Source: Arthrobacter cheniae (GTDB taxonomy: Bacteria; Actinomycetota; Actinomycetes; Actinomycetales; Micrococcaceae). Taken from it: 64,000 nucleotides of DNA. The notes under the pieces are model-generated. The model was not told the DNA's origin. It made no database searches and saw nothing but the letters and a program-made list of their open reading frames with translations. How positions within the stretch are numbered: position 1 is the first letter of the stretch; each line of letters opens with the position of its first letter. The position numbers were made by a program, and so were the translations under genes. This document shows positions 1 to 64,000 of this stretch, one piece after another. The DNA lies in contig NZ_QZVT01000001.1 of NCBI RefSeq assembly GCF_003602275.1, positions 92,567 through 156,566 on the forward strand, read 5' to 3'.

Positions 1-376
1 CGCGGAAGTCACGGATACGGGGCAGTGCGAGGGAGACGAGGCGATCCGTGAATTCCCACATGCGATCGCCACGCAGGGTGGCGTGTGCGCCGATGGGCAT
101 TCCTTCGCGGAGCTTGAACTGCGCGATGGACTTGCGGGCCTTGGTCACCTGGGGCTTCTGGCCCGTGATGGCGGTGAGGTCCTTGACGGCTCCGTCGATC
201 AGCTTGGAGTCCTTGGCGGCGTCACCGACACCCATGTTCACGACGACCTTCACCAGGCGCGGAACCTGGTTCACGTTGGTGTAGCCGAACTCTTCGAGCA
301 GTGTCGCCTTGATCTCGGCAGCATAGCGGGCCTTGAGGCGGGGAAGAACCTTGGTTTCTGCGGTTTCGACAGTCAT
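1..376 (-). CDS. rplE: 50S ribosomal protein L5 (partial, C-terminus outside window)
   Basis: Ribosomal protein L5 binds 5S rRNA and sits in the central protuberance of the 50S subunit. About 125 N-terminal residues are visible, including the typical stretch VNMGVGDA and the [20 protein letters not shown] region. The gene runs off the left edge of the window. Its ATG overlaps the TAA of rplX by one base (TAATG), which implies translational coupling. It is the third gene of an rplN-rplX-rplE transcription unit on the minus strand. Family identity is secure. Confidence 0.97.
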
Positions 377-750
377 TACAGATCCTTCCCTGATGACTTG
401 GCGATGCGCACGCGGACTAGGCGCTCCCGGCCGTCACGCTCGACGGTCTCGGTGCGGTATCCGACGCGCGTCGGCTTCTTGGTCTCGGGATCGACGACGG
501 CAACGTTGCTGATGTGCACGGTTGCCTCGACGACCTCGATGCCACCGGTCTTGGTGCCGCGCTGCGACTGGCCGACCTTGGTGTGCTTGGTGATCCGGTT
601 GATGCCTTCCACGAGGACGCGGTTGGTCTCCGGGAACACCTTCAGTACCTTGCCCTGCTTGCCGCGGTCTCCGCCGCGGGTCTGCTTGGCTCCGGTGATG
701 ACCTGCACGAGGTCACCCTTCTTGATCTTGAGCTTTATCTTCTGTGCCAT
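376..750 (-). CDS. rplX: 50S ribosomal protein L24
   Basis: L24 is an early assembly initiator that binds 23S rRNA near the polypeptide exit. The 124-residue product has the N-terminal KOW segment ([20 protein letters not shown]) and the downstream [15 protein letters not shown] stretch. It is slightly longer than the bacterial average of about 105 residues, with a basic C-terminal tail. It lies 3 bases after rplN and overlaps the rplE start, so the three genes are one operon. Confidence 0.97.
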
Positions 751-753
751 GGA

Positions 754-1122
754 CTACAGCACCTCCGGCGCGAGCGAGATGATCTTCATGAAACGCTTGT
801 CGCGGAGCTCGCGACCGACAGGGCCGAAGATGCGGGTACCACGGGGGTCACCGTCGTTCTTCAGGATCACTGCTGCGTTCTCATCGAACTTGATGTAGGA
901 CCCGTCCGCACGGCGGCGTTCCTTCTTGGTGCGGACGATGACCGCCTTGACGACGTCGCCCTTCTTGACGTTGCCGCCGGGGATTGCGTCCTTCACGGTG
1001 GCGACGATGACGTCGCCGATGCCTGCGTAGCGGCGCCCGGATCCTCCGAGAACGCGGATGGTCAAGATTTCCTTGGCCCCCGTGTTGTCGGCGACCTTTA
1101 GCCGCGACTCCTGCTGAATCAC
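754..1122 (-). CDS. rplN: 50S ribosomal protein L14
   Basis: L14 is a 122-residue 50S protein that contacts 16S rRNA at an intersubunit bridge. The start [19 protein letters not shown] and the [14 protein letters not shown] stretch are diagnostic, and the length is exactly typical. It is preceded by a clear Shine-Dalgarno (CAGGAG) a few bases before ATG. Unlike in E. coli, rplN does not directly follow rpsQ. A 343-base gap with a terminator separates them, so rplN probably begins its own (spc-type) transcription unit. Confidence 0.97.
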
Positions 1123-1465
1123 TGATTACTCCTGTCGTCGCGCCGGTTCTCTTATCGAGCCTTGCGGAACGGATATGGGTGGGCCCCGTGATACTGGTCC
1201 TCACCACTCGTGCGCCTGGGCGCACGACCCTGCGTCGAACCTGCAGGGCGGAGATGGTGAACAAGATCATCGGGCTTTTGCCTATTTGCCCGGTGTGGAG
1301 GAACCCGTGAGGGAGACCCTGGAAAGGGAACCTCGTGAGGGCATGCGCCAACCCACCAGACAGACAAGATTCTTATCGTATCGCGAAAATGCCCCGGACA
1401 CGAAATCGCGTCCGGGGCATTTGCGTTCGGGCTCCGGCGGACCGGATCCCTAGTTCTGCTCGCTG
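1123..1465 (-). other. Intergenic gap between rpsQ and rplN (probable spc operon leader)
   Basis: This 343-base non-coding stretch breaks the usually continuous S10-spc gene string. The rpsQ-proximal part carries a 13-bp terminator hairpin. The remainder leads into rplN and must contain its promoter if the terminator is efficient. A -10-like TACGAT lies at 1375-1380 on the minus strand, but it has no convincing -35. A perfect CGTGCGCC-TG-GGCGCACG palindrome occupies 1209-1226. No open reading frame with plausible coding character was found. Confidence 0.6.
1387..1422 (-). terminator. Rho-independent terminator after rpsQ
   Basis: A perfect 13-bp stem (1387-1399 pairing with 1410-1422) has a 10-base loop. 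On the minus strand it is followed by TTTT. It lies about 45 bases after the rpsQ stop codon and marks the end of the S10-type operon. Confidence 0.8.
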
Positions 1466-1780
1466 CTACTTTGCCTTTTCGAGGATCTCGACGAGGCGCC
1501 ACCGCTTGGTGGCCGACAGCGGACGGGTCTCACTGATGAGGACGTGGTCGCCGATGCCGGCGATGTTCTCCTCGTCGTGGACCTTAACCTTCGAGCTGCG
1601 GCGGAGGACCTTGCCGTACAGCGCGTGCTTCACACGGTCTTCGACCTCGACGACGATGGTTTTGTTCATCTTGTCGGAGGTCACGTAGCCGCGGCGCACC
1701 TTGCGGTAGCCGCGGGAGTCGGCGTCGTGCACTGCCGTCTCGGTTCCTACAGTTACTTCTTCGCTCTTCTGCTCACTCAT
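1466..1780 (-). CDS. rpsQ: 30S ribosomal protein S17
   Basis: S17 is a primary 16S rRNA binding protein. The 104-residue product has the conserved core [20 protein letters not shown] and the [20 protein letters not shown] end. The first ~25 residues ([20 protein letters not shown] and following) are an acidic N-terminal extension absent from the ~85-residue E. coli protein. The start ATG overlaps the rpmC stop by 4 bases (ATGA). A strong terminator follows, so this is the last gene of the S10 unit here. Confidence 0.97.
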
Positions 1781-2121
1781 TTGGCGTCCTCCTCAGAAGC
1801 CTCGGTGTCCACGGAAGGTTCATCCTTCGTGGAGGCCTTCTTGGATTTCTTGACCTTCTCCGTCTTTTCCGGCTTTGCTTCCTCGACGGGAGCAATCACC
1901 TCGGGACGAAGGCCCAGCTCACGCTCACGCAGCACCGTGTAGATGCGGGCGATATCGCGCTTCACCGAGCGGAGGCGTCCATGGCTTTCCAGCTGGCCGG
2001 TGGCCGACTGGAAGCGGAGGTTGAACAGCTCCTCCTTGGCCTTGCGCAGTTCTTCCACCAGGCGGTCCTTATCGAAGCCGTCCAGCTGGTCTGTTGCCAG
2101 TTCCTTTGAACCCAGAGCCAT
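1777..2121 (-). CDS. rpmC: 50S ribosomal protein L29 with long C-terminal extension
   Basis: L29 sits next to the peptide exit tunnel and helps form the docking site for trigger factor and SRP. The family core is residues 1-75 ([19 protein letters not shown] through [20 protein letters not shown]). The total is 114 residues, against about 65-75 usually. The extra ~40 residues are a Lys/Glu-rich, low-complexity tail ([12 protein letters not shown], then [15 protein letters not shown]). The tail stays in frame to a coupled ATGA junction with rpsQ, so it is not a frameshift artefact. Confidence 0.95.
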
Positions 2122-2123
2122 AA

Positions 2124-2540
2124 CTATTCACCACCCTCACGACGCACGATGCGTGCCTTCAACGGCAGCTTGTGGATCGCGAGGCGCAGGGCTTCGCGGG
2201 CTACCTCTTCGGTTACTCCGGAGAGTTCAAAAAGAACCCGACCCGGCTTGACGTTGGCCACCCACCACTCGGGCGAACCCTTACCGGAACCCATGCGGGT
2301 TTCGGCAGGCTTCTTGGTCAACGGGCGGTCCGGATAGATGTTGATCCAGACCTTTCCGCCACGCTTGATGTGGCGGGTCATGGCGATACGAGCGGACTCG
2401 ATCTGGCGGTTGGTGACGTATGCCGGGCTCAGCGCCTGGATACCCCACTCGCCAAAGCTGACCTCGGTGCCGCCGGTCGCAGCGCCGGAACGACCCGGGT
2501 GGTGCTGCTTACGGAATCTGACTCGACGTGGGATGAGCAT
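2124..2540 (-). CDS. rplP: 50S ribosomal protein L16
   Basis: L16 binds 23S rRNA near the A-site tRNA elbow. The 138-residue length and the sequence [19 protein letters not shown], with [20 protein letters not shown], identify the family without doubt. Its start abuts the rpsC stop codon with no spacer, and 2 bases separate it from rpmC. It is part of the S10 operon. Confidence 0.98.
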
Positions 2541-3386
2541 TTAAGCCTGTCCTCCTTCAGCCGCAACGGGAGCTGCGGCGGTCTCGGCGGGTGCTGACGC
2601 ACCCTGGCCCTCGGTGCGCTCGGGAGCACGACGACGACGGTCGCCTCCACGGTCGCCACCGCGGTCGGCACCGGCAGGGCCACGGCCCGGACGATCTCCA
2701 CCGCGGCCGCGGGAAGGAGCTGCTGCAGCCTGGGCTGCGAGTTCCTTCGCCGTGATGTCACCCTTGTAGATCCAGACCTTCACGCCGATGCGGCCGAAGG
2801 TGGTCTTCGCTTCGAAGAAGCCGTAGTCGATGTTGGCGCGGAGCGTGTGCAGGGGAACGCGTCCCTCGCGGTAGAACTCCGAACGGCTCATCTCGGCGCC
2901 ACCCAGGCGACCGGAGCACTGGACACGGATGCCCTTTGCGCCGGCGCGCTGCGCGGACTGCATTGCCTTCTTCATCGCGCGGCGGAAAGCCACGCGGGAG
3001 GAGAGCTGCTCTGCGATGCCCTGGGCAACGAGCTGTGCCTCGATCTCGGGGTTCTTGACCTCGAGGATGTTCAGCTGGACCTGCTTGCCGGTGAGCTTTT
3101 CGAGCTCGCCGCGGATGCGGTCCGCTTCTGCTCCACGGCGACCGATGACGATGCCGGGACGTGCCGTGTGGATATCCACGCGGACGCGGTCACGGGTGCG
3201 CTCGATCTCGACCTTGGCGATGCCGGCGCGGTCCATGCCGGTCGACATCAGCTGGCGGATCTTGATGTCTTCGCGGACGAAGTCACGGTAGCGCTGGCCC
3301 GGCTTGTTGCTGTCGGCGAACCAGTGTGACCTGTGGTCGGTGGTGATGCCGAGTCGGAACCCATGCGGGTTTACTTTCTGTCCCAC
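2541..3386 (-). CDS. rpsC: 30S ribosomal protein S3
   Basis: S3 forms the mRNA entry pore of the 30S subunit and has helicase-related KH-domain surfaces. The start is GTG ([19 protein letters not shown]), placed directly against the rplV stop. The N-terminal and KH domains occupy about residues 1-210. Residues from about 215 to 281 form a low-complexity Arg/Gly then Ala/Pro/Glu tail ([20 protein letters not shown], then [17 protein letters not shown]), typical of high-GC actinobacteria. The E. coli protein is 233 residues. Confidence 0.97.
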
Positions 3387-3752
3387 TTAGCGGACCTCCA
3401 CTTTCTCAGGGGTAGCGACGACAACCGTGATGTGGCTGGTCCGCTTGTTGATGCGGAACGCACGGCCCTGGGCGCGCGGCCGGAACCGCTTCATCGTGGG
3501 GCCTTCATCAACGAATGCCTCGCTGATGATGAGGTTGTCCTCGTCGAAGGCAACGCCGTCACGGTCCGCGAGAACGCGGGCGTTGGCGACTGCCGACTGG
3601 ACCACCTTGAAAACCGGCTCTGAAGCAACCTGTGGGGCAAACTTCAGAATAGCCAGAGCCTCATTCGCCTGCTTACCACGAACAAGGTTGACGACGCGCC
3701 GGGCCTTCATAGGCGTTACGCGGATATGACGCGCAATAGCCTTGGCTTCCAT
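3387..3752 (-). CDS. rplV: 50S ribosomal protein L22
   Basis: L22 lines the peptide exit tunnel with its extended beta hairpin. The 121-residue sequence has the family signature [20 protein letters not shown] and the tunnel-hairpin region [20 protein letters not shown]. The stop codon directly abuts the GTG of rpsC. The 37-base spacer to rpsS is the widest in this part of the operon. Confidence 0.98.
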
Positions 3753-3789
3753 TGCTTTCCTTCTCTCGTCTTAGCCGTAAGAGCAGCGC

Positions 3790-4071
3790 CTAGCGGCGCT
3801 TGCCCTTGCGGTCGTCCTTAACATGGCCGCGGAATGTCCGCGTGGGAGCGAATTCGCCGAGCTTGTGCCCGACCATCGACTCGGTGACAAACACCGGGAT
3901 GTGCTTGCGCCCGTCGTGTACCGCGATCGTGTGCCCGAGCATGTCGGGGACGATCATGGATCGGCGGGACCACGTCTTGATGACGTTCTTCGTGCCCGAT
4001 TCGTTCTCGCGAGCGACCTTTACGTAAAGGTGCTGATCGACGAAGGGGCCTTTCTTCAGGCTGCGTGGCAT
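3790..4071 (-). CDS. rpsS: 30S ribosomal protein S19
   Basis: S19 lies in the 30S head with S13 and contacts the A-site finger bridge. The 93-residue product begins [15 protein letters not shown] and has [20 protein letters not shown], both diagnostic. The gene lies 12 bases downstream of rplB in the S10 operon. Confidence 0.98.
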
Positions 4072-4083
4072 GTCTCCAGGCTC

Positions 4084-4923
<840 letters not shown>

Positions 4924-4954
4924 AACTCAATTCCTCGTTAAAGTGGTCTCCGCT

Positions 4955-5260
4955 CTAGGAGAGCGGACCGCCGAAGATGTCGATCGAGCCCTCTTTGAGG
5001 GACACGATGGCACGCTTGGTGCCCTTGCGCTGGCCCCAGCCGAACTTGGTGCGCTTGCGCTTGCCAACCCGGTTGATGGTGTTGATCGAGTCGACCTTCA
5101 CGGAGAAGATCTTCTCGACCGCCAGTTTGATTTCTTCCTTGTTCGAGCGCGGGTCGACGAGGAAGGTGTACTTGCCTTCGTCGATCAGGCCGTAGCTCTT
5201 CTCCGAGACGACGGGTGCAATGACGACGTCGCGCGGATCCTTTGCGATGGTGCCGCTCAC
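4955..5260 (-). CDS. rplW: 50S ribosomal protein L23
   Basis: L23 is a tunnel-exit protein and docking site for trigger factor and SRP. The 101-residue sequence shows [20 protein letters not shown] and [20 protein letters not shown], matching the family. The ATG overlaps the rplD stop by 4 bases (ATGA), giving coupled translation. Confidence 0.97.
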
Positions 5261-5880
5261 TTGGCATCCTCCTCGGAGATGACATCAGCCGTGCCGACGA
5301 ACTGGTCGTAGGCGGCCTTGGTGAAGATCACGTCGTCGGACACCAGCACGTCGTACGTGTTGAGCTGGTCTACGTAGAGGACGTGCACCTGGGGTACGTT
5401 GCGCACGGAGAGTGCCGCGACGTCGTTGGCACGCTCGATCACGACGAGCAGGCGGGGCCGCTCCGAGATCGAACGCAGGGTCTCGATGGCACCCTTGGTG
5501 GACGGCTTGCCGCCGGCGACCAGGGAATCGAGGACGTGGATACGGCCGTTGCGTGCCCTGTCGGAGAGAGCTCCGCGAAGGGCGGCAGCAATCATCTTCT
5601 TGGGGGTGCGCTGGCTGTAGTCGCGCGGCGTCGGACCGTGGACGATACCGCCACCGGTCATCTGCGGTGCGCGGATCGAGCCCTGGCGGGCACGGCCCGT
5701 TCCCTTCTGCTTGAAGGGCTTGCGGCCTGCACCGCTCACCTCGGCGCGCGTCTTCGTCTTGTGCGTACCCTGGCGGGCGGCAGCAAGCTGAGCCACGACG
5801 ACCTGGTGCAACAGCGGCACGTTGGTCTGTGCGTCGAAGATCTCCGCGGGGAGATCGACCTTTACAGTGTTGGCAGCCAT
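5257..5880 (-). CDS. rplD: 50S ribosomal protein L4
   Basis: L4 binds 23S rRNA with a long tunnel loop. In E. coli it also represses the S10 operon; whether it does so here is unknown. The 207-residue product has the loop signature [20 protein letters not shown] and the [20 protein letters not shown] motif. It lies 4 bases after rplC and overlaps rplW by 4 bases. Confidence 0.98.
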
Positions 5881-5884
5881 GTGG

Positions 5885-6541
5885 CTATGCTCCCTTCACG
5901 GCGGTGCGTACGAGGACGACCTGGCCGCGGGCGCCCGGAACGGCGCCCTTGATCAGCAGCAGCGACTTCTCGGCGTCGACAGCGTGAACCTTGAGGTTCA
6001 GCGTGGTCTGACGAACGGCACCCATGCGGCCTGCCATTTTCATTCCACGGAAGACGCGGCTGGGGGTGGATGCTCCACCGATGGAACCGGGCTTGCGGTG
6101 GTTCTTGTGGGCACCGTGTGAGGCGCCGACGCCATGGAAACCGTGGCGCTTCATGACGCCCGCGAAGCCCTTGCCCTTGGTGGTGCCGATAACGTCGACC
6201 GTCTGGCCTGCCTCGAACATCTCGACCGAGAGTTCCTGGCCGAGCGAGTAGGTGTCGGCGTCGGAGGTCCGCAGTTCGACGACGTGACGGCGAGGCGTGA
6301 CGCCTGCCTTCTCGAAGTGGCCGGCGAGCGGCTTGGTGACCTTGCGGGGATCGATCTGGCCGAAGCCGATCTGGACGGCCGTGTAGCCGTCATTGTCCTC
6401 ATTGAGGAGCTGCGTGATGACGTTCGAGTCCGCCTGGACGACGGTGACGGGGATGAGGAGGTTGTTCTCGTCCCAGACCTGGGTCATGCCGAGCTTGATG
6501 CCCAGCAGGCCCTTTACCTGGCGCGTAAGTGAAGTAGACAT
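5885..6541 (-). CDS. rplC: 50S ribosomal protein L3
   Basis: L3 nucleates 50S assembly and reaches towards the peptidyl transferase centre. The 218-residue protein has [16 protein letters not shown] near the start. It also has the conserved central loop [20 protein letters not shown], followed by [19 protein letters not shown]. It lies 16 bases downstream of rpsJ. Confidence 0.98.
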
Positions 6542-6557
6542 GTGTATCCGCTCTCCC

Positions 6558-6866
6558 TTACAGCTTGATTTCGATGTTCACGTCCGCAGGCAGATCGAGA
6601 CGCATCAGCGAATCGACGGCCTTGGGCGTGGGATCAATGATGTCGATCAGACGCTTGTGAGTACGCATTTCAAAGTGCTCACGGCTGTCCTTGTACTTGT
6701 GCGGGGACCGGATGACAACGAATACGTTCTTCTCCGTCGGCAGGGGCACTGGTCCCACTACCGTTGCGCCTGCGCGCGTCACCGTCTCAACGATCTTCCG
6801 GGCTGAAACATCAATGACCTCGTGGTCATATGACTTCAGCCGGATGCGGATTTTTTGTCCCGCCAT
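6558..6866 (-). CDS. rpsJ: 30S ribosomal protein S10
   Basis: S10 is a 30S head protein (102 residues) that also acts as NusE in antitermination complexes in E. coli. The sequence [20 protein letters not shown] and [20 protein letters not shown] is diagnostic. It is the first gene of the S10 operon. The 400-base stretch upstream, back to the tuf terminator, contains no other gene and should hold the operon promoter and leader. Confidence 0.98.
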
Positions 6867-7369
6867 GGCGTCTCGACTCTCTCTCTACATAACTGCCTGG
6901 GCAGTTCCGGTACGTACGTACATTTCCTGCGTCCGTTGTACGACGCTTCCCTGCAGACTGAATCCGGACGGATCCGGGTTCCTCACCCTGCCGGGCTCCC
7001 ACCCCCGCGCTCGGGCGTGTCGTGTTTCCTGGACACACGCGAACCGCTGCTTCGGACGAACCGAACGGGGTGAATTACATTTGGGCTGCGCGGTTCGGTG
7101 GACTTGAACCCTGCATCAGGCATTATCCTGACCGGGATGAGGTCTCAGACCGCACGCGCTAGCGCTTGAACAACTTATCTAGTGTCGCAGATTGCCCGGA
7201 TGATTGCGAACCGGCCCCGCGTCCGCACCACCGCGAGCCCTGTTATGGGTCCTCGGGCAGCAGATTCAGGGGTTTCCCGAGGGACGAACGCAGAAGGACC
7301 CCAGCTGTGGATACAGCGGGGGTCCTTCGTCGGATCACCGGACTGGCCGGCAATAAATACTGTGCTCGG
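6867..7369 (-). other. Intergenic region tuf-rpsJ: tuf terminator plus S10 operon leader
   Basis: The tuf-proximal ~75 bases hold the tuf terminator (7293-7328). The remaining ~425 bases lie upstream of rpsJ. On the minus strand a GATAAT -10-like element sits at 7122-7127 and a TAGATA-type element near 7170; neither has a convincing -35. An AACTGCC-TG-GGCAGTT inverted repeat (6891-6906) lies about 25 bases before the rpsJ start. Nothing here looks protein-coding. The region is inferred to be a long promoter and leader region; the exact promoter is unresolved. Confidence 0.55.
7293..7328 (-). terminator. Terminator hairpin after tuf
   Basis: A 10-bp outer stem (7293-7302 with 7319-7328) is stacked on an inner GCTGT/ACAGC stem (7304-7308 with 7313-7317). 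It lies about 42 bases past the tuf stop codon. The trailing U tract is weak, as is common in high-GC actinobacteria. Confidence 0.7.
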
Positions 7370-8560
7370 TTACTTCAGGATCTGCGTGACGCGTCCCGAG
7401 CCAACCGTGCGGCCGCCTTCGCGGATAGCGAAGCCGAGGCCCTCTTCCATGGCGATGGGCTGGATGAGCGCCACTGACATTTCAGTGTTGTCACCGGGCA
7501 TGACCATTTCCGTGCCCTCGGGGAGGGTGATGACGCCGGTGACGTCGGTCGTACGGAAGTAGAACTGCGGGCGGTAGTTCGAGTAGAACGGGTTGTGACG
7601 CCCGCCCTCGTCCTTGGCCAGGATGTAGACGTTGGCCTCGAAGTCGGTGTGAGGGGTGATGGAACCCGGCTTCACGATGACCTGGCCGCGCTCTACGTCC
7701 TCGCGCTTGATGCCACGGAGCAGGAGGCCACAGTTCTCGCCGGCCCATGCTTCGTCAAGCTGCTTGTGGAACATCTCGATACCGGTGACCGTGGTCTTCT
7801 GGACCGGACGGATTCCGACGATCTCGATTTCCGAGTTGATCTTCAGGGTTCCACGCTCGGCGCGGCCCGTGACAACGGTTCCGCGGCCGGTGATGGTGAA
7901 GACATCCTCGACAGGCATGAGGAACGGCTTGTCCTTGTCGCGAATGGGGTCCGGAACGGACTCATCCACGGCAGCCATCAGGTCCTCGACCGACTTGACC
8001 CACTCGGGGTCGCCTTCCAAGGCCTTCAGGCCCGAAACGCGGACCACAGGGGCCTCGTCGCCGTCGAAGCCCTGCGCGCTGAGCAGCTCGCGGACCTCCA
8101 TCTCGACGAGATCGAGGAGTTCCTCGTCGTCGACCATGTCGGACTTGTTGAGTGCGACCAGCAGGTATGGGACACCGACCTGGCGGGCGAGCAGGACGTG
8201 CTCGCGGGTCTGAGCCATCGGGCCGTCAGTGGCGGCCACAACGAGAATGGCTCCATCCATCTGAGCCGCGCCGGTGATCATGTTCTTGATGTAGTCGGCG
8301 TGGCCGGGGGCGTCTACGTGTGCGTAGTGGCGCTTCTCGGTCTGGTACTCGACGTGCGAGATGTTGATGGTGATGCCGCGCTGCTTCTCCTCGGGAGCCG
8401 AGTCGATCGACGCGAAGTCACGCTGCTCGTTGAGAGTGGGGTACTTGTCGTACAGCACCTTGGAAATGGCAGCCGTCAACGTGGTCTTTCCATGGTCAAC
8501 GTGACCGATGGTGCCGATGTTAACGTGCGGCTTAGTCCGCTCGAACTTTGCCTTCGCCAC
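7370..8560 (-). CDS. tuf: Elongation factor Tu
   Basis: EF-Tu is the GTPase that delivers aminoacyl-tRNA to the ribosome. The 396-residue protein has the P-loop GHVDHGKT (residues 19-26), the switch II motif [12 protein letters not shown] and the base-specificity motif NKSDM, in place of the common NKCD. Domains 2 and 3 follow at about residues 205-396. It lies downstream of fusA but is separated from it by 203 bases with a hairpin and its own putative promoter. A strong AGGAGG precedes the ATG. Confidence 0.98.
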
Positions 8561-8596
8561 GGGTTCCTCCTAGAACGTTTGAGAAGAATTGCTTCC

Positions 8597-8617
8597 CAGC
8601 CACGCTTTTCGTGGCTG
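8597..8617 (-). other. Hairpin in the tuf 5' leader
   Basis: A perfect 8-bp inverted repeat (8597-8604 with 8610-8617) has a 5-base loop. It lies 37 bases upstream of the tuf start and just downstream of the putative tuf -10 element, so it would fall in the tuf 5' UTR. Its function is unknown. Confidence 0.5.
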
Positions 8618-8628
8618 AAACTCATGCA

Positions 8629-8652
8629 AGTCTACTGGGGGCTTTTGGTTTT
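8629..8652 (-). promoter_or_regulatory. Putative tuf promoter
   Basis: On the minus strand a TAGACT -10 (8629-8634) follows a weak TTTCAA -35 with an 18-base spacer. The 8-mer GTAGACTT around the -10 also occurs upstream of rpsL and tRNA-Trp, which supports a real element. This is inference from sequence only. Confidence 0.4.
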
Positions 8653-8703
8653 GTTGAAATTGCTGTTCGCCGCCGGAACCATGCGGTCCGACTGCTGGGG
8701 AAC

Positions 8704-8733
8704 GAGCCGGCCGGCCCTAGGACAGGCCGGCTC
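8704..8733 (-). terminator. GC-rich hairpin between fusA and tuf
   Basis: A 9-bp GC-rich stem (8704-8712 with 8725-8733) lies 30 bases after the fusA stop. It has no U tract. It may attenuate or terminate fusA transcripts or stabilise their 3' end, leaving tuf to its own promoter. Confidence 0.45.
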
Positions 8734-8763
8734 ACTCCCCGGAATCCCCGTTTCCGGGAGGGT

Positions 8764-10878
8764 CTACTCGCCGCGCGTCTTCTGGATGATCTCGTCGGCC
8801 ACTGCCTTCGGGACCTCCGAGTAGCTGTCGAACTTCATCGAGTACACGGCACGGCCCTGGGTCTTCGACCGCAGGTCACCGATGTACCCGAACATGCCCG
8901 ACAGGGGGACGTGCGCGGTGATGACCTTCACACCGCTCGCATCCTCCATCGACTGCATCTGGCCACGGCGGGAGTTGAGGTCACCGATGACTTCACCCAT
9001 GTATTCCTCAGGGGTCCGCACCTCGACCTCCATCAGCGGCTCGAGCAGCACTGGCTTGGCCATCCGTGCGGCTTCCTTGAACGCCATGCGACCGGCGATC
9101 TTGAAGGCCATTTCGGAGGAGTCGACATCGTGGTAGGCGCCGTCGAGCAGGGTCGCCCTGATACCGACGACCGGGTAACCGGCCAGGACGCCGTCGTTGA
9201 GCGCATCCTGGATGCCGGCATCGACACTCGGGATGTACTCGCGGGGCACGCGTCCACCTGTGACCTTGTTGTCGAAGGCGTACAGGACGCCTTCCTCGAC
9301 CTCCATCGGCTCGATCGCGATCTGGATCTTCGCGAACTGGCCGGAGCCACCCGTCTGCTTCTTGTGGGTGTAGTCGTGCTTGGCGACCTTGCTCTTGATG
9401 GTCTCGCGGTAGGCGACCTGCGGCTTGCCGACATTCGCTTCGACGCGGAACTCGCGGCGCATGCGGTCCACCAGGATGTCCAGGTGGAGCTCGCCCATGC
9501 CGGCGATGATCGTCTGGCCGGTGTCCTCGTTGAGGGACACCTGGAAGGTCGGATCCTCGGCGGAGAGCTTCTGGATAGCTGTGGACAGCTTCTCCTGGTC
9601 GCCCTTCGTCTTGGGCTCGATCGCCACCGAGATCACGGGTGCGGGGAAGCTCATGGACTCGAGGACGATCTGGTTCGCCGAATCCGAGAGGGTGTCGCCC
9701 GTCGTCGTGTCCTTCAGACCGATCGCGGCGTAGATGTGGCCTGCGGAGGCCTCATCCACGGGGATCTCCTTGTTCGCGTGCATCTGGAACAGCTTGCCGA
9801 TGCGCTCTTTCTTGCTCTTCGTCGAGTTCACCAGCTGCGTTCCTGCAGTGACGTGACCGGAGTACACGCGGATGAACGTGAGCTGTCCGAAGAACGGGTG
9901 CGTTGCAACCTTGAACGCGAGGGCCGAGAACGGCTCCTCGGTGCTGGGCTTGCGCGTGAGCTCGATCTCTTCGTTCCGGGGATCGTGACCGATCATCGGG
10001 GGTACGTCGAGGGGCGAGGGCAGGTAGTCGATGACTGCATCCAGCATCGGCTGGACGCCGCGGTTCTTGAACGCGGAGCCGCACAGGATGGGGTAGAGCT
10101 CCGAGTTGATCGTCATCTTGCGGATGCCGGCCTTCAGCTCCTCGATGGAGATCTCCTCGCCCTCGAGGTACTTGTTCATGAGCTCGTCGGAAGCCTCGGC
10201 AACGGTCTCGACGAGCGTTGCACGGTACTCCTCGGCCTTGGCCTGGAGGTCGGCGGGGATCTCCTGGATCTCGTACTTGGCACCCATGGTCACGTCACCC
10301 TTGGAGTCACCGGGCCAGACGAGGGCACGCATGTGGAGCAGGTCGACGACGCCGACGAAGTCGTTCTCGGCACCGATGGGGAGCTGCAGCACGAGGGGCT
10401 TGGCGCCCAGGCGGCTGATGATGGTGTCGACGGTGAAGTAGAAGTCGGCGCCCAGCTTGTCCATCTTGTTGACGAAGCAGATGCGGGGCACTTCGTACTT
10501 GTCGGCCTGACGCCAGACGGTCTCCGACTGGGGCTCGACGCCCTCCTTGCCGTCGAACACCGCGACGGCGCCGTCGAGGACGCGCAGTGAGCGCTCGACC
10601 TCGACGGTGAAGTCGACGTGTCCGGGAGTATCGATGATGTTGATCTGGTTGTTCTCCCAGAAGCAGGTCACGGCGGCAGACGTGATGGTGATGCCGCGCT
10701 CCTTCTCCTGTTCCATCCAGTCAGTGGTGGAGGCGCCGTCGTGCGTCTCACCGATCTTGTGGTTTACACCCGTGTAGAACAGGATGCGCTCGGTAGTAGT
10801 GGTCTTGCCGGCGTCGATGTGGGCCATGATGCCGATGTTGCGGACCTTGTTGAGGTCGGTAAGCACGTCCTGTGCCAC
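8764..10878 (-). CDS. fusA: Elongation factor G
   Basis: EF-G is the translocation GTPase. The 704-residue protein has the P-loop [13 protein letters not shown] (about residues 20-32), [20 protein letters not shown] and [10 protein letters not shown] for guanine recognition. Domains II-V follow, with [16 protein letters not shown] near residue 470. The length is normal. It is the third gene of the rpsL-rpsG-fusA operon, separated from rpsG by 87 bases that contain a strong hairpin. Confidence 0.98.
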
Positions 10879-10921
10879 GGTGTCTCCCTTATTGCGAAAA
10901 TGGAGTTCTGCTGGAACGCCT

Positions 10922-10954
10922 GCCGGACCGGACCCGATGGGGGTCCGGTCCGGC
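10922..10954 (-). other. Strong hairpin between rpsG and fusA
   Basis: A perfect 14-bp stem (10922-10935 with 10941-10954) has a 5-base loop. It sits between the rpsG stop and the fusA start and has no U tract. It may be an mRNA processing or stability element, or a partial terminator, that sets the rpsG:fusA ratio. Confidence 0.55.
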
Positions 10955-10965
10955 CGGCAGATCTG

Positions 10966-11436
10966 CTACCAGCGGTAGTGTGCGAAGGCCTTGTTCGACT
11001 CGGCCATCTTGTGCGTGTCCTCGCGGCGCTTGACTGCGGCACCGAGACCGTTGGAAGCGTCGAGGATTTCGTTCTGCAGGCGCTCGGTCATCGTCTTCTC
11101 GCGGCGGGCCTTCGAGTAGCCGACGAGCCAGCGAAGGGCCAGGGCGGTCGAACGACCGGGCTTGACCTCGACGGGCACCTGGTAGGTTGCACCGCCGACG
11201 CGGCGTGAGCGGACCTCGAGGGTCGGCTTCACGTTGTCCATGGCCTTCTTGAGGGCTGCGACGGGATCGCCACCGGACTTGGCGCGAGCACCTTCGAGTG
11301 CGCCGTACACGATGCGCTCTGCGGTGGACTTCTTGCCGTCAACGAGCACCTTGTTGATCAGCTGCGTGACCAGGGGTGAACCGTAGACGGGATCTAGAAC
11401 GAGCGGCCGCTTCGGGGCCGGGCCCTTACGTGGCAT
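10966..11436 (-). CDS. rpsG: 30S ribosomal protein S7
   Basis: S7 is a primary 16S rRNA binder at the mRNA exit and E-site. The chosen ATG gives [20 protein letters not shown] and a standard 156-residue protein. A further upstream in-frame start would only read through rpsL. The conserved [20 protein letters not shown] region is present. One base separates it from the rpsL stop. Confidence 0.98.
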
Positions 11437-11437
11437 A

Positions 11438-11812
11438 TTACTTCTTCTCCATCTTTGCGCCGTAGCGGCTACGAGCCTGCTTGCGGTTCTTGACGCCCTG
11501 GGTGTCCAGCGCGCCGCGGATGATCTTGTAACGGACACCGGGAAGGTCCTTCACACGGCCACCGCGCACGAGCACGATGGAGTGTTCCTGAAGGTTGTGA
11601 CCGACGCCGGGGATGTAGGCGGTCACTTCGATGCCGCCGTTGAGGCGCACGCGGGCGACCTTGCGGAGAGCCGAGTTCGGCTTCTTCGGGGTGGTGGTGT
11701 AGACGCGGGTGCAGACGCCGCGCTTCATGGGGCTGCCCTTCAGTGCGGGCGCCTTGGTCTTGGAGACCTTAGGTGTCCGGCCCTTGCGGACCAGCTGGTT
11801 AATCGTAGGCAC
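11438..11812 (-). CDS. rpsL: 30S ribosomal protein S12
   Basis: S12 is at the decoding centre and is the streptomycin-resistance locus. The GTG start gives [20 protein letters not shown] and the standard 124 residues. Longer in-frame starts extend into non-conserved sequence. The drug-relevant segments [15 protein letters not shown] and [13 protein letters not shown] carry the wild-type lysines, so a streptomycin-sensitive allele is predicted. It is the first gene of rpsL-rpsG-fusA. Confidence 0.98.
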
Positions 11813-11982
11813 TTTCGTGTTCTCCGTAATGTCAGAAGATGAGATCCCTGTCGCCCTACTCGGCGGCTGCAGCCACCTCGCAGGGCCGCGCCATCCAAAA
11901 GTCGGGATGATCAGTCGTTTGGCGCAACACCGACGACGAAGCTGCCGCAAAACGACTGTAGGCGTGCGAAAATGTGGCATTC

Positions 11983-12003
11983 GTTGTACAACTTACGTAC
12001 AAC
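11983..12003 (-). repeat. GTTGTAC direct repeat with embedded palindrome
   Basis: On the minus strand GTTGTAC occurs twice with a 4-base spacer, and the second copy is part of the perfect palindrome GTTGTACAAC. It lies about 170 bases upstream of rpsL. It could be an operator or an RNA element; it matches no site known to me. Confidence 0.45.
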
Positions 12004-12055
12004 ACGGAGATACGTTTCGCAACGCCAATCCTTTGCCACACAAACAATTGGTCCC

Positions 12056-12063
12056 AAGTCTAC
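12056..12063 (-). promoter_or_regulatory. Putative -10 element of the rpsL promoter
   Basis: GTAGACTT on the minus strand contains TAGACT and matches the putative tuf and tRNA-Trp -10 regions exactly. No good -35 is visible upstream. It is immediately downstream of the rpoC terminator, as expected for a fresh promoter. Confidence 0.35.
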
Positions 12064-12128
12064 CAGAGATGGAAGCTGCTCCCGTGCGGCCCCGCTCCCC
12101 CGCGCAACCTGCGCATTCCTGGGGACGG

Positions 12129-12163
12129 GAAAGGCCCCGGACCCACAGGGTCCGGGGCCTTTC
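12129..12163 (-). terminator. Terminator after rpoC
   Basis: A perfect 16-bp stem (12129-12144 with 12148-12163) closes a 3-base loop, about 50 bases after the rpoC stop codon. The arm ends in TTTC on the minus strand. It separates rpoBC from the rpsL operon. Confidence 0.8.
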
Positions 12164-12210
12164 TCAGGACGTTCGATCCCGACGGCGATCAGCCGCCAGG
12201 ACGTGGTGCA

Positions 12211-15200
12211 TCAGCGGAAGTCGCTGTTGCCCATGTCGTAGTCGTCCAGCGGGATCGCGTGGAACTCGGGGCTCAGGCCACCCTCGACGCCGGCATAGTC
12301 GAAGTCGCTGAACGCGCTCGGACCGGTGAAGAGGTTCGCCTTGGCTTCCTCGGTGGGCTCGACCGTCACCTTCGTGTAGCGGTCCAGGCCGGTACCGGCC
12401 GGGATGAGCTTACCGATGATGACGTTCTCCTTGAGGCCGAGCAGCGGATCGCTCTTGCCTTCCATGGCGGCCTGCGTGAGGACACGCGTGGTCTCCTGGA
12501 AGGAAGCGGCCGACAGCCACGACTCGGTCGCGAGCGACGCCTTGGTGATACCCATGAGCTCGGGCCGGCCTGAAGCCGGCTTCTTGCCCTCGGATACCAC
12601 GCGGCGGTTCTCGTTCTCGAAGCGGCGACGCTCTGCCAGTTCACCCGGAAGCAGGTCCGACTCGCCGGACTCGATCACGGTGACGCGACGGAGCATCTGC
12701 CGGACGATGACTTCCACGTGCTTGTCGTGGATGCCGACGCCCTGGCTGCGGTACACGCGCTGGACCTCGTCCACCAGGAACTCCTGGGCCTTGCGCGGGC
12801 CGAGGATCCGGAGGATCTGCTTCGGGTCGACCGCACCGAAGACGAGCTGCTGCCCGACCTCGACGTGCTCCCCGTCGGAGACCAGGAGGCGTGCACGGCG
12901 CAGGACCGGGTACGCGATCTCCTCGGAACCGTCGTCGGGCGTGACCACCAGGCGAAGCTGCTTCTCGGCATCCTCGATGGTGACGCGACCTGCGACCTCG
13001 GAGATCGGGGCGACACCCTTGGGGGTACGCGCCTCAAAGAGCTCCTGGATACGGGGCAGACCCTGGGTGATGTCCTCCGCGGAGGCGACACCACCGGTGT
13101 GGAAGGTACGCATGGTCAGCTGTGTCCCGGGCTCACCGATCGACTGGGCGGCGATGATACCGACAGCCTCTCCGATGTCCACGGTCTTGCCGGTCGCGAG
13201 CGAGCGGCCGTAGCACAGTGCACACGTTCCGACACTGGACTCACAGGTGAGGACCGAGCGGACCTTGATCTCGGTGATCCCGGCCTCGAACAGCTCGCCG
13301 ATGACGACGTCCCCGAGGTCCGAACCCGCGGCAGCGAGCACTGCACCCTTGGCATCGACGACGTCGGTCGCCAGCGTACGGGCGTACGCCGAGTTCTCGA
13401 CCTCCTCGTGCAGGACCAGCTCACCATCGGCGTTCGGCACGGCGATGATCACCTTGAGTCCACGTTCGGTACCGCAGTCGTCCTCGCGGACGATGACGTC
13501 CTGCGAGACGTCGACCAGACGGCGGGTCAGGTAACCCGAGTTGGCCGTACGCAGGGCGGTATCAGCGAGGCCCTTACGGGCACCGTGCGTGGCGATGAAG
13601 TACTCCAGGACCGACAGGCCCTCGCGGTACGAGGACTTGATCGGACGCGGGATGATCTCGCCCTTGGGGTTGGCCACGAGGCCACGGATACCGGCGATCT
13701 GGCGAACCTGCAGCCAGTTGCCACGAGCACCGGAGGACACCATGCGGTTGATGGTGTTGTCCTTCGGCATCGCTGCGCGCATCGAGGCCGCAACCTCGTT
13801 GGTCGCCCTGTTCCAGATGTCGATGAGCTCCTGACGGCGCTCCTCGTCCGCGATGAGGCCGTTGTCGAACTGCGACTGGACCTTGGCGGCCTGGGTCTCG
13901 TAGCCCTCCATGATGCCGGCCTTGTTGATCGGCGCGGAGATATCGGAGATGGCAACGGTGACGCCTGAGCGCGTGGCCCAGTAGAAACCGGAGTCCTTCA
14001 GGTTGTCCAGCGTTGCCGCCGTGACGACCTTCGGGTAGCGCTCGGCAAGATCGTTGACGATCGTCGAGAGCTGGCCCTTGTCGGCGACCTTCTCCACCCA
14101 GGGGTAATCCAGGGGAAGCGTCTCGTTGAACAGGACCTGTCCGAGCGACGTCTCGATCAGCGCCGGCGTGCCTGGCTCCCAGCCCTCGGGAGCGGCGACG
14201 TCGGCACTGGGCACGAAGTTGTCGACGCGGATCCGGACCACAGAGTTGAGATGCAGCGAATTCATGTCGAACGCCATGATGGCCTCGGCGACACTCGTGA
14301 AGACGCGGCCTTCGCCGGCGCTTCCCTCACGCTTGGTGGTGAGGTGGTGCAGACCGATGATCATGTCCTGCGAGGGCAGGGTGACCGGACGGCCGTCCGA
14401 CGGCTTCAGGATGTTGTTCGAGGAGAGCATCAGGATGCGTGCCTCGGCCTGGGCCTCGGGGCTCAGCGGCAGGTGTACTGCCATCTGGTCGCCGTCGAAG
14501 TCCGCGTTGAACGCGCCACAGACCAGCGGGTGCAGCTGGAGTGCCTTGCCTTCCACGAGCTGTGGCTCGAACGCCTGGATGCCGAGACGGTGCAGGGTGG
14601 GTGCACGGTTCAGCAGCACGGGGTGCTCGGTGATGATCTCTTCGAGCACGTCCCACACCTGGGGGCGGTAACGCTCGACCATGCGCTTGGCGCTCTTGAT
14701 GTTCTGCGCGTGGTTGAGGTCGACCAGGCGCTTCATCACGAACGGCTTGAAGAGCTCCAGGGCCATCTGCTTGGGCAGACCACACTGGTGCAGCTTCAGC
14801 TGCGGGCCGACGACGATGACCGAGCGGCCCGAGTAGTCGACGCGCTTGCCGAGGAGGTTCTGGCGGAATCGGCCCTGCTTGCCCTTCAGCATGTCCGAGA
14901 GGGACTTCAGGGGACGGTTGCCCGGACCGGTGACGGGACGCCCACGGCGACCGTTGTCGAACAGGGAATCGACGGCTTCCTGCAGCATGCGCTTCTCGTT
15001 GTTCACGATGATCTCGGGGGCTCCGAGGTCCAGCAGGCGCTTGAGGCGGTTGTTCCTGTTGATGACACGGCGGTACAGGTCGTTGAGGTCGGACGTCGCG
15101 AAACGGCCGCCGTCGAGCTGGACCATCGGGCGCAGTTCCGGCGGGATGACCGGCACGGCGTCGAGGACCATGCCCAGGGGGCTGTTCGTCGTCGTCAGGA

Positions 15201-16104
15201 AGGCATTGACCACCTTGAGGCGCTTCAGGGCACGCGTCTTCCGCTGGCCCTTGCCGTTCTGGATGATGTCGCGCAGCATTTCTGCTTCGGCAGGCATGTC
15301 GAAGTTCTCGAGGCGCTTCTTGATGGCCTCGGCGCCCATGGAGCCCTCGAAGTACAGTCCGTAGCGGTCGCGCAGCTCGCGGTAGAGGCCTTCGTCACCC
15401 TCGAGGTCGGCGACCTTGAGGGTCTTGAAGCGCTCCCACACCTGCACGAGGCGCTCGATGTCGGCGTCCGCCCGCTTGCGGACGTTTGCCATCTGGCGGT
15501 CGGCCGAGTCGCGGGCCTTCTTCTTGTCCGCAGCCTTGGCGCCCTCACCCTCGAGACGGGCGATCTCGTTCTCGAGATCCTTGGCGATCGCGGCGATGTC
15601 GGAGTCGCGCTGGTCCGTCATCTGCTTCTTCTCGAGGTCGTGCTCGGCCTGGAGGTTGGGCAGCTCGGCGTGGCGGTTCTCGTCGTCGACCGAGGTAATC
15701 ATGTAGGCGGCGAAGTAGATGACCTTCTCGAGGTCCTTCGGAGCCAGGTCGAGGAGGTAGCCGAGGCGCGACGGGACACCCTTGAAGTACCAGATGTGCG
15801 TGACGGGAGCGGCGAGCTCGATGTGCCCCATGCGCTCGCGGCGCACCTTGGCACGGGTGACCTCGACGCCGCAGCGCTCACAGATGATGCCTTTGAAGCG
15901 CACGCGCTTGTACTTGCCGCAGTAGCACTCCCAGTCGCGGGAAGGGCCGAAGATCTTCTCGCAGAAGAGGCCGTCCTTCTCGGGCTTAAGCGTGCGGTAG
16001 TTGATGGTTTCCGGCTTCTTGACCTCGCCGTAAGACCAGCCACGGATTTCATCCGCGGTGGCAAGGCCGATTCGCATGAGGCCGAAGGAGGATTCGCTGG
16101 ACAT
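12211..16104 (-). CDS. rpoC: DNA-directed RNA polymerase subunit beta'
   Basis: This is the beta' catalytic subunit of RNA polymerase. The 1297-residue length is typical for actinobacteria. The first zinc site ([20 protein letters not shown]) is at about residues 60-79. The catalytic Mg motif [12 protein letters not shown] is near residue 530, and the second zinc cluster ([13 protein letters not shown]) near 950. It starts [20 protein letters not shown], with good spacing to a Shine-Dalgarno. It lies 174 bases after rpoB across a structured spacer. Confidence 0.99.
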
Positions 16105-16180
16105 AGGGTCCCTGTTCTCTCTTAGTTCTCTAAATTCTTGAAGTCTTATGGGGTGCGGCGGGGGTCCAGGCCCGCACCGG

Positions 16181-16264
16181 ACCGGTGTTCGAGGAAGCGG
16201 CCCTTAATATTTCAAGGCCGTCCGCGGCCGCCAGAAATTTCGTTGGCCGCGTTCGAACACCGGT
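16181..16264 (-). other. Large structured intercistronic element between rpoB and rpoC
   Basis: A perfect 12-bp long-range stem (16181-16192 with 16253-16264) encloses about 60 bases. Those bases hold further complementary GC blocks (GCGGCC and GGCCGC), which suggests a multibranched fold. It lies between the rpoB stop and the rpoC start. This could be an RNase processing site or a rpoB/rpoC dosage element; no Rfam family is recognised. Confidence 0.5.
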
Positions 16265-16278
16265 TCGGGGCGTGGAAC

Positions 16279-19788
<3,510 letters not shown>

Positions 19789-20101
19789 GAGGGATCCTTC
19801 CACAGACCGTCAGGCTTGTCAGCGCCCTCGCCTCAGCACCGCCACCGCAGGATGCTGCGGGGATCTCAGTGCTTACCGGAAGTCTGCCCGCGTGAACCCC
19901 AACCAGGTGGCCAGGTTAAACGACGAGAGCAGAGCAAAGCCCACCGCTATATGAAGGCTGAGGTTTTAGAGGGAAGACGCAAAGACCTACACTACGGCAC
20001 AGGCATGAGAAAGTCCAATAGCGCGTTGCACCCTCCTCCGTCAAGCCTGCCGCACCCGGGCGGAGGAAGTATTGGCCCGGCGCTCCGGCAGTGGCAACAG
20101 C
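19789..20101 (-). other. rpoB upstream region
   Basis: This 313-base non-coding stretch lies between crtI and rpoB. It contains a good promoter candidate at 19989-20018, giving a leader of about 195 bases. An additional AT-rich patch (TCATATAG on the minus strand near 19950) may hold a second start. A CCGCAGCATCCTGCGG hairpin-like repeat lies at 19845-19860. No ORF with coding character was found. Confidence 0.55.
19989..20018 (-). promoter_or_regulatory. Putative rpoB promoter
   Basis: On the minus strand TTGGAC (-35, 20013-20018) and TAGTGT (-10, 19989-19994) are separated by 18 bases. The pair lies about 83 bases downstream of the crtI stop and 200 bases upstream of the rpoB start. It fits an actinobacterial housekeeping-sigma promoter. 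Confidence 0.5.
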
Positions 20102-21721
20102 CTAACCCGTCGCAGGCTCGGCGAGCGGCCCCGTGCTCGTGTCCCCGCGCAATCGCTTCACGATCAGTTCCGCGCTGATGAGGCACATCGGGATCCCGAT
20201 GCCGGGAACGGTGGAACTCCCCGCATAGAACAGGTTGTCGACCTTCGCACTCCGGTTCGACCCGCGGAAGAAAGCGCTCTGCTTGAGGATGTGCGCGGGC
20301 CCGAGGCTGGTTCCGCGCCAGGCGTTGAGGTCGTCCGCGAAGTCCTGCGGTCCGTAGCTCCGCCGCACCACGATCCGCTCGGCGAGGTCCGGGACTCCCG
20401 CCCACTCGGAGATCTGGCCGATCACGGCGTCGGCGAGGTCCTCCACCCGGGCGTCTCCCCCGCGCTCGAGCCCGCCCCTGCCGATGGTGACATCCGCCGG
20501 GATCGGCACGAGGACGAAGACGTTCTCATGCCCCTCGGGTGCCACGGAGTCATCGGTCGCGCTGGGGCGGCAGACGTAGAGCGACGCCGGCGAGGGCACC
20601 GAGGTCTCCCTGCCGAAGATCCGGCCGAAGTTGTCCCGCCAGTCCGTGGTGAACAGGAGCGTGTGGTGTTCGAGCTGCGGCAGGCTCCCCCGGACGCCCA
20701 GGTAGAGCAGCAGCGCACTCGGACCCGGGACGCGCTTCTCCCAGTACTTCTCGGGGTACGTCCGCAGGTCGGCCGGCAGCAGCGTGGTCTCGGTGTGGTG
20801 TAGATCGGCGGCGGAGACGACGATGTCGGCGTCGACCGTCGTCGTCGTGCCTGCCGCGCGGTAGGTCACTGCACGAACCGTGGCCGACCGGCGGTCGAGG
20901 GGCGACCTGCCCGGAGTGCGCGCATCGGTGTCGATGGAGACGACGTCCGCGCCCGTGCGGATGTCGACGCCGGCGGCGGTCGCCACCCGCTGCATCGCCG
21001 CGATGAGGGTCGTGAAGCCGCCCATCGGATAGAGCACGCCGTCGTCGAGGTCGAGGTGGCTCATGAGGTGGTACATGCTCGGCGCATCGAAGGGCGAGCT
21101 GCCGAGGAAGACGGCCGGATATCCGAGGATCTGCTGGATGCGCGGGTCCTTGAAGCGCTTCTCGACGAAGGACTGCAGCGGCTGCAGCAGGAGGGAACCG
21201 ATCCGCGGAAGGCGCTTCAGGACGTCCGGGCGGAAGAACGGCAGGAAGGACTGGAAGGTCGAGTAGAGGAAGCGCTTCTTCGCGATCTCGTAGGCGTCCT
21301 CGGCGGAGTCGAGATACTTCGAGAGCTGCTCCCCCGCCCCTGCCTCCATGGACTCGAAGAGCTTGGTGACGGCTTCGCGGTCCGCGGGCACGTCGACAGT
21401 GTCGAAGCCCTCCTCGAAGACGACGCGGTAGCCCGGATCGAGCTTCCGCAGGTCGAGCTGTTCGGCGGCACTCGTGCCCATGAGCTTGAAGAAGTGGTCG
21501 ATCACCTCGGGCATCAGGTACCAGGACGGACCCGTGTCGAAGCGGAAGCCGTCCTGCTCCCAGGATCCGGCCCGGCCTCCGACCTGGTCGCGCTTCTCGA
21601 GCAGGGTGACCCGGTGGCCCTCCCGGGCGAGCAGGGCCGACGTCGCAAGCCCGCCGATACCGCCGCCGATCACGACGACGTCCCGTTCCCCCACGCGCGC
21701 ACGCTCTCTCTGCGGTGTCAT
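20102..21721 (-). CDS. crtI: Phytoene desaturase
   Basis: CrtI converts phytoene to lycopene by successive dehydrogenations at the membrane. The 539-residue protein has an N-terminal FAD-binding fold (VVVIGGGIGGLATSALLARE at about 15-34, then GGRAGSWEQDGFRFDTGPSW). The C-terminal signature is YAGSSTVPGIGIPMCLISAE. The chosen ATG overlaps the crtB stop by 4 bases (ATGA). It is the last gene of crtE-crtB-crtI. The number of desaturation steps cannot be read from sequence, but lycopene fits the elongase at 39.6-40.4 kb. Confidence 0.95.
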   Translation of the reverse strand: MTPQRERARVGERDVVVIGGGIGGLATSALLAREGHRVTLLEKRDQVGGRAGSWEQDGFRFDTGPSWYLMPEVIDHFFKLMGTSAAEQLDLRKLDPGYRVVFEEGFDTVDVPADREAVTKLFESMEAGAGEQLSKYLDSAEDAYEIAKKRFLYSTFQSFLPFFRPDVLKRLPRIGSLLLQPLQSFVEKRFKDPRIQQILGYPAVFLGSSPFDAPSMYHLMSHLDLDDGVLYPMGGFTTLIAAMQRVATAAGVDIRTGADVVSIDTDARTPGRSPLDRRSATVRAVTYRAAGTTTTVDADIVVSAADLHHTETTLLPADLRTYPEKYWEKRVPGPSALLLYLGVRGSLPQLEHHTLLFTTDWRDNFGRIFGRETSVPSPASLYVCRPSATDDSVAPEGHENVFVLVPIPADVTIGRGGLERGGDARVEDLADAVIGQISEWAGVPDLAERIVVRRSYGPQDFADDLNAWRGTSLGPAHILKQSAFFRGSNRSAKVDNLFYAGSSTVPGIGIPMCLISAELIVKRLRGDTSTGPLAEPATG

Positions 21722-22617
21722 GCCGTCCTTCCCTGCGCGGTGAGTCCCGGTACCGCGCGACCGGTGAAGGCTTTCGCCAGAATGCGGAACTTGACCGGGT
21801 TCGGGACCCGGATCCGTGTCCTGAGGAGTTCGTCCGCCGGCGTGCACCGCAACCTCAGGGCAAGTTCGGTGAACAGGCCCTGGGCGAGGGCGACAGCGCG
21901 GCGAGGCGCCGGAGGAAGGCCCGGAAGCGCCGCAGCCGAGACGCGCAGGTCCTCGTCGATGTCGTCGAGGAGCCGGAGCTTGTCCTCCTCGGTGAAGCTC
22001 CCGGGACGGACGTCCGGGAAGTAGCTCCGGCCGAGGGTGGAGAAATCCTCCGCGAGGTCCCGCAGGAAGTTGATCTTCTGGAAGGCAGCACCGAGGTGCC
22101 GAGCGCCGTCCACGAGGACGGCTTCCTGCTCCGGAGCTACGGTCCTGCCGACCAGGAAGACGCGCAGGCACATGAGCCCGACGACCTCGGCCGATCCGTA
22201 GACATACAGGTCGAAGGACTCCTGGGTGTGCTCGCTCCGGGTGATGTCGGCGCGCATGGATGCGAAGAAAGGGCGCGTGAGGTCGGTGCCGATTCCCGTG
22301 GTCCTCGCTGTGACGGCGAAGGCGTGCACCACGAGGTTGGCACTGTAGCCCGTGGTCATGGCCGTCTCGGTGTCACGCTCGAGGTCGTCGAGCAGCCGCT
22401 CCACTCCGGCGGGCGGCAGTCCGGCCCCGGCGGCGGCGCCGTCGACGATCTCGTCGGCGACGCGGACCAGCGCGTAGACGGCCTCGATGGAGCTGCGGGT
22501 GGTGCGGTCGAGGATGCGCGATGCCATGCCGAACGACGTCGAATAGCAGCGGATGACCTCGGCCGAGGTCTTCAATGCGGCCGCATTGTAGCGCGCGAGC
22601 GCATCCTCGACAGCCAC
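21718..22617 (-). CDS. crtB: Phytoene synthase
   Basis: CrtB condenses two GGPP molecules to phytoene. The 299-residue protein begins with a GTG codon that abuts the crtE TAG. It carries the trans-prenyltransferase features CYSTSFGMASRILDRTTRSS, the first acidic motif RVADEIVD and the second motif NFLRDLAEDF. Length and order match the squalene/phytoene synthase family. It is coupled to crtI by an ATGA overlap. Confidence 0.95.
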   Translation of the reverse strand: MAVEDALARYNAAALKTSAEVIRCYSTSFGMASRILDRTTRSSIEAVYALVRVADEIVDGAAAGAGLPPAGVERLLDDLERDTETAMTTGYSANLVVHAFAVTARTTGIGTDLTRPFFASMRADITRSEHTQESFDLYVYGSAEVVGLMCLRVFLVGRTVAPEQEAVLVDGARHLGAAFQKINFLRDLAEDFSTLGRSYFPDVRPGSFTEEDKLRLLDDIDEDLRVSAAALPGLPPAPRRAVALAQGLFTELALRLRCTPADELLRTRIRVPNPVKFRILAKAFTGRAVPGLTAQGRTA

Positions 22618-23685
22618 CTAGTGGACCCTGTCCACGACGGCGGACACCACGGACTCGAGGGCGGACCGCAGTGCGGCCGGCACGACGGCGGACTCGAGGT
22701 GGGTGCGGGCCCGCGAGGCATATTCCGCAGCGAGGTCCGCGGAGTATGCCTTCGCTCCGCTGTCGACGAGGATGCGCCGGACGTGGTCCGCCTCCGCGGC
22801 GGACATCCCGGGGCTACCCACCAGCGACGAGATACTCTCCCATTCGGGACGGGAGGAGACGTAGGACAGCAGGGCCGTGCGCTTGCCCTCACGCAGGTCA
22901 CCCCAGTTCGTCTTGCCGGTGCGTGTCTCGTTGCCGAAGACACCCAGGAGGTCGTCGGCGATCTGGTAGGCGATCCCGGCGTCGCGCCCGAAATCACCGA
23001 GGCGGACGATCACCTCGGCGTCGGCGTCGGCGAGGACGGCGCCCGCCTGCAGCGGCCCTTCGAAGGAGTAGACGGAGGTCTTCAGGCGTGCCATCCGGAC
23101 GATGTCCTCGAGCGGCGGCATCGTGGGATGGAGGGACGTCTCGATATCGAGGAATTCCCCGGCGGCCGAGGCGAAGAGCGCCTCGTCCAGGATCTCGCCG
23201 AGCCTCCGGCGCGTCGCGGCCGGAGCCTCGACCCGCTCGAGCAGGCGGTAGGCGTTGGAAAGGGCGAGGTCGCCGGCGATGACTCCAGCTGACAGTCCGA
23301 CGTGGCGGGCGCCGTCGGGCGACATGCCTGCTGCCTCGGCGATGCTGCGGTAGCGGCCCGAGACGTTCGGTATGCCCCGGCGGACGAAGTCCCGGTCGAT
23401 CACGTCGTCGTGCACGATCAGGGCCGTGTGCAGCAGCTCGAAGGCGGCACCCACTTCGGCTGCGTTCTCGAGATCGCGGCCACCGAGCATCTGGTAGGAG
23501 GACATCACCAGGCGTGGCCGGAAGCGCTTTCCACCGGCAGTGCAGCGCTCGAGGGTTTCCCACAGGCCGTGGTACCCGGGACCGATCTTGGCGGCACGGA
23601 CCTTCGACTCCTCGAAGAACCGCTCGAGTGCACCCTCGACCTGCTCGAGCCCCGCGGGCTCGACCAGCAGAGTGTCCATGTCCAT
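22618..23685 (-). CDS. crtE: Geranylgeranyl diphosphate synthase (polyprenyl synthetase)
   Basis: CrtE makes the C20 GGPP precursor from IPP and allylic diphosphates. It is about 355 residues from MDMDTLLVEPAG; a second ATG two codons later is equally possible. The first Asp-rich motif is HDDVIDRDFVRRG, which has only one residue between the aspartate clusters, and the second is YQIADDLLG. GGKRFRPRLV is the IPP-binding start. It is the first gene of crtEBI, divergent from idi. A much longer in-frame reading upstream overlaps idi and is rejected. Confidence 0.92.
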   Translation of the reverse strand: MDMDTLLVEPAGLEQVEGALERFFEESKVRAAKIGPGYHGLWETLERCTAGGKRFRPRLVMSSYQMLGGRDLENAAEVGAAFELLHTALIVHDDVIDRDFVRRGIPNVSGRYRSIAEAAGMSPDGARHVGLSAGVIAGDLALSNAYRLLERVEAPAATRRRLGEILDEALFASAAGEFLDIETSLHPTMPPLEDIVRMARLKTSVYSFEGPLQAGAVLADADAEVIVRLGDFGRDAGIAYQIADDLLGVFGNETRTGKTNWGDLREGKRTALLSYVSSRPEWESISSLVGSPGMSAAEADHVRRILVDSGAKAYSADLAAEYASRARTHLESAVVPAALRSALESVVSAVVDRVH

Positions 23686-23808
23686 AGGTAAAGTAAACAA
23701 CGAGTAGGGCGCCCCTGACGAAACGCGGGGCGTATGCAGCCGGGACGGCCGCCGGACGCGGCGGGCCCTGGCGCACGGAGCGGACAACCAGCGGAAAAGA
23801 GTGCCAGC

Positions 23809-24417
23809 ATGGCGAGCGAAGCAGGAACCATCGAGCAGGGCTCGGTAGGCAGCGGCGACGGAGGTCCGGCACCCGAGGTCGTGGTGCTGCTCGCCGAGGA
23901 CGGTACTCCGATCGGCACCCACGACAAGGCGACCGTCCACACCTTCGAGACGCCACTCCACCTCGCGTTCTCCACGCATGTGTTCGACGACGCCGGGCGC
24001 ATCCTCGTCACGCGACGTGCGCTCGGGAAGAAGGCGTGGCCGGGGGTGTGGACGAACTCCTTCTGCGGGCATCCCGCCCCGGGTGAGGGCTTCGAGGCTG
24101 CGGTGACCCGCCGGGCAGCCCAGGAGCTCGGGTTCACCGTCCGGGACATCCGGCCGGCGCTCCCCGATTTCCGTTACCGGGCCGTGGACGCATCAGGCAT
24201 CGTCGAGAACGAGATCTGCCCCGTGTACACCGCCGTCGCGGATGGCCCGGTGGCACCCCTGCCCGAGGAGGTCATGGACGTCCAGTGGGTGGATGCGGCC
24301 GAACTGGTGCGTGCCGTGACATCGACCCCGTGGGCGTTCAGTCCGTGGCTGACGCTACAGCTGCCCCTGCTCTACCCGCACGGCGCCGGCGGCCCGGGGC
24401 CGCGCCACGCCGCCTGA
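23809..24417 (+). CDS. idi: Isopentenyl-diphosphate delta-isomerase, type I
   Basis: Idi interconverts IPP and DMAPP and supplies starter units for CrtE. The 202-residue product contains a Nudix-type fold with the catalytic Cys in TNSFCGHPAPGE and the catalytic Glu region SGIVENEICPVYTA. The metal-site histidines lie in HLAFSTH. The chosen ATG gives a family-like length; an earlier in-frame ATG would add 25 Pro/Gly-rich residues. It is divergently transcribed from crtE across about 120 bases, so the two are probably co-regulated. Confidence 0.93.
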   Translation: MASEAGTIEQGSVGSGDGGPAPEVVVLLAEDGTPIGTHDKATVHTFETPLHLAFSTHVFDDAGRILVTRRALGKKAWPGVWTNSFCGHPAPGEGFEAAVTRRAAQELGFTVRDIRPALPDFRYRAVDASGIVENEICPVYTAVADGPVAPLPEEVMDVQWVDAAELVRAVTSTPWAFSPWLTLQLPLLYPHGAGGPGPRHAA

Positions 24418-24479
24418 CCACCACCGGGAACACCTACCCTTGTAGCGGCACCATTTCAACGACGAAAGAGAGTTTCGCC

Positions 24480-25679
24480 ATGGCCACACCCACGCCAACC
24501 CCCGACGACGTCGTCATCGTCGGAGGCGCCCGCACACCCCTCGGACGCCTCAACGGACAGCTCGCATCCTTCACGGCCGTCGAGCTCGGCGCCCTCGCGA
24601 TCACGGCGGCACTGGAACGCTCTGGTGTCGACGCCACAGCCGTCGACGCCGTCATCCTGGGACACGTCGTCCAGGCGGGATGCGGGCAGAATCCGGCCCG
24701 CCAGTCGGCGGTGAAAGCCGGTATCCCCTGGAACGTGCCAGCCGTCACGCTCAACAAGGTGTGCCTCTCCGGCCTCACGGCTGTCATCGATGCCGCCCGC
24801 CTCATCCGCAGCGGCGAGGCGCGCGTCGTGGTCGCCGGAGGCCAGGAGTCGATGACCCGTGGCCCCCACCTCCTCCCGGGCTCACGCCAGGGCTGGAACT
24901 ACGGCTCCATCCAGGCCCTCGACTCCGTGGCCCACGACGGCCTGACCGACGCATTCGACAACGACTCCATGGGTGCCTCCACGGAGCGCGGCAATGTACG
25001 CCTCGAGATCGACCGCACGGCGCAGGACTCCGTCGCCGCAGTGTCCCACCAGCGAGCTGCGGCTGCGACCGACAGCGGCATCCTGGCAGAGGAGATCGTC
25101 CCGGTCACCGTCAGGCAGCGCAAGGGCGACGACGTCATCCTGACCGCCGACGAGGGCATCCGCCCAGCGACGACCGTCGAGTCGCTCGCCAGGCTGCGGC
25201 CGGCCTTCAACCCCGACGGGGCGATCACGGCCGGCAACTCCTCTCCCCTGTCCGACGGCGCAGCGGCCCTTGTTATCACGACCCGCTCCTTCGCGGACGA
25301 GGCAGGGCTGACGGTCCTCGCCGTCGTCGGGAAGCCGGGGCAGGTGGCCGGACCTGACAATACGCTGCACTCGCAGCCCTCAGCCGCCATCCTGCAGGCC
25401 CTCGACCGCGCCGGGTGGAGCACCTCGGACCTCGACTTCATCGAGATCAACGAGGCTTTCGGGTCCGTGGCATGCCAGTCCCTCAAGGATCTCGACTACC
25501 CCCTGGAGCAGTGCAACATCCACGGCGGGGCCATCGCCCTCGGGCACCCCATCGGAGCTTCGGGTGCGCGCCTCGCCCTCCATGCGGCGATGGAACTCGC
25601 GCGACGCGACTCCGGCCGGGCAGCCGTGAGTCTCTGCGGAGGTGGCGGGCAGGGCGAAGCCCTGCTTCTCTGGCGCTGA
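24480..25679 (+). CDS. Acetyl-CoA C-acetyltransferase (thiolase)
   Basis: Thiolases condense or cleave acyl-CoA. The 399-residue protein has the acylated Cys in LNKVCLSGL (about residue 95), NEAFGSVA, the His motif GHPIGASGAR and the C-terminal CGGGGQGEA. These fit a biosynthetic or degradative acetoacetyl-CoA thiolase. It follows idi by 62 bases. A link to isoprenoid supply through mevalonate is tempting, but no other mevalonate gene is in the window. It could equally serve fatty acid or butanoate metabolism. Confidence 0.9.
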   Translation: MATPTPTPDDVVIVGGARTPLGRLNGQLASFTAVELGALAITAALERSGVDATAVDAVILGHVVQAGCGQNPARQSAVKAGIPWNVPAVTLNKVCLSGLTAVIDAARLIRSGEARVVVAGGQESMTRGPHLLPGSRQGWNYGSIQALDSVAHDGLTDAFDNDSMGASTERGNVRLEIDRTAQDSVAAVSHQRAAAATDSGILAEEIVPVTVRQRKGDDVILTADEGIRPATTVESLARLRPAFNPDGAITAGNSSPLSDGAAALVITTRSFADEAGLTVLAVVGKPGQVAGPDNTLHSQPSAAILQALDRAGWSTSDLDFIEINEAFGSVACQSLKDLDYPLEQCNIHGGAIALGHPIGASGARLALHAAMELARRDSGRAAVSLCGGGGQGEALLLWR

Positions 25680-25725
25680 GCACGGCACGGGACGACGCTC
25701 ACCGGCCTCGCCGGCCCCGGAACGA

Positions 25726-25763
25726 CGAAAAAGCCCCGCTTCTCGCGAAGCGGGGCTTTTTCG
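25726..25763. terminator. Bidirectional terminator between thiolase and rplL
   Basis: A perfect 17-bp stem (25726-25742 with 25747-25763) has a TCGC loop and A/T tracts on both flanks. It can stop the thiolase transcript from the left and rplJL from the right. Confidence 0.9.
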
Positions 25764-25808
25764 TACTGCAGCGGCTCCGGCATGCGCCGGGCCGGTGAGC
25801 AGAGGGTG

Positions 25809-26186
25809 TTACTTGAGGGTGACGGTGGCGCCGGCAGCCTCGAGGGACTCCTTGGCCTTCTCTGCGGCTTCCTTGGTGGCGCCTTCGAGGACGGCCTTGG
25901 GAGCGCTGTCGACAACGTCCTTGGCTTCCTTCAGGCCCAGCGAGGTGAGCGCGCGGACTTCCTTGATCACTGCGATCTTCTTCTCGCCGGCAGCCTCGAG
26001 GATGACGTCGAAGGACGTCTGCTCCTCTTCGACAGCGTCGGCTCCGCCACCGGCGGGGCCTGCTACTGCAACGGCAGCGGCGGTGACATCGAAGGTCTCC
26101 TCGAACAACTTCACGAAGTCCGAGAGTTCGATGATGGACAGTTCCTTGAAAGCCTCAATGAGTTCTTCGTTGGTGAGCTTCGCCAT
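25809..26186 (-). CDS. rplL: 50S ribosomal protein L7/L12
   Basis: L7/L12 forms the stalk that recruits translation GTPases. The start [20 protein letters not shown] gives a standard 125 residues, preceded by a Shine-Dalgarno; a longer in-frame start is not needed. An Ala/Gly-rich hinge ([15 protein letters not shown]) joins to the C-terminal domain with [16 protein letters not shown]. It is the last gene of rplJ-rplL. The usual next neighbour rpoB is displaced by the carotenoid block. Confidence 0.98.
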
Positions 26187-26243
26187 GGGAGGCGTCCTTC
26201 CTTTAGTGGTGCACTGCACCGGAGTGTGTGGATCGAAGGGAAA

Positions 26244-26837
26244 CTAGTTCGCTTCGGGTGCTGCGGCTTCCTCGACGGGAGCCTCCGCGGCAGCTTCTGC
26301 GGGCGCAGCGGCTTCCTCGGCGACGGGAGCGTCAGCGTCGGCTGCAGCGCCGCTTTCTTCCTCGAGCTTGATGCGCAGTGCATCGACCGTGCGGGCCAGG
26401 TAGGACATCGGCGCCTTGAGGACACCTGCCACCCGGGCGAGCTGGAGTTCACGCGACTCGAGGGCCGCCAGGGCGACGACCTCGGTAGCATCGAGGGCCT
26501 TGCCCTCGAAGATTCCGGTCTTGATGACGAGCTTCGGGTTGGCTTTCGCGAAATCCGTGAGGCTCTTTGCAGCAGCTACGGCGTCACCCTTGATGAAGGC
26601 AATCGCGGTGGGTCCGGACAGCTGGCCCTCGAACGCGTCGATGCCTGCTTCCTTAGCCGCGATGCCCGTCAGGGTGTTCTTGACGACGGAGAACTTGGTG
26701 TCCGCGCCAAGGGCACGGCGGAGTTCCTTCAGCTGAGCAACAGTGAGCCCGCGGTATTCGGTCAGGACAGCAGCGGTGGAATCCTTGAAATCGGTAGTGA
26801 TCTCGTCCACTGCAGAAACCTTTGTTGGCGTTGCCAT
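26244..26837 (-). CDS. rplJ: 50S ribosomal protein L10
   Basis: L10 is the base of the L7/L12 stalk. The 197-residue protein has the family core (YRGLTVAQLKELRRALGADT, then FVV-type strands). After about residue 165 there is an Ala/Glu-rich tail (APVAEEAAAPAEAAAEAPVE) that makes it longer than the usual ~165-175 residues. It lies 57 bases upstream of rplL. The leader contains an attenuator-like hairpin. Confidence 0.97.
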   Translation of the reverse strand: MATPTKVSAVDEITTDFKDSTAAVLTEYRGLTVAQLKELRRALGADTKFSVVKNTLTGIAAKEAGIDAFEGQLSGPTAIAFIKGDAVAAAKSLTDFAKANPKLVIKTGIFEGKALDATEVVALAALESRELQLARVAGVLKAPMSYLARTVDALRIKLEEESGAAADADAPVAEEAAAPAEAAAEAPVEEAAAPEAN

Positions 26838-26887
26838 AACCCTCCTTCCGGGGGAATATGCGCCGGCTTCCCAGCTCCAATAAAAAC

Positions 26888-26909
26888 GCCCCGCGCAGAT
26901 GCACGGGGC
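26888..26909 (-). promoter_or_regulatory. Terminator-like attenuator in the rplJ leader (L10 leader)
   Basis: On the minus strand a 9-bp stem with one G-U pair (GCCCCGTGC with GCGCGGGGC) closes a 4-base loop. It is followed at once by GTTTTTATT, about 50 bases before the rplJ start. This is a terminator placed inside the leader. Known ribosomal L10 leaders are autoregulated by L10-(L12)n, so an attenuation role is inferred. Confidence 0.65.
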
Positions 26910-27065
26910 TTTGCTTTCGTGGCACGAGCCAGGAAAGAGGAGCTTCGTTCACCTGCGTAGGCCGTCCCTTACGGGAGCTTTCGGATCCATATCCTTCTTC
27001 GCTACCGCACACGGATGCGCTTCGACGAAGTGGAGGTGGACCGACCGACGGTCTTTGGTAGTTAA

Positions 27066-27094
27066 AGCGTACGTGACAGCAGGAGCCGCACCAA
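27066..27094 (-). promoter_or_regulatory. Putative rplJ-rplL promoter
   Basis: On the minus strand TTGGTG (-35, 27089-27094) and TACGCT (-10, 27066-27071) have a 17-base spacer. They lie just downstream of the GNAT stop codon. The resulting leader to the rplJ start is about 220 bases and includes the attenuator hairpin. Confidence 0.5.
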
Positions 27095-27101
27095 ATCGGC
27101 C

Positions 27102-28199
27102 CTAGGCCAGTACCTTCTGCCAGCCTGCGGTGTGGCCGGCGGGACGGAAGCCCAGGGCGATGTTCACGTTCAACATGAACGAGTTCTCCTCCGCGTTCCA
27201 GGTGTAGATGCGTTCCGCGGACGGCCATGCGTCGAGCACACGTCCGAGGTTCGCAGCCTTCAGCCACATGCCGAGCCGGTGTCCGCGGTGCTCTTCGAGG
27301 ACCAGGGTGTCCTCCTGGTACACCACGGCCGGCCAGGAGGCGGACCACTGGAGGATGGTGTGCCCGACCAGTCGGCCGCTCGCCCGGTGCCGTACGGCGC
27401 AGACGAGCTTCGAAGCGCCGGCGGCCAGGGACCGGTCCTCCTCCCGCCGGATCCGGTCGGAGTCCCACGCCTCCTCCTCCTGTGCGAATCCGCCGAGGGG
27501 AGGATCCGTGCTCATCCTCCGGCGCAGGAGCGAATAGTCGTCGACGAGATCCGCCGGACAGTGGTCGGTCCAGGCCAGGAGCTCGTAGTTCCCCGATCCC
27601 ACGGCACGCGCCCCGCGTTCCTGCCGCCCCACTCCGTCCAGCACTGCCGGTGCGGGCGTGAGGTGGAGGACACTCAGTCGATCCACCTGTACGAGCTCGA
27701 AGCCCGAGCGCAGGGCGAGGACGGCCGACGGCTCGGAGGCAGGGAACGAGCCGGCGCCGGTCGGCGGCACGAGGACCGGGCCGGTCGGCTCCCCGCCCTG
27801 CACGGGTGCGTCGCTCCACGCCATGATGACGGTGCGCCCCCTGGACGCCACCTGCCGCTCCGCGAAGGCGAGGAGCGCGGTGGCGATCCCCCTCCGCCGG
27901 TGGGAGGGAAGGACCTCGAGCCGCACGGAGACCGTCTGCAGGTTGTCCCGAAGGGGGAACTTCAGCCGGGCGTTCGCCACGATGCGCCCGCCGTCCCGCG
28001 CGACGCCCAGGACGAACCCGCGGTCCGCTGTCGCCTGGTCCCGGGCGAACCGCTCGGGCAGGTCCATGCCGTGGTCGTCATGGCCCCACACCCCGCGCTC
28101 GACGGCGTCACTCACGCCGGCGCTCTGCGCGAAGTCGTAGGACTCCTCCCCGCAGAGGGACGTGGGAACGTGGAGCAGGCCGATGCTGAAGGTGTCCAT
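27102..28199 (-). CDS. GNAT family N-acetyltransferase (two-domain)
   Basis: The 365-residue protein has an N-terminal GNAT fold with the acetyl-CoA loop LEVLPSHRRRGIATALLAFA. A second acetyltransferase-like half follows, with TLVLEEHRGHRLGMWLKAAN and a C-terminal YTWNAEENSFMLNVNIALGF. Such tandem GNAT proteins are widespread in actinobacteria; the substrate is unknown. It splits rplKA from rplJL. A -35/-10 pair places the -10 exactly 6 bases before its ATG, suggesting a leaderless transcript. Confidence 0.85.
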   Translation of the reverse strand: MDTFSIGLLHVPTSLCGEESYDFAQSAGVSDAVERGVWGHDDHGMDLPERFARDQATADRGFVLGVARDGGRIVANARLKFPLRDNLQTVSVRLEVLPSHRRRGIATALLAFAERQVASRGRTVIMAWSDAPVQGGEPTGPVLVPPTGAGSFPASEPSAVLALRSGFELVQVDRLSVLHLTPAPAVLDGVGRQERGARAVGSGNYELLAWTDHCPADLVDDYSLLRRRMSTDPPLGGFAQEEEAWDSDRIRREEDRSLAAGASKLVCAVRHRASGRLVGHTILQWSASWPAVVYQEDTLVLEEHRGHRLGMWLKAANLGRVLDAWPSAERIYTWNAEENSFMLNVNIALGFRPAGHTAGWQKVLA

Positions 28200-28205
28200 G
28201 CCCCG

Positions 28206-28238
28206 AGCTTAGCCTCACTGATTGGCAGACCTCAATCA
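28206..28238 (-). promoter_or_regulatory. Leaderless promoter and inverted repeat upstream of the GNAT gene
   Basis: On the minus strand TTGAGG (28230-28235) and TAAGCT (28206-28211) are 18 bases apart, and the -10 ends 6 bases before the ATG. A perfect inverted repeat TGATTG-N8-CAATCA (28219-28238) overlaps the -35, so it could be an operator. Confidence 0.5.
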
Positions 28239-28256
28239 CTGAGGGCCACGGAGCAC

Positions 28257-28292
28257 GAAAAAGCCCCGCAGCAGGCGCTGCGGGGCTTTTCG
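28257..28292 (-). terminator. Terminator after rplK-rplA
   Basis: A 14-bp stem (28259-28272 with 28277-28290) has a 4-base loop and A/T tracts on both sides. It begins about 10 bases after the rplA stop and precedes the GNAT promoter. By sequence it could act in both directions. Confidence 0.85.
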
Positions 28293-28301
28293 AAGGTCGA
28301 C

Positions 28302-29006
28302 CTAGACGGCGAAGACCTTGGTGACGTTCGGGTCGACGGAGATGCCGGGACCGAAGGTGGTCGAGACCGTCGCCTTCTGGATGTACCGGCCCTTCGAAGC
28401 CGAAGGCTTCAGGCGGAGGATCTCCTCGAGTGCGGCAGCGTAGTTCTCGCCCAGCTTCTGCTCGTCGAAGGAAACCTTGCCGATGATGAAGTGGAGGTTC
28501 GAGTGCTTGTCGACGCGGAAGTCGATCTTGCCGCCCTTGATGTCGGTGACAGCTTTGGCGACGTCCGCCGTGACCGTTCCGGTCTTCGGGTTCGGCATCA
28601 GGTTGCGGGGGCCGAGGATCTTTCCGAGGCGTCCCACCTTGCCCATGAGGTCAGGGGTTGCAACCGCTGCGTCGAAGTCGGTCCAGCCGCCGGAGACCTT
28701 CTCGATCATGTCGTCGGAACCGACGAAGTCGGCGCCGGCAGCGATGGCTGCCTCTGCCTTCTCGCCCGTTGCGAACACCAGGACGCGGGCGGTCTTGCCC
28801 GTGCCGTGGGGGAGGTTCACGGTGCCGCGGACCATCTGGTCCGCCTTGCGGGGGTCCACTCCGAGACGGAAGGACACCTCGACCGTGGCGTCGAACGTCG
28901 ACGGGTTGGTCTCCTTGGCGAGGACTACCGCTTCGAAGGGGGCGTACTGCTTGTCCGCCTCGATCTTCGCGGCAGCTCCCCTATATGCTTTGCTGCGCTG
29001 TGCCAT
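28302..29006 (-). CDS. rplA: 50S ribosomal protein L1
   Basis: L1 forms the mobile E-site stalk and in many bacteria represses its own rplKA mRNA. The start [20 protein letters not shown] gives 234 residues, the standard length. An upstream in-frame ATG adds non-conserved sequence. Family signatures [20 protein letters not shown] and [11 protein letters not shown] are present. It lies 147 bases after rplK. Confidence 0.98.
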
Positions 29007-29153
29007 CTGCTTGTTCTCCTTATGCAGTCGTGGTCGTCGGACCGCGCTGGGCCCTGCCACTCACGAGCGTTCCGCACTGGGCGGCGCCGTCGTGCTGTGA
29101 ATTGGTGGTGTGCCTTCTACGGCGATGCCGTATGGGGCGGGTGGTGGGGGCTG

Positions 29154-29585
29154 TCAGCCCTCGACCGTGATGCCCATCGAGCGGGCGGTGCCGGCGATGA
29201 TCTTCGCGGCAGCCTGGACGTCATTGGCGTTGAGGTCTTCCATCTTCATGGTGGCGATCTCTTCGACCTGGGCGTTCGTCAGCTTCGCGACCTTGACGGT
29301 GTGCGGGGTACCGGATCCCTTGGCGACGCCGGCTGCCTTCTTGATCAGCTCGGCTGCGGGCGGGGTCTTGGTGATGAAGGTGAACGAGCGGTCCTCGTAC
29401 ACCGTGATCTCCACGGGGATGACGTTTCCGCGCTGGGACTCCGTGGCGGCGTTGTATGCCTTGCAGAATTCCATGATGTTGACACCGTGCTGGCCAAGCG
29501 CGGGACCGATGGGAGGAGCCGGGTTGGCGGCGCCTGCATTGATCTGCAGCTTGATGAGGCCGGTGACCTTTTTCTTGGGGGCCAT
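29154..29585 (-). CDS. rplK: 50S ribosomal protein L11
   Basis: L11 binds the GTPase-associated centre of 23S rRNA and is needed for stringent-factor activation. The 143-residue protein starts [20 protein letters not shown] and has the proline-rich [20 protein letters not shown] segment, which is the thiopeptide-antibiotic contact zone. An upstream in-frame ATG would add seven residues without support. Confidence 0.98.
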
Positions 29586-29643
29586 GAAAGGGTCCTTCTC
29601 TTGCATTGCGTTCCCGCGGGACAGGAGCGTCCTGCGGGGTGGT

Positions 29644-29693
29644 GGCCATCATGGCGTGATGGCCTGACGACGACCCCGGCGAAGCACGCCGGG
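29644..29693 (-). other. Twin hairpins in the nusG-rplK spacer
   Basis: Two perfect hairpins lie side by side: an 8-bp stem (29644-29651 with 29657-29664) and a 7-bp stem (29675-29681 with 29687-29693), each with a 5-base loop. They lie between the nusG stop and the rplK start. This may be an L11 or L1 leader, or an mRNA processing element. Confidence 0.45.
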
Positions 29694-29706
29694 AGGCGTC
29701 GAAGCT

Positions 29707-30621
29707 TTACTGGATCTTGGTGACCTGGCTGTACGAGAGGGTGACCGGAGTCTCGCGCTCGAAGATCGACACGAGCACGACGAGCTGCTGCGACTCGTGC
29801 TTGATCTCGGAGATCGATGCCGGGAGGGTCTCGAAGGGCCCTTCGTTGACGGTGACCGACTCGCCGATCTCGAAATTGACCGTGGCGGGGGTGAACTGCG
29901 GCTGGATGGGCTTGCCCGACGCGGCGTCCGTGTGCACGATGGTGTGCTCCAGCATCGAGAACACCTCGGACAGGCTCAGCGGCACCGGGTTGTGGGCGTT
30001 GCCCACGAAGCCCGTGACGCCGGGGGTGTGGCGGACCGCACCCCAGGACTCATCGCTGAGTTCCATGCGGACGAGCACGTAGCCGGGGATGCGGACGCGG
30101 TTGACGATCTTACGCGTCGTGTTCTTGATCTCCACAACCTCTTCCATCGGCACCTGGATCTCGAAGATGTAATCTTCCATGTCCAGCGTCTGGATGCGGG
30201 TCTCGAGGTTGGCCTTCACGCGGTTCTCGTAGCCTGCGTAGGAGTGGATGACATACCAGTCACCCTCCTGACGGCGGAGCCTTGCCTTGAACGCCTCGAC
30301 AGGGTCCTCCGCGGGAGCTTCCTCGCCGTCCGCTGCATCGGTACCGTCGGTCGCATCGACCTCGTCGGACCCGGATGCAGCAGCTTCATCGACGGCGTCC
30401 GTGGCGGTGGCCTCGATCTCGTCGGTTGCGGCGTCGTCGGCGTCGGCGTCGTCTGCGAGGAGTCCGTCCTCGCCCGCGACGTCGGTATCGGCGGGGTACG
30501 TGTCGGAACCGTCAGCAGGCACGTCGAGGTCGGAGGCTTCTACCTCAGCCTCCGTCCCGTACTCCTCGTTCTCCAGACCATCTTCGGGAGTGATCTGCCG
30601 TTCGAGTTCTTGCTCGGACAC
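29707..30621 (-). CDS. nusG: Transcription termination/antitermination factor NusG
   Basis: NusG binds RNA polymerase through its NGN domain and links it to Rho or ribosomes through the KOW domain. The 304-residue protein has an acidic, low-complexity N-terminal extension of about 110 residues ([20 protein letters not shown]). The NGN domain follows ([20 protein letters not shown] through [20 protein letters not shown]), then a KOW domain from about residue 250. E. coli NusG is 181 residues; such acidic extensions are common in actinobacteria. Confidence 0.97.
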
Positions 30622-30724
30622 CTAGCCGCCTGCTTTCTGACATTTTTCACAAGGTCTTGCTTGCCTGTACTGAACCCGACACCTCGACAGCGGAGCCGGA
30701 CCGTGAATTCCTGCGGGACCAGGG

Positions 30725-30982
30725 TCAGCTGTCGCCGAAGACCCATACCGCGCCGGCCCCGAACAGGAGGTCCAGGGCGGTCACGAGGAGCATCATGATG
30801 ACCACGAAGATGAGGACGGTGATGGTGAATCGAACCAGTTCCCGACGGGTGGGCGTGACGACCTTCCCCAGCTCCGCGAAGACCTGGCGGATGAACAGCA
30901 TGATGCGTCCGAAGAGCCCGCGTCGGGGAGCCTTGTTCTCGGGCGGGCTTCCCTTGGAGCTGCTCGCAGCCGTATCGGTCAC
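30725..30982 (-). CDS. secE: Preprotein translocase subunit SecE
   Basis: SecE clamps SecY in the translocon. The product is about 85 residues. A GTG start at 30982 is preferred because TGAGG lies about 6 bases upstream; ATG or TTG starts 12-15 bases earlier are possible. The conserved amphipathic segment FIRQVFAELGKVVTPTRREL is followed by one membrane span (FTITVLIFVVIMMLLVTALD). Gene order tRNA-Trp-secE-nusG-rplK is the classical actinobacterial arrangement. Confidence 0.94.
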   Translation of the reverse strand: MTDTAASSSKGSPPENKAPRRGLFGRIMLFIRQVFAELGKVVTPTRRELVRFTITVLIFVVIMMLLVTALDLLFGAGAVWVFGDS

Positions 30983-31135
30983 CGTCAACCTCATCAATCT
31001 CTGTGGTGTCCCAGCCGGACCACCAGTGGCGCCCCCAGCTGATCATGTTTACCGCCGCGCGGGGCCTGTGCCTGCGCCGGGGCTTCGTGATCTTCTTCTG
31101 CCGTGCTTTCGCCATACATCCGCGAAGGCCACGCG

Positions 31136-31208
31136 CAGGGCAGACAGGACTCGAACCTGCAACCTGCGGTTTTGGAGACCGCTGCGCTACCAATTGCGCC
31201 ACTACCCT
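31136..31208 (-). tRNA. trpT: tRNA-Trp (anticodon CCA)
   Basis: A full cloverleaf folds on the minus strand. The 7-bp acceptor stem pairs AGGGTAG with CTGCCCT (one G-U) and the D-arm has GCGC stems. The anticodon arm is GCGGT-CTCCAAA-ACCGC with anticodon CCA, and the T-arm carries TTCGAGT. The discriminator base is G, as expected for tRNA-Trp. The CCA end is not encoded. Confidence 0.95.
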
Positions 31209-31290
31209 TTGGTTTTGAACCACTACTGCATCCACTCCGGCCGACCCGGGGAGGGCACGAACCATCATGGTGTTTCAACACCGAGAAATA

Positions 31291-31320
31291 AGTCTACGCA
31301 ATGACCGCCGGAACGTCGAA
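31291..31320 (-). promoter_or_regulatory. Putative tRNA-Trp promoter
   Basis: On the minus strand TTCGAC and TAGACT are separated by 18 bases, upstream of tRNA-Trp and possibly serving secE-nusG too. The -10 lies within GTAGACTT, identical to the tuf and rpsL upstream motifs. Confidence 0.45.
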
Positions 31321-31477
31321 CCGGACGACGGGCGGCGAACCGTGGGCGGGTCGTCCTCCTGGCCCTTCCGGTGCAGCATCCCGTTCCGTGACGCCGCCGT
31401 CGTTCCGTGATTCGGGTCCGGATGGGAGCCACGGCCTAAGCTGGGAGCAGCCACAGAACCTCACGGAACGGGACCCG

Positions 31478-32713
31478 ATGAACGCGACGACCGACGACTC
31501 CATCCGCGCAGCACTCCCCCGGATCTCCCGGCGGATCGACTCGATCGCGGAATCGGCGACGCTGGCCGTCGACGCCAAGGCGAAGGCCCTGAAGGCCGCC
31601 GGACGGCCCGTCATCGGGTTCGGCGCCGGCGAGCCTGACTTCCCGACGCCGGACTACATCGTCGAGGCGGCGATCGCCGCGGCGCGCCAGCCGAAGTTCC
31701 ACCGCTACTCTCCCGCCGGTGGGCTGCCCGACCTTAAGCAGGCGATCGCGGAGAAGACGCTGCGCGATTCCGGTTACACCGTGGACCCGGCGCAGGTGCT
31801 CGTGACCAACGGAGGCAAGCAGGCCGTATACGAGTCCTTCGCGGCGCTCCTCGATCCGGGGGACGAGGTTCTCGTCCCGACGCCGTTCTGGACCACCTAC
31901 CCCGAGGCCATCCGTCTCGCCGGCGGCGTGCCCGTCGAGGTCTTCGCCGGCCCTGAGCAGGGCTACCTCGTCACCCTCGATCAGCTCGAAGCTGCGCTGA
32001 CCCCCCGCACCAAGGTGCTGCTGTTCGTGTCGCCCTCGAACCCGACGGGCGCGGTGTACGGGGCCGATGCTGTGCGCGCGATCGGGGAATGGGCTGCGGC
32101 GCGCGGGTTGTGGGTCGTGACGGACGAGATCTACGAGCACCTGACGTACGACGGCGTGCCGTTCACCTCCATCGCGACGGCGGCGCCCTCACTCGGGGAC
32201 AAGGTGGTCATCCTCAACGGTGTCGCGAAGACCTACGCGATGACCGGATGGCGCGTGGGCTGGATGATCGGCCCGAAGGACCTCGTGAAGGCTGCGACGA
32301 ACCTGCAGTCCCACGCGACGTCGAACGTGTCCAACGTGCCGCAGATGGCCGCCCTGGCAGCCGTCTCCGGTCCGCTGACGGCTGTCAACGAGATGAAGGT
32401 CGCCTTCGATCGCCGGCGTCGAGCGATGGTGACCGCGCTGAACGAGATCGGCGGCGTCGAATGCCCCACCCCCCATGGCGCCTTCTACGCCTACGCCGAC
32501 GTGCGCGCCCTGCTCGGCCGGACATTCGGGGGCGTCACGCCAACAACCTCCGCGGAACTCGCGACGCTGATCCTCGAGAAGGTCGAGGTCGCCGTCGTTC
32601 CCGGTGAGGCCTTCGGTCCCAGCGGCTACCTGCGGCTCTCCTACGCGCTCGGCGACGAGGACCTCGCCGTCGGTGTGGGACGCCTGCAGGAGTTCCTCGC
32701 CTCCCCGCGGTAG
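31478..32713 (+). CDS. aspC: Aspartate/aromatic aminotransferase (PLP class I/II)
   Basis: This enzyme transfers amino groups between amino acids and 2-oxo acids with PLP in the cytosol. The 411-residue protein starts [20 protein letters not shown]. It has [13 protein letters not shown], the substrate loop [10 protein letters not shown], the Schiff-base lysine in [18 protein letters not shown] and the carboxylate-binding Arg in GYLRLSYA. It matches the aminotransferase found next to tRNA-Trp and secE in many actinobacteria. A TAAGCT -10 lies at 31437-31442. Confidence 0.92.
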
Positions 32714-32735
32714 ACCTGCACGCCTGCCCGCGGCG

Positions 32736-33416
32736 TCAGAGGAGTTTGCGCTCCGTCGCCCAGCGGGTGAGTTCGTGGCGCGAGGACAGCTGCAGCTTCC
32801 GAAGCACCGCTGACACGTGCGTCTCGATGGTCTTCACGGAGATGAAGAGCTCCTTCGCCGTCTCCTTGTAGCTGTACCCGCGTGCGATCAGGCGCATGAC
32901 CTCCAGCTCGCGTGCCGAGAGGCGGTCGAGCTCGTCATCGACCGCGACCGCGGCGGTTCCGAAGGCGTCGAGGACGAATCCGGCGAGACGCGGGGAGAAG
33001 ACGGCGTCACCGGATGCGATGCGTCGGACGGCGTCCGTGATCTCGGGGCCGGAGATGGTCTTGGTGACATAGCCGCGCGCTCCTGCTCGAATGACGGCGA
33101 CGACGTCCTCGGCCGAGTCGGAGACGCTCAGTGCCAGGAAGCGGGACCGTGTCCCGCGCCGTGCGCAGCGGTGGATGACCTCGGCTCCGCCGCCACCCAG
33201 GCCTCCGGGCAGGTGAACGTCGAGGAGGACCACGTCGGGCTCCGTCGCACCGATGATCGTCTCCGCCTCCTCGACCGTTGCGGCCTCGCCGAGCACGCGG
33301 ATGACGGGTCCGAGCGCCGCCCTGAGGCCGGAGCGGAAGATGCCGTGGTCGTCGACGATCACCACGGATACCGTCGTCGGCGCCGCCCCGTCCTGCGCTA
33401 CGGTCTCGCTGTCCAC
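32736..33416 (-). CDS. NarL/LuxR-family response regulator
   Basis: The 226-residue regulator has a receiver domain (VVIVDDHGIFRSGLRAAL) with the phosphoacceptor Asp66 in DVVLLDVHLPGG. The C-terminal LuxR-type helix-turn-helix contains LSARELEVMRLIARGYSYKE, followed by VKTIETHVSAVLRKL. It ends 22 bases from the oppositely oriented aspC. It sits downstream of a PspC-fused histidine kinase on the same strand, so they form one two-component system. Probable targets include the divergent PspC genes (inference). Confidence 0.92.
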   Translation of the reverse strand: MDSETVAQDGAAPTTVSVVIVDDHGIFRSGLRAALGPVIRVLGEAATVEEAETIIGATEPDVVLLDVHLPGGLGGGGAEVIHRCARRGTRSRFLALSVSDSAEDVVAVIRAGARGYVTKTISGPEITDAVRRIASGDAVFSPRLAGFVLDAFGTAAVAVDDELDRLSARELEVMRLIARGYSYKETAKELFISVKTIETHVSAVLRKLQLSSRHELTRWATERKLL

Positions 33417-33509
33417 GTGCGTCCTTCTTCCTGGCCTTTCGGCCCCTGTGCCGGTCGTGCTTCCCCCGCGTCCCGCGGCTGGGCGTCGTCGCGCCTGTCT
33501 ACCGCCAGC

Positions 33510-34841
33510 CTAGACAGGGCTCTCGGTGGTCCTCGGCAGCCGGAGCCGGACCTCGGTGCCGTCGCCGTCGCTGCGCAGCTCCGACGAACCGCCGTGGCGC
33601 AGCATCCTGCTGTGGATCGACTCGCGGATGCCGGCACGGTCCGCCGGCACCGCGGCGGGGTCGAATCCGCTGCCCCTGTCCCGGACGAACACCTCGACGG
33701 TGTCCGGGCCGGCTTCGAGGTAGACCGAGACGGCGACCCCGGCGTGCTTGGCCGCGTTGAGCATCGCCTCCCGGGCCGCCTGCGCCAGCGCGTCCTCCGC
33801 GGGCCCCAGGACGGCGTCCCCCACGGCGACGACGGCGACCGGGTGTCCGTAGAGGTCCTCGATCTCGCCCGCCATGACCCGCAGCCGCTCGGCGAGGCTA
33901 CCGGGATCCCGACCCGGATCGGCGAAGAGCCACTGGCGGAGCTCGCGCTCCTGCGCCCGCGCCAGGCGCAGGACATCGGTCTCGGAGTCCGCCCTGTTCT
34001 GGATGAGGGCGAGGGTCTGCAGGACGGAGTCGTGCAGGTGCGCTGCGATTTCCGCGCGCTCCGTCTCCCTCACCCGTGCCGCCCGCTCCGTCTCGAGGTC
34101 GCGCCAGAATTTCAGTCCCCACGGCGCCAGGACCAGTCCGACGCCGGCGAGCACGGCGAGGACGGCGACCAGTGTCGCCATGGTGAGGGTCCAGGAGCCG
34201 TTGCTGGACAGGGCCACGAGGACGCCGGTGACGACCAGGACGATCCCGGCGACCAGGCGCAGTGTCCCGCCCGCCCGTCCGGCGCCCGCGCGGTTCATCA
34301 TCCTGGCGCGGCGCACCTCGTCGAGCTGGGACCAGGCGAGCGCGGCGCCCGCCACCACGACGGCGATCGGGACGAAGAAGCCCCAGTCGAGCTGCACTCC
34401 CAGCAGTTGCACCACGAGCACAGCAGCCGCGAGCAGGAGCGCTGTACCGACGAGGACCTCGCGCCGCCCGGCCCGCAGCGTCCGTTCCCGCCACGTGTCG
34501 GCGTCGAGCGGGCCGACGGGATCCGAATGGAGCCGATCACCGAGGATCCGGGCAGTCTGCCCCGATGCACCGGCCGGTGCGCCGTCGGGCAGGGTGCCTG
34601 TCCCGACGCCGTGCATGAACGCTGCGGGTCCGGTCTGCCGCCCTGCCTCTGCGGCGCGGTCAGCCGCGGTAGGCACGAAGATCCACAGCCAGGCGTACAG
34701 CAGGATGCCCGCACCGGAGGCAAGGGTGAGCACCGCCATCCCGATCCGCACCCAGGATCGCTTGATACCCAGGTGGACTGCCAGCCCCGCGCAGACGCCG
34801 GCGATCACGCCGTCGGAACTACGCAGCAGGGGTGGTCTCAT
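33510..34841 (-). CDS. PspC-domain sensor histidine kinase
   Basis: The 443-residue kinase begins with a PspC domain (SDGVIAGVCAGLAVHLGIKR, about residues 9-60, with its membrane span). Several more hydrophobic segments follow (about residues 130-240). The dimerisation domain is of the HisKA_3 type with phosphoacceptor His270 in EIAAHLHDSVLQTLALIQNR. The ATPase domain has an N-box (EAMLNAAKHA) and G-box (DRGSGFD). It lies 93 bases upstream of the response regulator and divergent from a PspC/LiaF-like gene, resembling Lia-type envelope-stress signalling. Confidence 0.9.
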   Translation of the reverse strand: MRPPLLRSSDGVIAGVCAGLAVHLGIKRSWVRIGMAVLTLASGAGILLYAWLWIFVPTAADRAAEAGRQTGPAAFMHGVGTGTLPDGAPAGASGQTARILGDRLHSDPVGPLDADTWRERTLRAGRREVLVGTALLLAAAVLVVQLLGVQLDWGFFVPIAVVVAGAALAWSQLDEVRRARMMNRAGAGRAGGTLRLVAGIVLVVTGVLVALSSNGSWTLTMATLVAVLAVLAGVGLVLAPWGLKFWRDLETERAARVRETERAEIAAHLHDSVLQTLALIQNRADSETDVLRLARAQERELRQWLFADPGRDPGSLAERLRVMAGEIEDLYGHPVAVVAVGDAVLGPAEDALAQAAREAMLNAAKHAGVAVSVYLEAGPDTVEVFVRDRGSGFDPAAVPADRAGIRESIHSRMLRHGGSSELRSDGDGTEVRLRLPRTTESPV

Positions 34842-34965
34842 ACCCTCATCAAAACACGCTGTCGCTTGTCAGGGGACGCTCCCGGAGAAGAATCAGGGAG
34901 CACTCAGGGTTCAGTCAGGGTAGGCCCCGATGGTTCCCCGCGGGCATCGGCGGAAGGATGGAGGC

Positions 34966-36540
34966 ATGAACCCAGCATCAACCCCAGGCGGGCCGTCCTG
35001 GCAGCATGAACCGGCCGCACCGACGACGACGGAACGTGTCGTCTCCTCCCCGTTCTTCCGATGGATCCGGGGGCTCGACATCACCAGGGCGCCCGACCGC
35101 TGGGTCGGCGGAGTCGCCGGTGGCATTGCCGGCCGCACGGGCCTGGACCTGGCCCTTGTCCGCGGGCTCATCGTGATCCTCTCGGTGTTCGGCGGCATCG
35201 GGGTGCTGCTCTACGGTCTGGCATGGGCCCTGCTGCCCGAGCCGGACGGCCGCATCCACGTCGAACAGGCCGGGCGCGGATCCTGGACCTCCGGCCTGAC
35301 CGGCGCAGCCGCCCTGGTGGCGATCGGGCTATGGCGTCCGAACCTCCCCCTTTTCGGTGACGGCGGGAGCGGCGGGCTGCTGTGGGCGCTGTTCTGGATC
35401 GGAGCGGTGGTCCTCTTCGTCTACTGGATCGTCAACCGCTCCAGCGGCGGCCGGGGCCTGCCCGGTACGTCCGGTGGGGGGCAGGATCCGCGAGGCCCCC
35501 AGAACTTCGGTGACCAGCCTGCTGCCGGTTCGGCGCAGCCCTTCGGGCCGGTCCCCTACAGCCCTGATCCGTCGTCGGCGGAAGGCCCGCCAGGGAACGA
35601 CGCCGAGCCTGAAGCGGAGCACCCGAACGTCAACAGAACGGTGCCACTGCCCTATCAGCCCGATCTGAACACCCGGTCCATCACCGGGACGTACAACCCG
35701 CCCTATTCATCCGACCAGGCACTGTGGTCCGGCTCCACCCCCTACTCCGCCTTTCCCTCGGCCCCGGCTTCCTATCCCACATCGGACGCAGCCGCTCACC
35801 GGCAGTCCCCCGCGCGCCACCGCCCTCTCCGGCCGTCGGGGTCCGCGACGGCGCTCCTGATCGGCGGAGCGATCGTCACAGCATCGGCACTCCTCGTGGT
35901 CGACTACCTCGGCATCCTCGACCTCGCCAACCCCGCCGTCGTGGCCTTCGCAGCAGCCGCGATAGTTCTCGCCCTCGGCGTTCTCGCCCTCGGAGCCCGC
36001 GGGCGGACGTCCGGGCTCGTCGGCTTGACCGGAGCGCTGGCACTTGTCGCCGCCCTCGTCGCCTCGTTCACCGTCGTCGGCGGGACCTGGATCGTGGTGC
36101 AGGACAGCCGAACGACCCCGACCTCCCTCCGGGCCGCCGCCGGCGGCTACAGCGTCATGGCCGCCCAGAGCACGATCGACCTGGCGGACCTGCCCACCCC
36201 GACCCGGGACGTCGTCGTACCGGTGAACGTGCTCGTCAGTGACGTCACGGTGATCGTGCCGGACGACCTGCCGGTCGAGGTACGGACACGGATGGCGCTC
36301 GGCAACGCGGATGCGCGCGGCACAGCCAGCGGCCTCGATACGCCGTCGCCCGAGTTCCAGAGCAGCGGCGGAGTCCTGCAGCTGAGCAACGGCGACCTGA
36401 ACCCCGATACCACCGGGCCCGCTCTCGTCCTCGATGTGAGGGGTGCCCTCAGTGACGTCACCATCGTGACAGCGGCCGGTTCCGACAGTTCCTTTCCACC
36501 CGATGCCAGCACCTTGACACCTACGGGAGACACCCCATGA
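34966..36540 (+). CDS. PspC-domain membrane protein with LiaF-like/toastrack C-terminus
   Basis: The 524-residue protein has an N-terminal PspC domain (APDRWVGGVAGGIAGRTGLD, about residues 42-100) with its helix. Two or more further spans and a long Pro/Ser-rich linker (about 170-290) follow, then three hydrophobic helices (about 295-380). The C-terminal soluble domain (about 395-510) has short repeating beta segments such as VNVLVSDVTVIVPDDLPVEV and VLDVRGALSDVTIVTAAG. That pattern is typical of LiaF/DUF4097-like toastrack domains (read by eye). It overlaps the next gene by 4 bases. Confidence 0.8.
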   Translation: MNPASTPGGPSWQHEPAAPTTTERVVSSPFFRWIRGLDITRAPDRWVGGVAGGIAGRTGLDLALVRGLIVILSVFGGIGVLLYGLAWALLPEPDGRIHVEQAGRGSWTSGLTGAAALVAIGLWRPNLPLFGDGGSGGLLWALFWIGAVVLFVYWIVNRSSGGRGLPGTSGGGQDPRGPQNFGDQPAAGSAQPFGPVPYSPDPSSAEGPPGNDAEPEAEHPNVNRTVPLPYQPDLNTRSITGTYNPPYSSDQALWSGSTPYSAFPSAPASYPTSDAAAHRQSPARHRPLRPSGSATALLIGGAIVTASALLVVDYLGILDLANPAVVAFAAAAIVLALGVLALGARGRTSGLVGLTGALALVAALVASFTVVGGTWIVVQDSRTTPTSLRAAAGGYSVMAAQSTIDLADLPTPTRDVVVPVNVLVSDVTVIVPDDLPVEVRTRMALGNADARGTASGLDTPSPEFQSSGGVLQLSNGDLNPDTTGPALVLDVRGALSDVTIVTAAGSDSSFPPDASTLTPTGDTP

Positions 36541-36845
36541 GCACCTCCGTCACCGCTCGTCCGCGCCGCGCCCGCGTCGTCACCATCGTCTGGGGCGCCG
36601 TCATCCTCTCGATCGCCGCGCTCCTGCTCGTCAGTCAGTTCGTCACACTGTCGATAGATCCCGTGGTGGTGGCCCTCGGGCTACTGATCGGTGTCGGGCT
36701 GTCGCTGGTCGCAGGAGGCCTCCTGTCGCTCAGGGGGCGCCCGGAGCGCACCGACCAGGACGACACCGGGCTCATGGCGACCGACGACCGGCGCATCGAC
36801 CCGGAGGCACCCGGCGCAAGGACACAGGACACCCCCGCATACTGA
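36537..36845 (+). CDS. Small membrane protein of the PspC locus
   Basis: The 102-residue protein starts with an ATG that overlaps the preceding stop (ATGA). It has two predicted spans: TIVWGAVILSIAALLLVSQF and PVVVALGLLIGVGLSLVAGG. A short hydrophilic tail follows (PERTDQDDTGLMATDDRRID). No family is recognised. Coupling to the PspC/LiaF-like gene suggests a role in the same membrane complex. Confidence 0.8.
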   Translation: MSTSVTARPRRARVVTIVWGAVILSIAALLLVSQFVTLSIDPVVVALGLLIGVGLSLVAGGLLSLRGRPERTDQDDTGLMATDDRRIDPEAPGARTQDTPAY

Positions 36846-36899
36846 ACGCTCAGCACGTAGCAGCGCACACCCCGATCCGGAACTCCCGAAAGGCACATC

Positions 36900-37151
36900 A
36901 TGCAGTCCTTCTACAGCATCCTCCGCTCCTCCCCCGTCAAGCGCGCTCCCGGCGGCATCCTGGGCGGCATCGCGTCGGGCATTGCACGGCAGTACGGCTG
37001 GCGCGTGAGCTACGTGCGCATCGTGATGCTGCTGAGCTTCCTCCTTCCCTTCATCGGGCTTCCGCTCTACGCCGTGCTGTGGCTCCTGCTGCCCAAGACC
37101 GACGGCAGTATCGCCCTGGAGCAGCTCCTCACCGGTCCTCGGCAGCGCTAG
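36900..37151 (+). CDS. pspC: PspC-domain protein (stand-alone)
   Basis: The 83-residue protein is almost only a PspC domain: KRAPGGILGGIASGIARQYG followed by the hydrophobic span IVMLLSFLLPFIGLPLYAVL and LLPKTDGSI. PspC proteins are membrane partners in phage-shock or envelope stress signalling. It is the third PspC domain within about 4 kb (kinase, LiaF-like protein and this one). A 17-bp hairpin follows the stop codon. Confidence 0.88.
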   Translation: MQSFYSILRSSPVKRAPGGILGGIASGIARQYGWRVSYVRIVMLLSFLLPFIGLPLYAVLWLLLPKTDGSIALEQLLTGPRQR

Positions 37152-37164
37152 TCGAACGGCTTCG

Positions 37165-37205
37165 CAGCACGGGACCTCCGCTCAGCCGGCGGAGGTCCCG
37201 TGCTG
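37165..37205 (+). terminator. Hairpin terminator after the PspC operon
   Basis: A perfect 17-bp stem (37165-37181 with 37189-37205) has a 7-base loop and no U tract. It separates the PspC genes from the downstream carotenoid gene. Its symmetry is striking for a spacer of only 71 bases. Confidence 0.7.
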
Positions 37206-37222
37206 GTGCGTGACCTGCAAGG

Positions 37223-38038
37223 ATGGATACTGTGCCGAAGACCACCACCATCCGCAGCTTCCCCCGCCTGCTCACCGCCTCCTGTGCCTTCCTCTTCATC
37301 TCCGGGTACTTCGTCGTGCGGTTCCCCGACGTCGGAGGGGCGAGCTATGCGTCCTACGGCTTCAACCTCCTCATCGCGCTACCCGCGTTCATCGCGCTCG
37401 TGCGACAGTTCGGCGCTGCCCGTGGTGCGGTGACGCTCGTCGCGGTCTCCGTCTTCGGCTACCTGATCGAGGGTTTCGGCGTCGCCACGGGCGTGCCGTA
37501 CGGGGAGTTCCACTACGGGGATGCGATGGGCCCGACCATCCTCGACCTCGTCCCCTACCTGCTGCCCCTGTCATACGTACCGCTCGTGATCGGCGCTGTC
37601 GCGACGGTTTCGGGGACTGGCACGGCCCTGCGGAGGATCGTGCTCGGAGGTCTCCTGCTGGTCGTAATTGACGGCGTCCTGGATCCGGGCGCGGTGGCGC
37701 TCGGCTTCTGGATTTGGCCCGGCGGGGGCCCGTACTACGGCGTACCGCTGTCGAACTACGGCGGCTGGCTCATCTCCGGGCTCATCGCCTCGGCGCTCGT
37801 CACGCTCATCGGCGGGCGTCGGCTCACCGATCAGCCGCTGCGCCCGGGCCTGCTCGACAGCCTGCTCGTGTCGATGTTCCTCTGGCTGGGCGTCTGCATC
37901 TTCTCGGGACTCGTGTTCCCCGCGGTGCTCGCCGCGGGCCTGATCGTTCTGCTGGTGCGGCGGCGGATCCAGCTCGCACGGACGGCGCTGGTGCCCTCGA
38001 ACCCGGGCGGGTCCCTCGACGCCGCAGCCCGCCGCTGA
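37223..38038 (+). CDS. cruF: CruF-type carotenoid hydratase (bacterioruberin pathway)
   Basis: CruF-family (DUF422) membrane proteins hydrate carotenoid ends. In haloarchaea CruF converts bisanhydrobacterioruberin-type intermediates to bacterioruberin. The 271-residue protein has about seven hydrophobic helices. The family-like motifs are GYLIEGFGVATGVPYGEFHY and a C-terminal-half GFWIWPGGGPYYGVPLSNYG. The ATG at 37223 is used; a GTG three codons later is possible. It converges on the crtD-like and elongase genes, so the three form one C50 locus. Activity is inferred. Confidence 0.85.
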   Translation: MDTVPKTTTIRSFPRLLTASCAFLFISGYFVVRFPDVGGASYASYGFNLLIALPAFIALVRQFGAARGAVTLVAVSVFGYLIEGFGVATGVPYGEFHYGDAMGPTILDLVPYLLPLSYVPLVIGAVATVSGTGTALRRIVLGGLLLVVIDGVLDPGAVALGFWIWPGGGPYYGVPLSNYGGWLISGLIASALVTLIGGRRLTDQPLRPGLLDSLLVSMFLWLGVCIFSGLVFPAVLAAGLIVLLVRRRIQLARTALVPSNPGGSLDAAARR

Positions 38039-38132
38039 CCCCTGGGTCGACGCCGGCTCCTGCAACCCGACGCCGACCCGGGAGAACGCCGCTGACACCG
38101 GGGACCCGTCGCTTCCCGGACGCCCGGGACCG

Positions 38133-39563
38133 TCAGGCCGGAACCGGCCCCAACCGTGCCAGGAGCTTCTGCGTCGACATCATCGCGCCGCCCAGCACAG
38201 CCGGAAGGCCGCCGCCCGGGTGCACCGAGGCCCCTACGCGCCACAGCCACGGGCGCAGCGGATCCGAGTACGGCGGGACGTGGAACGGACCGCTCATCCA
38301 CGTCGGATGCACGGCGCCGTAGAGGGCTCCACCCGCGGATCCGCGCTCGCCGAAGTAGCCCGGATCCAGGATCTCGTAGCCCTCGAAGTACTCCTCGACA
38401 GGTTGTGGCAGGCCGAGCACGCGCGTGGTCCGGTCGAGCTCCCGCCGCACGAACGGGTCCTCGAGGGAGTAGGTCTTCCCGTTGGCCGGCGCGGTGAGGA
38501 GCAGGGCGAGGGTTGCCGACGCGTTCGGATACACGCCGTGGGCCGGGTAGTAGTTGGCGAACGCCATGGTCTGCTCGGGCTCGTCACCGGCCTCGAGGCT
38601 GGCGTACAGCGCGGCGGGGCGGTCCGGCATGATCACGCCGTGGCGGGCGGTGCCCGCGGGCAGGGGGCGCGAGAGAACGGCATAGATCCCGACGGCGGAG
38701 CAGGTGAGCTTCCGCGGCTTCCTCGCGGCCCGGCCGCCCAGTAGCCCAGCCAGACGGTGCGCATCGAGGCCGCTGACGACGGCGTCGGCCGGATAGGTGC
38801 CCTCGGACGTGATCACGCGCCGTCGTCCGATCCTCCGCACAGGGTCGCCCGTGCGGATCTCCACGCCCGCGCGGACGGCGAGTCGCTCGAGAGCGAGGAC
38901 CAACTCGTAGACGCCGCCCTCGGGAATCCACACGCCGTCCTGCGCCATGATCGCCGGCATGCTGGCGTAGAGGGCCGGGGTGCGCGTAGGACTCACGCCG
39001 GCATTGAGCGTGTGGATCGCGATGACCTCGCGCAACCCGTCGGGCAGCCAGGTGAGGCTGTCGAGGTAGCTGCGCGTGGTGAGCCGTCGGCCATACAGGC
39101 TGCCGAGCTTCGCCAGGGCGGGGTACGACGCCTTCTCGAGCGGACCCGTGGTCAGCAGCCGCGAGACGTCCCCGCCGAGCAGACCGTGCTCCGACGCGAA
39201 CCGCTCCCACGCCGTGTGCCAGGGATGGCCCTCGGGCACCGGCAGCGCACACTCCCCGCCTCGGTAGTAGTACGTGCCGACCTCGGGAAGGCGCGCGAGC
39301 CGGAGATCCGCGACCTCGGCAGCGCGTACCTGGTCGGAGGGTCCGACGGCGTCGAGGAGATCGAGCAGCTGCTGCCACACCGAGGGGAAGGTGAAGAGCG
39401 ATGGCCCGGTGTCCATGCGCTGCCCGGCGACCTCGACTCGGCGGCTCTTGCCGCCCACGTGGTCCGACGCCTCTAGGAGCGTGACGCTGTGCCCCGCGCG
39501 GCCGAGCAGCGCGGCGGCCGCGAGACCGCCGATACCGGCGCCGACGACGACCACACGGCTCAT
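38133..39563 (-). CDS. crtD: CrtI/CrtD-family carotenoid desaturase (probable 3,4-desaturase)
   Basis: The 476-residue flavoprotein has the FAD motif VVVVGAGIGGLAAAALLGRA at the N-terminus, then LLEASDHVGGKSRRVEVAGQ and DTGPSLFTFPSVW. The C-terminus has GASVHPGGGLPAVLGGAMMS, the family's final signature. It is a second, shorter member of the CrtI family in this window. Its ATG overlaps the stop of the UbiA-type elongase gene (ATGA), and it lies beside cruF. By comparison with the haloarchaeal lyeJ-crtD-cruF set it is inferred to introduce 3,4-double bonds into C50 intermediates. Confidence 0.85.
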   Translation of the reverse strand: MSRVVVVGAGIGGLAAAALLGRAGHSVTLLEASDHVGGKSRRVEVAGQRMDTGPSLFTFPSVWQQLLDLLDAVGPSDQVRAAEVADLRLARLPEVGTYYYRGGECALPVPEGHPWHTAWERFASEHGLLGGDVSRLLTTGPLEKASYPALAKLGSLYGRRLTTRSYLDSLTWLPDGLREVIAIHTLNAGVSPTRTPALYASMPAIMAQDGVWIPEGGVYELVLALERLAVRAGVEIRTGDPVRRIGRRRVITSEGTYPADAVVSGLDAHRLAGLLGGRAARKPRKLTCSAVGIYAVLSRPLPAGTARHGVIMPDRPAALYASLEAGDEPEQTMAFANYYPAHGVYPNASATLALLLTAPANGKTYSLEDPFVRRELDRTTRVLGLPQPVEEYFEGYEILDPGYFGERGSAGGALYGAVHPTWMSGPFHVPPYSDPLRPWLWRVGASVHPGGGLPAVLGGAMMSTQKLLARLGPVPA

Positions 39564-40426
39564 CGGTACAGGCCCAGCGTGAGTGCGACGACGAGCTGGA
39601 CGCCCGCGACCGTCCCGGCGACATACGGGAAGGCGATCGAGTAGCGATACAGGCGGTGGCCCGTCTCCGGACGCGGATCCCGATAGAGACACCACAGCAG
39701 CCAGCCTGCGATCAGGGCGTTCACGACGGCGACGGGGATGTTGACGACGGCGAAGCACACGGTGGACACGGCCCACCAGGCACCGCTCCACGCGACGACG
39801 CCGCGCGCGCCGAGCCGAACCGCCGTCGTCGTGATCCCTACCGCCCTGTCCTCGTCGATGTCCTGGACGGCGTCGTAGGTATGCTTGGCCGCGCTCCAGG
39901 CCATGAGGCCGATCGCTGCAGCCCATACCGGCTCGTCACCGAGGGCGTAGGGCACGAGGACGAGCGGGAAGGCGTAGGCCGCGTTGCTGATCGAATCGAG
40001 GTAGGCGCGCGCCTTGAAGCGCAACGGCGGTGCGGAGTAGAAGACGAAGACGAGCGCGTAGGCGGCGATCCACGCCAGCGCCACGGGGGGCAGCGTCCCT
40101 GCGAACCAGGCGAGGAACGGGACGTTCGTGACGAGGACGGCGAGCCAGATGGAGCGCACCTCGGAGGCCCTGATCCGCGCGCCCTCGAGCGATCCCTTGC
40201 GGGGATTCAGTGCATCGGTGTCCTGGTCGAAGATGTCGTTCACGCCGTAGATGAGCAGGTTGAACGGCAGCGTGAGCCACACCAGGAGCGCCAGGGCCTC
40301 CCACTGCCAGAACGTGCCGGTGAGCCACATGCCGACGACGCCGGTGCCCAGGGTGTTGATCCAGAGGACCGGCCTGGAGATGGAGACCATGCGAAGCGCC
40401 GCTGGCGCAAAACCTGCCTGGGGCAC
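39560..40426 (-). CDS. crtEb: UbiA-family lycopene elongase (C50 carotenoid)
   Basis: The enzyme adds C5 prenyl units to lycopene ends at the membrane. The 288-residue reading begins at a GTG with GAGGAGG 9 bases upstream; longer in-frame starts give a Pro/Ser-rich extension. The UbiA Asp-rich motifs are NDIFDQDTDALNPRKGS and DAVQDIDEDRAVGITT, and there are about seven to nine membrane helices. UbiA proteins in carotenoid loci are CrtEb/LyeJ-like elongases. Coupling with crtD and cruF argues for a LyeJ-type elongase/hydratase (inference). Confidence 0.87.
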   Translation of the reverse strand: MPQAGFAPAALRMVSISRPVLWINTLGTGVVGMWLTGTFWQWEALALLVWLTLPFNLLIYGVNDIFDQDTDALNPRKGSLEGARIRASEVRSIWLAVLVTNVPFLAWFAGTLPPVALAWIAAYALVFVFYSAPPLRFKARAYLDSISNAAYAFPLVLVPYALGDEPVWAAAIGLMAWSAAKHTYDAVQDIDEDRAVGITTTAVRLGARGVVAWSGAWWAVSTVCFAVVNIPVAVVNALIAGWLLWCLYRDPRPETGHRLYRYSIAFPYVAGTVAGVQLVVALTLGLYR

Positions 40427-40588
40427 TGCGGGTGTCCTCCTCGGACCTGCTGGGAACACACCGTCGGGGCTGGAGCCCGCGTGCGCCGGATGGTTCCAGC
40501 CTACGTGCTCCCCTGCCTGCGATCCCTCCGGCCCGAGGCGATCGGTCCGCGAATGTGACGTAGTCGGGGTCGTCGGCGCGGGTGTGTC

Positions 40589-40594
40589 TAGAAT
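40589..40594 (+). promoter_or_regulatory. Putative -10 element of pfkA
   Basis: TAGAAT on the plus strand matches the TAnnnT -10 pattern seen at other genes here. It would give a pfkA leader of about 60 bases. No clear -35 precedes it. Confidence 0.35.
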
Positions 40595-40662
40595 CATAGG
40601 CGGGCCCGACGGTGTGCTCGCGATGCACCATCCACCCCCTCGTCGAAGGAACCCAAGGCCAC

Positions 40663-41688
40663 ATGAGAATCGGAATCCTCACCAGCGGCGGCGACTGCCC
40701 CGGGCTGAACGCCGTCATTCGCGGCGCCGTCCTCAAGGGCATCAAGACGCACGACCAGGAGTTCGTCGGATTCCGTGACGGCTGGCGCGGCGTCGTCGAG
40801 GGGAACATCATCGACCTCCAGCGGCACGCGGTGCGGGGGATCTCGAAGCAGGGCGGCACCATCCTCGGAACCTCCCGTACCAACCCCTTCGAGGGCAAGG
40901 GCGGCGCGGAAGCGATCAGGGAGAACCTGGAACGCCTCGGCATCGACGCGATGATCGCGATCGGCGGCGAGGGCACCCTGGCCGCGGCGAAGCGACTGAC
41001 GGACCTCGGCCTCAAGATCGTCGGCGTGCCCAAGACCGTCGACAACGACCTCGACGCCACCGACTACACCTTCGGCTTCGATACCGCCGTGCAGATCGCC
41101 ACGGAGGCCATCGACCGCCTGCGCACCACCGGCGAGTCGCACAGCCGCTGCATGATCGCCGAGGTCATGGGACGTCACGTCGGCTGGATAGCTCTCCATG
41201 CGGGCATGGCCTCCGGCGCCCACGCCATCCTCATCCCCGAGCAGCAGACCAGCATCGAGCAGATCGCCGAGTGGGTCGCCTCCACCAATGCCCGCGGCCG
41301 CGCGCCCCTCGTCGTCGTCGCCGAGGGATTCGTTCCGTCGCACATGGAGCAGGCGCACTCCGAACGCGGTCTCGACACCTTCGGTCGCCCGCGCCTCGGC
41401 GGTATCGCGGACCAGCTTGCACCGGAACTCGAGGCCCGGACGGGCATCGAGACCCGCGCCACGATCCTCGGCCACATCCAGCGCGGCGGCGTCCCGACCT
41501 CCTTCGACCGCGTGCTCGCCACGCGCCTCGGCATGGCCGCAGTGGACTCCGTCGCGGACGAACTCTGGGGCACCATGGTCTCCCTCAAGGGCACGGAGAT
41601 CGCCCACGTGGGCTTCGAGGCGGCGCTGGGCAACCTCAAGCGGGTCCCGCAGCACCGCTACGACGAAGCCGCCATCCTCTTCGGCTGA
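40663..41688 (+). CDS. pfkA: 6-phosphofructokinase
   Basis: The enzyme phosphorylates fructose 6-phosphate in glycolysis. The 341-residue protein begins MRIGILTSGGDCPGLNAVIR, with the phosphoryl-donor loop at the start. Position 104 is Gly (GGEGT) and position 124 is Lys (VPKTVDNDL). In this family, Gly104 usually goes with ATP and Lys124 with pyrophosphate use, so the donor is ambiguous. EVMGRHVGWIALHAGMASGA and GHIQRGGVPTSFDRVLATRL are conserved substrate motifs. The start is set by family alignment. Confidence 0.94.
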   Translation: MRIGILTSGGDCPGLNAVIRGAVLKGIKTHDQEFVGFRDGWRGVVEGNIIDLQRHAVRGISKQGGTILGTSRTNPFEGKGGAEAIRENLERLGIDAMIAIGGEGTLAAAKRLTDLGLKIVGVPKTVDNDLDATDYTFGFDTAVQIATEAIDRLRTTGESHSRCMIAEVMGRHVGWIALHAGMASGAHAILIPEQQTSIEQIAEWVASTNARGRAPLVVVAEGFVPSHMEQAHSERGLDTFGRPRLGGIADQLAPELEARTGIETRATILGHIQRGGVPTSFDRVLATRLGMAAVDSVADELWGTMVSLKGTEIAHVGFEAALGNLKRVPQHRYDEAAILFG

Positions 41689-41692
41689 GCAC

Positions 41693-42424
41693 GTGGAACT
41701 CGACCCGGGCACCATCTCGATCATCCAGCTCGCCTGGTCCCGGCTACTCGGGCTCGACGACGAGGCGCTGGCCGATGACGGTACCGACCGCGTGTACAGC
41801 GTGGACGACGACGCGGGTGTCCTGACCTTCGTGACCCTCTTCGGGCGGGAGATCCTCAAGGGCCCCCGGTGGGCGGTCGACGCCGGCAGGTCCATGTCGG
41901 GGCTGGATCTCCGCAGTGAGTCGACGCTGCTCACGATGAGCCGCGACCGCGGCGGTCGGGGCCTCGGTGAGGCACAGCTCTTCTTCTGCGACGCCCTGCC
42001 CCTGTTCGACGGCCCGCCCGCCGTCGTCTCCAGCGAGGCGGCGCTCGTCCGCGAGCTCGAGCGGAGGTGCCCGCCCGACGACGTCGGCGAAGCGGGCCTC
42101 AGCGATGTGCAGCATTCGTTCGTCCTGGTGGCCGATGAGGGCGGTGACGGACCCGACGCAGGTCAGCCGATCCCGCTGGCCGGCGCCGGGTACGACATCT
42201 GGGAGGGCATCCTGGCGCACATCGCCGTCATCACTCCGCCCGACCAACGCCGGAAGGGCTACGCGCAGCGCGTTGCCGCCGTCGCGATCGAGGAGGCGAT
42301 GGGGGCCGGACTCGTGCCCCAGTGGCGGGCCCGCACGGACAACACCGCCTCGCAGCGCACGGCACGGCGGGCAGGGTTCGCCTTCGCGGGGACGCAGACG
42401 TCAGTGGTCCTCGACCGGACCTAG
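41693..42424 (+). CDS. GNAT family N-acetyltransferase
   Basis: The 243-residue protein starts with GTG 4 bases after the pfkA stop, so it is probably cotranscribed with it. The N-terminal half is a variable domain. The C-terminal GNAT core has IAVITPPDQRRKGYAQRVAA and VPQWRARTDNTASQRTARRA followed by GFAFAGTQTSVVL. The substrate is unknown. Confidence 0.82.
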   Translation: MELDPGTISIIQLAWSRLLGLDDEALADDGTDRVYSVDDDAGVLTFVTLFGREILKGPRWAVDAGRSMSGLDLRSESTLLTMSRDRGGRGLGEAQLFFCDALPLFDGPPAVVSSEAALVRELERRCPPDDVGEAGLSDVQHSFVLVADEGGDGPDAGQPIPLAGAGYDIWEGILAHIAVITPPDQRRKGYAQRVAAVAIEEAMGAGLVPQWRARTDNTASQRTARRAGFAFAGTQTSVVLDRT

Positions 42425-42505
42425 CCTGCTCTGCCGCCGATGTCCTCATTCGGGCGCACCCCGCCGCAGACGACCCACACCGGCACGAGCGGGTCAGGCT
42501 GCCCG

Positions 42506-42901
42506 TTACCGGGCGAACAGCTCCGTCAGTTCGGTCCGGCCGAACATCTCTGCCGCGGCCCGGGCCGACGGCGCTCCGGCGTCGGGGTCCGCTCCGGCAT
42601 CGACGAGGAGGCGCGCCACCTCTGTATGGCCCTTGAAGACTGCACCCGCCAGGGGGGTCTGGCCGCGGTCGTTGGCCTGGTCGGCGTCGGCGCCCCGGGC
42701 GAGCAGGTCCCGGACGATCGCGGGATGGCCGCTGTATGCCGCGAGCATCAGCAGGCTGTCCCCGGCCGTGTTGGTCAGGGTGAAGGGCACGCCGGCGTCG
42801 AGGTATCGCGTGAGCGTGGCCGTGTCGCCCTGCCGCGCGGCGTCGAACAATGCATGCGCCAGGGCTATCGCTGCAGCGGCGCCGTCGGTATCTGTGGTCA
42901 T
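42506..42901 (-). CDS. Ankyrin-repeat protein
   Basis: The 131-residue protein consists of about three to four ankyrin repeats, for example NTAGDSLLMLAAYSGHPAIV, RDLLARGADADQANDRGQTP and AVFKGHTEVARLLVDAGADP. It is a cytosolic protein-protein interaction scaffold of unknown partner. The ATG overlaps the ygfZ stop by 4 bases, so it is coupled to YgfZ; such pairs recur in actinobacteria in my recollection. Confidence 0.88.
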   Translation of the reverse strand: MTTDTDGAAAAIALAHALFDAARQGDTATLTRYLDAGVPFTLTNTAGDSLLMLAAYSGHPAIVRDLLARGADADQANDRGQTPLAGAVFKGHTEVARLLVDAGADPDAGAPSARAAAEMFGRTELTELFAR

Positions 42902-43989
42902 CGCGGTCCCCGCAGGAAGCCCGTCGCCCGTCCGACCACCTGACCGGCATCGGGCGCCACGATGACCTCCTGGCCCGCGGCGTACATCTCCTCGCCGTCC
43001 TGCACCAGCAGATCCGCCGTGGCGTCGACAGAGCGCTTGAGGACCGCCAGGGCGATGGGCCCCATCTCGTAGTGGTGGCCGACGGAGGTGACCCTCCCGA
43101 CGGTGCGGCCTTCGCTGAGGACCGGGCTGCCCATGGCGGGGAGCGTGTGCTGGCTTCCGTCGAGATGCAGGAAGGTGAGGCGGCGGGGCGGATGCCCGAG
43201 GTTGTGGACCCGGGCGACGGTCTCCTGCCCCTTGTAGCATCCCTTCGCGAGGTGCACGGCCGTGCGCATGAGGTCCAGTTCGTGGGGGATGGTCTTCTCG
43301 TCGGTCTCGAACCCTGCCCGGGGCCGCCAGGCGGCGATGCGCAGGGCCTCGGCAGCCAGGGAGCCGGCGAGGGCCAGGCCCGTTCCGGTCACGACGGCGT
43401 CGAGCGCGTCGCGGGGCACGAGGTATTCGAACCAGGGGCGTTCACGCCCTGGGTGCTCACCGTCGCCGATGGTGGAGTAGGCATAGCCACCGACGCCGAT
43501 GGCCGGCCACGGATCCTCCCAGGCGATGACGTCGTCGCCGAGCTCGGGCAGCGCCCGCGTGGCGCCGAGGACGGCCCAGGCTTCCGTGGCGTCGGTGACC
43601 TCGACCCGCAGCATGAACTTCATACGGTCGAGCCACGCGGCGAGGGGCGCGGCCTCCCCGCCCTCCGTGATGAGCCAGGCCGTAGCACCGTCGTCGACGA
43701 GGTGGATCGAGAATTCGATCCGTCCCTGCACGGTGAGGAGGAGGGTCTCGGAACTCTGCCCGGGCCGGAGGCCGAGGAGCAACTGGGACGACAGCGTGTT
43801 GAGCCAGCTCAGGCGGTCGGGGCCGGAGACCGTCACCACTCCCCGGTTGGAGAGGTCGACGACGGCGTGTCCGTCCATGAGCAGCCTCTGCTCGCGGAAG
43901 GGATCACCGTAGTGGGAGGCCACCTGTGCATCGGCTCCCCCGCCCTCGACGGCGCCGGGACGATCAAGGAGTGGGCTGGGAGTGGTCAT
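42898..43989 (-). CDS. ygfZ: Folate-binding protein YgfZ (GcvT-like)
   Basis: YgfZ-type proteins use tetrahydrofolate to support repair or assembly of Fe-S enzymes. The 363-residue product from MTTPSPLLDRPGAVEGGGAD has the GcvT-like N-terminal domain (VVTVSGPDRLSWLNTLSSQ). The family signature is KGCYKGQETVARVHNLG, around residue 255. A longer in-frame ORF reaches into the upstream gene and is rejected. It lies between a nitrobindin-like gene and the ankyrin gene, all on the minus strand. Confidence 0.93.
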   Translation of the reverse strand: MTTPSPLLDRPGAVEGGGADAQVASHYGDPFREQRLLMDGHAVVDLSNRGVVTVSGPDRLSWLNTLSSQLLLGLRPGQSSETLLLTVQGRIEFSIHLVDDGATAWLITEGGEAAPLAAWLDRMKFMLRVEVTDATEAWAVLGATRALPELGDDVIAWEDPWPAIGVGGYAYSTIGDGEHPGRERPWFEYLVPRDALDAVVTGTGLALAGSLAAEALRIAAWRPRAGFETDEKTIPHELDLMRTAVHLAKGCYKGQETVARVHNLGHPPRRLTFLHLDGSQHTLPAMGSPVLSEGRTVGRVTSVGHHYEMGPIALAVLKRSVDATADLLVQDGEEMYAAGQEVIVAPDAGQVVGRATGFLRGPR

Positions 43990-44063
43990 GACGGTATAAC
44001 GCCTCTCGGGCAGGACTATTCCTCCCCCGCGCGGAGCAGGGCCAGGCCCGGGGACGGAGCTGG

Positions 44064-44663
44064 TCAGGAGGTTTTTCGAAGGATGGCGGAGGCATGTGCC
44101 CCGAGCGCATTGCCGTCCGCGGCGACGTCCCAGCGCCAGTAGAGGTTCCCCTCGACCAGGCCGAACAGACGGGTGGCGGCCGTGTACTCCTTGGAGTGCT
44201 GTCCGCGCATCACGAGGTCCGTGCTCAGCTGGATCTGCGGGCCCTTGATGCTCCCGTAGTACAGCTCGGCGATGCCACCGGGGTGGACGATCGTGGCCGT
44301 GATGTCGAAGCCGCCGGCCTCGTTTCGGAACTGCTCCACCTCGTCGGCGGTCTTCAGTGCGGGCACGATGTCGGCCGGGTTGAGGCCGGGACCCACGTCG
44401 GAGTCGTTGAGCTTGCGCTCCAGCGACCAGAACCCGGTCTCGACGGACAATGGACGCAGCTGTGCGCCCTGCTCGTCGATGAGCCAGGACTCCGCGCTGT
44501 ACTGGAGGTACGGGAGGCCGTTCTGCGAGAAGACGACGCGCTGGGAGAAGCGCTCCGACTCGGCGGTCCCCTCGCCGAGCATCCCCGTACCCTCCCAGGT
44601 TCCGAGGAGCCACGACAGCGGGACGAGCTCGGGCGTCAGGTCGGTGGGCAGATCAATCGACAT
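44064..44663 (-). CDS. FABP/nitrobindin-like heme-binding beta-barrel protein
   Basis: The 199-residue protein belongs to the DUF1794/THAP4-like nitrobindin family, a 10-strand beta barrel that can bind heme and isomerise peroxynitrite. The family motif GTWEGTG is at residues 21-27. The C-terminal half holds AELYYGSIKGPQIQLSTDLV and a final LGAHASAILRK; the His there is a candidate heme ligand. It starts 75 bases upstream of ygfZ on the same strand. Confidence 0.88.
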   Translation of the reverse strand: MSIDLPTDLTPELVPLSWLLGTWEGTGMLGEGTAESERFSQRVVFSQNGLPYLQYSAESWLIDEQGAQLRPLSVETGFWSLERKLNDSDVGPGLNPADIVPALKTADEVEQFRNEAGGFDITATIVHPGGIAELYYGSIKGPQIQLSTDLVMRGQHSKEYTAATRLFGLVEGNLYWRWDVAADGNALGAHASAILRKTS

Positions 44664-44683
44664 GGGGACTCCGTGTCAGTCGG

Positions 44684-44797
44684 CTACTTCTGGCCCTTGT
44701 ACAGGCGCGTGATCACGAGGGCTGCGAACCCCGCCATGCCGAGACCGGCGAGGACCAGCAGCGAGATGAAGAAGATTTCAAGAGCGAGGATGGACAT
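44684..44797 (-). CDS. 37-residue single-span membrane microprotein
   Basis: A small ORF encodes MSILALEIFFISLLVLAGLG followed by a short hydrophobic stretch and ends ITRLYKGQK. It has one long hydrophobic helix and a positively charged C-terminal tail, typical of a membrane microprotein. It ends 20 bases upstream of the nitrobindin-like gene on the same strand and may share its transcript. No homologous family is recalled, and the call rests on composition and position. Confidence 0.5.
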   Translation of the reverse strand: MSILALEIFFISLLVLAGLGMAGFAALVITRLYKGQK

Positions 44798-44862
44798 GAT
44801 TCCATCCTAGCGCGAGCGATGCACAGCACGGGACGGCGCTGGGGCCTCCTGCGCGGCCTTGC

Positions 44863-45615
44863 TCAGGAGAGGAAGAGCTTGTCGAGGAAGTAGACGATGG
44901 CGCCGATCGCAAGCACGGGCGTGGTGCCGGCCGCGAGGGCCGCGAGTGCGTCGAGGGGCGCCTCACGCGCGACGAGGAGCCGCCGTGTCCCTGCCATGAC
45001 GGCACCGCACGCAACGCCGACGACGGCGGCGGCGACAGCAGGGACGTCGGTGAACAGGAGTGCCCCGAGAGGGCCCGCGAGCGCGGCGAGCGCTACGGCG
45101 GCGGGCGCGACGAGCCGGTCCGGGAGGGGCAGGAGGCATACGGCGATCGCCACGGCGACGCTGATGCCGGTCACGAGCAGCACACCGGAGTCCGTGGCAT
45201 TGACGGCGAGCCGGTCCGCGGCCACCCAGCCCGATCCCATGCCGATGACGAGGACCCCCGTGCTGGCACCCAGGGTGGATTCGAGCCGGTGGATCTGACC
45301 GGTCCCGCGGATGAGCTGGATCATGAAGATGGCCCCCACGCCGAGAGCCACCGATGCCGGGAACCAGGCCAGGAAGGACGGGCCGGGAAGGGACGCCGTC
45401 AGGACGACGGCGAGCAGGGCGCTCAGCCCGATGGCAGCGGACTGGCTCTTCTTCGCGGGTACCCGAAGGATGTACGGCCACCCGATGGCGGCCAGGACGG
45501 CCACCACGCCGGTGGCGATCGCAACCGCCTGGAGGGAGATGTACGAGGACCCCACGATCGCCCCTGCCGCCATCACGGCGGCCCCGGCCGCAGCGGCCAC
45601 ACTCGTCCTCTTCAT
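44863..45615 (-). CDS. Multispanning membrane protein of unknown function
   Basis: The 250-residue protein has about eight hydrophobic segments and few charged residues. It begins MKRTSVAAAAGAAVMAAGAI, and the only hydrophilic stretch of note is LIRGTGQIHRLESTLGASTG in the middle. It has no recognised transporter motif and looks like an actinobacterial permease-like protein. It is divergent from glnR across 187 bases. Confidence 0.8.
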   Translation of the reverse strand: MKRTSVAAAAGAAVMAAGAIVGSSYISLQAVAIATGVVAVLAAIGWPYILRVPAKKSQSAAIGLSALLAVVLTASLPGPSFLAWFPASVALGVGAIFMIQLIRGTGQIHRLESTLGASTGVLVIGMGSGWVAADRLAVNATDSGVLLVTGISVAVAIAVCLLPLPDRLVAPAAVALAALAGPLGALLFTDVPAVAAAVVGVACGAVMAGTRRLLVAREAPLDALAALAAGTTPVLAIGAIVYFLDKLFLS

Positions 45616-45802
45616 CCCAGCAATACTGCCCTACCGGCTTCGCCGGTGGGAAAAGGCACACGCGCCGGAGGGTCGCGTGCGTGCGGTCCGTCACAGCCCT
45701 GCGGCTATACTTGACCAAATCTCTACCGCCCTCGCCTCCCTGTCCAGGGCAGCAAAGGGCCCCGTTGCCCGATGATGCGCATTCCCGACCCGTGGAGGAA
45801 AC

Positions 45803-46510
45803 ATGCCGCACATCCTGATGCTCACCAACACCACCGGCTCGTCCGTCGAGATCCTGCCGGCCCTCGAGCTGCTCAATCACAAGGTGCATATCCTCGCCGC
45901 CGAGCCCACCGCGCTCCTCGAGACGGAACCGTGCGACGTCGTCCTCGTGGACGCCCGCAAGGATCTGGTCGGTGCCCGTTCGCTCACCCAGCTCCTGAAG
46001 GCCACCGGGCTCAGCGCGCCGCTCGTCCTGGTCCTCACCGAGGGCGGGATGGCGGCGGTCGCGGCGAACTGGTTGGCGGACGACGTCGTCCTCGATTCTG
46101 CAGGACCGGCAGAGGTCGAGGCGCGCCTGCGGCTCGTCATCGCCCGGTCCAAGGCGGCCGGCGAAGAGACCAGCACGGAGATCCATGCCTCCGGTGTCGT
46201 GATCGACGAGGCCAGCTACACCGCGAGGGTGGGCGGCGAGCCGCTGAACCTGACGTACAAGGAGTTCGAGCTCCTCAAGTACCTCGCCCAGCATCCGGGC
46301 CGCGTGTTCACACGCGATCAGCTCCTGCACGAGGTGTGGGGCTACGACTACTACGGAGGAACGCGCACCGTCGACGTGCACGTGCGGCGGCTTCGCGCGA
46401 AGCTGGGCGCCGACCACGAGCAGCTGATCGGAACCGTGCGCAACGTCGGGTACCGCTTCACGCTGACCCGCCTGCCCGAGGACCGCAGTTCCGTCAACCA
46501 GGACGCCTGA
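45803..46510 (+). CDS. glnR: GlnR-like orphan response regulator
   Basis: GlnR is the global nitrogen regulator of actinobacteria. The 235-residue protein has an OmpR-type architecture. The receiver lacks the usual acidic pair near the N-terminus ([11 protein letters not shown]) but keeps Asp50 ([11 protein letters not shown]), as in other GlnR proteins. The winged-helix domain contains [20 protein letters not shown] and [20 protein letters not shown]. mshD and ppk follow, an order also seen in other actinobacteria. A TATACT -10 lies at 45706-45711, and GGAGGAAAC is the Shine-Dalgarno. Confidence 0.9.
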
Positions 46511-46520
46511 CCCCAGCACA

Positions 46521-46561
46521 CGAGAAAGCCCCTTCCACCCGCGGGTGGAAGGGGCTTTTCG
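46521..46561 (+). terminator. Terminator after glnR
   Basis: A 16-bp stem (46525-46540 with 46543-46558) closes a 2-base loop, with an A tract before it and TTTTCG after. It lies 10 bases past the glnR stop. Confidence 0.88.
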
Positions 46562-46701
46562 TGTCCCGCTTGTCGGCGGAACCCTGGTGGAGGACATACG
46601 GGTCGAACGTATCGCGGGCACCCCACTGGTGCATCCCCCTCGAGCAGTTCACGACACTACCGCACCCCGGGCCACCCGCCAAACGCGCTGCCGGGCAGGA
46701 C

Positions 46702-46707
46702 TAGGCT
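46702..46707 (+). promoter_or_regulatory. Putative leaderless -10 of mshD
   Basis: TAGGCT ends 6 bases before the mshD ATG, so a transcript starting 7 bases after the -10 would begin at the start codon. No clear -35 and no strong Shine-Dalgarno are visible. Confidence 0.4.
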
Positions 46708-46713
46708 GAGCGC

Positions 46714-47673
46714 ATGACCGCCGCCCAGCACACCCCCACCTGGTCCGTCGACAGGACCGCAGGAGCCCCGGCAGCCACCGTCCTCGAGGAGGTGCGCCGG
46801 CTCACCGCGGCAGCCACCGAAGCCGACGGCAATCCCCCGCTCTCGGAGCAGACCCTCGTTCTGCTGCGCGCGCAGGAGGCCGGAGACCGTTTGCTCGTCT
46901 TCACGGCCCGGTCGGCAGGACAGCAGGACAGCGAGCTGGTCGGCGTCGCCGTGATCACCCGCGGAGTGGAGGACGGCGCCGTCCTGGAACTCGTCGTCGG
47001 GCCGGACTGCCGGGGGGAAGGAGCCGGGACAGCCCTGATCGAGGCGGTTCTGGCGGAGGGGATCGGTGGCCTCCGCGGCTGGTCCCACGGCAACCACTCG
47101 GCCGCCGCGGACCTCGCCGCGCGCTTCGGCTTCGGGCCCGTGCGTGAGTTGTGGCGCATGCGCCTGACGCGCGCCGCCGTCGAGGAGTCCGTACCGGACC
47201 TACGCCTGCCGGCCGGCGTCGCCCTGCGCGCATTCGTCCGAGGTCAGGACGAGGAGGCGTGGCTGTCGGCGAACGCCGCTGCCTTCGCGCACCATCCCGA
47301 ACAGGGTGCCACCACCCGCGCCGACCTCGAGGCACGCATGGACGAGGACTGGTTCGACGCCGACGGCTTCCTGCTCGCCGTACGCGAGGCGGACGGCGTG
47401 CTGCTCGGCTTCCACTGGACCAAGATCCACGCGGCTATCGGCGCCCACCCCGCGATGGGTGAGGTGTACGTGGTCGGCGTGACGCCCGGGGCGCAGGGCA
47501 CGGGGCTCGGCAAGGCCCTGACCATAGCGGGCATCGAGTACCTCCACCGCAAGGGACTGCAGGCCATCATGCTGTACGTCGACGCCCACAACACCGCGGC
47601 CGTCGCGCTCTACCGGAAGCTCGGCTTCACCCGCTGGGACGTCGACGTCATGTACGCGGAAACGACGGCGTAA
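46714..47673 (+). CDS. mshD: Mycothiol synthase (acetyltransferase)
   Basis: MshD acetylates Cys-GlcN-Ins in the last step of mycothiol synthesis, the main thiol of actinobacteria. The 319-residue protein has two GNAT domains: a degenerate N-terminal half ([20 protein letters not shown]) and an active C-terminal half ([20 protein letters not shown]). It ends with [20 protein letters not shown]. The glnR-mshD-ppk order supports the call. Confidence 0.94.
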
Positions 47674-47682
47674 GCCACCTTG

Positions 47683-47688
47683 TAAGGT
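47683..47688 (+). promoter_or_regulatory. Putative -10 of ppk
   Basis: TAAGGT lies about 75 bases upstream of the ppk ATG, directly after the mshD stop codon. It fits the TAnnnT pattern. No -35 is clear. Confidence 0.3.
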
Positions 47689-47762
47689 GTCATTCAGGGC
47701 GCGCCCGGCCGCTGAGGCGGGGTGTTCGCCACACCATGCCCGCCCACGCTGCAGGAGACGCA

Positions 47763-49985
47763 ATGGAATCAGGAACCAAACGCCGGGGTGCGTCGCTCTA
47801 CGGATCGTCCGAGACGGCTCCGGCCCGGGCTACCCAGGACCGCATCGACATCCCCGAATTCGCTCCCAGCCTCGTGCCCTCCGGCGATATCCGTCCCGAC
47901 CGATTCCTCGACCGTGAGATCAGCTGGCTCGACTTCAACGCCCGCGTCCTGGAGCTGGCCGAGGACCCGGACCTCTTTCTCCTCGAGCGGGTGAACTTCC
48001 TCTCGATCTTCGCGTCGAACCTCGACGAGTTCTTCATGGTGCGCGTCGCCGGACTCAAGCGCCGTATTGCCACAGGCCTGGCCGTGCCGTCGGCCGCGGG
48101 CCTCAGCCCCATCGAGCAGCTCGAGAAGATCATGCAGGACGGCTACCAGCTGCAGCAGCGGCACGCCGCCGTGTTCGCCGAGCACATCCGCCCGGCACTC
48201 GCCGCGGAGCAGATCCACCTGACCACCTGGGAGGAGCTCGACGACACGGCGCGGGCCGAGCTCCGCAAGATCTTCGCGGAGAAGGTCTTCCCGATCCTCA
48301 CGCCGCTCGCCGTGGACCCCGCACATCCCTTCCCCTACATCTCGGGGCTGTCCCTGAACCTCGCCGTCGTGGTGCGCAACCCCGTCAGCGCCAAGGAGCT
48401 CTTCGCCCGCGTCAAAGTGCCCGACCAGCTACCGCGCCTCCTGTCCGTGGACGGGCCGCGCGCAGGGAACGTCGCCGGGCGCGTGGCCCGCTTCATCCCG
48501 CTCGAGGAAGTCATCGCCGTCCACCTGGACCAGCTCTTCCCCGGCATGGAGGTGCTCGAGCACCACCTCTTCCGGGTGACACGCAACGAGGACCTCGAGG
48601 TGGAGGAGGACGACGCCGAGAACCTCCTCCAGGCCCTCGAGAAGGAACTGCTGCGCCGTCGTTTCGGCCCGCCGGTGCGCCTCGAGGTCACCACGGACAT
48701 CAACCCGAGCATCCGGGCCCTGCTGTCACGGGAGCTCGGCGTCGAGGAGGACGAGGTCTTCGCGCTCCCTGCTCCACTGGACCTGCGTGGACTCAGCGTC
48801 ATCTCCGGGATCGACCGCGGCGATCTCCACTACCCCAAGCACGTGCCACACACGAGCCGCCACCTGAACGAGAGCGAGACCTCGAAGGCCGCGAACGTGT
48901 TCGCCGCGATGCGTCGGCGGGACATCCTCCTGCACCACCCGTACGACTCCTTCTCGACGTCGGTCCAGGCCTTCCTCGAGCAGGCGGCTGCGGATCCCAA
49001 GGTGCAGGCCATCAAGCAGACGCTGTACCGCACCTCGGGCGACTCGCCCATCGTGGACGCGCTGATCGACGCCGCGGAAGCCGGCAAGCAGGTCCTGGCC
49101 CTCGTGGAGATCAAGGCCCGGTTCGACGAGCAGGCCAACATCTCCTGGGCCCGCAAGCTCGAGCAGGCGGGCGTCCACGTGGTCTACGGGATCGTGGGCC
49201 TCAAGACACACTGCAAGCTCTCGCTCGTGGTGCGGCAGGAGATCGACGGGCTGCGCCGCTACTGCCACATCGGCACCGGCAACTACCACCCGCGGACGGC
49301 CCGGTACTACGAGGACCTCGGCTTGCTCACCGCCAACGACCAGGTGGGCCAGGACCTCTCCCGGCTCTTCAACCAACTCTCGGGCTACGCCCCGAAATCC
49401 ACGTTCAAGCGACTCCTCGTCGCTCCGCGCTCCGTCCGCTCCGGCCTGATCGACCGCATCGAGCGGGAGATCGCCAACAAGCAGGCGGGCCTCGCCGCCC
49501 ATGTGATCATCAAGGTCAACTCGATGGTGGACGAGGCGATCATCGACTCCCTCTACCGTGCATCGCAGGCAGGCGTGAAGGTGGACGTGATCGTCCGCGG
49601 TATCTGCTCGGTCCGGCCCGGCGTTCCGGGCCTCAGCGAGAACGTCACCGTGCGGTCGGTGCTCGGTCGCTTCCTGGAACACTCCCGCGTCTTCGCCTTC
49701 GCCAACGGCGGCGAACCCGCCGTCTTCATCGGCTCCGCGGACATGATGCACCGCAACCTCGACCGCCGCGTGGAAGCGCTCGTGCAACTCAGTGCACCCG
49801 AGGACATCTCCTACCTGATGACCCTCATGGGCCGCTACATGAACCCAGGCGTCTCCAGCTGGCACCTGGACGAGACCGGCTGCTGGACCCGCCACCACAA
49901 GGACGACGAGGGCACCCCCCTCGAGGACATCCAGTCCTGGCTCCTCGCCTCGAGGGCCCGCCAGCGAGCGGTGTCGCGCCGCTGA
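47763..49985 (+). CDS. ppk: Polyphosphate kinase 1
   Basis: PPK1 reversibly polymerises the gamma-phosphate of ATP into polyphosphate. The 740-residue protein starts [20 protein letters not shown], after an unstructured tail. It has the N-domain motif [20 protein letters not shown] and the active-site His in [20 protein letters not shown]. The phospholipase D-like C-terminal regions include [20 protein letters not shown]. The stop codon overlaps the next ATG by 1 base, coupling it to the MutT1-like gene. Confidence 0.96.
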
Positions 49986-50953
49986 TGGCGACGCACACGA
50001 AAGAGGCCACGGCCGTGACGGAGACGGGCAGCGGCGCCGCGACCATCGCTGCCGGGACCCTCTGCTGGCGGGTGGAGAAGGGCCTGCTGGAGGTCCTTAT
50101 TATCCACCGGCCCATGTATGAGGACTGGTCCTGGCCCAAGGGGAAACTCGATCCCGGCGAGACGACGCCGGAGTGCGCGGTCCGGGAGACCTTCGAGGAA
50201 GTGGGGTTGAGTGTCACGCTGGGCATTCCGCTCGCATCGATCACCTATCCCGTCTCCTCGGGCGAGAAGCTGGTGCACTACTGGGCCGCCAGAACGGAAC
50301 GCCTCAGCCCCGAGCCCGACGGCAAGGAGGTGGATCGGGTCGAGTGGGTCACCCCGGAGAGGGCCCGCGAACTGCTGAGCAACCCGTCCGACGTCGAGCC
50401 CCTCGACGCGCTGGTGGAGGCGCACCTGGCGCACGACCTGCAGACCTGGCCCCTGATCGTGGTGCGGCATGCAAAGGCGAAGCCGCGCTCGTCCTGGAGC
50501 AGGGCCGAAGGTGACAGGCCGCTCGCAGCCACGGGCCGCCGGCAGGCGACCGCCGTCAGCCGCCTGCTGCAGGCATGGAACCCCGAACGCGTGGTCAGCA
50601 GCCCGTGGGTGCGCTGTGTCCAGACGGTCTCGCCCTATGTGCACCAGCGCAGCGCCAAGCTCAAGCTCGTCGATGCGCTGACCGAACACGACGCCGCCCG
50701 CAGGCCCGGGAGGGCCAGGACCGCCGTCGAGCGTGTGATCGACAAGCGCCGCCCGGTGGCGATCTGTACGCATCGCCCCGTGCTTCCACTGGTCTTCTCG
50801 GTGATCAGCAACTACATGACCGGTCCACTGCGGGCACTCCTTCCCGTCGATGATCCCTATCTCGCTCCGGGCGAGGCAGTGATCTGCCAGGTCAGCAGCA
50901 CCAATCCGGGCCGGATCGTCTCGGTGGAGCAGTTCCGGGCCTACGACGACTGA
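49985..50953 (+). CDS. mutT1: MutT1-like Nudix hydrolase/histidine phosphatase fusion
   Basis: The 322-residue protein fuses an N-terminal Nudix domain to a C-terminal histidine phosphatase domain. The Nudix box is GKLDPGETTPECAV then RETFEEVGL, residues 53-75. The phosphatase domain has the RHG-type motif LIVVRHAKA and ERVVSSPWVRCVQT. This is the layout of mycobacterial MutT1, which hydrolyses 8-oxo-dGTP and diadenosine polyphosphates. The ppk-mutT1 neighbourhood also occurs in mycobacteria. Its ATG overlaps the ppk stop. Confidence 0.92.
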   Translation: MATHTKEATAVTETGSGAATIAAGTLCWRVEKGLLEVLIIHRPMYEDWSWPKGKLDPGETTPECAVRETFEEVGLSVTLGIPLASITYPVSSGEKLVHYWAARTERLSPEPDGKEVDRVEWVTPERARELLSNPSDVEPLDALVEAHLAHDLQTWPLIVVRHAKAKPRSSWSRAEGDRPLAATGRRQATAVSRLLQAWNPERVVSSPWVRCVQTVSPYVHQRSAKLKLVDALTEHDAARRPGRARTAVERVIDKRRPVAICTHRPVLPLVFSVISNYMTGPLRALLPVDDPYLAPGEAVICQVSSTNPGRIVSVEQFRAYDD

Positions 50954-51079
50954 CGGGCGCCTGCCCAGGCGAAGCCAGACCATCACCGCCGGGCCTGCCG
51001 CCGTTCATGCCTCGTTCACTGTCGATACCTAGTGTCGGGTGCGCACGCATACGCCGCACCCGACGACAGGAATCCAGCC

Positions 51080-51319
51080 ATGGCCGATGTGAAGCGCGTT
51101 GTCAGGGGACTCGCACCGCACGAGATCGAGGAACTTCAGCGCATCGGCCCCGCCGGGCCCCTGACCCCGAGGCTCAGGCACGCGATCGACCGGGCAGCCG
51201 GCGGTCCGGGAGAGGGTCGCGGCTATTACGTGTACGGTCACCGCGCCGACGCCGACCGTCCGCGGCCTTTCGTGCTGCGCCACGACGTCTGCGCCGAGCT
51301 GTTCGGCATCCGCCACTGA
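51080..51319 (+). CDS. Small conserved-looking protein of unknown function
   Basis: The 79-residue protein from MADVKRVVRGLAPHEIEELQ is compact, without membrane spans. It contains the stretch GEGRGYYVYGHRADADRPRP. The codon bias fits a real gene. It lies 22 bases upstream of the phosphopantetheinyl transferase gene on the same strand, which suggests cotranscription. No family is recognised. Confidence 0.6.
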   Translation: MADVKRVVRGLAPHEIEELQRIGPAGPLTPRLRHAIDRAAGGPGEGRGYYVYGHRADADRPRPFVLRHDVCAELFGIRH

Positions 51320-51341
51320 CGTCCCGGGGGACGATGATGGG

Positions 51342-52076
51342 ATGACACCCCGACCGAACCACACGGGTCCGCGCTCCGCACCGGTCGGGGAGCACCCTGT
51401 CGCCGTCATGCTCGTGCAGGGGATCCGGTCCGGAACCGGTTCTCCGCCGGAGGCAGAGATGCTCTGCCTCCTGGATGACGTCGAGCGCCGCCGCGCAGCG
51501 CGGATCGCCGATGCCGCCCAGGCGGTCTCGTTCGTGGCGGGACGCCAGGCGCTGCGCGTCCTGGCCGCAAGCCTCCTCGGGGTGCAGCCGGCGGATCTCG
51601 CCTCGGAGTCCGTCTGCCCCGTCTGCAGTCCCGGCGGCACTGCAGACCACGGCCGACCGGGCTACACCCTCGACGGCGGGACCATTCCCCTGGCGCTCAG
51701 CCTCTCCCGCGCGGACGGCTTCATCCTGCTGGGTGCGCTGGACGTCCGCGGGGCCGTTCCGGACGCCATCCCGCGGCTCGGCATCGACCTCACGGCAGTG
51801 GCGGAGGTCGGATTCGACGGCTTCGACGACGTCTCCCTGACGACCGCTGAACGGGACGCGGTACGGACGGTTCCCGTCGCGGGACGGGGTGCTGCTCGGG
51901 CGCGGCTCTGGGCCCGGAAGGAGGCCCTCGTCAAGGCGCTGGGCACGGGCTTCACCGATCGGGACCCGAGCGAGGTCGACGTGCTGACGGACGGCAGGAT
52001 CAGCGATCTGCCATCCGTCGACGGCGTCGTCCTCGCGTCGGAGGGTCTGGTGGCCGCCGTCGCGGTCATCCCCTGA
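51342..52076 (+). CDS. 4'-phosphopantetheinyl transferase
   Basis: This enzyme moves the phosphopantetheine arm of CoA onto the carrier Ser of PKS/NRPS and acyl carriers. The 244-residue Sfp-type protein has RLGIDLTAVAEV (metal Asp in GID) and the motif ARLWARKEALVKALGTGF, with the conserved W-xxKEA core. The length is typical. It lies next to the Pls-like synthetase, which carries a carrier domain needing this modification, so the two are a likely pair. Confidence 0.88.
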   Translation: MTPRPNHTGPRSAPVGEHPVAVMLVQGIRSGTGSPPEAEMLCLLDDVERRRAARIADAAQAVSFVAGRQALRVLAASLLGVQPADLASESVCPVCSPGGTADHGRPGYTLDGGTIPLALSLSRADGFILLGALDVRGAVPDAIPRLGIDLTAVAEVGFDGFDDVSLTTAERDAVRTVPVAGRGAARARLWARKEALVKALGTGFTDRDPSEVDVLTDGRISDLPSVDGVVLASEGLVAAVAVIP

Positions 52077-52137
52077 GGGAAGGCCCGCAGTGTGCGGTAA
52101 GTGGCCGAGGCACCGGCGCAGCGTGCCCGGCGGCGCC

Positions 52138-53505
52138 CTACAGTGCGGGCAGGTCCTCCGAGAAGAGCCAGTGCGTCAGCAGCACCTCGACGTCGGCCGT
52201 GGGCAGGGTGCGCTCCGCCAGCGCGATGAAGTCCGGCGTCGTTACCGCACCGAACCGGTTCTCCTTGGACCATGAGCGCAGCAACCCGAAGAAGGCGTCG
52301 TCGCCGGCCGCTCTCCTCAGTGCATGAAGGGCGAGGGCGCCGCGTTTGTAAACGCGGTCGTCGAACATGCCGGACGCTCCCGGGTCACCGATGACCAGGT
52401 CCTGTGGTTCACGGCTGAGCCGATGGTGCGTGGACCGCGCGTGGGAGTCCGCCGTCGTCGATCCGCCCGCCTCCGACCAGATCCATTCGGCGTAGCAGGC
52501 GAAGCCCTCATGAAGCCAGATGTCCTGCCAGCGAGCGGCCGTGACCGCATTACCGAACCACTGGTGCGCCAGTTCGTGGGCGATCAGGCGCTGCGCGTCC
52601 CAGCCATCGTCGAGGTGGTTCCGGCCGATGATGGACAAGGTCTGGGCCTCGAGTGGTATCTCCAACTCGTCGTCCGTGACCACCACCAGGTACTGGGGGA
52701 AGGGGTACGGCCCGAAACATTCCTCGAAGGCCGACATCATCTCGTGGTTCCGGGCCAGGGCGGCCTTCGCCGCCGGCACGAGGGACGCCGGGACGGCGGC
52801 GTACTGGGGCACGGGGCTCGCCGGATCTCGCGGGGTGGGGCGGGTTGGAAGGCCGACGGCGGGCTGCGCGGGATCGTTCAGGGCGACAAGGTCGTAACGG
52901 CCGATCTGGACCGTCGCCAGGTACGTGGCCATCGGCTCCGCCTGCGCGTACACCCAGGTGGTCCGGCTGGACTTCGCGATGCGCGAGACGAGGACGCCGT
53001 TGCAGATGGCGCGATACCCGGTGTCCGTGGTCACCGTGAAACGGTAGGAGCCCTTCTGCGCCGGGTGGTCGTTGCAGGGGAACCACGACGGCGCTCCCGT
53101 GGGTTGGCCCGCCACGATCACGCCGTCGGTCAGTTCCTCCCACCCGACGTCACCCCAGGGGCCACCGATCGGTGCTGGATTTCCCTCGTACCGGATGTCG
53201 AGCCTGAATTCGGCGTCGTCCGGCACGGGATCGCGGAAGGTGATCAGGAGCTTTCCCGCACGGTCCTTGTACGAGCGGACGCGGACGGTGTCCGACGTCA
53301 CCTTGGTGGTCCGCAGGCCGCTGAGGTCGAGTTCGAGCTGGTGCAGTTCGCGGTGCGCGGTCATCGTGAGGACGGCCCGGCCCGCCAGTCGGTTGCCGGC
53401 CGGCCTGTAGTCGAGCGTGAGGTCGTAGTGGCCTACGCGATAGGCGGTACTGCCGTTGGACGGCGTGTAGGGGTCCGGCGCGAGGTCCTCGGAGCTACTG
53501 CCCAC
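52138..53505 (-). CDS. M1-family zinc aminopeptidase
   Basis: The 455-residue protein is a short M1 metallopeptidase. The zinc site is HELAH at residues 310-314 with the third ligand Glu333 in WLHEGFACYAEW, giving HExxH-18-E. The usual GxMEN exopeptidase motif is degenerate (around IPLEAQT), as in the short actinobacterial M1 group. No clear signal peptide is present. It starts with GTG 11 bases inside the end of the Pls-like synthetase gene. Zinc aminopeptidases that degrade poly-lysine are known from poly-lysine producers, so a polymer-trimming role is inferred, not proven. Confidence 0.9.
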   Translation of the reverse strand: MGSSSEDLAPDPYTPSNGSTAYRVGHYDLTLDYRPAGNRLAGRAVLTMTAHRELHQLELDLSGLRTTKVTSDTVRVRSYKDRAGKLLITFRDPVPDDAEFRLDIRYEGNPAPIGGPWGDVGWEELTDGVIVAGQPTGAPSWFPCNDHPAQKGSYRFTVTTDTGYRAICNGVLVSRIAKSSRTTWVYAQAEPMATYLATVQIGRYDLVALNDPAQPAVGLPTRPTPRDPASPVPQYAAVPASLVPAAKAALARNHEMMSAFEECFGPYPFPQYLVVVTDDELEIPLEAQTLSIIGRNHLDDGWDAQRLIAHELAHQWFGNAVTAARWQDIWLHEGFACYAEWIWSEAGGSTTADSHARSTHHRLSREPQDLVIGDPGASGMFDDRVYKRGALALHALRRAAGDDAFFGLLRSWSKENRFGAVTTPDFIALAERTLPTADVEVLLTHWLFSEDLPAL

Positions 53506-56500
53506 GCACCGGCCCCGACCAGGAGCTGACCGGGTTACCCATCCAGTAGGTGCCGGCGGGAACCGTCTCGCCCCGCATCACGAGCGACGCCGGACCGACC
53601 GTCCCGCCGGAGGCGATCTCGGCGGCGGGGAGGATCACGCTGTGCGGGCCCAGGGTTGCCCCTGCGGCGAGCTCGACGGTGTCCATGCTCATGATCCTGT
53701 CATGGAAGAGATGGGTCTGCACCACGCAGCCGCGGTTCACGGTAGAGCCGGCGCCGAGCGTCACCAGGTCCGCCTCCGGCAGCCAGTAGCTCTCGCACCA
53801 GACCCCGTGCCCGATCTTCGATCCGAGGGCACGCAGCCACCAGACCAGCGCCGGTGTCCCGCTTGCGGCCCTCGCGAACCAGGGCGCACTCACGCTCTCG
53901 ATGAAGGTGTCCACCACCTCGTTCCGCCACACGAAGGAACTCCAGAGGGGGTGCTCGCCGGCGGAGATCCGCCCCACGAGCAGCCATTTCACGACGACGG
54001 CGCTGCCTGCCGCGACCGCGCCCAGCCCCATGAACACGACCCCGCTGAGCAGTGCCGCCACCGCGTATCCGCCCCACAGGGCCAGGGCATCGAAGATCAC
54101 CAGGGACGCCGCGGCGATCATCACCGTGAGGATGATGGGCAGCACGCGGCAGAGTTCCCAGAAGGCGCGCGCGGCCTTCAGGCCTCCGGAGGGCTGGAAC
54201 GTGCGGCCGCGGTCGCCGGTCACGGCCAGGCGGCGCAGGCGCGACGGCGGGCTTCCCAGCCACGAGCTTCCGGCCTTGGCCTTCGCGGGTGTCGCAGAGA
54301 GGACGGCGACGAGCGAGTTCTTCGGGACCCGGCGTCCGGCCGAGGTCATGCCCGAGTTGCCGAGGAACGCCCGCCTGCCGATCTTGGCCGGGGCTATCCG
54401 CAGGTAGCCGCCGCCGAGCTCGTAGGAGGCCACCCTGGTGTCGTCCGCGAGGAAGGCGCCCTCGCCGATCGTGGTCATCTTCGGGATGAGGAGGACGGTG
54501 GAGGCCTCGACGTTCCTGCCCACGCGGGCTCCGAGGAGCCGGAGCCACATCGGGGTGAGGAGGCTGGAGTAGAGGGGGAAGAGCAGGTCACGGGCCATGT
54601 CCAGCGTGCGTTCCGTTGCCCAGATCTGCCAGCCGATGCGGCTGCGCGCCGGGTAGTGGCCCTCGCTCAGCCCCACGCCCAGCAGCCGGACGGTGAGGAG
54701 GATCAGGGCCGCGTTGACGATGAGCCAGAGGATCGCGGCGAGTACCACCGGACCTGCCAGCGAGAACCACGCAACCGACAGTGACGGCGTTCCGCGCAGC
54801 GCTGCCACCACGGGCACGGCGGCGATGGTGGCGGCGATGAAGGGGATGAGGGCGAGGACGCCCGATGCCGCCGCGAACGCCAGGAAGGACAGGCGGGCGT
54901 GCAGCCGCGAGCGCGCCGGCGGGGCATCCGGCCACTCCTGCTTGGACCTGCCCGCCCGAGTCGCCGGGGAACCCGAGAAGAGCTGGCCGGCCTTCACGGC
55001 GCCCTGCACGGCGGACCCGGGCGCCACCTCGGCACCGGCCCCGATCCTCGCGCCCGGCATCAGGGTGCTGCGCGCCCCGATGACGGCTTCCGTCCCGATC
55101 GAGATCGCACCGATGTGCACATGGTCCCCGTCGATCCACCATCCCGACAGGTCAACCTCCGGTTCCACGGATGCTCCGGCTCCGAGAGTCAGGAAGCCCG
55201 TCACGGGCGGGACGGAATGGAGGTCGACGTCCGACCCGATCCGCGCACCGAGCGCCCTCGCGTACACCGGTACCCAGGGGGCGCTCGCGAGGCTGACGGC
55301 GCCGACGCTGTCCGAGATCTGTTCCGCGAGCCAGAGGCGGAGGTGCACCCTCCCCGAGCGCGGATAGATACCGGGCCCGACCCGGCGCAGCAGGATGCGG
55401 GCGGCCGCGACGGACAGCGCCATGCGCCCGAACGGACTCACGAAGACGAGCCAGGACAGGGCTACCCACCCCCAGGACAGCGTCGGGGCACCCGTCAGGA
55501 CGCCGAGTCCCGTCAGCACGTTGGCGGCGATCATCGCGTAGGTGAGCCAGCGCATGCCGGCGAGGAACTGCAGCGGGATGCCCATGACGGTCTGGAAGAC
55601 CTGGGACTTCCGCGCGGTGCGGCGAACGGTCCGCTCCGGCGCATCGGGCTGCTCCCCGCCGTCGCCCGTGCTCGCCGCGAATGCCGCGAGCGCGCCGAGC
55701 CGGGGATGCGCGTAGATGTCCGCGACGGTGATGACCGGGTAGCGGGCGCGGATCAGCGACACCAGGCGGGCTGCGGCGAGGGAGCCACCGCCGTGGAGGA
55801 AGAAGTCGGCGTCCTCGTCGGCCGGGACCGTCCCGAGGACGCCGGCCCACTGGTCCGCGATCCACTGCGCGCGGGGATCGAGGTCCTGTTGTCCACCAGG
55901 GTCCCCTCCCGCAAGCGGCCAGGGCAGCGCGTTCCGGTCCACCTTGCCGCTCGTCTTGGTCGGCAGCGCGTCGGTGATGGTCAGCAGCGGCACCAGCGCG
56001 GCGGGGAGCCGTGCCGCAAGGAGCTCCCGAAGGACCTGCAGGTCGGCAGCACCCGACGCCGGCACGAGATAGCCCACCAGCAGCTGGTTGCCCGACGGCG
56101 TCGTCCGGACAGCGGCCGCCGCACCGGCGATGCCGGGCAGGGACTGCAGCGCGGCGTCGACCTCGCCGAGTTCTATGCGGCGCCCGCCGAGCTTCACCTG
56201 GTCGTCCGCCCGGCCGACGAACACGAGGCCGGCCGCTTCGAGCCTCACGAGGTCCCCCGAGCGGTAGGCACGGTCCCAGCCGAGCGTCGGCATGGGCGCG
56301 TACTTCTCCGCATCCTTCTCGGCATCGAGGTAGCGGGCCAGGCCCACGCCCCCGATGATCAGCTCGCCGACCGCATCTTCCGGCACGGGCACGCCGTCCT
56401 GGTCGACGACGGCGAGGTCCCAGCCATCCAGAGGCAGGCCGATCCGCACTGGTCCGCTGCCACCGAGGCGGGCAGCGCAGGCGACGACAGTGGCCTCCGT

Positions 56501-57412
56501 GGGTCCGTACGTGTTCCAGACCTCGCGATCGTGCACGGCGAGGCGCTGGGCGAGATCGGGTGGGCACGCCTCCCCACCGAAGATGAGGAGCCGCACGTTC
56601 TCGAGGGAGTCCGCAGGCCAGAGAGCGGCCAGCGTAGGAACCGTGGACACGACCGTGATGCCGCGCGCGACCAGCCATGGCCCGAGGTCGACGCCGGTCC
56701 GCACGAGCGCCCGCGGCGCCGGCACGAGGCACGCGCCGTACCGCCAGGCCAGCCACATCTCCTCGCACGAGGCGTCGAAGGCCACGGACAGACCCGCGAG
56801 CACCCGGTCCGCGGGCCCGATGGGCTCGCGCTGCAGGAACAGGCGCGCCTCGGCGTCCACGAACGCCGCCGCGGAGCGGTGTGTGACGGCCACCCCCTTG
56901 GGTGTCCCCGTGGAGCCGGACGTGAAGATGATCCAGGCGTCGTCGTCGGGCGTGGGGTCTCCGGTAGCACCGCGCGCGGCACCTGCCGGAGTCAGCGACA
57001 GGCCCGGCCCCACGACGACGGCGGCGCGGGACTCCGCGAAGACGACGCGTGCACGCTCATCCGGGTCGTCCGCGTCGACCGGGACATAGGCGGCGCCCGC
57101 AGCGAGCACCCCGAGGATCGCGATGTAGAGCGCGTTGGTACCCGACGGGAGCCGCACGCCGACCGTGTCACCACGACCCACCCCGGCGTCGCGCAGGGTC
57201 GTCGCGAACCCCTGCGCCGCGGCGACCAGCTCCGCGTAGCTGAGCGCGGTGGTTCCGTCGTCGAGCGCCGAGGCGCTGGGGTGCTCACGGGCGGTGGAGT
57301 GCAGGATGTCGAGGAGGGTCCGTGGTGCCGGCGCGAGCCCGGACGCCGCGAACTGCGCGCGATGATGCGCAGAAAAGGGTGCGGGGGCGGTCTCGGGTGG
57401 AGGAATGGTCAC
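53495..57412 (-). CDS. Pls/PosA-type single-module NRPS (A-T-membrane-LbH), putative basic homo-polymer synthetase
   Basis: The 1305-residue protein resembles epsilon-poly-lysine synthetase (Pls/PosA family). The adenylation domain is at about 30-500 (IIFTSGSTGTPKG near 156, YGPTE near 300, KTSGKVDRNAL near 485), and the carrier domain has Ser544 in HGGGSLAAARL. The C-terminal half alternates hydrophobic helices with three left-handed beta-helix modules near 740-805, 965-1035 and 1215-1300. By-eye alignment to GrsA gives the pocket code D-A-E-S-I-G-T-V-V-K; its acidic position 239 is typical of Lys/Orn pockets. Neighbours are a PPTase and an overlapping M1 peptidase. Confidence 0.88.
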   Translation of the reverse strand: MTIPPPETAPAPFSAHHRAQFAASGLAPAPRTLLDILHSTAREHPSASALDDGTTALSYAELVAAAQGFATTLRDAGVGRGDTVGVRLPSGTNALYIAILGVLAAGAAYVPVDADDPDERARVVFAESRAAVVVGPGLSLTPAGAARGATGDPTPDDDAWIIFTSGSTGTPKGVAVTHRSAAAFVDAEARLFLQREPIGPADRVLAGLSVAFDASCEEMWLAWRYGACLVPAPRALVRTGVDLGPWLVARGITVVSTVPTLAALWPADSLENVRLLIFGGEACPPDLAQRLAVHDREVWNTYGPTEATVVACAARLGGSGPVRIGLPLDGWDLAVVDQDGVPVPEDAVGELIIGGVGLARYLDAEKDAEKYAPMPTLGWDRAYRSGDLVRLEAAGLVFVGRADDQVKLGGRRIELGEVDAALQSLPGIAGAAAAVRTTPSGNQLLVGYLVPASGAADLQVLRELLAARLPAALVPLLTITDALPTKTSGKVDRNALPWPLAGGDPGGQQDLDPRAQWIADQWAGVLGTVPADEDADFFLHGGGSLAAARLVSLIRARYPVITVADIYAHPRLGALAAFAASTGDGGEQPDAPERTVRRTARKSQVFQTVMGIPLQFLAGMRWLTYAMIAANVLTGLGVLTGAPTLSWGWVALSWLVFVSPFGRMALSVAAARILLRRVGPGIYPRSGRVHLRLWLAEQISDSVGAVSLASAPWVPVYARALGARIGSDVDLHSVPPVTGFLTLGAGASVEPEVDLSGWWIDGDHVHIGAISIGTEAVIGARSTLMPGARIGAGAEVAPGSAVQGAVKAGQLFSGSPATRAGRSKQEWPDAPPARSRLHARLSFLAFAAASGVLALIPFIAATIAAVPVVAALRGTPSLSVAWFSLAGPVVLAAILWLIVNAALILLTVRLLGVGLSEGHYPARSRIGWQIWATERTLDMARDLLFPLYSSLLTPMWLRLLGARVGRNVEASTVLLIPKMTTIGEGAFLADDTRVASYELGGGYLRIAPAKIGRRAFLGNSGMTSAGRRVPKNSLVAVLSATPAKAKAGSSWLGSPPSRLRRLAVTGDRGRTFQPSGGLKAARAFWELCRVLPIILTVMIAAASLVIFDALALWGGYAVAALLSGVVFMGLGAVAAGSAVVVKWLLVGRISAGEHPLWSSFVWRNEVVDTFIESVSAPWFARAASGTPALVWWLRALGSKIGHGVWCESYWLPEADLVTLGAGSTVNRGCVVQTHLFHDRIMSMDTVELAAGATLGPHSVILPAAEIASGGTVGPASLVMRGETVPAGTYWMGNPVSSWSGPVRGQ

Positions 57413-57522
57413 GGCTGTAGTCTTCCGGTGCAGGGTGAACGGCAGGTGACCGGATTTGTCGGCTGTCCACGGGTCCGCGCAGTCTACCGGGCACCGGCTG
57501 GGGTCAGGGGCTGCGCTCGCCC

Positions 57523-57528
57523 TAGAAT
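57523..57528 (+). promoter_or_regulatory. Putative leaderless -10 of thyA
   Basis: TAGAAT ends 6 bases before the thyA GTG. A start 7 bases after the -10 would place the GTG at the 5' end of the mRNA. No Shine-Dalgarno is visible. Confidence 0.45.
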
Positions 57529-57534
57529 GGCTCG

Positions 57535-58362
57535 GTGAGCACCCCCATCCCCACCCCCTACGAGGACCTGCTGCGCGATGTCATGGCGAACGGCGCGGCC
57601 AAGAGCGACAGGACGGGCACCGGCACACGGAGCGTCTTCGGCCGCCAACTCCGCTTCGACCTCACCGAGTCCTTCCCCCTCATCACCACCAAGCGCGTGC
57701 ACTTCAAATCCGTCGCACTCGAGCTGCTCTGGTTCCTCCGCGGCGACTCGAACGTCCGGTGGCTGCAGGAGCGCGGCGTCTCCATCTGGAACGAGTGGGC
57801 GGACGACGACGGCGAGCTCGGCCCGGTCTACGGTGTCCAGTGGCGGTCGTGGCCCACGCCCGACGGCGGCCACATCGACCAGATCGCGCAGGTCGTCGAA
57901 GCACTGAAGACCAACCCCGATTCCCGCAGGCACCTCGTCTCGGCCTGGAACGTGTCGGAGATCCACAACATGGCGCTGCCTCCCTGCCACGTGTTCTTCC
58001 AGTTCTACGTCACCCCCGGCATCGACGGCGCCCCGGGGAGGCTCTCCTGCCAGCTGTACCAGCGGTCGGCGGACACGTTCCTCGGCGTTCCCTTCAACAT
58101 CGCGTCCTACGCCCTGCTGACGCTGATGGTGGCGCAGCAGACCGGCCTGGAACCCGGCGAATTCATCTGGACCGGCGGCGACGTCCATGTGTACGACAAC
58201 CATGTGGAGCAGGTGACCGAGCAGTTGTCCCGTGCGCCGTACCCGTCTCCGCGTATCGAGCTGAAGCGGAAGCCCGCCAGCATCTTCGACTACACCCTGG
58301 AGGATTTCGACGTGGTCGACTACCAGCACCACCCCACCATCAAGGCACCGGTGGCGGTATGA
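57535..58362 (+). CDS. thyA: Thymidylate synthase (ThyA type)
   Basis: ThyA makes dTMP from dUMP with methylene-THF. The 275-residue protein has the GTG start [20 protein letters not shown]. The catalytic Cys is in [13 protein letters not shown], and nearby are [13 protein letters not shown] and the folate-site [20 protein letters not shown]. The stop overlaps the folA ATG by 4 bases; folA regenerates the folate oxidised by ThyA. Confidence 0.97.
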
Positions 58363-58928
58363 GCGGGGCAGCACCGCACCGCACCCTGAGCGTCCTCGAC
58401 GCTGTCGGATCCCGGCCCGTGATCGGCATGATCTGGGCGCAGACCGAGAACGGCGTGATCGGCCGCGACGGGAAGATCCCCTGGCACGTGCCGGAGGACA
58501 TGGCACACTTCAAGGCCACGACCACGGGACATCCCGTGATCATGGGCCGCCGCACGTGGGAGTCCTTCCCCTCCACGTTCCGGCCCCTGCCGGACCGCAC
58601 GAACATCGTCATCTCGGGTTCGGGAGCCGCGGACCTGCGGGGCGCCGTCATCGTCGATTCCCTCGATGCCGCCCTCCGGGCGGCGCAGGCAAGTCCCGGC
58701 GCCGAGGAGATCTGGATCATCGGTGGAAGCCGCGTCTACACCGACGCGATGCCACTGGCCAACGCCGCCCTCGTCACCGTCATCGAAAACGCGGTCGAGG
58801 GTGACACCGTCGCTCCCGCCTTCGGGCCCGAATGGGCGCTCGCGGCGCTGACCCCGGAGACCGGCTGGCTGGAATCCTCGGGCGGGACGCGCTACCGCAT
58901 CAGCCTCTGGACCAAGCAGGACCAGTAA
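58359..58928 (+). CDS. folA: Dihydrofolate reductase
   Basis: DHFR reduces dihydrofolate with NADPH. The 189-residue protein has an N-terminal extension of about 20 residues. The core starts [20 protein letters not shown], with [20 protein letters not shown] carrying the active-site Asp/Glu region. GRRTWESFP and [17 protein letters not shown] follow. It is coupled to thyA by an ATGA overlap. Confidence 0.96.
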
Positions 58929-59000
58929 CACCGCGCCTGCCGGGGCACGCCCCGGTCACAAAAGCGGATCCACGGCAGCCTCCCGCCTAAACTGGAGGGC

Positions 59001-60140
59001 ATGACGTCAGCACCTGAAAGTTCGGCCCTGCCCTCCGTCGGATTCGTCGGCTGGCGCGGCATGGTGGGCTCGGTCCTCATGCAGCGCCTCCAGGACGAGG
59101 GCGACTTCTCCCGCATCAACCCCGTCTTCTTCTCCACGTCGGCGGCCGGCGGTGCAGCGCCGTCGTTCGCCGACGGCGCGGGCATGCTGCAGGACGCGTA
59201 CGACGTCGAGACCCTCGCGAAGCTGCCCATCATCGTGACGGCCCAGGGCGGCGACTACACCGCGGAGGTCTACCCGAAACTGCGGGACGCCGGCTGGTCG
59301 GGTCTCTGGCTCGACGCCGCGTCCACACTGCGCATGGAGCAGGACAGCGTGATCGTGCTGGATCCGGTCAACAGGTCCGTCATCGATGCCGGGCTCGCGA
59401 ACGGCGTGCGGGACTTCATCGGCGGGAACTGCACGGTCTCCTGCATGCTCATGGGCCTCGGCGGGCTGTTCCGCAACGGACTGGTCGAATGGGGCACGTC
59501 CATGACGTACCAGGCGGCGTCGGGCGGGGGTGCCCGCCACATGCGCGAGCTCCTCAACCAGTTCGGCGCCCTCCACAGCACCGTTGCCCTGAACCTCGAC
59601 GACCCCGCGTCGGCGATCCTGGATATCGACCGCGCGATCCTCGCCAAGCAGCGCCACCCGAGCCTGGAAGCGACGCAGTTCGGCGTGCCGCTGGCGGGCT
59701 CGGTGATCCCCTGGATCGACGGCGACCTCGGCAACGGCCAGTCCAAGGAGGAGTGGAAGGCCGGCGCGGAGACGAACAAGATCCTCGGCATGGACACGCG
59801 CATCCCCTTCGACGGGCTGTGCGTGCGCGTCGGTTCCATGCGCTCCCACTCACAGGCGCTGACCCTCAAGCTGACGCAGGACCTGCCGGTCAGCGAGATC
59901 GAGTCGATCATCGCGGCCGACAACGAATGGGTCCGCGTCATCCCGAATACGAAGGTCGATACGCTGGCCGGACTGACGCCCATCGCGGCCACGGGCTCAC
60001 TGGACATCCCGGTGGGACGGATCCGCAAGCTCGAGATGGGTCCCGACTACATCAGCGCCTTCACCGTGGGGGACCAGCTCCTGTGGGGCGCCGCGGAGCC
60101 CCTTCGCCGGATGCTCATGATCGCGACCGGCAACCTCTAG
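59001..60140 (+). CDS. asd: Aspartate-semialdehyde dehydrogenase (E. coli-type)
   Basis: Asd reduces aspartyl phosphate for Lys, Met and Thr synthesis. The 379-residue protein is very close to the E. coli form: [16 protein letters not shown] near the start, catalytic Cys144 in [15 protein letters not shown] and [17 protein letters not shown]. Other actinobacteria I know use a shorter (about 345 residues) divergent form next to lysC. A TAAACT -10 ends 7 bases before the ATG. It converges with the PAS-ANTAR gene, overlapping its stop codon by 4 bases. Confidence 0.95.
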
Positions 60141-60937
60141 GCCGGACCCTGCTCCTGGGCGGCCCCATCAGGGCTCGGCGGGACCGACGCCTGGTAGATC
60201 AGCGCCGAGGCGACATCCCGGAGCGGGACGTTCGTGTCGTTCGACAGCTTCCTGAGCTGGTTGAACGCCTCCTCGCTGGTGCAGTGGTGCCGGCCCATGA
60301 GGATTCCCTTGGCCTGGTCGATGACGGCGCGGCGTGTGAGCGCCTCCTGCAACTGCGCCACCTCACGCTGTGCGGAGTGGTAGAGGCTGGAGTGTGCCAT
60401 GGCAGTCGCCGCATAGGTGGTGAAACGGCGCGCACCCTCCGCCGACGTTCCCGTGGGTTCCTCCTGCAGGTACCCGAGGACCTTCACGAGGTCCTCGCGG
60501 TAGTCCGTGACGTCCTCGACCTGCTGAAGGATGGCTACCAGCACGCCGTCGTCGTCGAGCACCGGGATGTTGACCGGGCTCCAGTAGCGTTCCACGAAAG
60601 TGCCCGGTTGCGTCGGGTGCGGAATGTCGTACCGGTGAATGTGCAGGTCGTCGCGCTCCCCCGTGGCGATCACCCGTTCGAGCGACTGGCGCATGGTCCG
60701 CGCGGGCGCGTCGTCGGACTGCTGCGGATTCTCGGGGAACACCTCGAACGCCTGCCGCCCGATCAGTTCCTCCGGAGCCAGGCCTGTCGCCTCCGAGAAT
60801 GCGGTGTTGACATCCAGGATGACGAACTCGAGGTCCATCAGGGAAAAACACGACGTCGTCGCCTCGAAGGTGGCCGACCTCAGCGAACCACGTGCGCCGA
60901 CCGGTCGGGCCTGCGCGGCGTCGTGCTGTTGTTCCAT
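60137..60937 (-). CDS. PAS-ANTAR transcription antiterminator
   Basis: The 266-residue regulator has an N-terminal PAS/LOV-like sensor domain ([20 protein letters not shown], then [12 protein letters not shown] and LLQ-type strands at about 45-160). Its C-terminal ANTAR RNA-binding domain (about 215-262) reads [20 protein letters not shown] then [25 protein letters not shown] proteins bind paired hexaloop hairpins in nascent RNA. The ATG at 60937 has GGAGG upstream; an earlier GTG lacks one. The LOV chromophore Cys is not visible. Confidence 0.9.
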
Positions 60938-61090
60938 CCAGTCCTCCGTGCCCGAGGGCAGCCCCACGTCGGCTTCGGGCGGCCGGACGTATCAGTGCGA
61001 ACACCACATCATAGGCATCCCCGATGACAGTCGCGCATCCACCGATCCGCCCTCGTCAAATGGTCGGAGGGCGCGGGCAGTATGTGCCCC

Positions 61091-61519
61091 ATGGATCCCC
61101 TGAACGCAGACACCATCCTCCGGCGCTTCTTCGCGGCGAGCGGCCATACCCGGCATCCGGAGAGCCTGCTTCGGTACGAGCGGGTCCAGTTCCACCTCCG
61201 GAGTTATCTCGAGGAGGTCGCCGCCACCCGGCTGGCGGGTGTCGACCGCGAACTGCTCGCCCTGGAACGTCAATTCGGCACCGAGACGCCCTATGTGCAG
61301 ATCATGGGGGCACGGGAGTTGCTGCACGCGCTTCCGGAGTTCCTCGCGGTTCCCCAGCTCCTCCCGGACTTCCACGACAGGCTCGCCCAGATCAGCGTGG
61401 CCTCGAGACTGGCCCAGTGGCTGTGCTCGCGGCGGCTCGTGCAGCGCGAGGACAGCTGGAACGACGTCGTTCTCACCCGCGCCGCTGCCGAGCAGGCCCG
61501 ACGGTCCCCCGCGCTGTGA
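61091..61519 (+). CDS. Hypothetical cytosolic protein
   Basis: The 142-residue protein starts MDPLNADTILRRFFAASGHT. It is rich in Arg, Leu, Ala and Glu and predicted mostly helical, with no membrane span. No family is recognised. It lies 153 bases from the divergent PAS-ANTAR gene and converges on murB. An ATG three codons upstream (MCPMDP) is an alternative start. The link to the ANTAR gene is only positional. Confidence 0.6.
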   Translation: MDPLNADTILRRFFAASGHTRHPESLLRYERVQFHLRSYLEEVAATRLAGVDRELLALERQFGTETPYVQIMGARELLHALPEFLAVPQLLPDFHDRLAQISVASRLAQWLCSRRLVQREDSWNDVVLTRAAAEQARRSPAL

Positions 61520-61568
61520 GACGCGGCATCGTGCCGATAACGGTGGTGACCGGACGGGCCGGTGGGCG

Positions 61569-62666
61569 CTACAGCTCGCAGTTGATGAGCAGCGGCTCGG
61601 GTTCCAGCCGGATGCCGAACGTGCGCTCGACGCCGTCCCGCACCAGCCTGGCCACGGACAGGAGGTCCGAGGTCGAGGCGCCTCCCCTGTTCGTCAGGGC
61701 CAGGGTGTGCTTGGTCGAGAGCGACGCACGCCCTCCCGCCGCAGCGTGCCCCTCGTCGTCCGCCAACCCGAAGCCCTTGGAGAACCCGGCGTGCTCGATC
61801 AGCCACGCCGCACTGAGCTTCACCTGCCCCTTGGTCCCGGACGGATACCGAGGAGCGTCGTCGGGAAGGCCCGCGGCGATATCCTCACCCATGATCGGAT
61901 TGGTGAAGAAGGACCCGGTGCTCCAGGTGTCGGGGTCGGGGTTGTCGAGGACCATGCCTTTTCCTGCGCGGAGCTTCAGGACCTCCCGGCGCACGTCGTT
62001 GGCGTAGGCCCGGGCACCTACCTCGATACCGAGCGCGCGGGCGAGTTCCGCGTACCGGACGGGCTTGCCCATGCGTCCCAGGCCGAGCTGGAACTCGACC
62101 GAAAGCACCACGTACCGGGGCGACCCGTTGACGGTGCTGCGCTTCAGCAACGAATCCCGATAGCCGAACGACAGCTCGAAGTTCGTGAAGCTCTTGATCC
62201 GGTCGGTCTCGCGGTCGTAGGTCCTGACCGTCGCGATGGTCTGCGACACGTCCGAGCCGTACGCCCCGACGTTCTGCACGGGTGTCGCCCCGGTGGAGCC
62301 CGGGATACCCGAGAGGGCCTCGAGCCCGGAGAACGCATGCATCACGGTGTAGTGGACCAGCTCGTCCCAGTCCTGGCCCGCCTGCGCCCTGACCATGACG
62401 CCGCCGCACGTGGCGTCATCGTCGTTCACCGTGAAGCCCGTCGACGTGATGCGGATGACCGTCCCGTCGAAGCCCTCGTCGCCGATGAGCAGGTTGGAGC
62501 CTCCGCTGACGATGAGCAGCGGCTCGCCGGCAGCATCCGCGGAGCGGACCGCCTCCACGATCTCCTGCTCGCTCGAGGCTTCGATGAGCCGGCGCGCGGG
62601 TCCGCCGACGCGCGTGGTCGTCAGGTCCGCGAGCCGTGTTCCGGTGCGGGTATCGGGCGCCGTCAT
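61569..62666 (-). CDS. murB: UDP-N-acetylenolpyruvoylglucosamine reductase
   Basis: MurB reduces UDP-GlcNAc-enolpyruvate to UDP-MurNAc in peptidoglycan synthesis using FAD and NADPH. The 365-residue protein has TTTRVGGPARRLIEASSEQE, the FAD motif IVSGGSNLLIGDEGF, SGIPGSTGATPVQNVGAYGS and the catalytic Ser region STGSFFTNPIMG. It starts in an ATGA overlap with the hadB-like gene. Confidence 0.96.
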   Translation of the reverse strand: MTAPDTRTGTRLADLTTTRVGGPARRLIEASSEQEIVEAVRSADAAGEPLLIVSGGSNLLIGDEGFDGTVIRITSTGFTVNDDDATCGGVMVRAQAGQDWDELVHYTVMHAFSGLEALSGIPGSTGATPVQNVGAYGSDVSQTIATVRTYDRETDRIKSFTNFELSFGYRDSLLKRSTVNGSPRYVVLSVEFQLGLGRMGKPVRYAELARALGIEVGARAYANDVRREVLKLRAGKGMVLDNPDPDTWSTGSFFTNPIMGEDIAAGLPDDAPRYPSGTKGQVKLSAAWLIEHAGFSKGFGLADDEGHAAAGGRASLSTKHTLALTNRGGASTSDLLSVARLVRDGVERTFGIRLEPEPLLINCEL

Positions 62667-63103
62667 GGAAGTTTGACCACGGCCTGCGCCTTGACGAGGA
62701 CCTTCTGCCCTGCGCAGGTCACCGTGAGGTCGATACGAGCCGTGGAGCGCTCGGTGTCGATCGCGCCGACGACACCGGTCACCTCGACGACAGCCCCGGC
62801 CTCCCCGGGTCGAGCGGTGGTGTCCCTGACGACCACGGGCTTCGTGAAGCGCGTCTGGTAGTCGATGACGGCGGCGGGATCACCGCTCCAGTCGGTCACC
62901 AGCTGGACGGCTGCACCCATGGTGAACATGCCGTGGGCAATGACTCCGGGGAGGCCGACGCCCTCCGCGAAGGACTGGTTCCAGTGGATGGGATTGAGGT
63001 CACCCGATGCGCCGGCGTACCGGACGAGGTCCTGGCGCGTGATGTCGAGCGTGCGGGTGCCGATCTGCTGGCCTACCTCGAGGGTCGAGAGGAGCACGGT
63101 CAT
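62663..63103 (-). CDS. hadB: MaoC-domain (3R)-hydroxyacyl-ACP dehydratase subunit HadB-like
   Basis: The 146-residue hot-dog-fold protein has the R-hydratase motif YAGASGDLNPIHWNQSFAEG, with catalytic Asp and His, followed by LPGVIAHGMFTMG. It pairs with the upstream HadA-like subunit (2-base gap) and couples to murB. In mycobacteria HadAB acts in mycolate FAS-II; Arthrobacter-like bacteria lack mycolic acids, so here a general dehydratase or hydratase role is more likely. Confidence 0.9.
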   Translation of the reverse strand: MTVLLSTLEVGQQIGTRTLDITRQDLVRYAGASGDLNPIHWNQSFAEGVGLPGVIAHGMFTMGAAVQLVTDWSGDPAAVIDYQTRFTKPVVVRDTTARPGEAGAVVEVTGVVGAIDTERSTARIDLTVTCAGQKVLVKAQAVVKLP

Positions 63104-63105
63104 GG

Positions 63106-63555
63106 CTACTGGTCCTCCCCGCGTACGAGGAGCGATGACGTGGTCGTGGCGGTGGGCACGCCGTCGACCGTCGATATCTCTGCGCGGGTGGTGATCATCG
63201 CGCCCCCACCCATGGCCCGCACCTGGTCCACGTGCAGCTCGGCGACCAGCTGGTCCCCCGCGACGATGGCGCGATGGTGGATGAAGCGCTGGTCTGCGTG
63301 GACGACGCGGGTGAAGTCGATGCCGGCGCTCGGGTCGCTGATCAGCTGCGCATCGGCCCGCTGGGCGACGATGATCGCGAAGGTCGGCGGGGCGACCAGG
63401 TCGGCGTGACCGAGGGCGGCGGCGGCGGCTACATCGTAGTGCGCGCGGTGGGTCGCCTGAACGGCCCGCGCAAAGTCGCGGATCGCCTCACGCCCCACGG
63501 AGTAGGTCTCTCCTGCAGGGTAGCTGCGCCCCTGCAGGTTCGGGTCGATGGTCAT
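63106..63555 (-). CDS. hadA: FAS1-like dehydratase N-terminal/HadA-like subunit
   Basis: The 149-residue hot-dog protein belongs to the MaoC-like FAS1-like dehydratase N-terminal family. The start MTIDPNLQGRSYPAGETYSV has a GGAGG 6 bases upstream; an earlier in-frame ATG is rejected on that basis. It contains HADLVAPPTFAIIVAQRADA. It probably supplies the substrate-binding subunit of a HadAB heterodimer with the next gene. Confidence 0.88.
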   Translation of the reverse strand: MTIDPNLQGRSYPAGETYSVGREAIRDFARAVQATHRAHYDVAAAAALGHADLVAPPTFAIIVAQRADAQLISDPSAGIDFTRVVHADQRFIHHRAIVAGDQLVAELHVDQVRAMGGGAMITTRAEISTVDGVPTATTTSSLLVRGEDQ

Positions 63556-63675
63556 GGATCCTCCGGTGGAAGCGGCGTCGGGCGGTCGGGATGCGCGTCG
63601 GGACGTGCAGTGGAAATGGGACGTGCGAGCGGGCGGATCCTGCAGGGAGTGCCACCGCACAGGATCAGGGCGGCG

Positions 63676-63906
63676 TCAGCGCCTGTCCTTCAGGCGACGG
63701 CGAACGTCCCGCGAACGGATCACCATGCCGGCGAGATGGCACACCATGCCCGCGACGATGATCGGGATGGCCGTGAAGACGAGAACCTGTTGGCCCGATG
63801 CGGTTCCGATGACCGCTACGAGGATACCGATGGCCGTCGTCACGAGGGCGGAAACCACCAGCTTGCGGTAGAGGTCCGAGCCGGTCTCCCAGGGCGTATT
63901 GAGCAT
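63676..63906 (-). CDS. Small two-span membrane protein
   Basis: The 76-residue protein has two hydrophobic segments: VVSALVTTAIGILVAVIGTA and VLVFTAIPIIVAGMVCHLAG. It ends with a positively charged tail (RSRDVRRRLKDRR). No family is recognised. It lies upstream of hadA on the same strand with a 120-base spacer. Confidence 0.75.
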   Translation of the reverse strand: MLNTPWETGSDLYRKLVVSALVTTAIGILVAVIGTASGQQVLVFTAIPIIVAGMVCHLAGMVIRSRDVRRRLKDRR

Positions 63907-63941
63907 GATCCCGATTCTACTGCCGACGGTACGGCAGGTGT

Positions 63942-64000
63942 TCAGAAGAGCACCTCCTGGACCGCCGGGACCGGAGTGGCGAAGGCGCCGAACCGTAGGC
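63942..64000 (-). CDS. C-terminal fragment of an unknown protein (runs off the window)
   Basis: From the window's right edge an open frame reads LRFGAFATPVPAVQEVLF and then TGA. Eighteen residues are too few to name a family. Orientation and the short spacing to the next gene fit a true end of a CDS. Confidence 0.4.
   Translation of the reverse strand, partial: LRFGAFATPVPAVQEVLF

Follow-up and report, generated by a model that had tools for sequence, protein, structure and literature searches.

The window, a 64,000-nucleotide stretch of Arthrobacter cheniae DNA, contains a compact cassette of three genes built around a long open reading frame at 53495–57412 on the minus strand. This frame, which we refer to as pls, starts with GTG, runs for 1305 codons' worth of residues (1305 aa) with no internal stops, and has exactly the limits given in the original prediction. 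The gene directly downstream, on the same strand (52138–53505), encodes an M1-family metallopeptidase, with its first 11 bp overlapping the end of pls. Convergent with this pair, on the plus strand at 51342–52076, is a gene for a 244-residue 4′-phosphopantetheinyl transferase (PPTase). Upstream of pls lie thyA, folA and asd, all divergent, with 122 bp between pls and thyA (57413–57534). A consensus scan around pls and within this 122-bp region revealed no sigma-70-like promoter, and a search around pls revealed no terminator.

In terms of domain organization, the pls product is a member of the Pls/PosA type of synthetase, as had been proposed. Specifically, it comprises an adenylation (A) domain (residues 10–501; 55910–57385, computed from the residue numbers), a thiolation (T) domain (residues 516–578; 55679–55867) and a membrane polymerisation region (residues 605–1295; 53528–55600), all on the minus strand, the last of these built from three repeats of helices plus a beta-helix. 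Pfam matches consist of AMP-binding (39–360), PP-binding (516–578) and one hexapeptide-repeat (Hexapep) hit; the AMP-binding_C match falls below its cut-off, and the Pfam families listed for the protein include no condensation or thioesterase model, in agreement with the classical domains said to be missing. The C-terminal region matches family model TIGR02353 in full (model positions 1–695 of 695), scoring 681.4 bits (cut-off 423.1), which assigns the protein to that family and not to a different clade. These domain and family scores exclude a chance match. No other place in the genome exceeds the TIGR02353 cut-off. Ser544, the phosphopantetheine site of the T domain, is conserved in all 100 aligned rows.

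With respect to the substrate, the A domain was aligned to 7WEW, the solved A domain of the Streptomyces albulus epsilon-poly-lysine synthetase. The resulting pocket code, DAESIGTVVK, is formed by residues 213, 214, 217, 256, 277, 279, 301, 309, 310 and 490, a motif that we take to correspond to the GrsA pocket numbering. All 10 residues are identical to those of 7WEW, and the code exactly reproduces the basic-type string that had been read by eye; no non-basic code emerged. Across the domain, 319 of 476 aligned residues (67%) are identical to 7WEW, which scores 661.9 bits compared with 184.7 for the PosA domain 8G95. A literature search for the code string itself returned nothing. The same code is found in 79 of 79 full-length loci, these being the best 80 of 592 relatives in named genomes minus one partial locus (L070), a set that leans to close kin because only the best 80 were taken; its closest members are three Arthrobacter genomes at 87% identity. 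Further afield, in an even sample of 296 genomes from across the phylum, 14 pass the TIGR02353 cut-off, our own included, and DAESIGTVVK is present in all 12 full-length synthetases from 12 of them, the remaining two being our own genome and one (G046) from which the short pieces L150 and L151 were read. The query has Ala at position 236 and Glu at the third code position. In the excerpts of PMC10522769 consulted here, in which 8G95–8G98 are named as PosA structures, lysine-activating domains are described as carrying Ala in place of the Met218 of PosA, and the third code residue, Glu, as the key contact. A pocket first described as suited to Lys or Orn can be narrowed to lysine by this Ala and by the 7WEW score, far above that of PosA. 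L-Lysine is the best-supported substrate because the pocket code is identical to that of 7WEW and of all 79 loci; an identical code does not prove the product, and it is from sequence that we infer a lysine polymer and its linkage.

The relationship to other family members was examined with a tree of 54 A domains, in which 7WEW is the sole characterised enzyme. The tree included 32 of the 80 loci, hand-chosen to spread genera, and 20 paralogue rows hand-picked among the matches listed in genus and family-wide (149 genomes) searches. Copies from the query's own genome (L001, L085 and L086) were dropped, as were the partial L070 and the short intergenic loci L087–L091, the latter two before both code and tree counts. 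A single supported set (97/99) unites the query, 7WEW and the 32 named loci. Adjoining it are 10 rows at 45–52% full-length identity, which do not make up one clade and have the code DAESIGTVIK in nine cases and DAESIGTVVK in one. Another 10 rows, at 28–33% identity, form a separate set (100/100) that resembles diaminobutyrate polymerases (poly-Dab-like), with DFECLSVVTK in nine and DGESVSVVNK in one. At one locus of this set, L105, a class-III aminotransferase gene is directly beside the synthetase, accompanied by genes for a PPTase and a homoserine dehydrogenase; another, L109, encodes a PPTase, a class-III aminotransferase and an amino-acid kinase that has ACT domains and is probably an aspartokinase. 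These surroundings resemble the dat and ask context of poly-Dab synthetases given in the legend to Fig. 1C of PMC8117764. A named plasmid of Skermanella mucosa (L147) likewise encodes a synthetase with the code DFECLSVVTK, in this case beside ectB. L104–L113 and L147 are probable poly-Dab makers, in Micrococcaceae and beyond. Based on tree, codes and neighbours, poly-Dab-like synthetases do occur in Micrococcaceae, and the query is not among them.

Within the genus, 20 of 38 genomes surveyed encode a Pls-family synthetase (18 Lys-type and four poly-Dab-like, with two genomes having both), and one synthetase-bearing genome also holds a second lysine-coded type. In G021, two lysine-coded synthetases (C153 and C165) are 87% and 51% identical to the query, and a PPTase gene lies near each of them. 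The Lys-type synthetase of G002, G016 and G024 is frame-broken or split over several places or contigs, reflecting either loss or assembly error. Two other phylum genomes contain frames of 919 and 860 aa (L148 and L149) in which the full Pls C-terminal region, the carrier serine and the counterpart of His1234 are present, with no A domain in the same frame.

Taken together, these observations make it highly probable that the gene encodes an epsilon-poly-L-lysine synthetase, with the neighbouring PPTase and the overlapping peptidase as its likely partners. Epsilon-poly-lysine is an antimicrobial polymer that serves as a food preservative. It is very improbable that the enzyme instead polymerises ornithine or diaminobutyrate, in the manner of PosA or the gamma-poly-Dab synthetases. 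The architecture and the Glu at position 239 are shared with those enzymes, and the Micrococcaceae hold the separate set defined by DFECLSVVTK (9 of 10 rows), in which both loci scanned have a class-III aminotransferase together with a PPTase and one adds the probable aspartokinase. Nonetheless, the query lies outside this set with full support, its A domain is 67% identical to 7WEW while the poly-Dab-like set stands at 35–40%, Ala occupies position 236, and no dat or aspartokinase gene is present among the neighbouring ORFs scanned. We would also be very surprised by a product consisting of poly-beta-lysine or an alpha-linked lysine polymer: no lysine 2,3-aminomutase was seen among the same ORFs, and the tested relative from C. 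variabile is described as making epsilon-poly-L-lysine (PMC8117764, excerpts), even though the pocket alone does not fix the linkage and epsilon-poly-L-beta-lysine is listed as a known product of this kind of enzyme (PMC10522769, excerpts).

The assignment as a poly-lysine synthetase concerns what the enzyme is able to do, and is compatible with a silent or decaying locus from which no polymer is made. We regard such a state as unlikely for the query, in which pls is one open frame with the pocket residues and Ser544 all conserved, and in which the peptidase and PPTase frames are also open. In favor of a silent or decaying locus are the patchy distribution of the Lys-type gene (18 of 38 genus genomes, broken or split in the three of those 18 mentioned above) and the native gene of C. 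variabile, which gave no product. Since C. variabile itself made no detectable polymer according to excerpts of PMC8117764, the pls gene described here may also be silent natively.

The peptidase neighbour has the HExxH-18-E arrangement expected of its family, with HELAH at residues 310–314 and Glu333. Among the best 80 of 592 relatives it is beside pls in 78, and the two exceptions (L064 and L070) stop at a contig end; it also accompanies all 12 full-length synthetases of the phylum sample. In S. albulus, pls and pldII share one operon with a 4-bp overlap (PMC4361855, excerpts), and PldII is described as an aminopeptidase whose translation is coupled to that of pls and which is crucial for self-protection (PMC9223678, excerpts). 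By analogy, the M1-family enzyme at 52138–53505, matched to PldII by position and family, is likely a self-protection enzyme.

The PPTase was recognized by PF01648 (38.5 bits, cut-off 25), and none of the NCBIfam models reaches its cut-off on this protein. The genome contains one further PF01648 gene, a 163-aa frame that is probably AcpS, and three PF00550 carrier domains, located in a 168-aa frame (probably AcpP), in the T domain of Pls and in an AMP-binding/acyltransferase protein. As this last protein also has a carrier domain, the PPTase may have a second client. By family model, all synthetase-bearing genomes in the genus (20 of 20) have a second PF01648 gene, versus 1 of 18 others (Fisher 6e-10, a value that is only a guide and overstates the linkage because genomes of one genus share ancestry and are not independent). 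An earlier tally by protein search had given 19 of 20 versus 0 of 18; the family model added two PPTase genes, one lying 1.7 kb from pls in G027 and the other in G012, a genome without a synthetase, where it is approximately 16 kb from a 3151-aa frame whose adenylation match is below cut-off. In 17 genomes the PPTase is within 5 kb of the synthetase (16 by protein search, plus G027 by family model), and in three of the 20 (G014, G016 and G023) it is on a different contig from pls. Absences in incomplete assemblies count for less, since G020 and G033 have no PF01648 match at all. All A-domain matches above the TIGR01733 cut-off in the genus belong to Pls-family synthetases, with the exception of one in G005, a genome in which a third PPTase lies next to that match.

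Outside the genus, a profile made from these PPTases found a counterpart at 30 of the 80 loci from named genomes (the best 80 of 592), with a distribution, by families assigned from titles, of 21 of 27 Micrococcaceae, 9 of 10 Microbacteriaceae and 0 of 43 others. Twelve loci retain pls, peptidase and PPTase together where no other flank gene of the window was found, which is a better argument for linkage than the Fisher value. Across the 12 full-length phylum-sample loci, L160, whose genome belongs to the same order, was the only one with a profile match near pls. A literature search for PPTase with poly-lysine found no report of a partnership between such a transferase and a poly-lysine synthetase, and the sole mention of a PPTase in the excerpts of PMC4361855 is a remark on genome-wide enrichment. 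As a practical hint, the neighbouring PPTase could be co-expressed with pls.

Regarding the C-terminal half, the three beta-helix modules of the original prediction were recovered in an AlphaFold2 model of residues 600–1305 (41-row alignment, mean pLDDT 89.6), which has three stretches of beta-helix-type strands with helices between them. As modelled, this half would consist of three helix-anchored left-handed beta-helix modules (C1–C3) like those of hexapeptide acyltransferases, and the best Foldseek matches are indeed enzymes of that type, for example galactoside O-acetyltransferase and CysE. VIA gave a best Z of 7.8, a level at which, as the tool itself cautions, the match may reflect no more than a common arrangement; its rows mostly cover model residues 61–334 on the C1 side, so that C2 and C3 are barely tested by it. 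Hydropathy beyond residue 600 (19-residue mean of at least 1.6) marks blocks at 838–874, 876–916 and 1083–1147 and none for the first membrane pair, and the model places long helices at each of the three sites expected for the six paired membrane helices of the family.

Conservation within this half draws attention to His1234 in module C3, a candidate catalytic residue. Of the histidines in the C-terminal half, it alone occurs in all 100 rows from the three sets, followed by His690 (90 rows), His1237 (89) and His732 (81). A further 17 sequences, including those from Skermanella and the two proteins with no A domain in the same frame, have it in 15 cases, and the other two (L150 and L151) do not cover the position, for a total of 115 of 115 family rows that do. 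It is not the sole candidate, because other polar residues are about as conserved: E1165 and E1213 are present in 100 of 100 rows, and W694, R909, D990 and N1019 show at most one exception in 117. The occurrence of one invariant His among three modules suggests one active site in a degenerate pseudo-trimer, for which His1234 would be a candidate base. Kito et al. 2013, cited in PMC4668381 and reportedly a mutational analysis of the tandem domains, may bear on this residue. According to excerpts of PMC4668381, Pls requires each of its three tandem domains, which fits a single-site reading. The three-fold fold is not new, since a three-fold beta-helix arrangement is already described for the PosA model in excerpts of PMC10522769, where one catalytic unit is also suggested. 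That paper was the only one returned by a literature search for an active-site histidine of the synthetase, and in its excerpts histidine figures as an assayed amino acid; no cryo-EM study of the synthetase was found by the same means.

We are nearly evenly divided, leaning slightly toward doubt, on a broader proposal in which the C-terminal half is a single-chain hexapeptide acyltransferase pseudo-trimer with one working site at His1234 (Q-x-H), and in which, across many Micrococcaceae and Microbacteriaceae, a PPTase of its own accompanies the synthetase. The literature examined offers no settled account of how Pls couples residues in the absence of a condensation domain; a single-site pseudo-trimer, if true, would explain these peptide bonds, and His1234 provides a one-residue test of where polymerisation occurs. 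In the main interpretation, the locus would work as follows. The PPTase would place phosphopantetheine on Ser544, and lysine would be activated as lysyl-AMP and loaded onto the T domain. The beta-helix pseudo-trimer would link successive lysines, epsilon-amine to carboxylate, most likely in a single active site built on His1234 (module C3), and the chain, probably some tens of residues long, would exit through the membrane. The overlapping M1-type peptidase may trim or destroy the polymer for self-protection, as PldII does in S. albulus.

Compared with known systems, the locus shares with pls and pldII of S. albulus the A-T-three tandem domain layout, the identical code and an overlapping peptidase gene downstream. 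It differs in A-domain sequence (67% identity), in the length of the overlap (11 bp rather than the 4 bp given in excerpts of PMC4361855) and in the adjacent PPTase gene, which is a feature of the Arthrobacter cheniae locus. The coryneform Pls proteins, including those of C. variabile and Arthrobacter, are the same kind of enzyme in an operon with a peptidase, and their pockets are reported as identical or highly similar to confirmed Pls (PMC8117764, excerpts); the legend to Fig. 1C of that paper lists no PPTase, in contrast to the locus described here. PosA, the delta-poly-L-ornithine synthetase, has the TIGR02353 architecture and the Glu at code position 3 but differs in its code (DMEHNGTVSK in excerpts of PMC10522769) and in a far lower A-domain score. 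The gamma-poly-Dab synthetases PldA and PddA share the architecture and are set among dat and ask (PMC8117764, Fig. 1C legend) instead of a peptidase and a PPTase.

Pls homologues have already been reported in Arthrobacter isolates, and the C. variabile enzyme, of the same architecture, made epsilon-poly-lysine when placed in S. coelicolor (PMC8117764, excerpts); the Arthrobacter proteins of that study are likened to the query by description and not sequence by sequence. Clusters containing pls are also described in Agrococcus and Microbacterium (excerpts of PMC12067966). Polymer production by such organisms is not a new idea (cf. PMC8117764), and as the enzyme type is known in Arthrobacter, the find is sound but mostly ordinary. 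The locus contributes one more intact member, arranged as a compact synthetase–peptidase–PPTase cassette, and its less ordinary contributions are the PPTase that tracks synthetases within the genus and the invariant His1234.

The genes upstream of pls appear to be unrelated to the cassette. With phmmer at 1e-15 and flanks of up to 10 kb (shorter in some loci), thyA, folA and asd were detected near pls only in L004–L006 among the best 80 of 592 relatives, and we consider them a local flank because they occur in only three of the 80. A role for asd as a lysine feeder was rejected, as pls and the peptidase stay together without thyA, folA and asd. A separate feature of this region is a 210-bp segment (57348–57556) that holds the first ~22 codons of pls, the pls–thyA intergenic region and the start of thyA, and that recurs with 98.6% identity 113 kb away (G000:C33:36786–36995). 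For none of the remaining 37 genus members did the same search list a near-identical second copy; here, the distant copy adjoins a diverged 3′ remnant of thyA.
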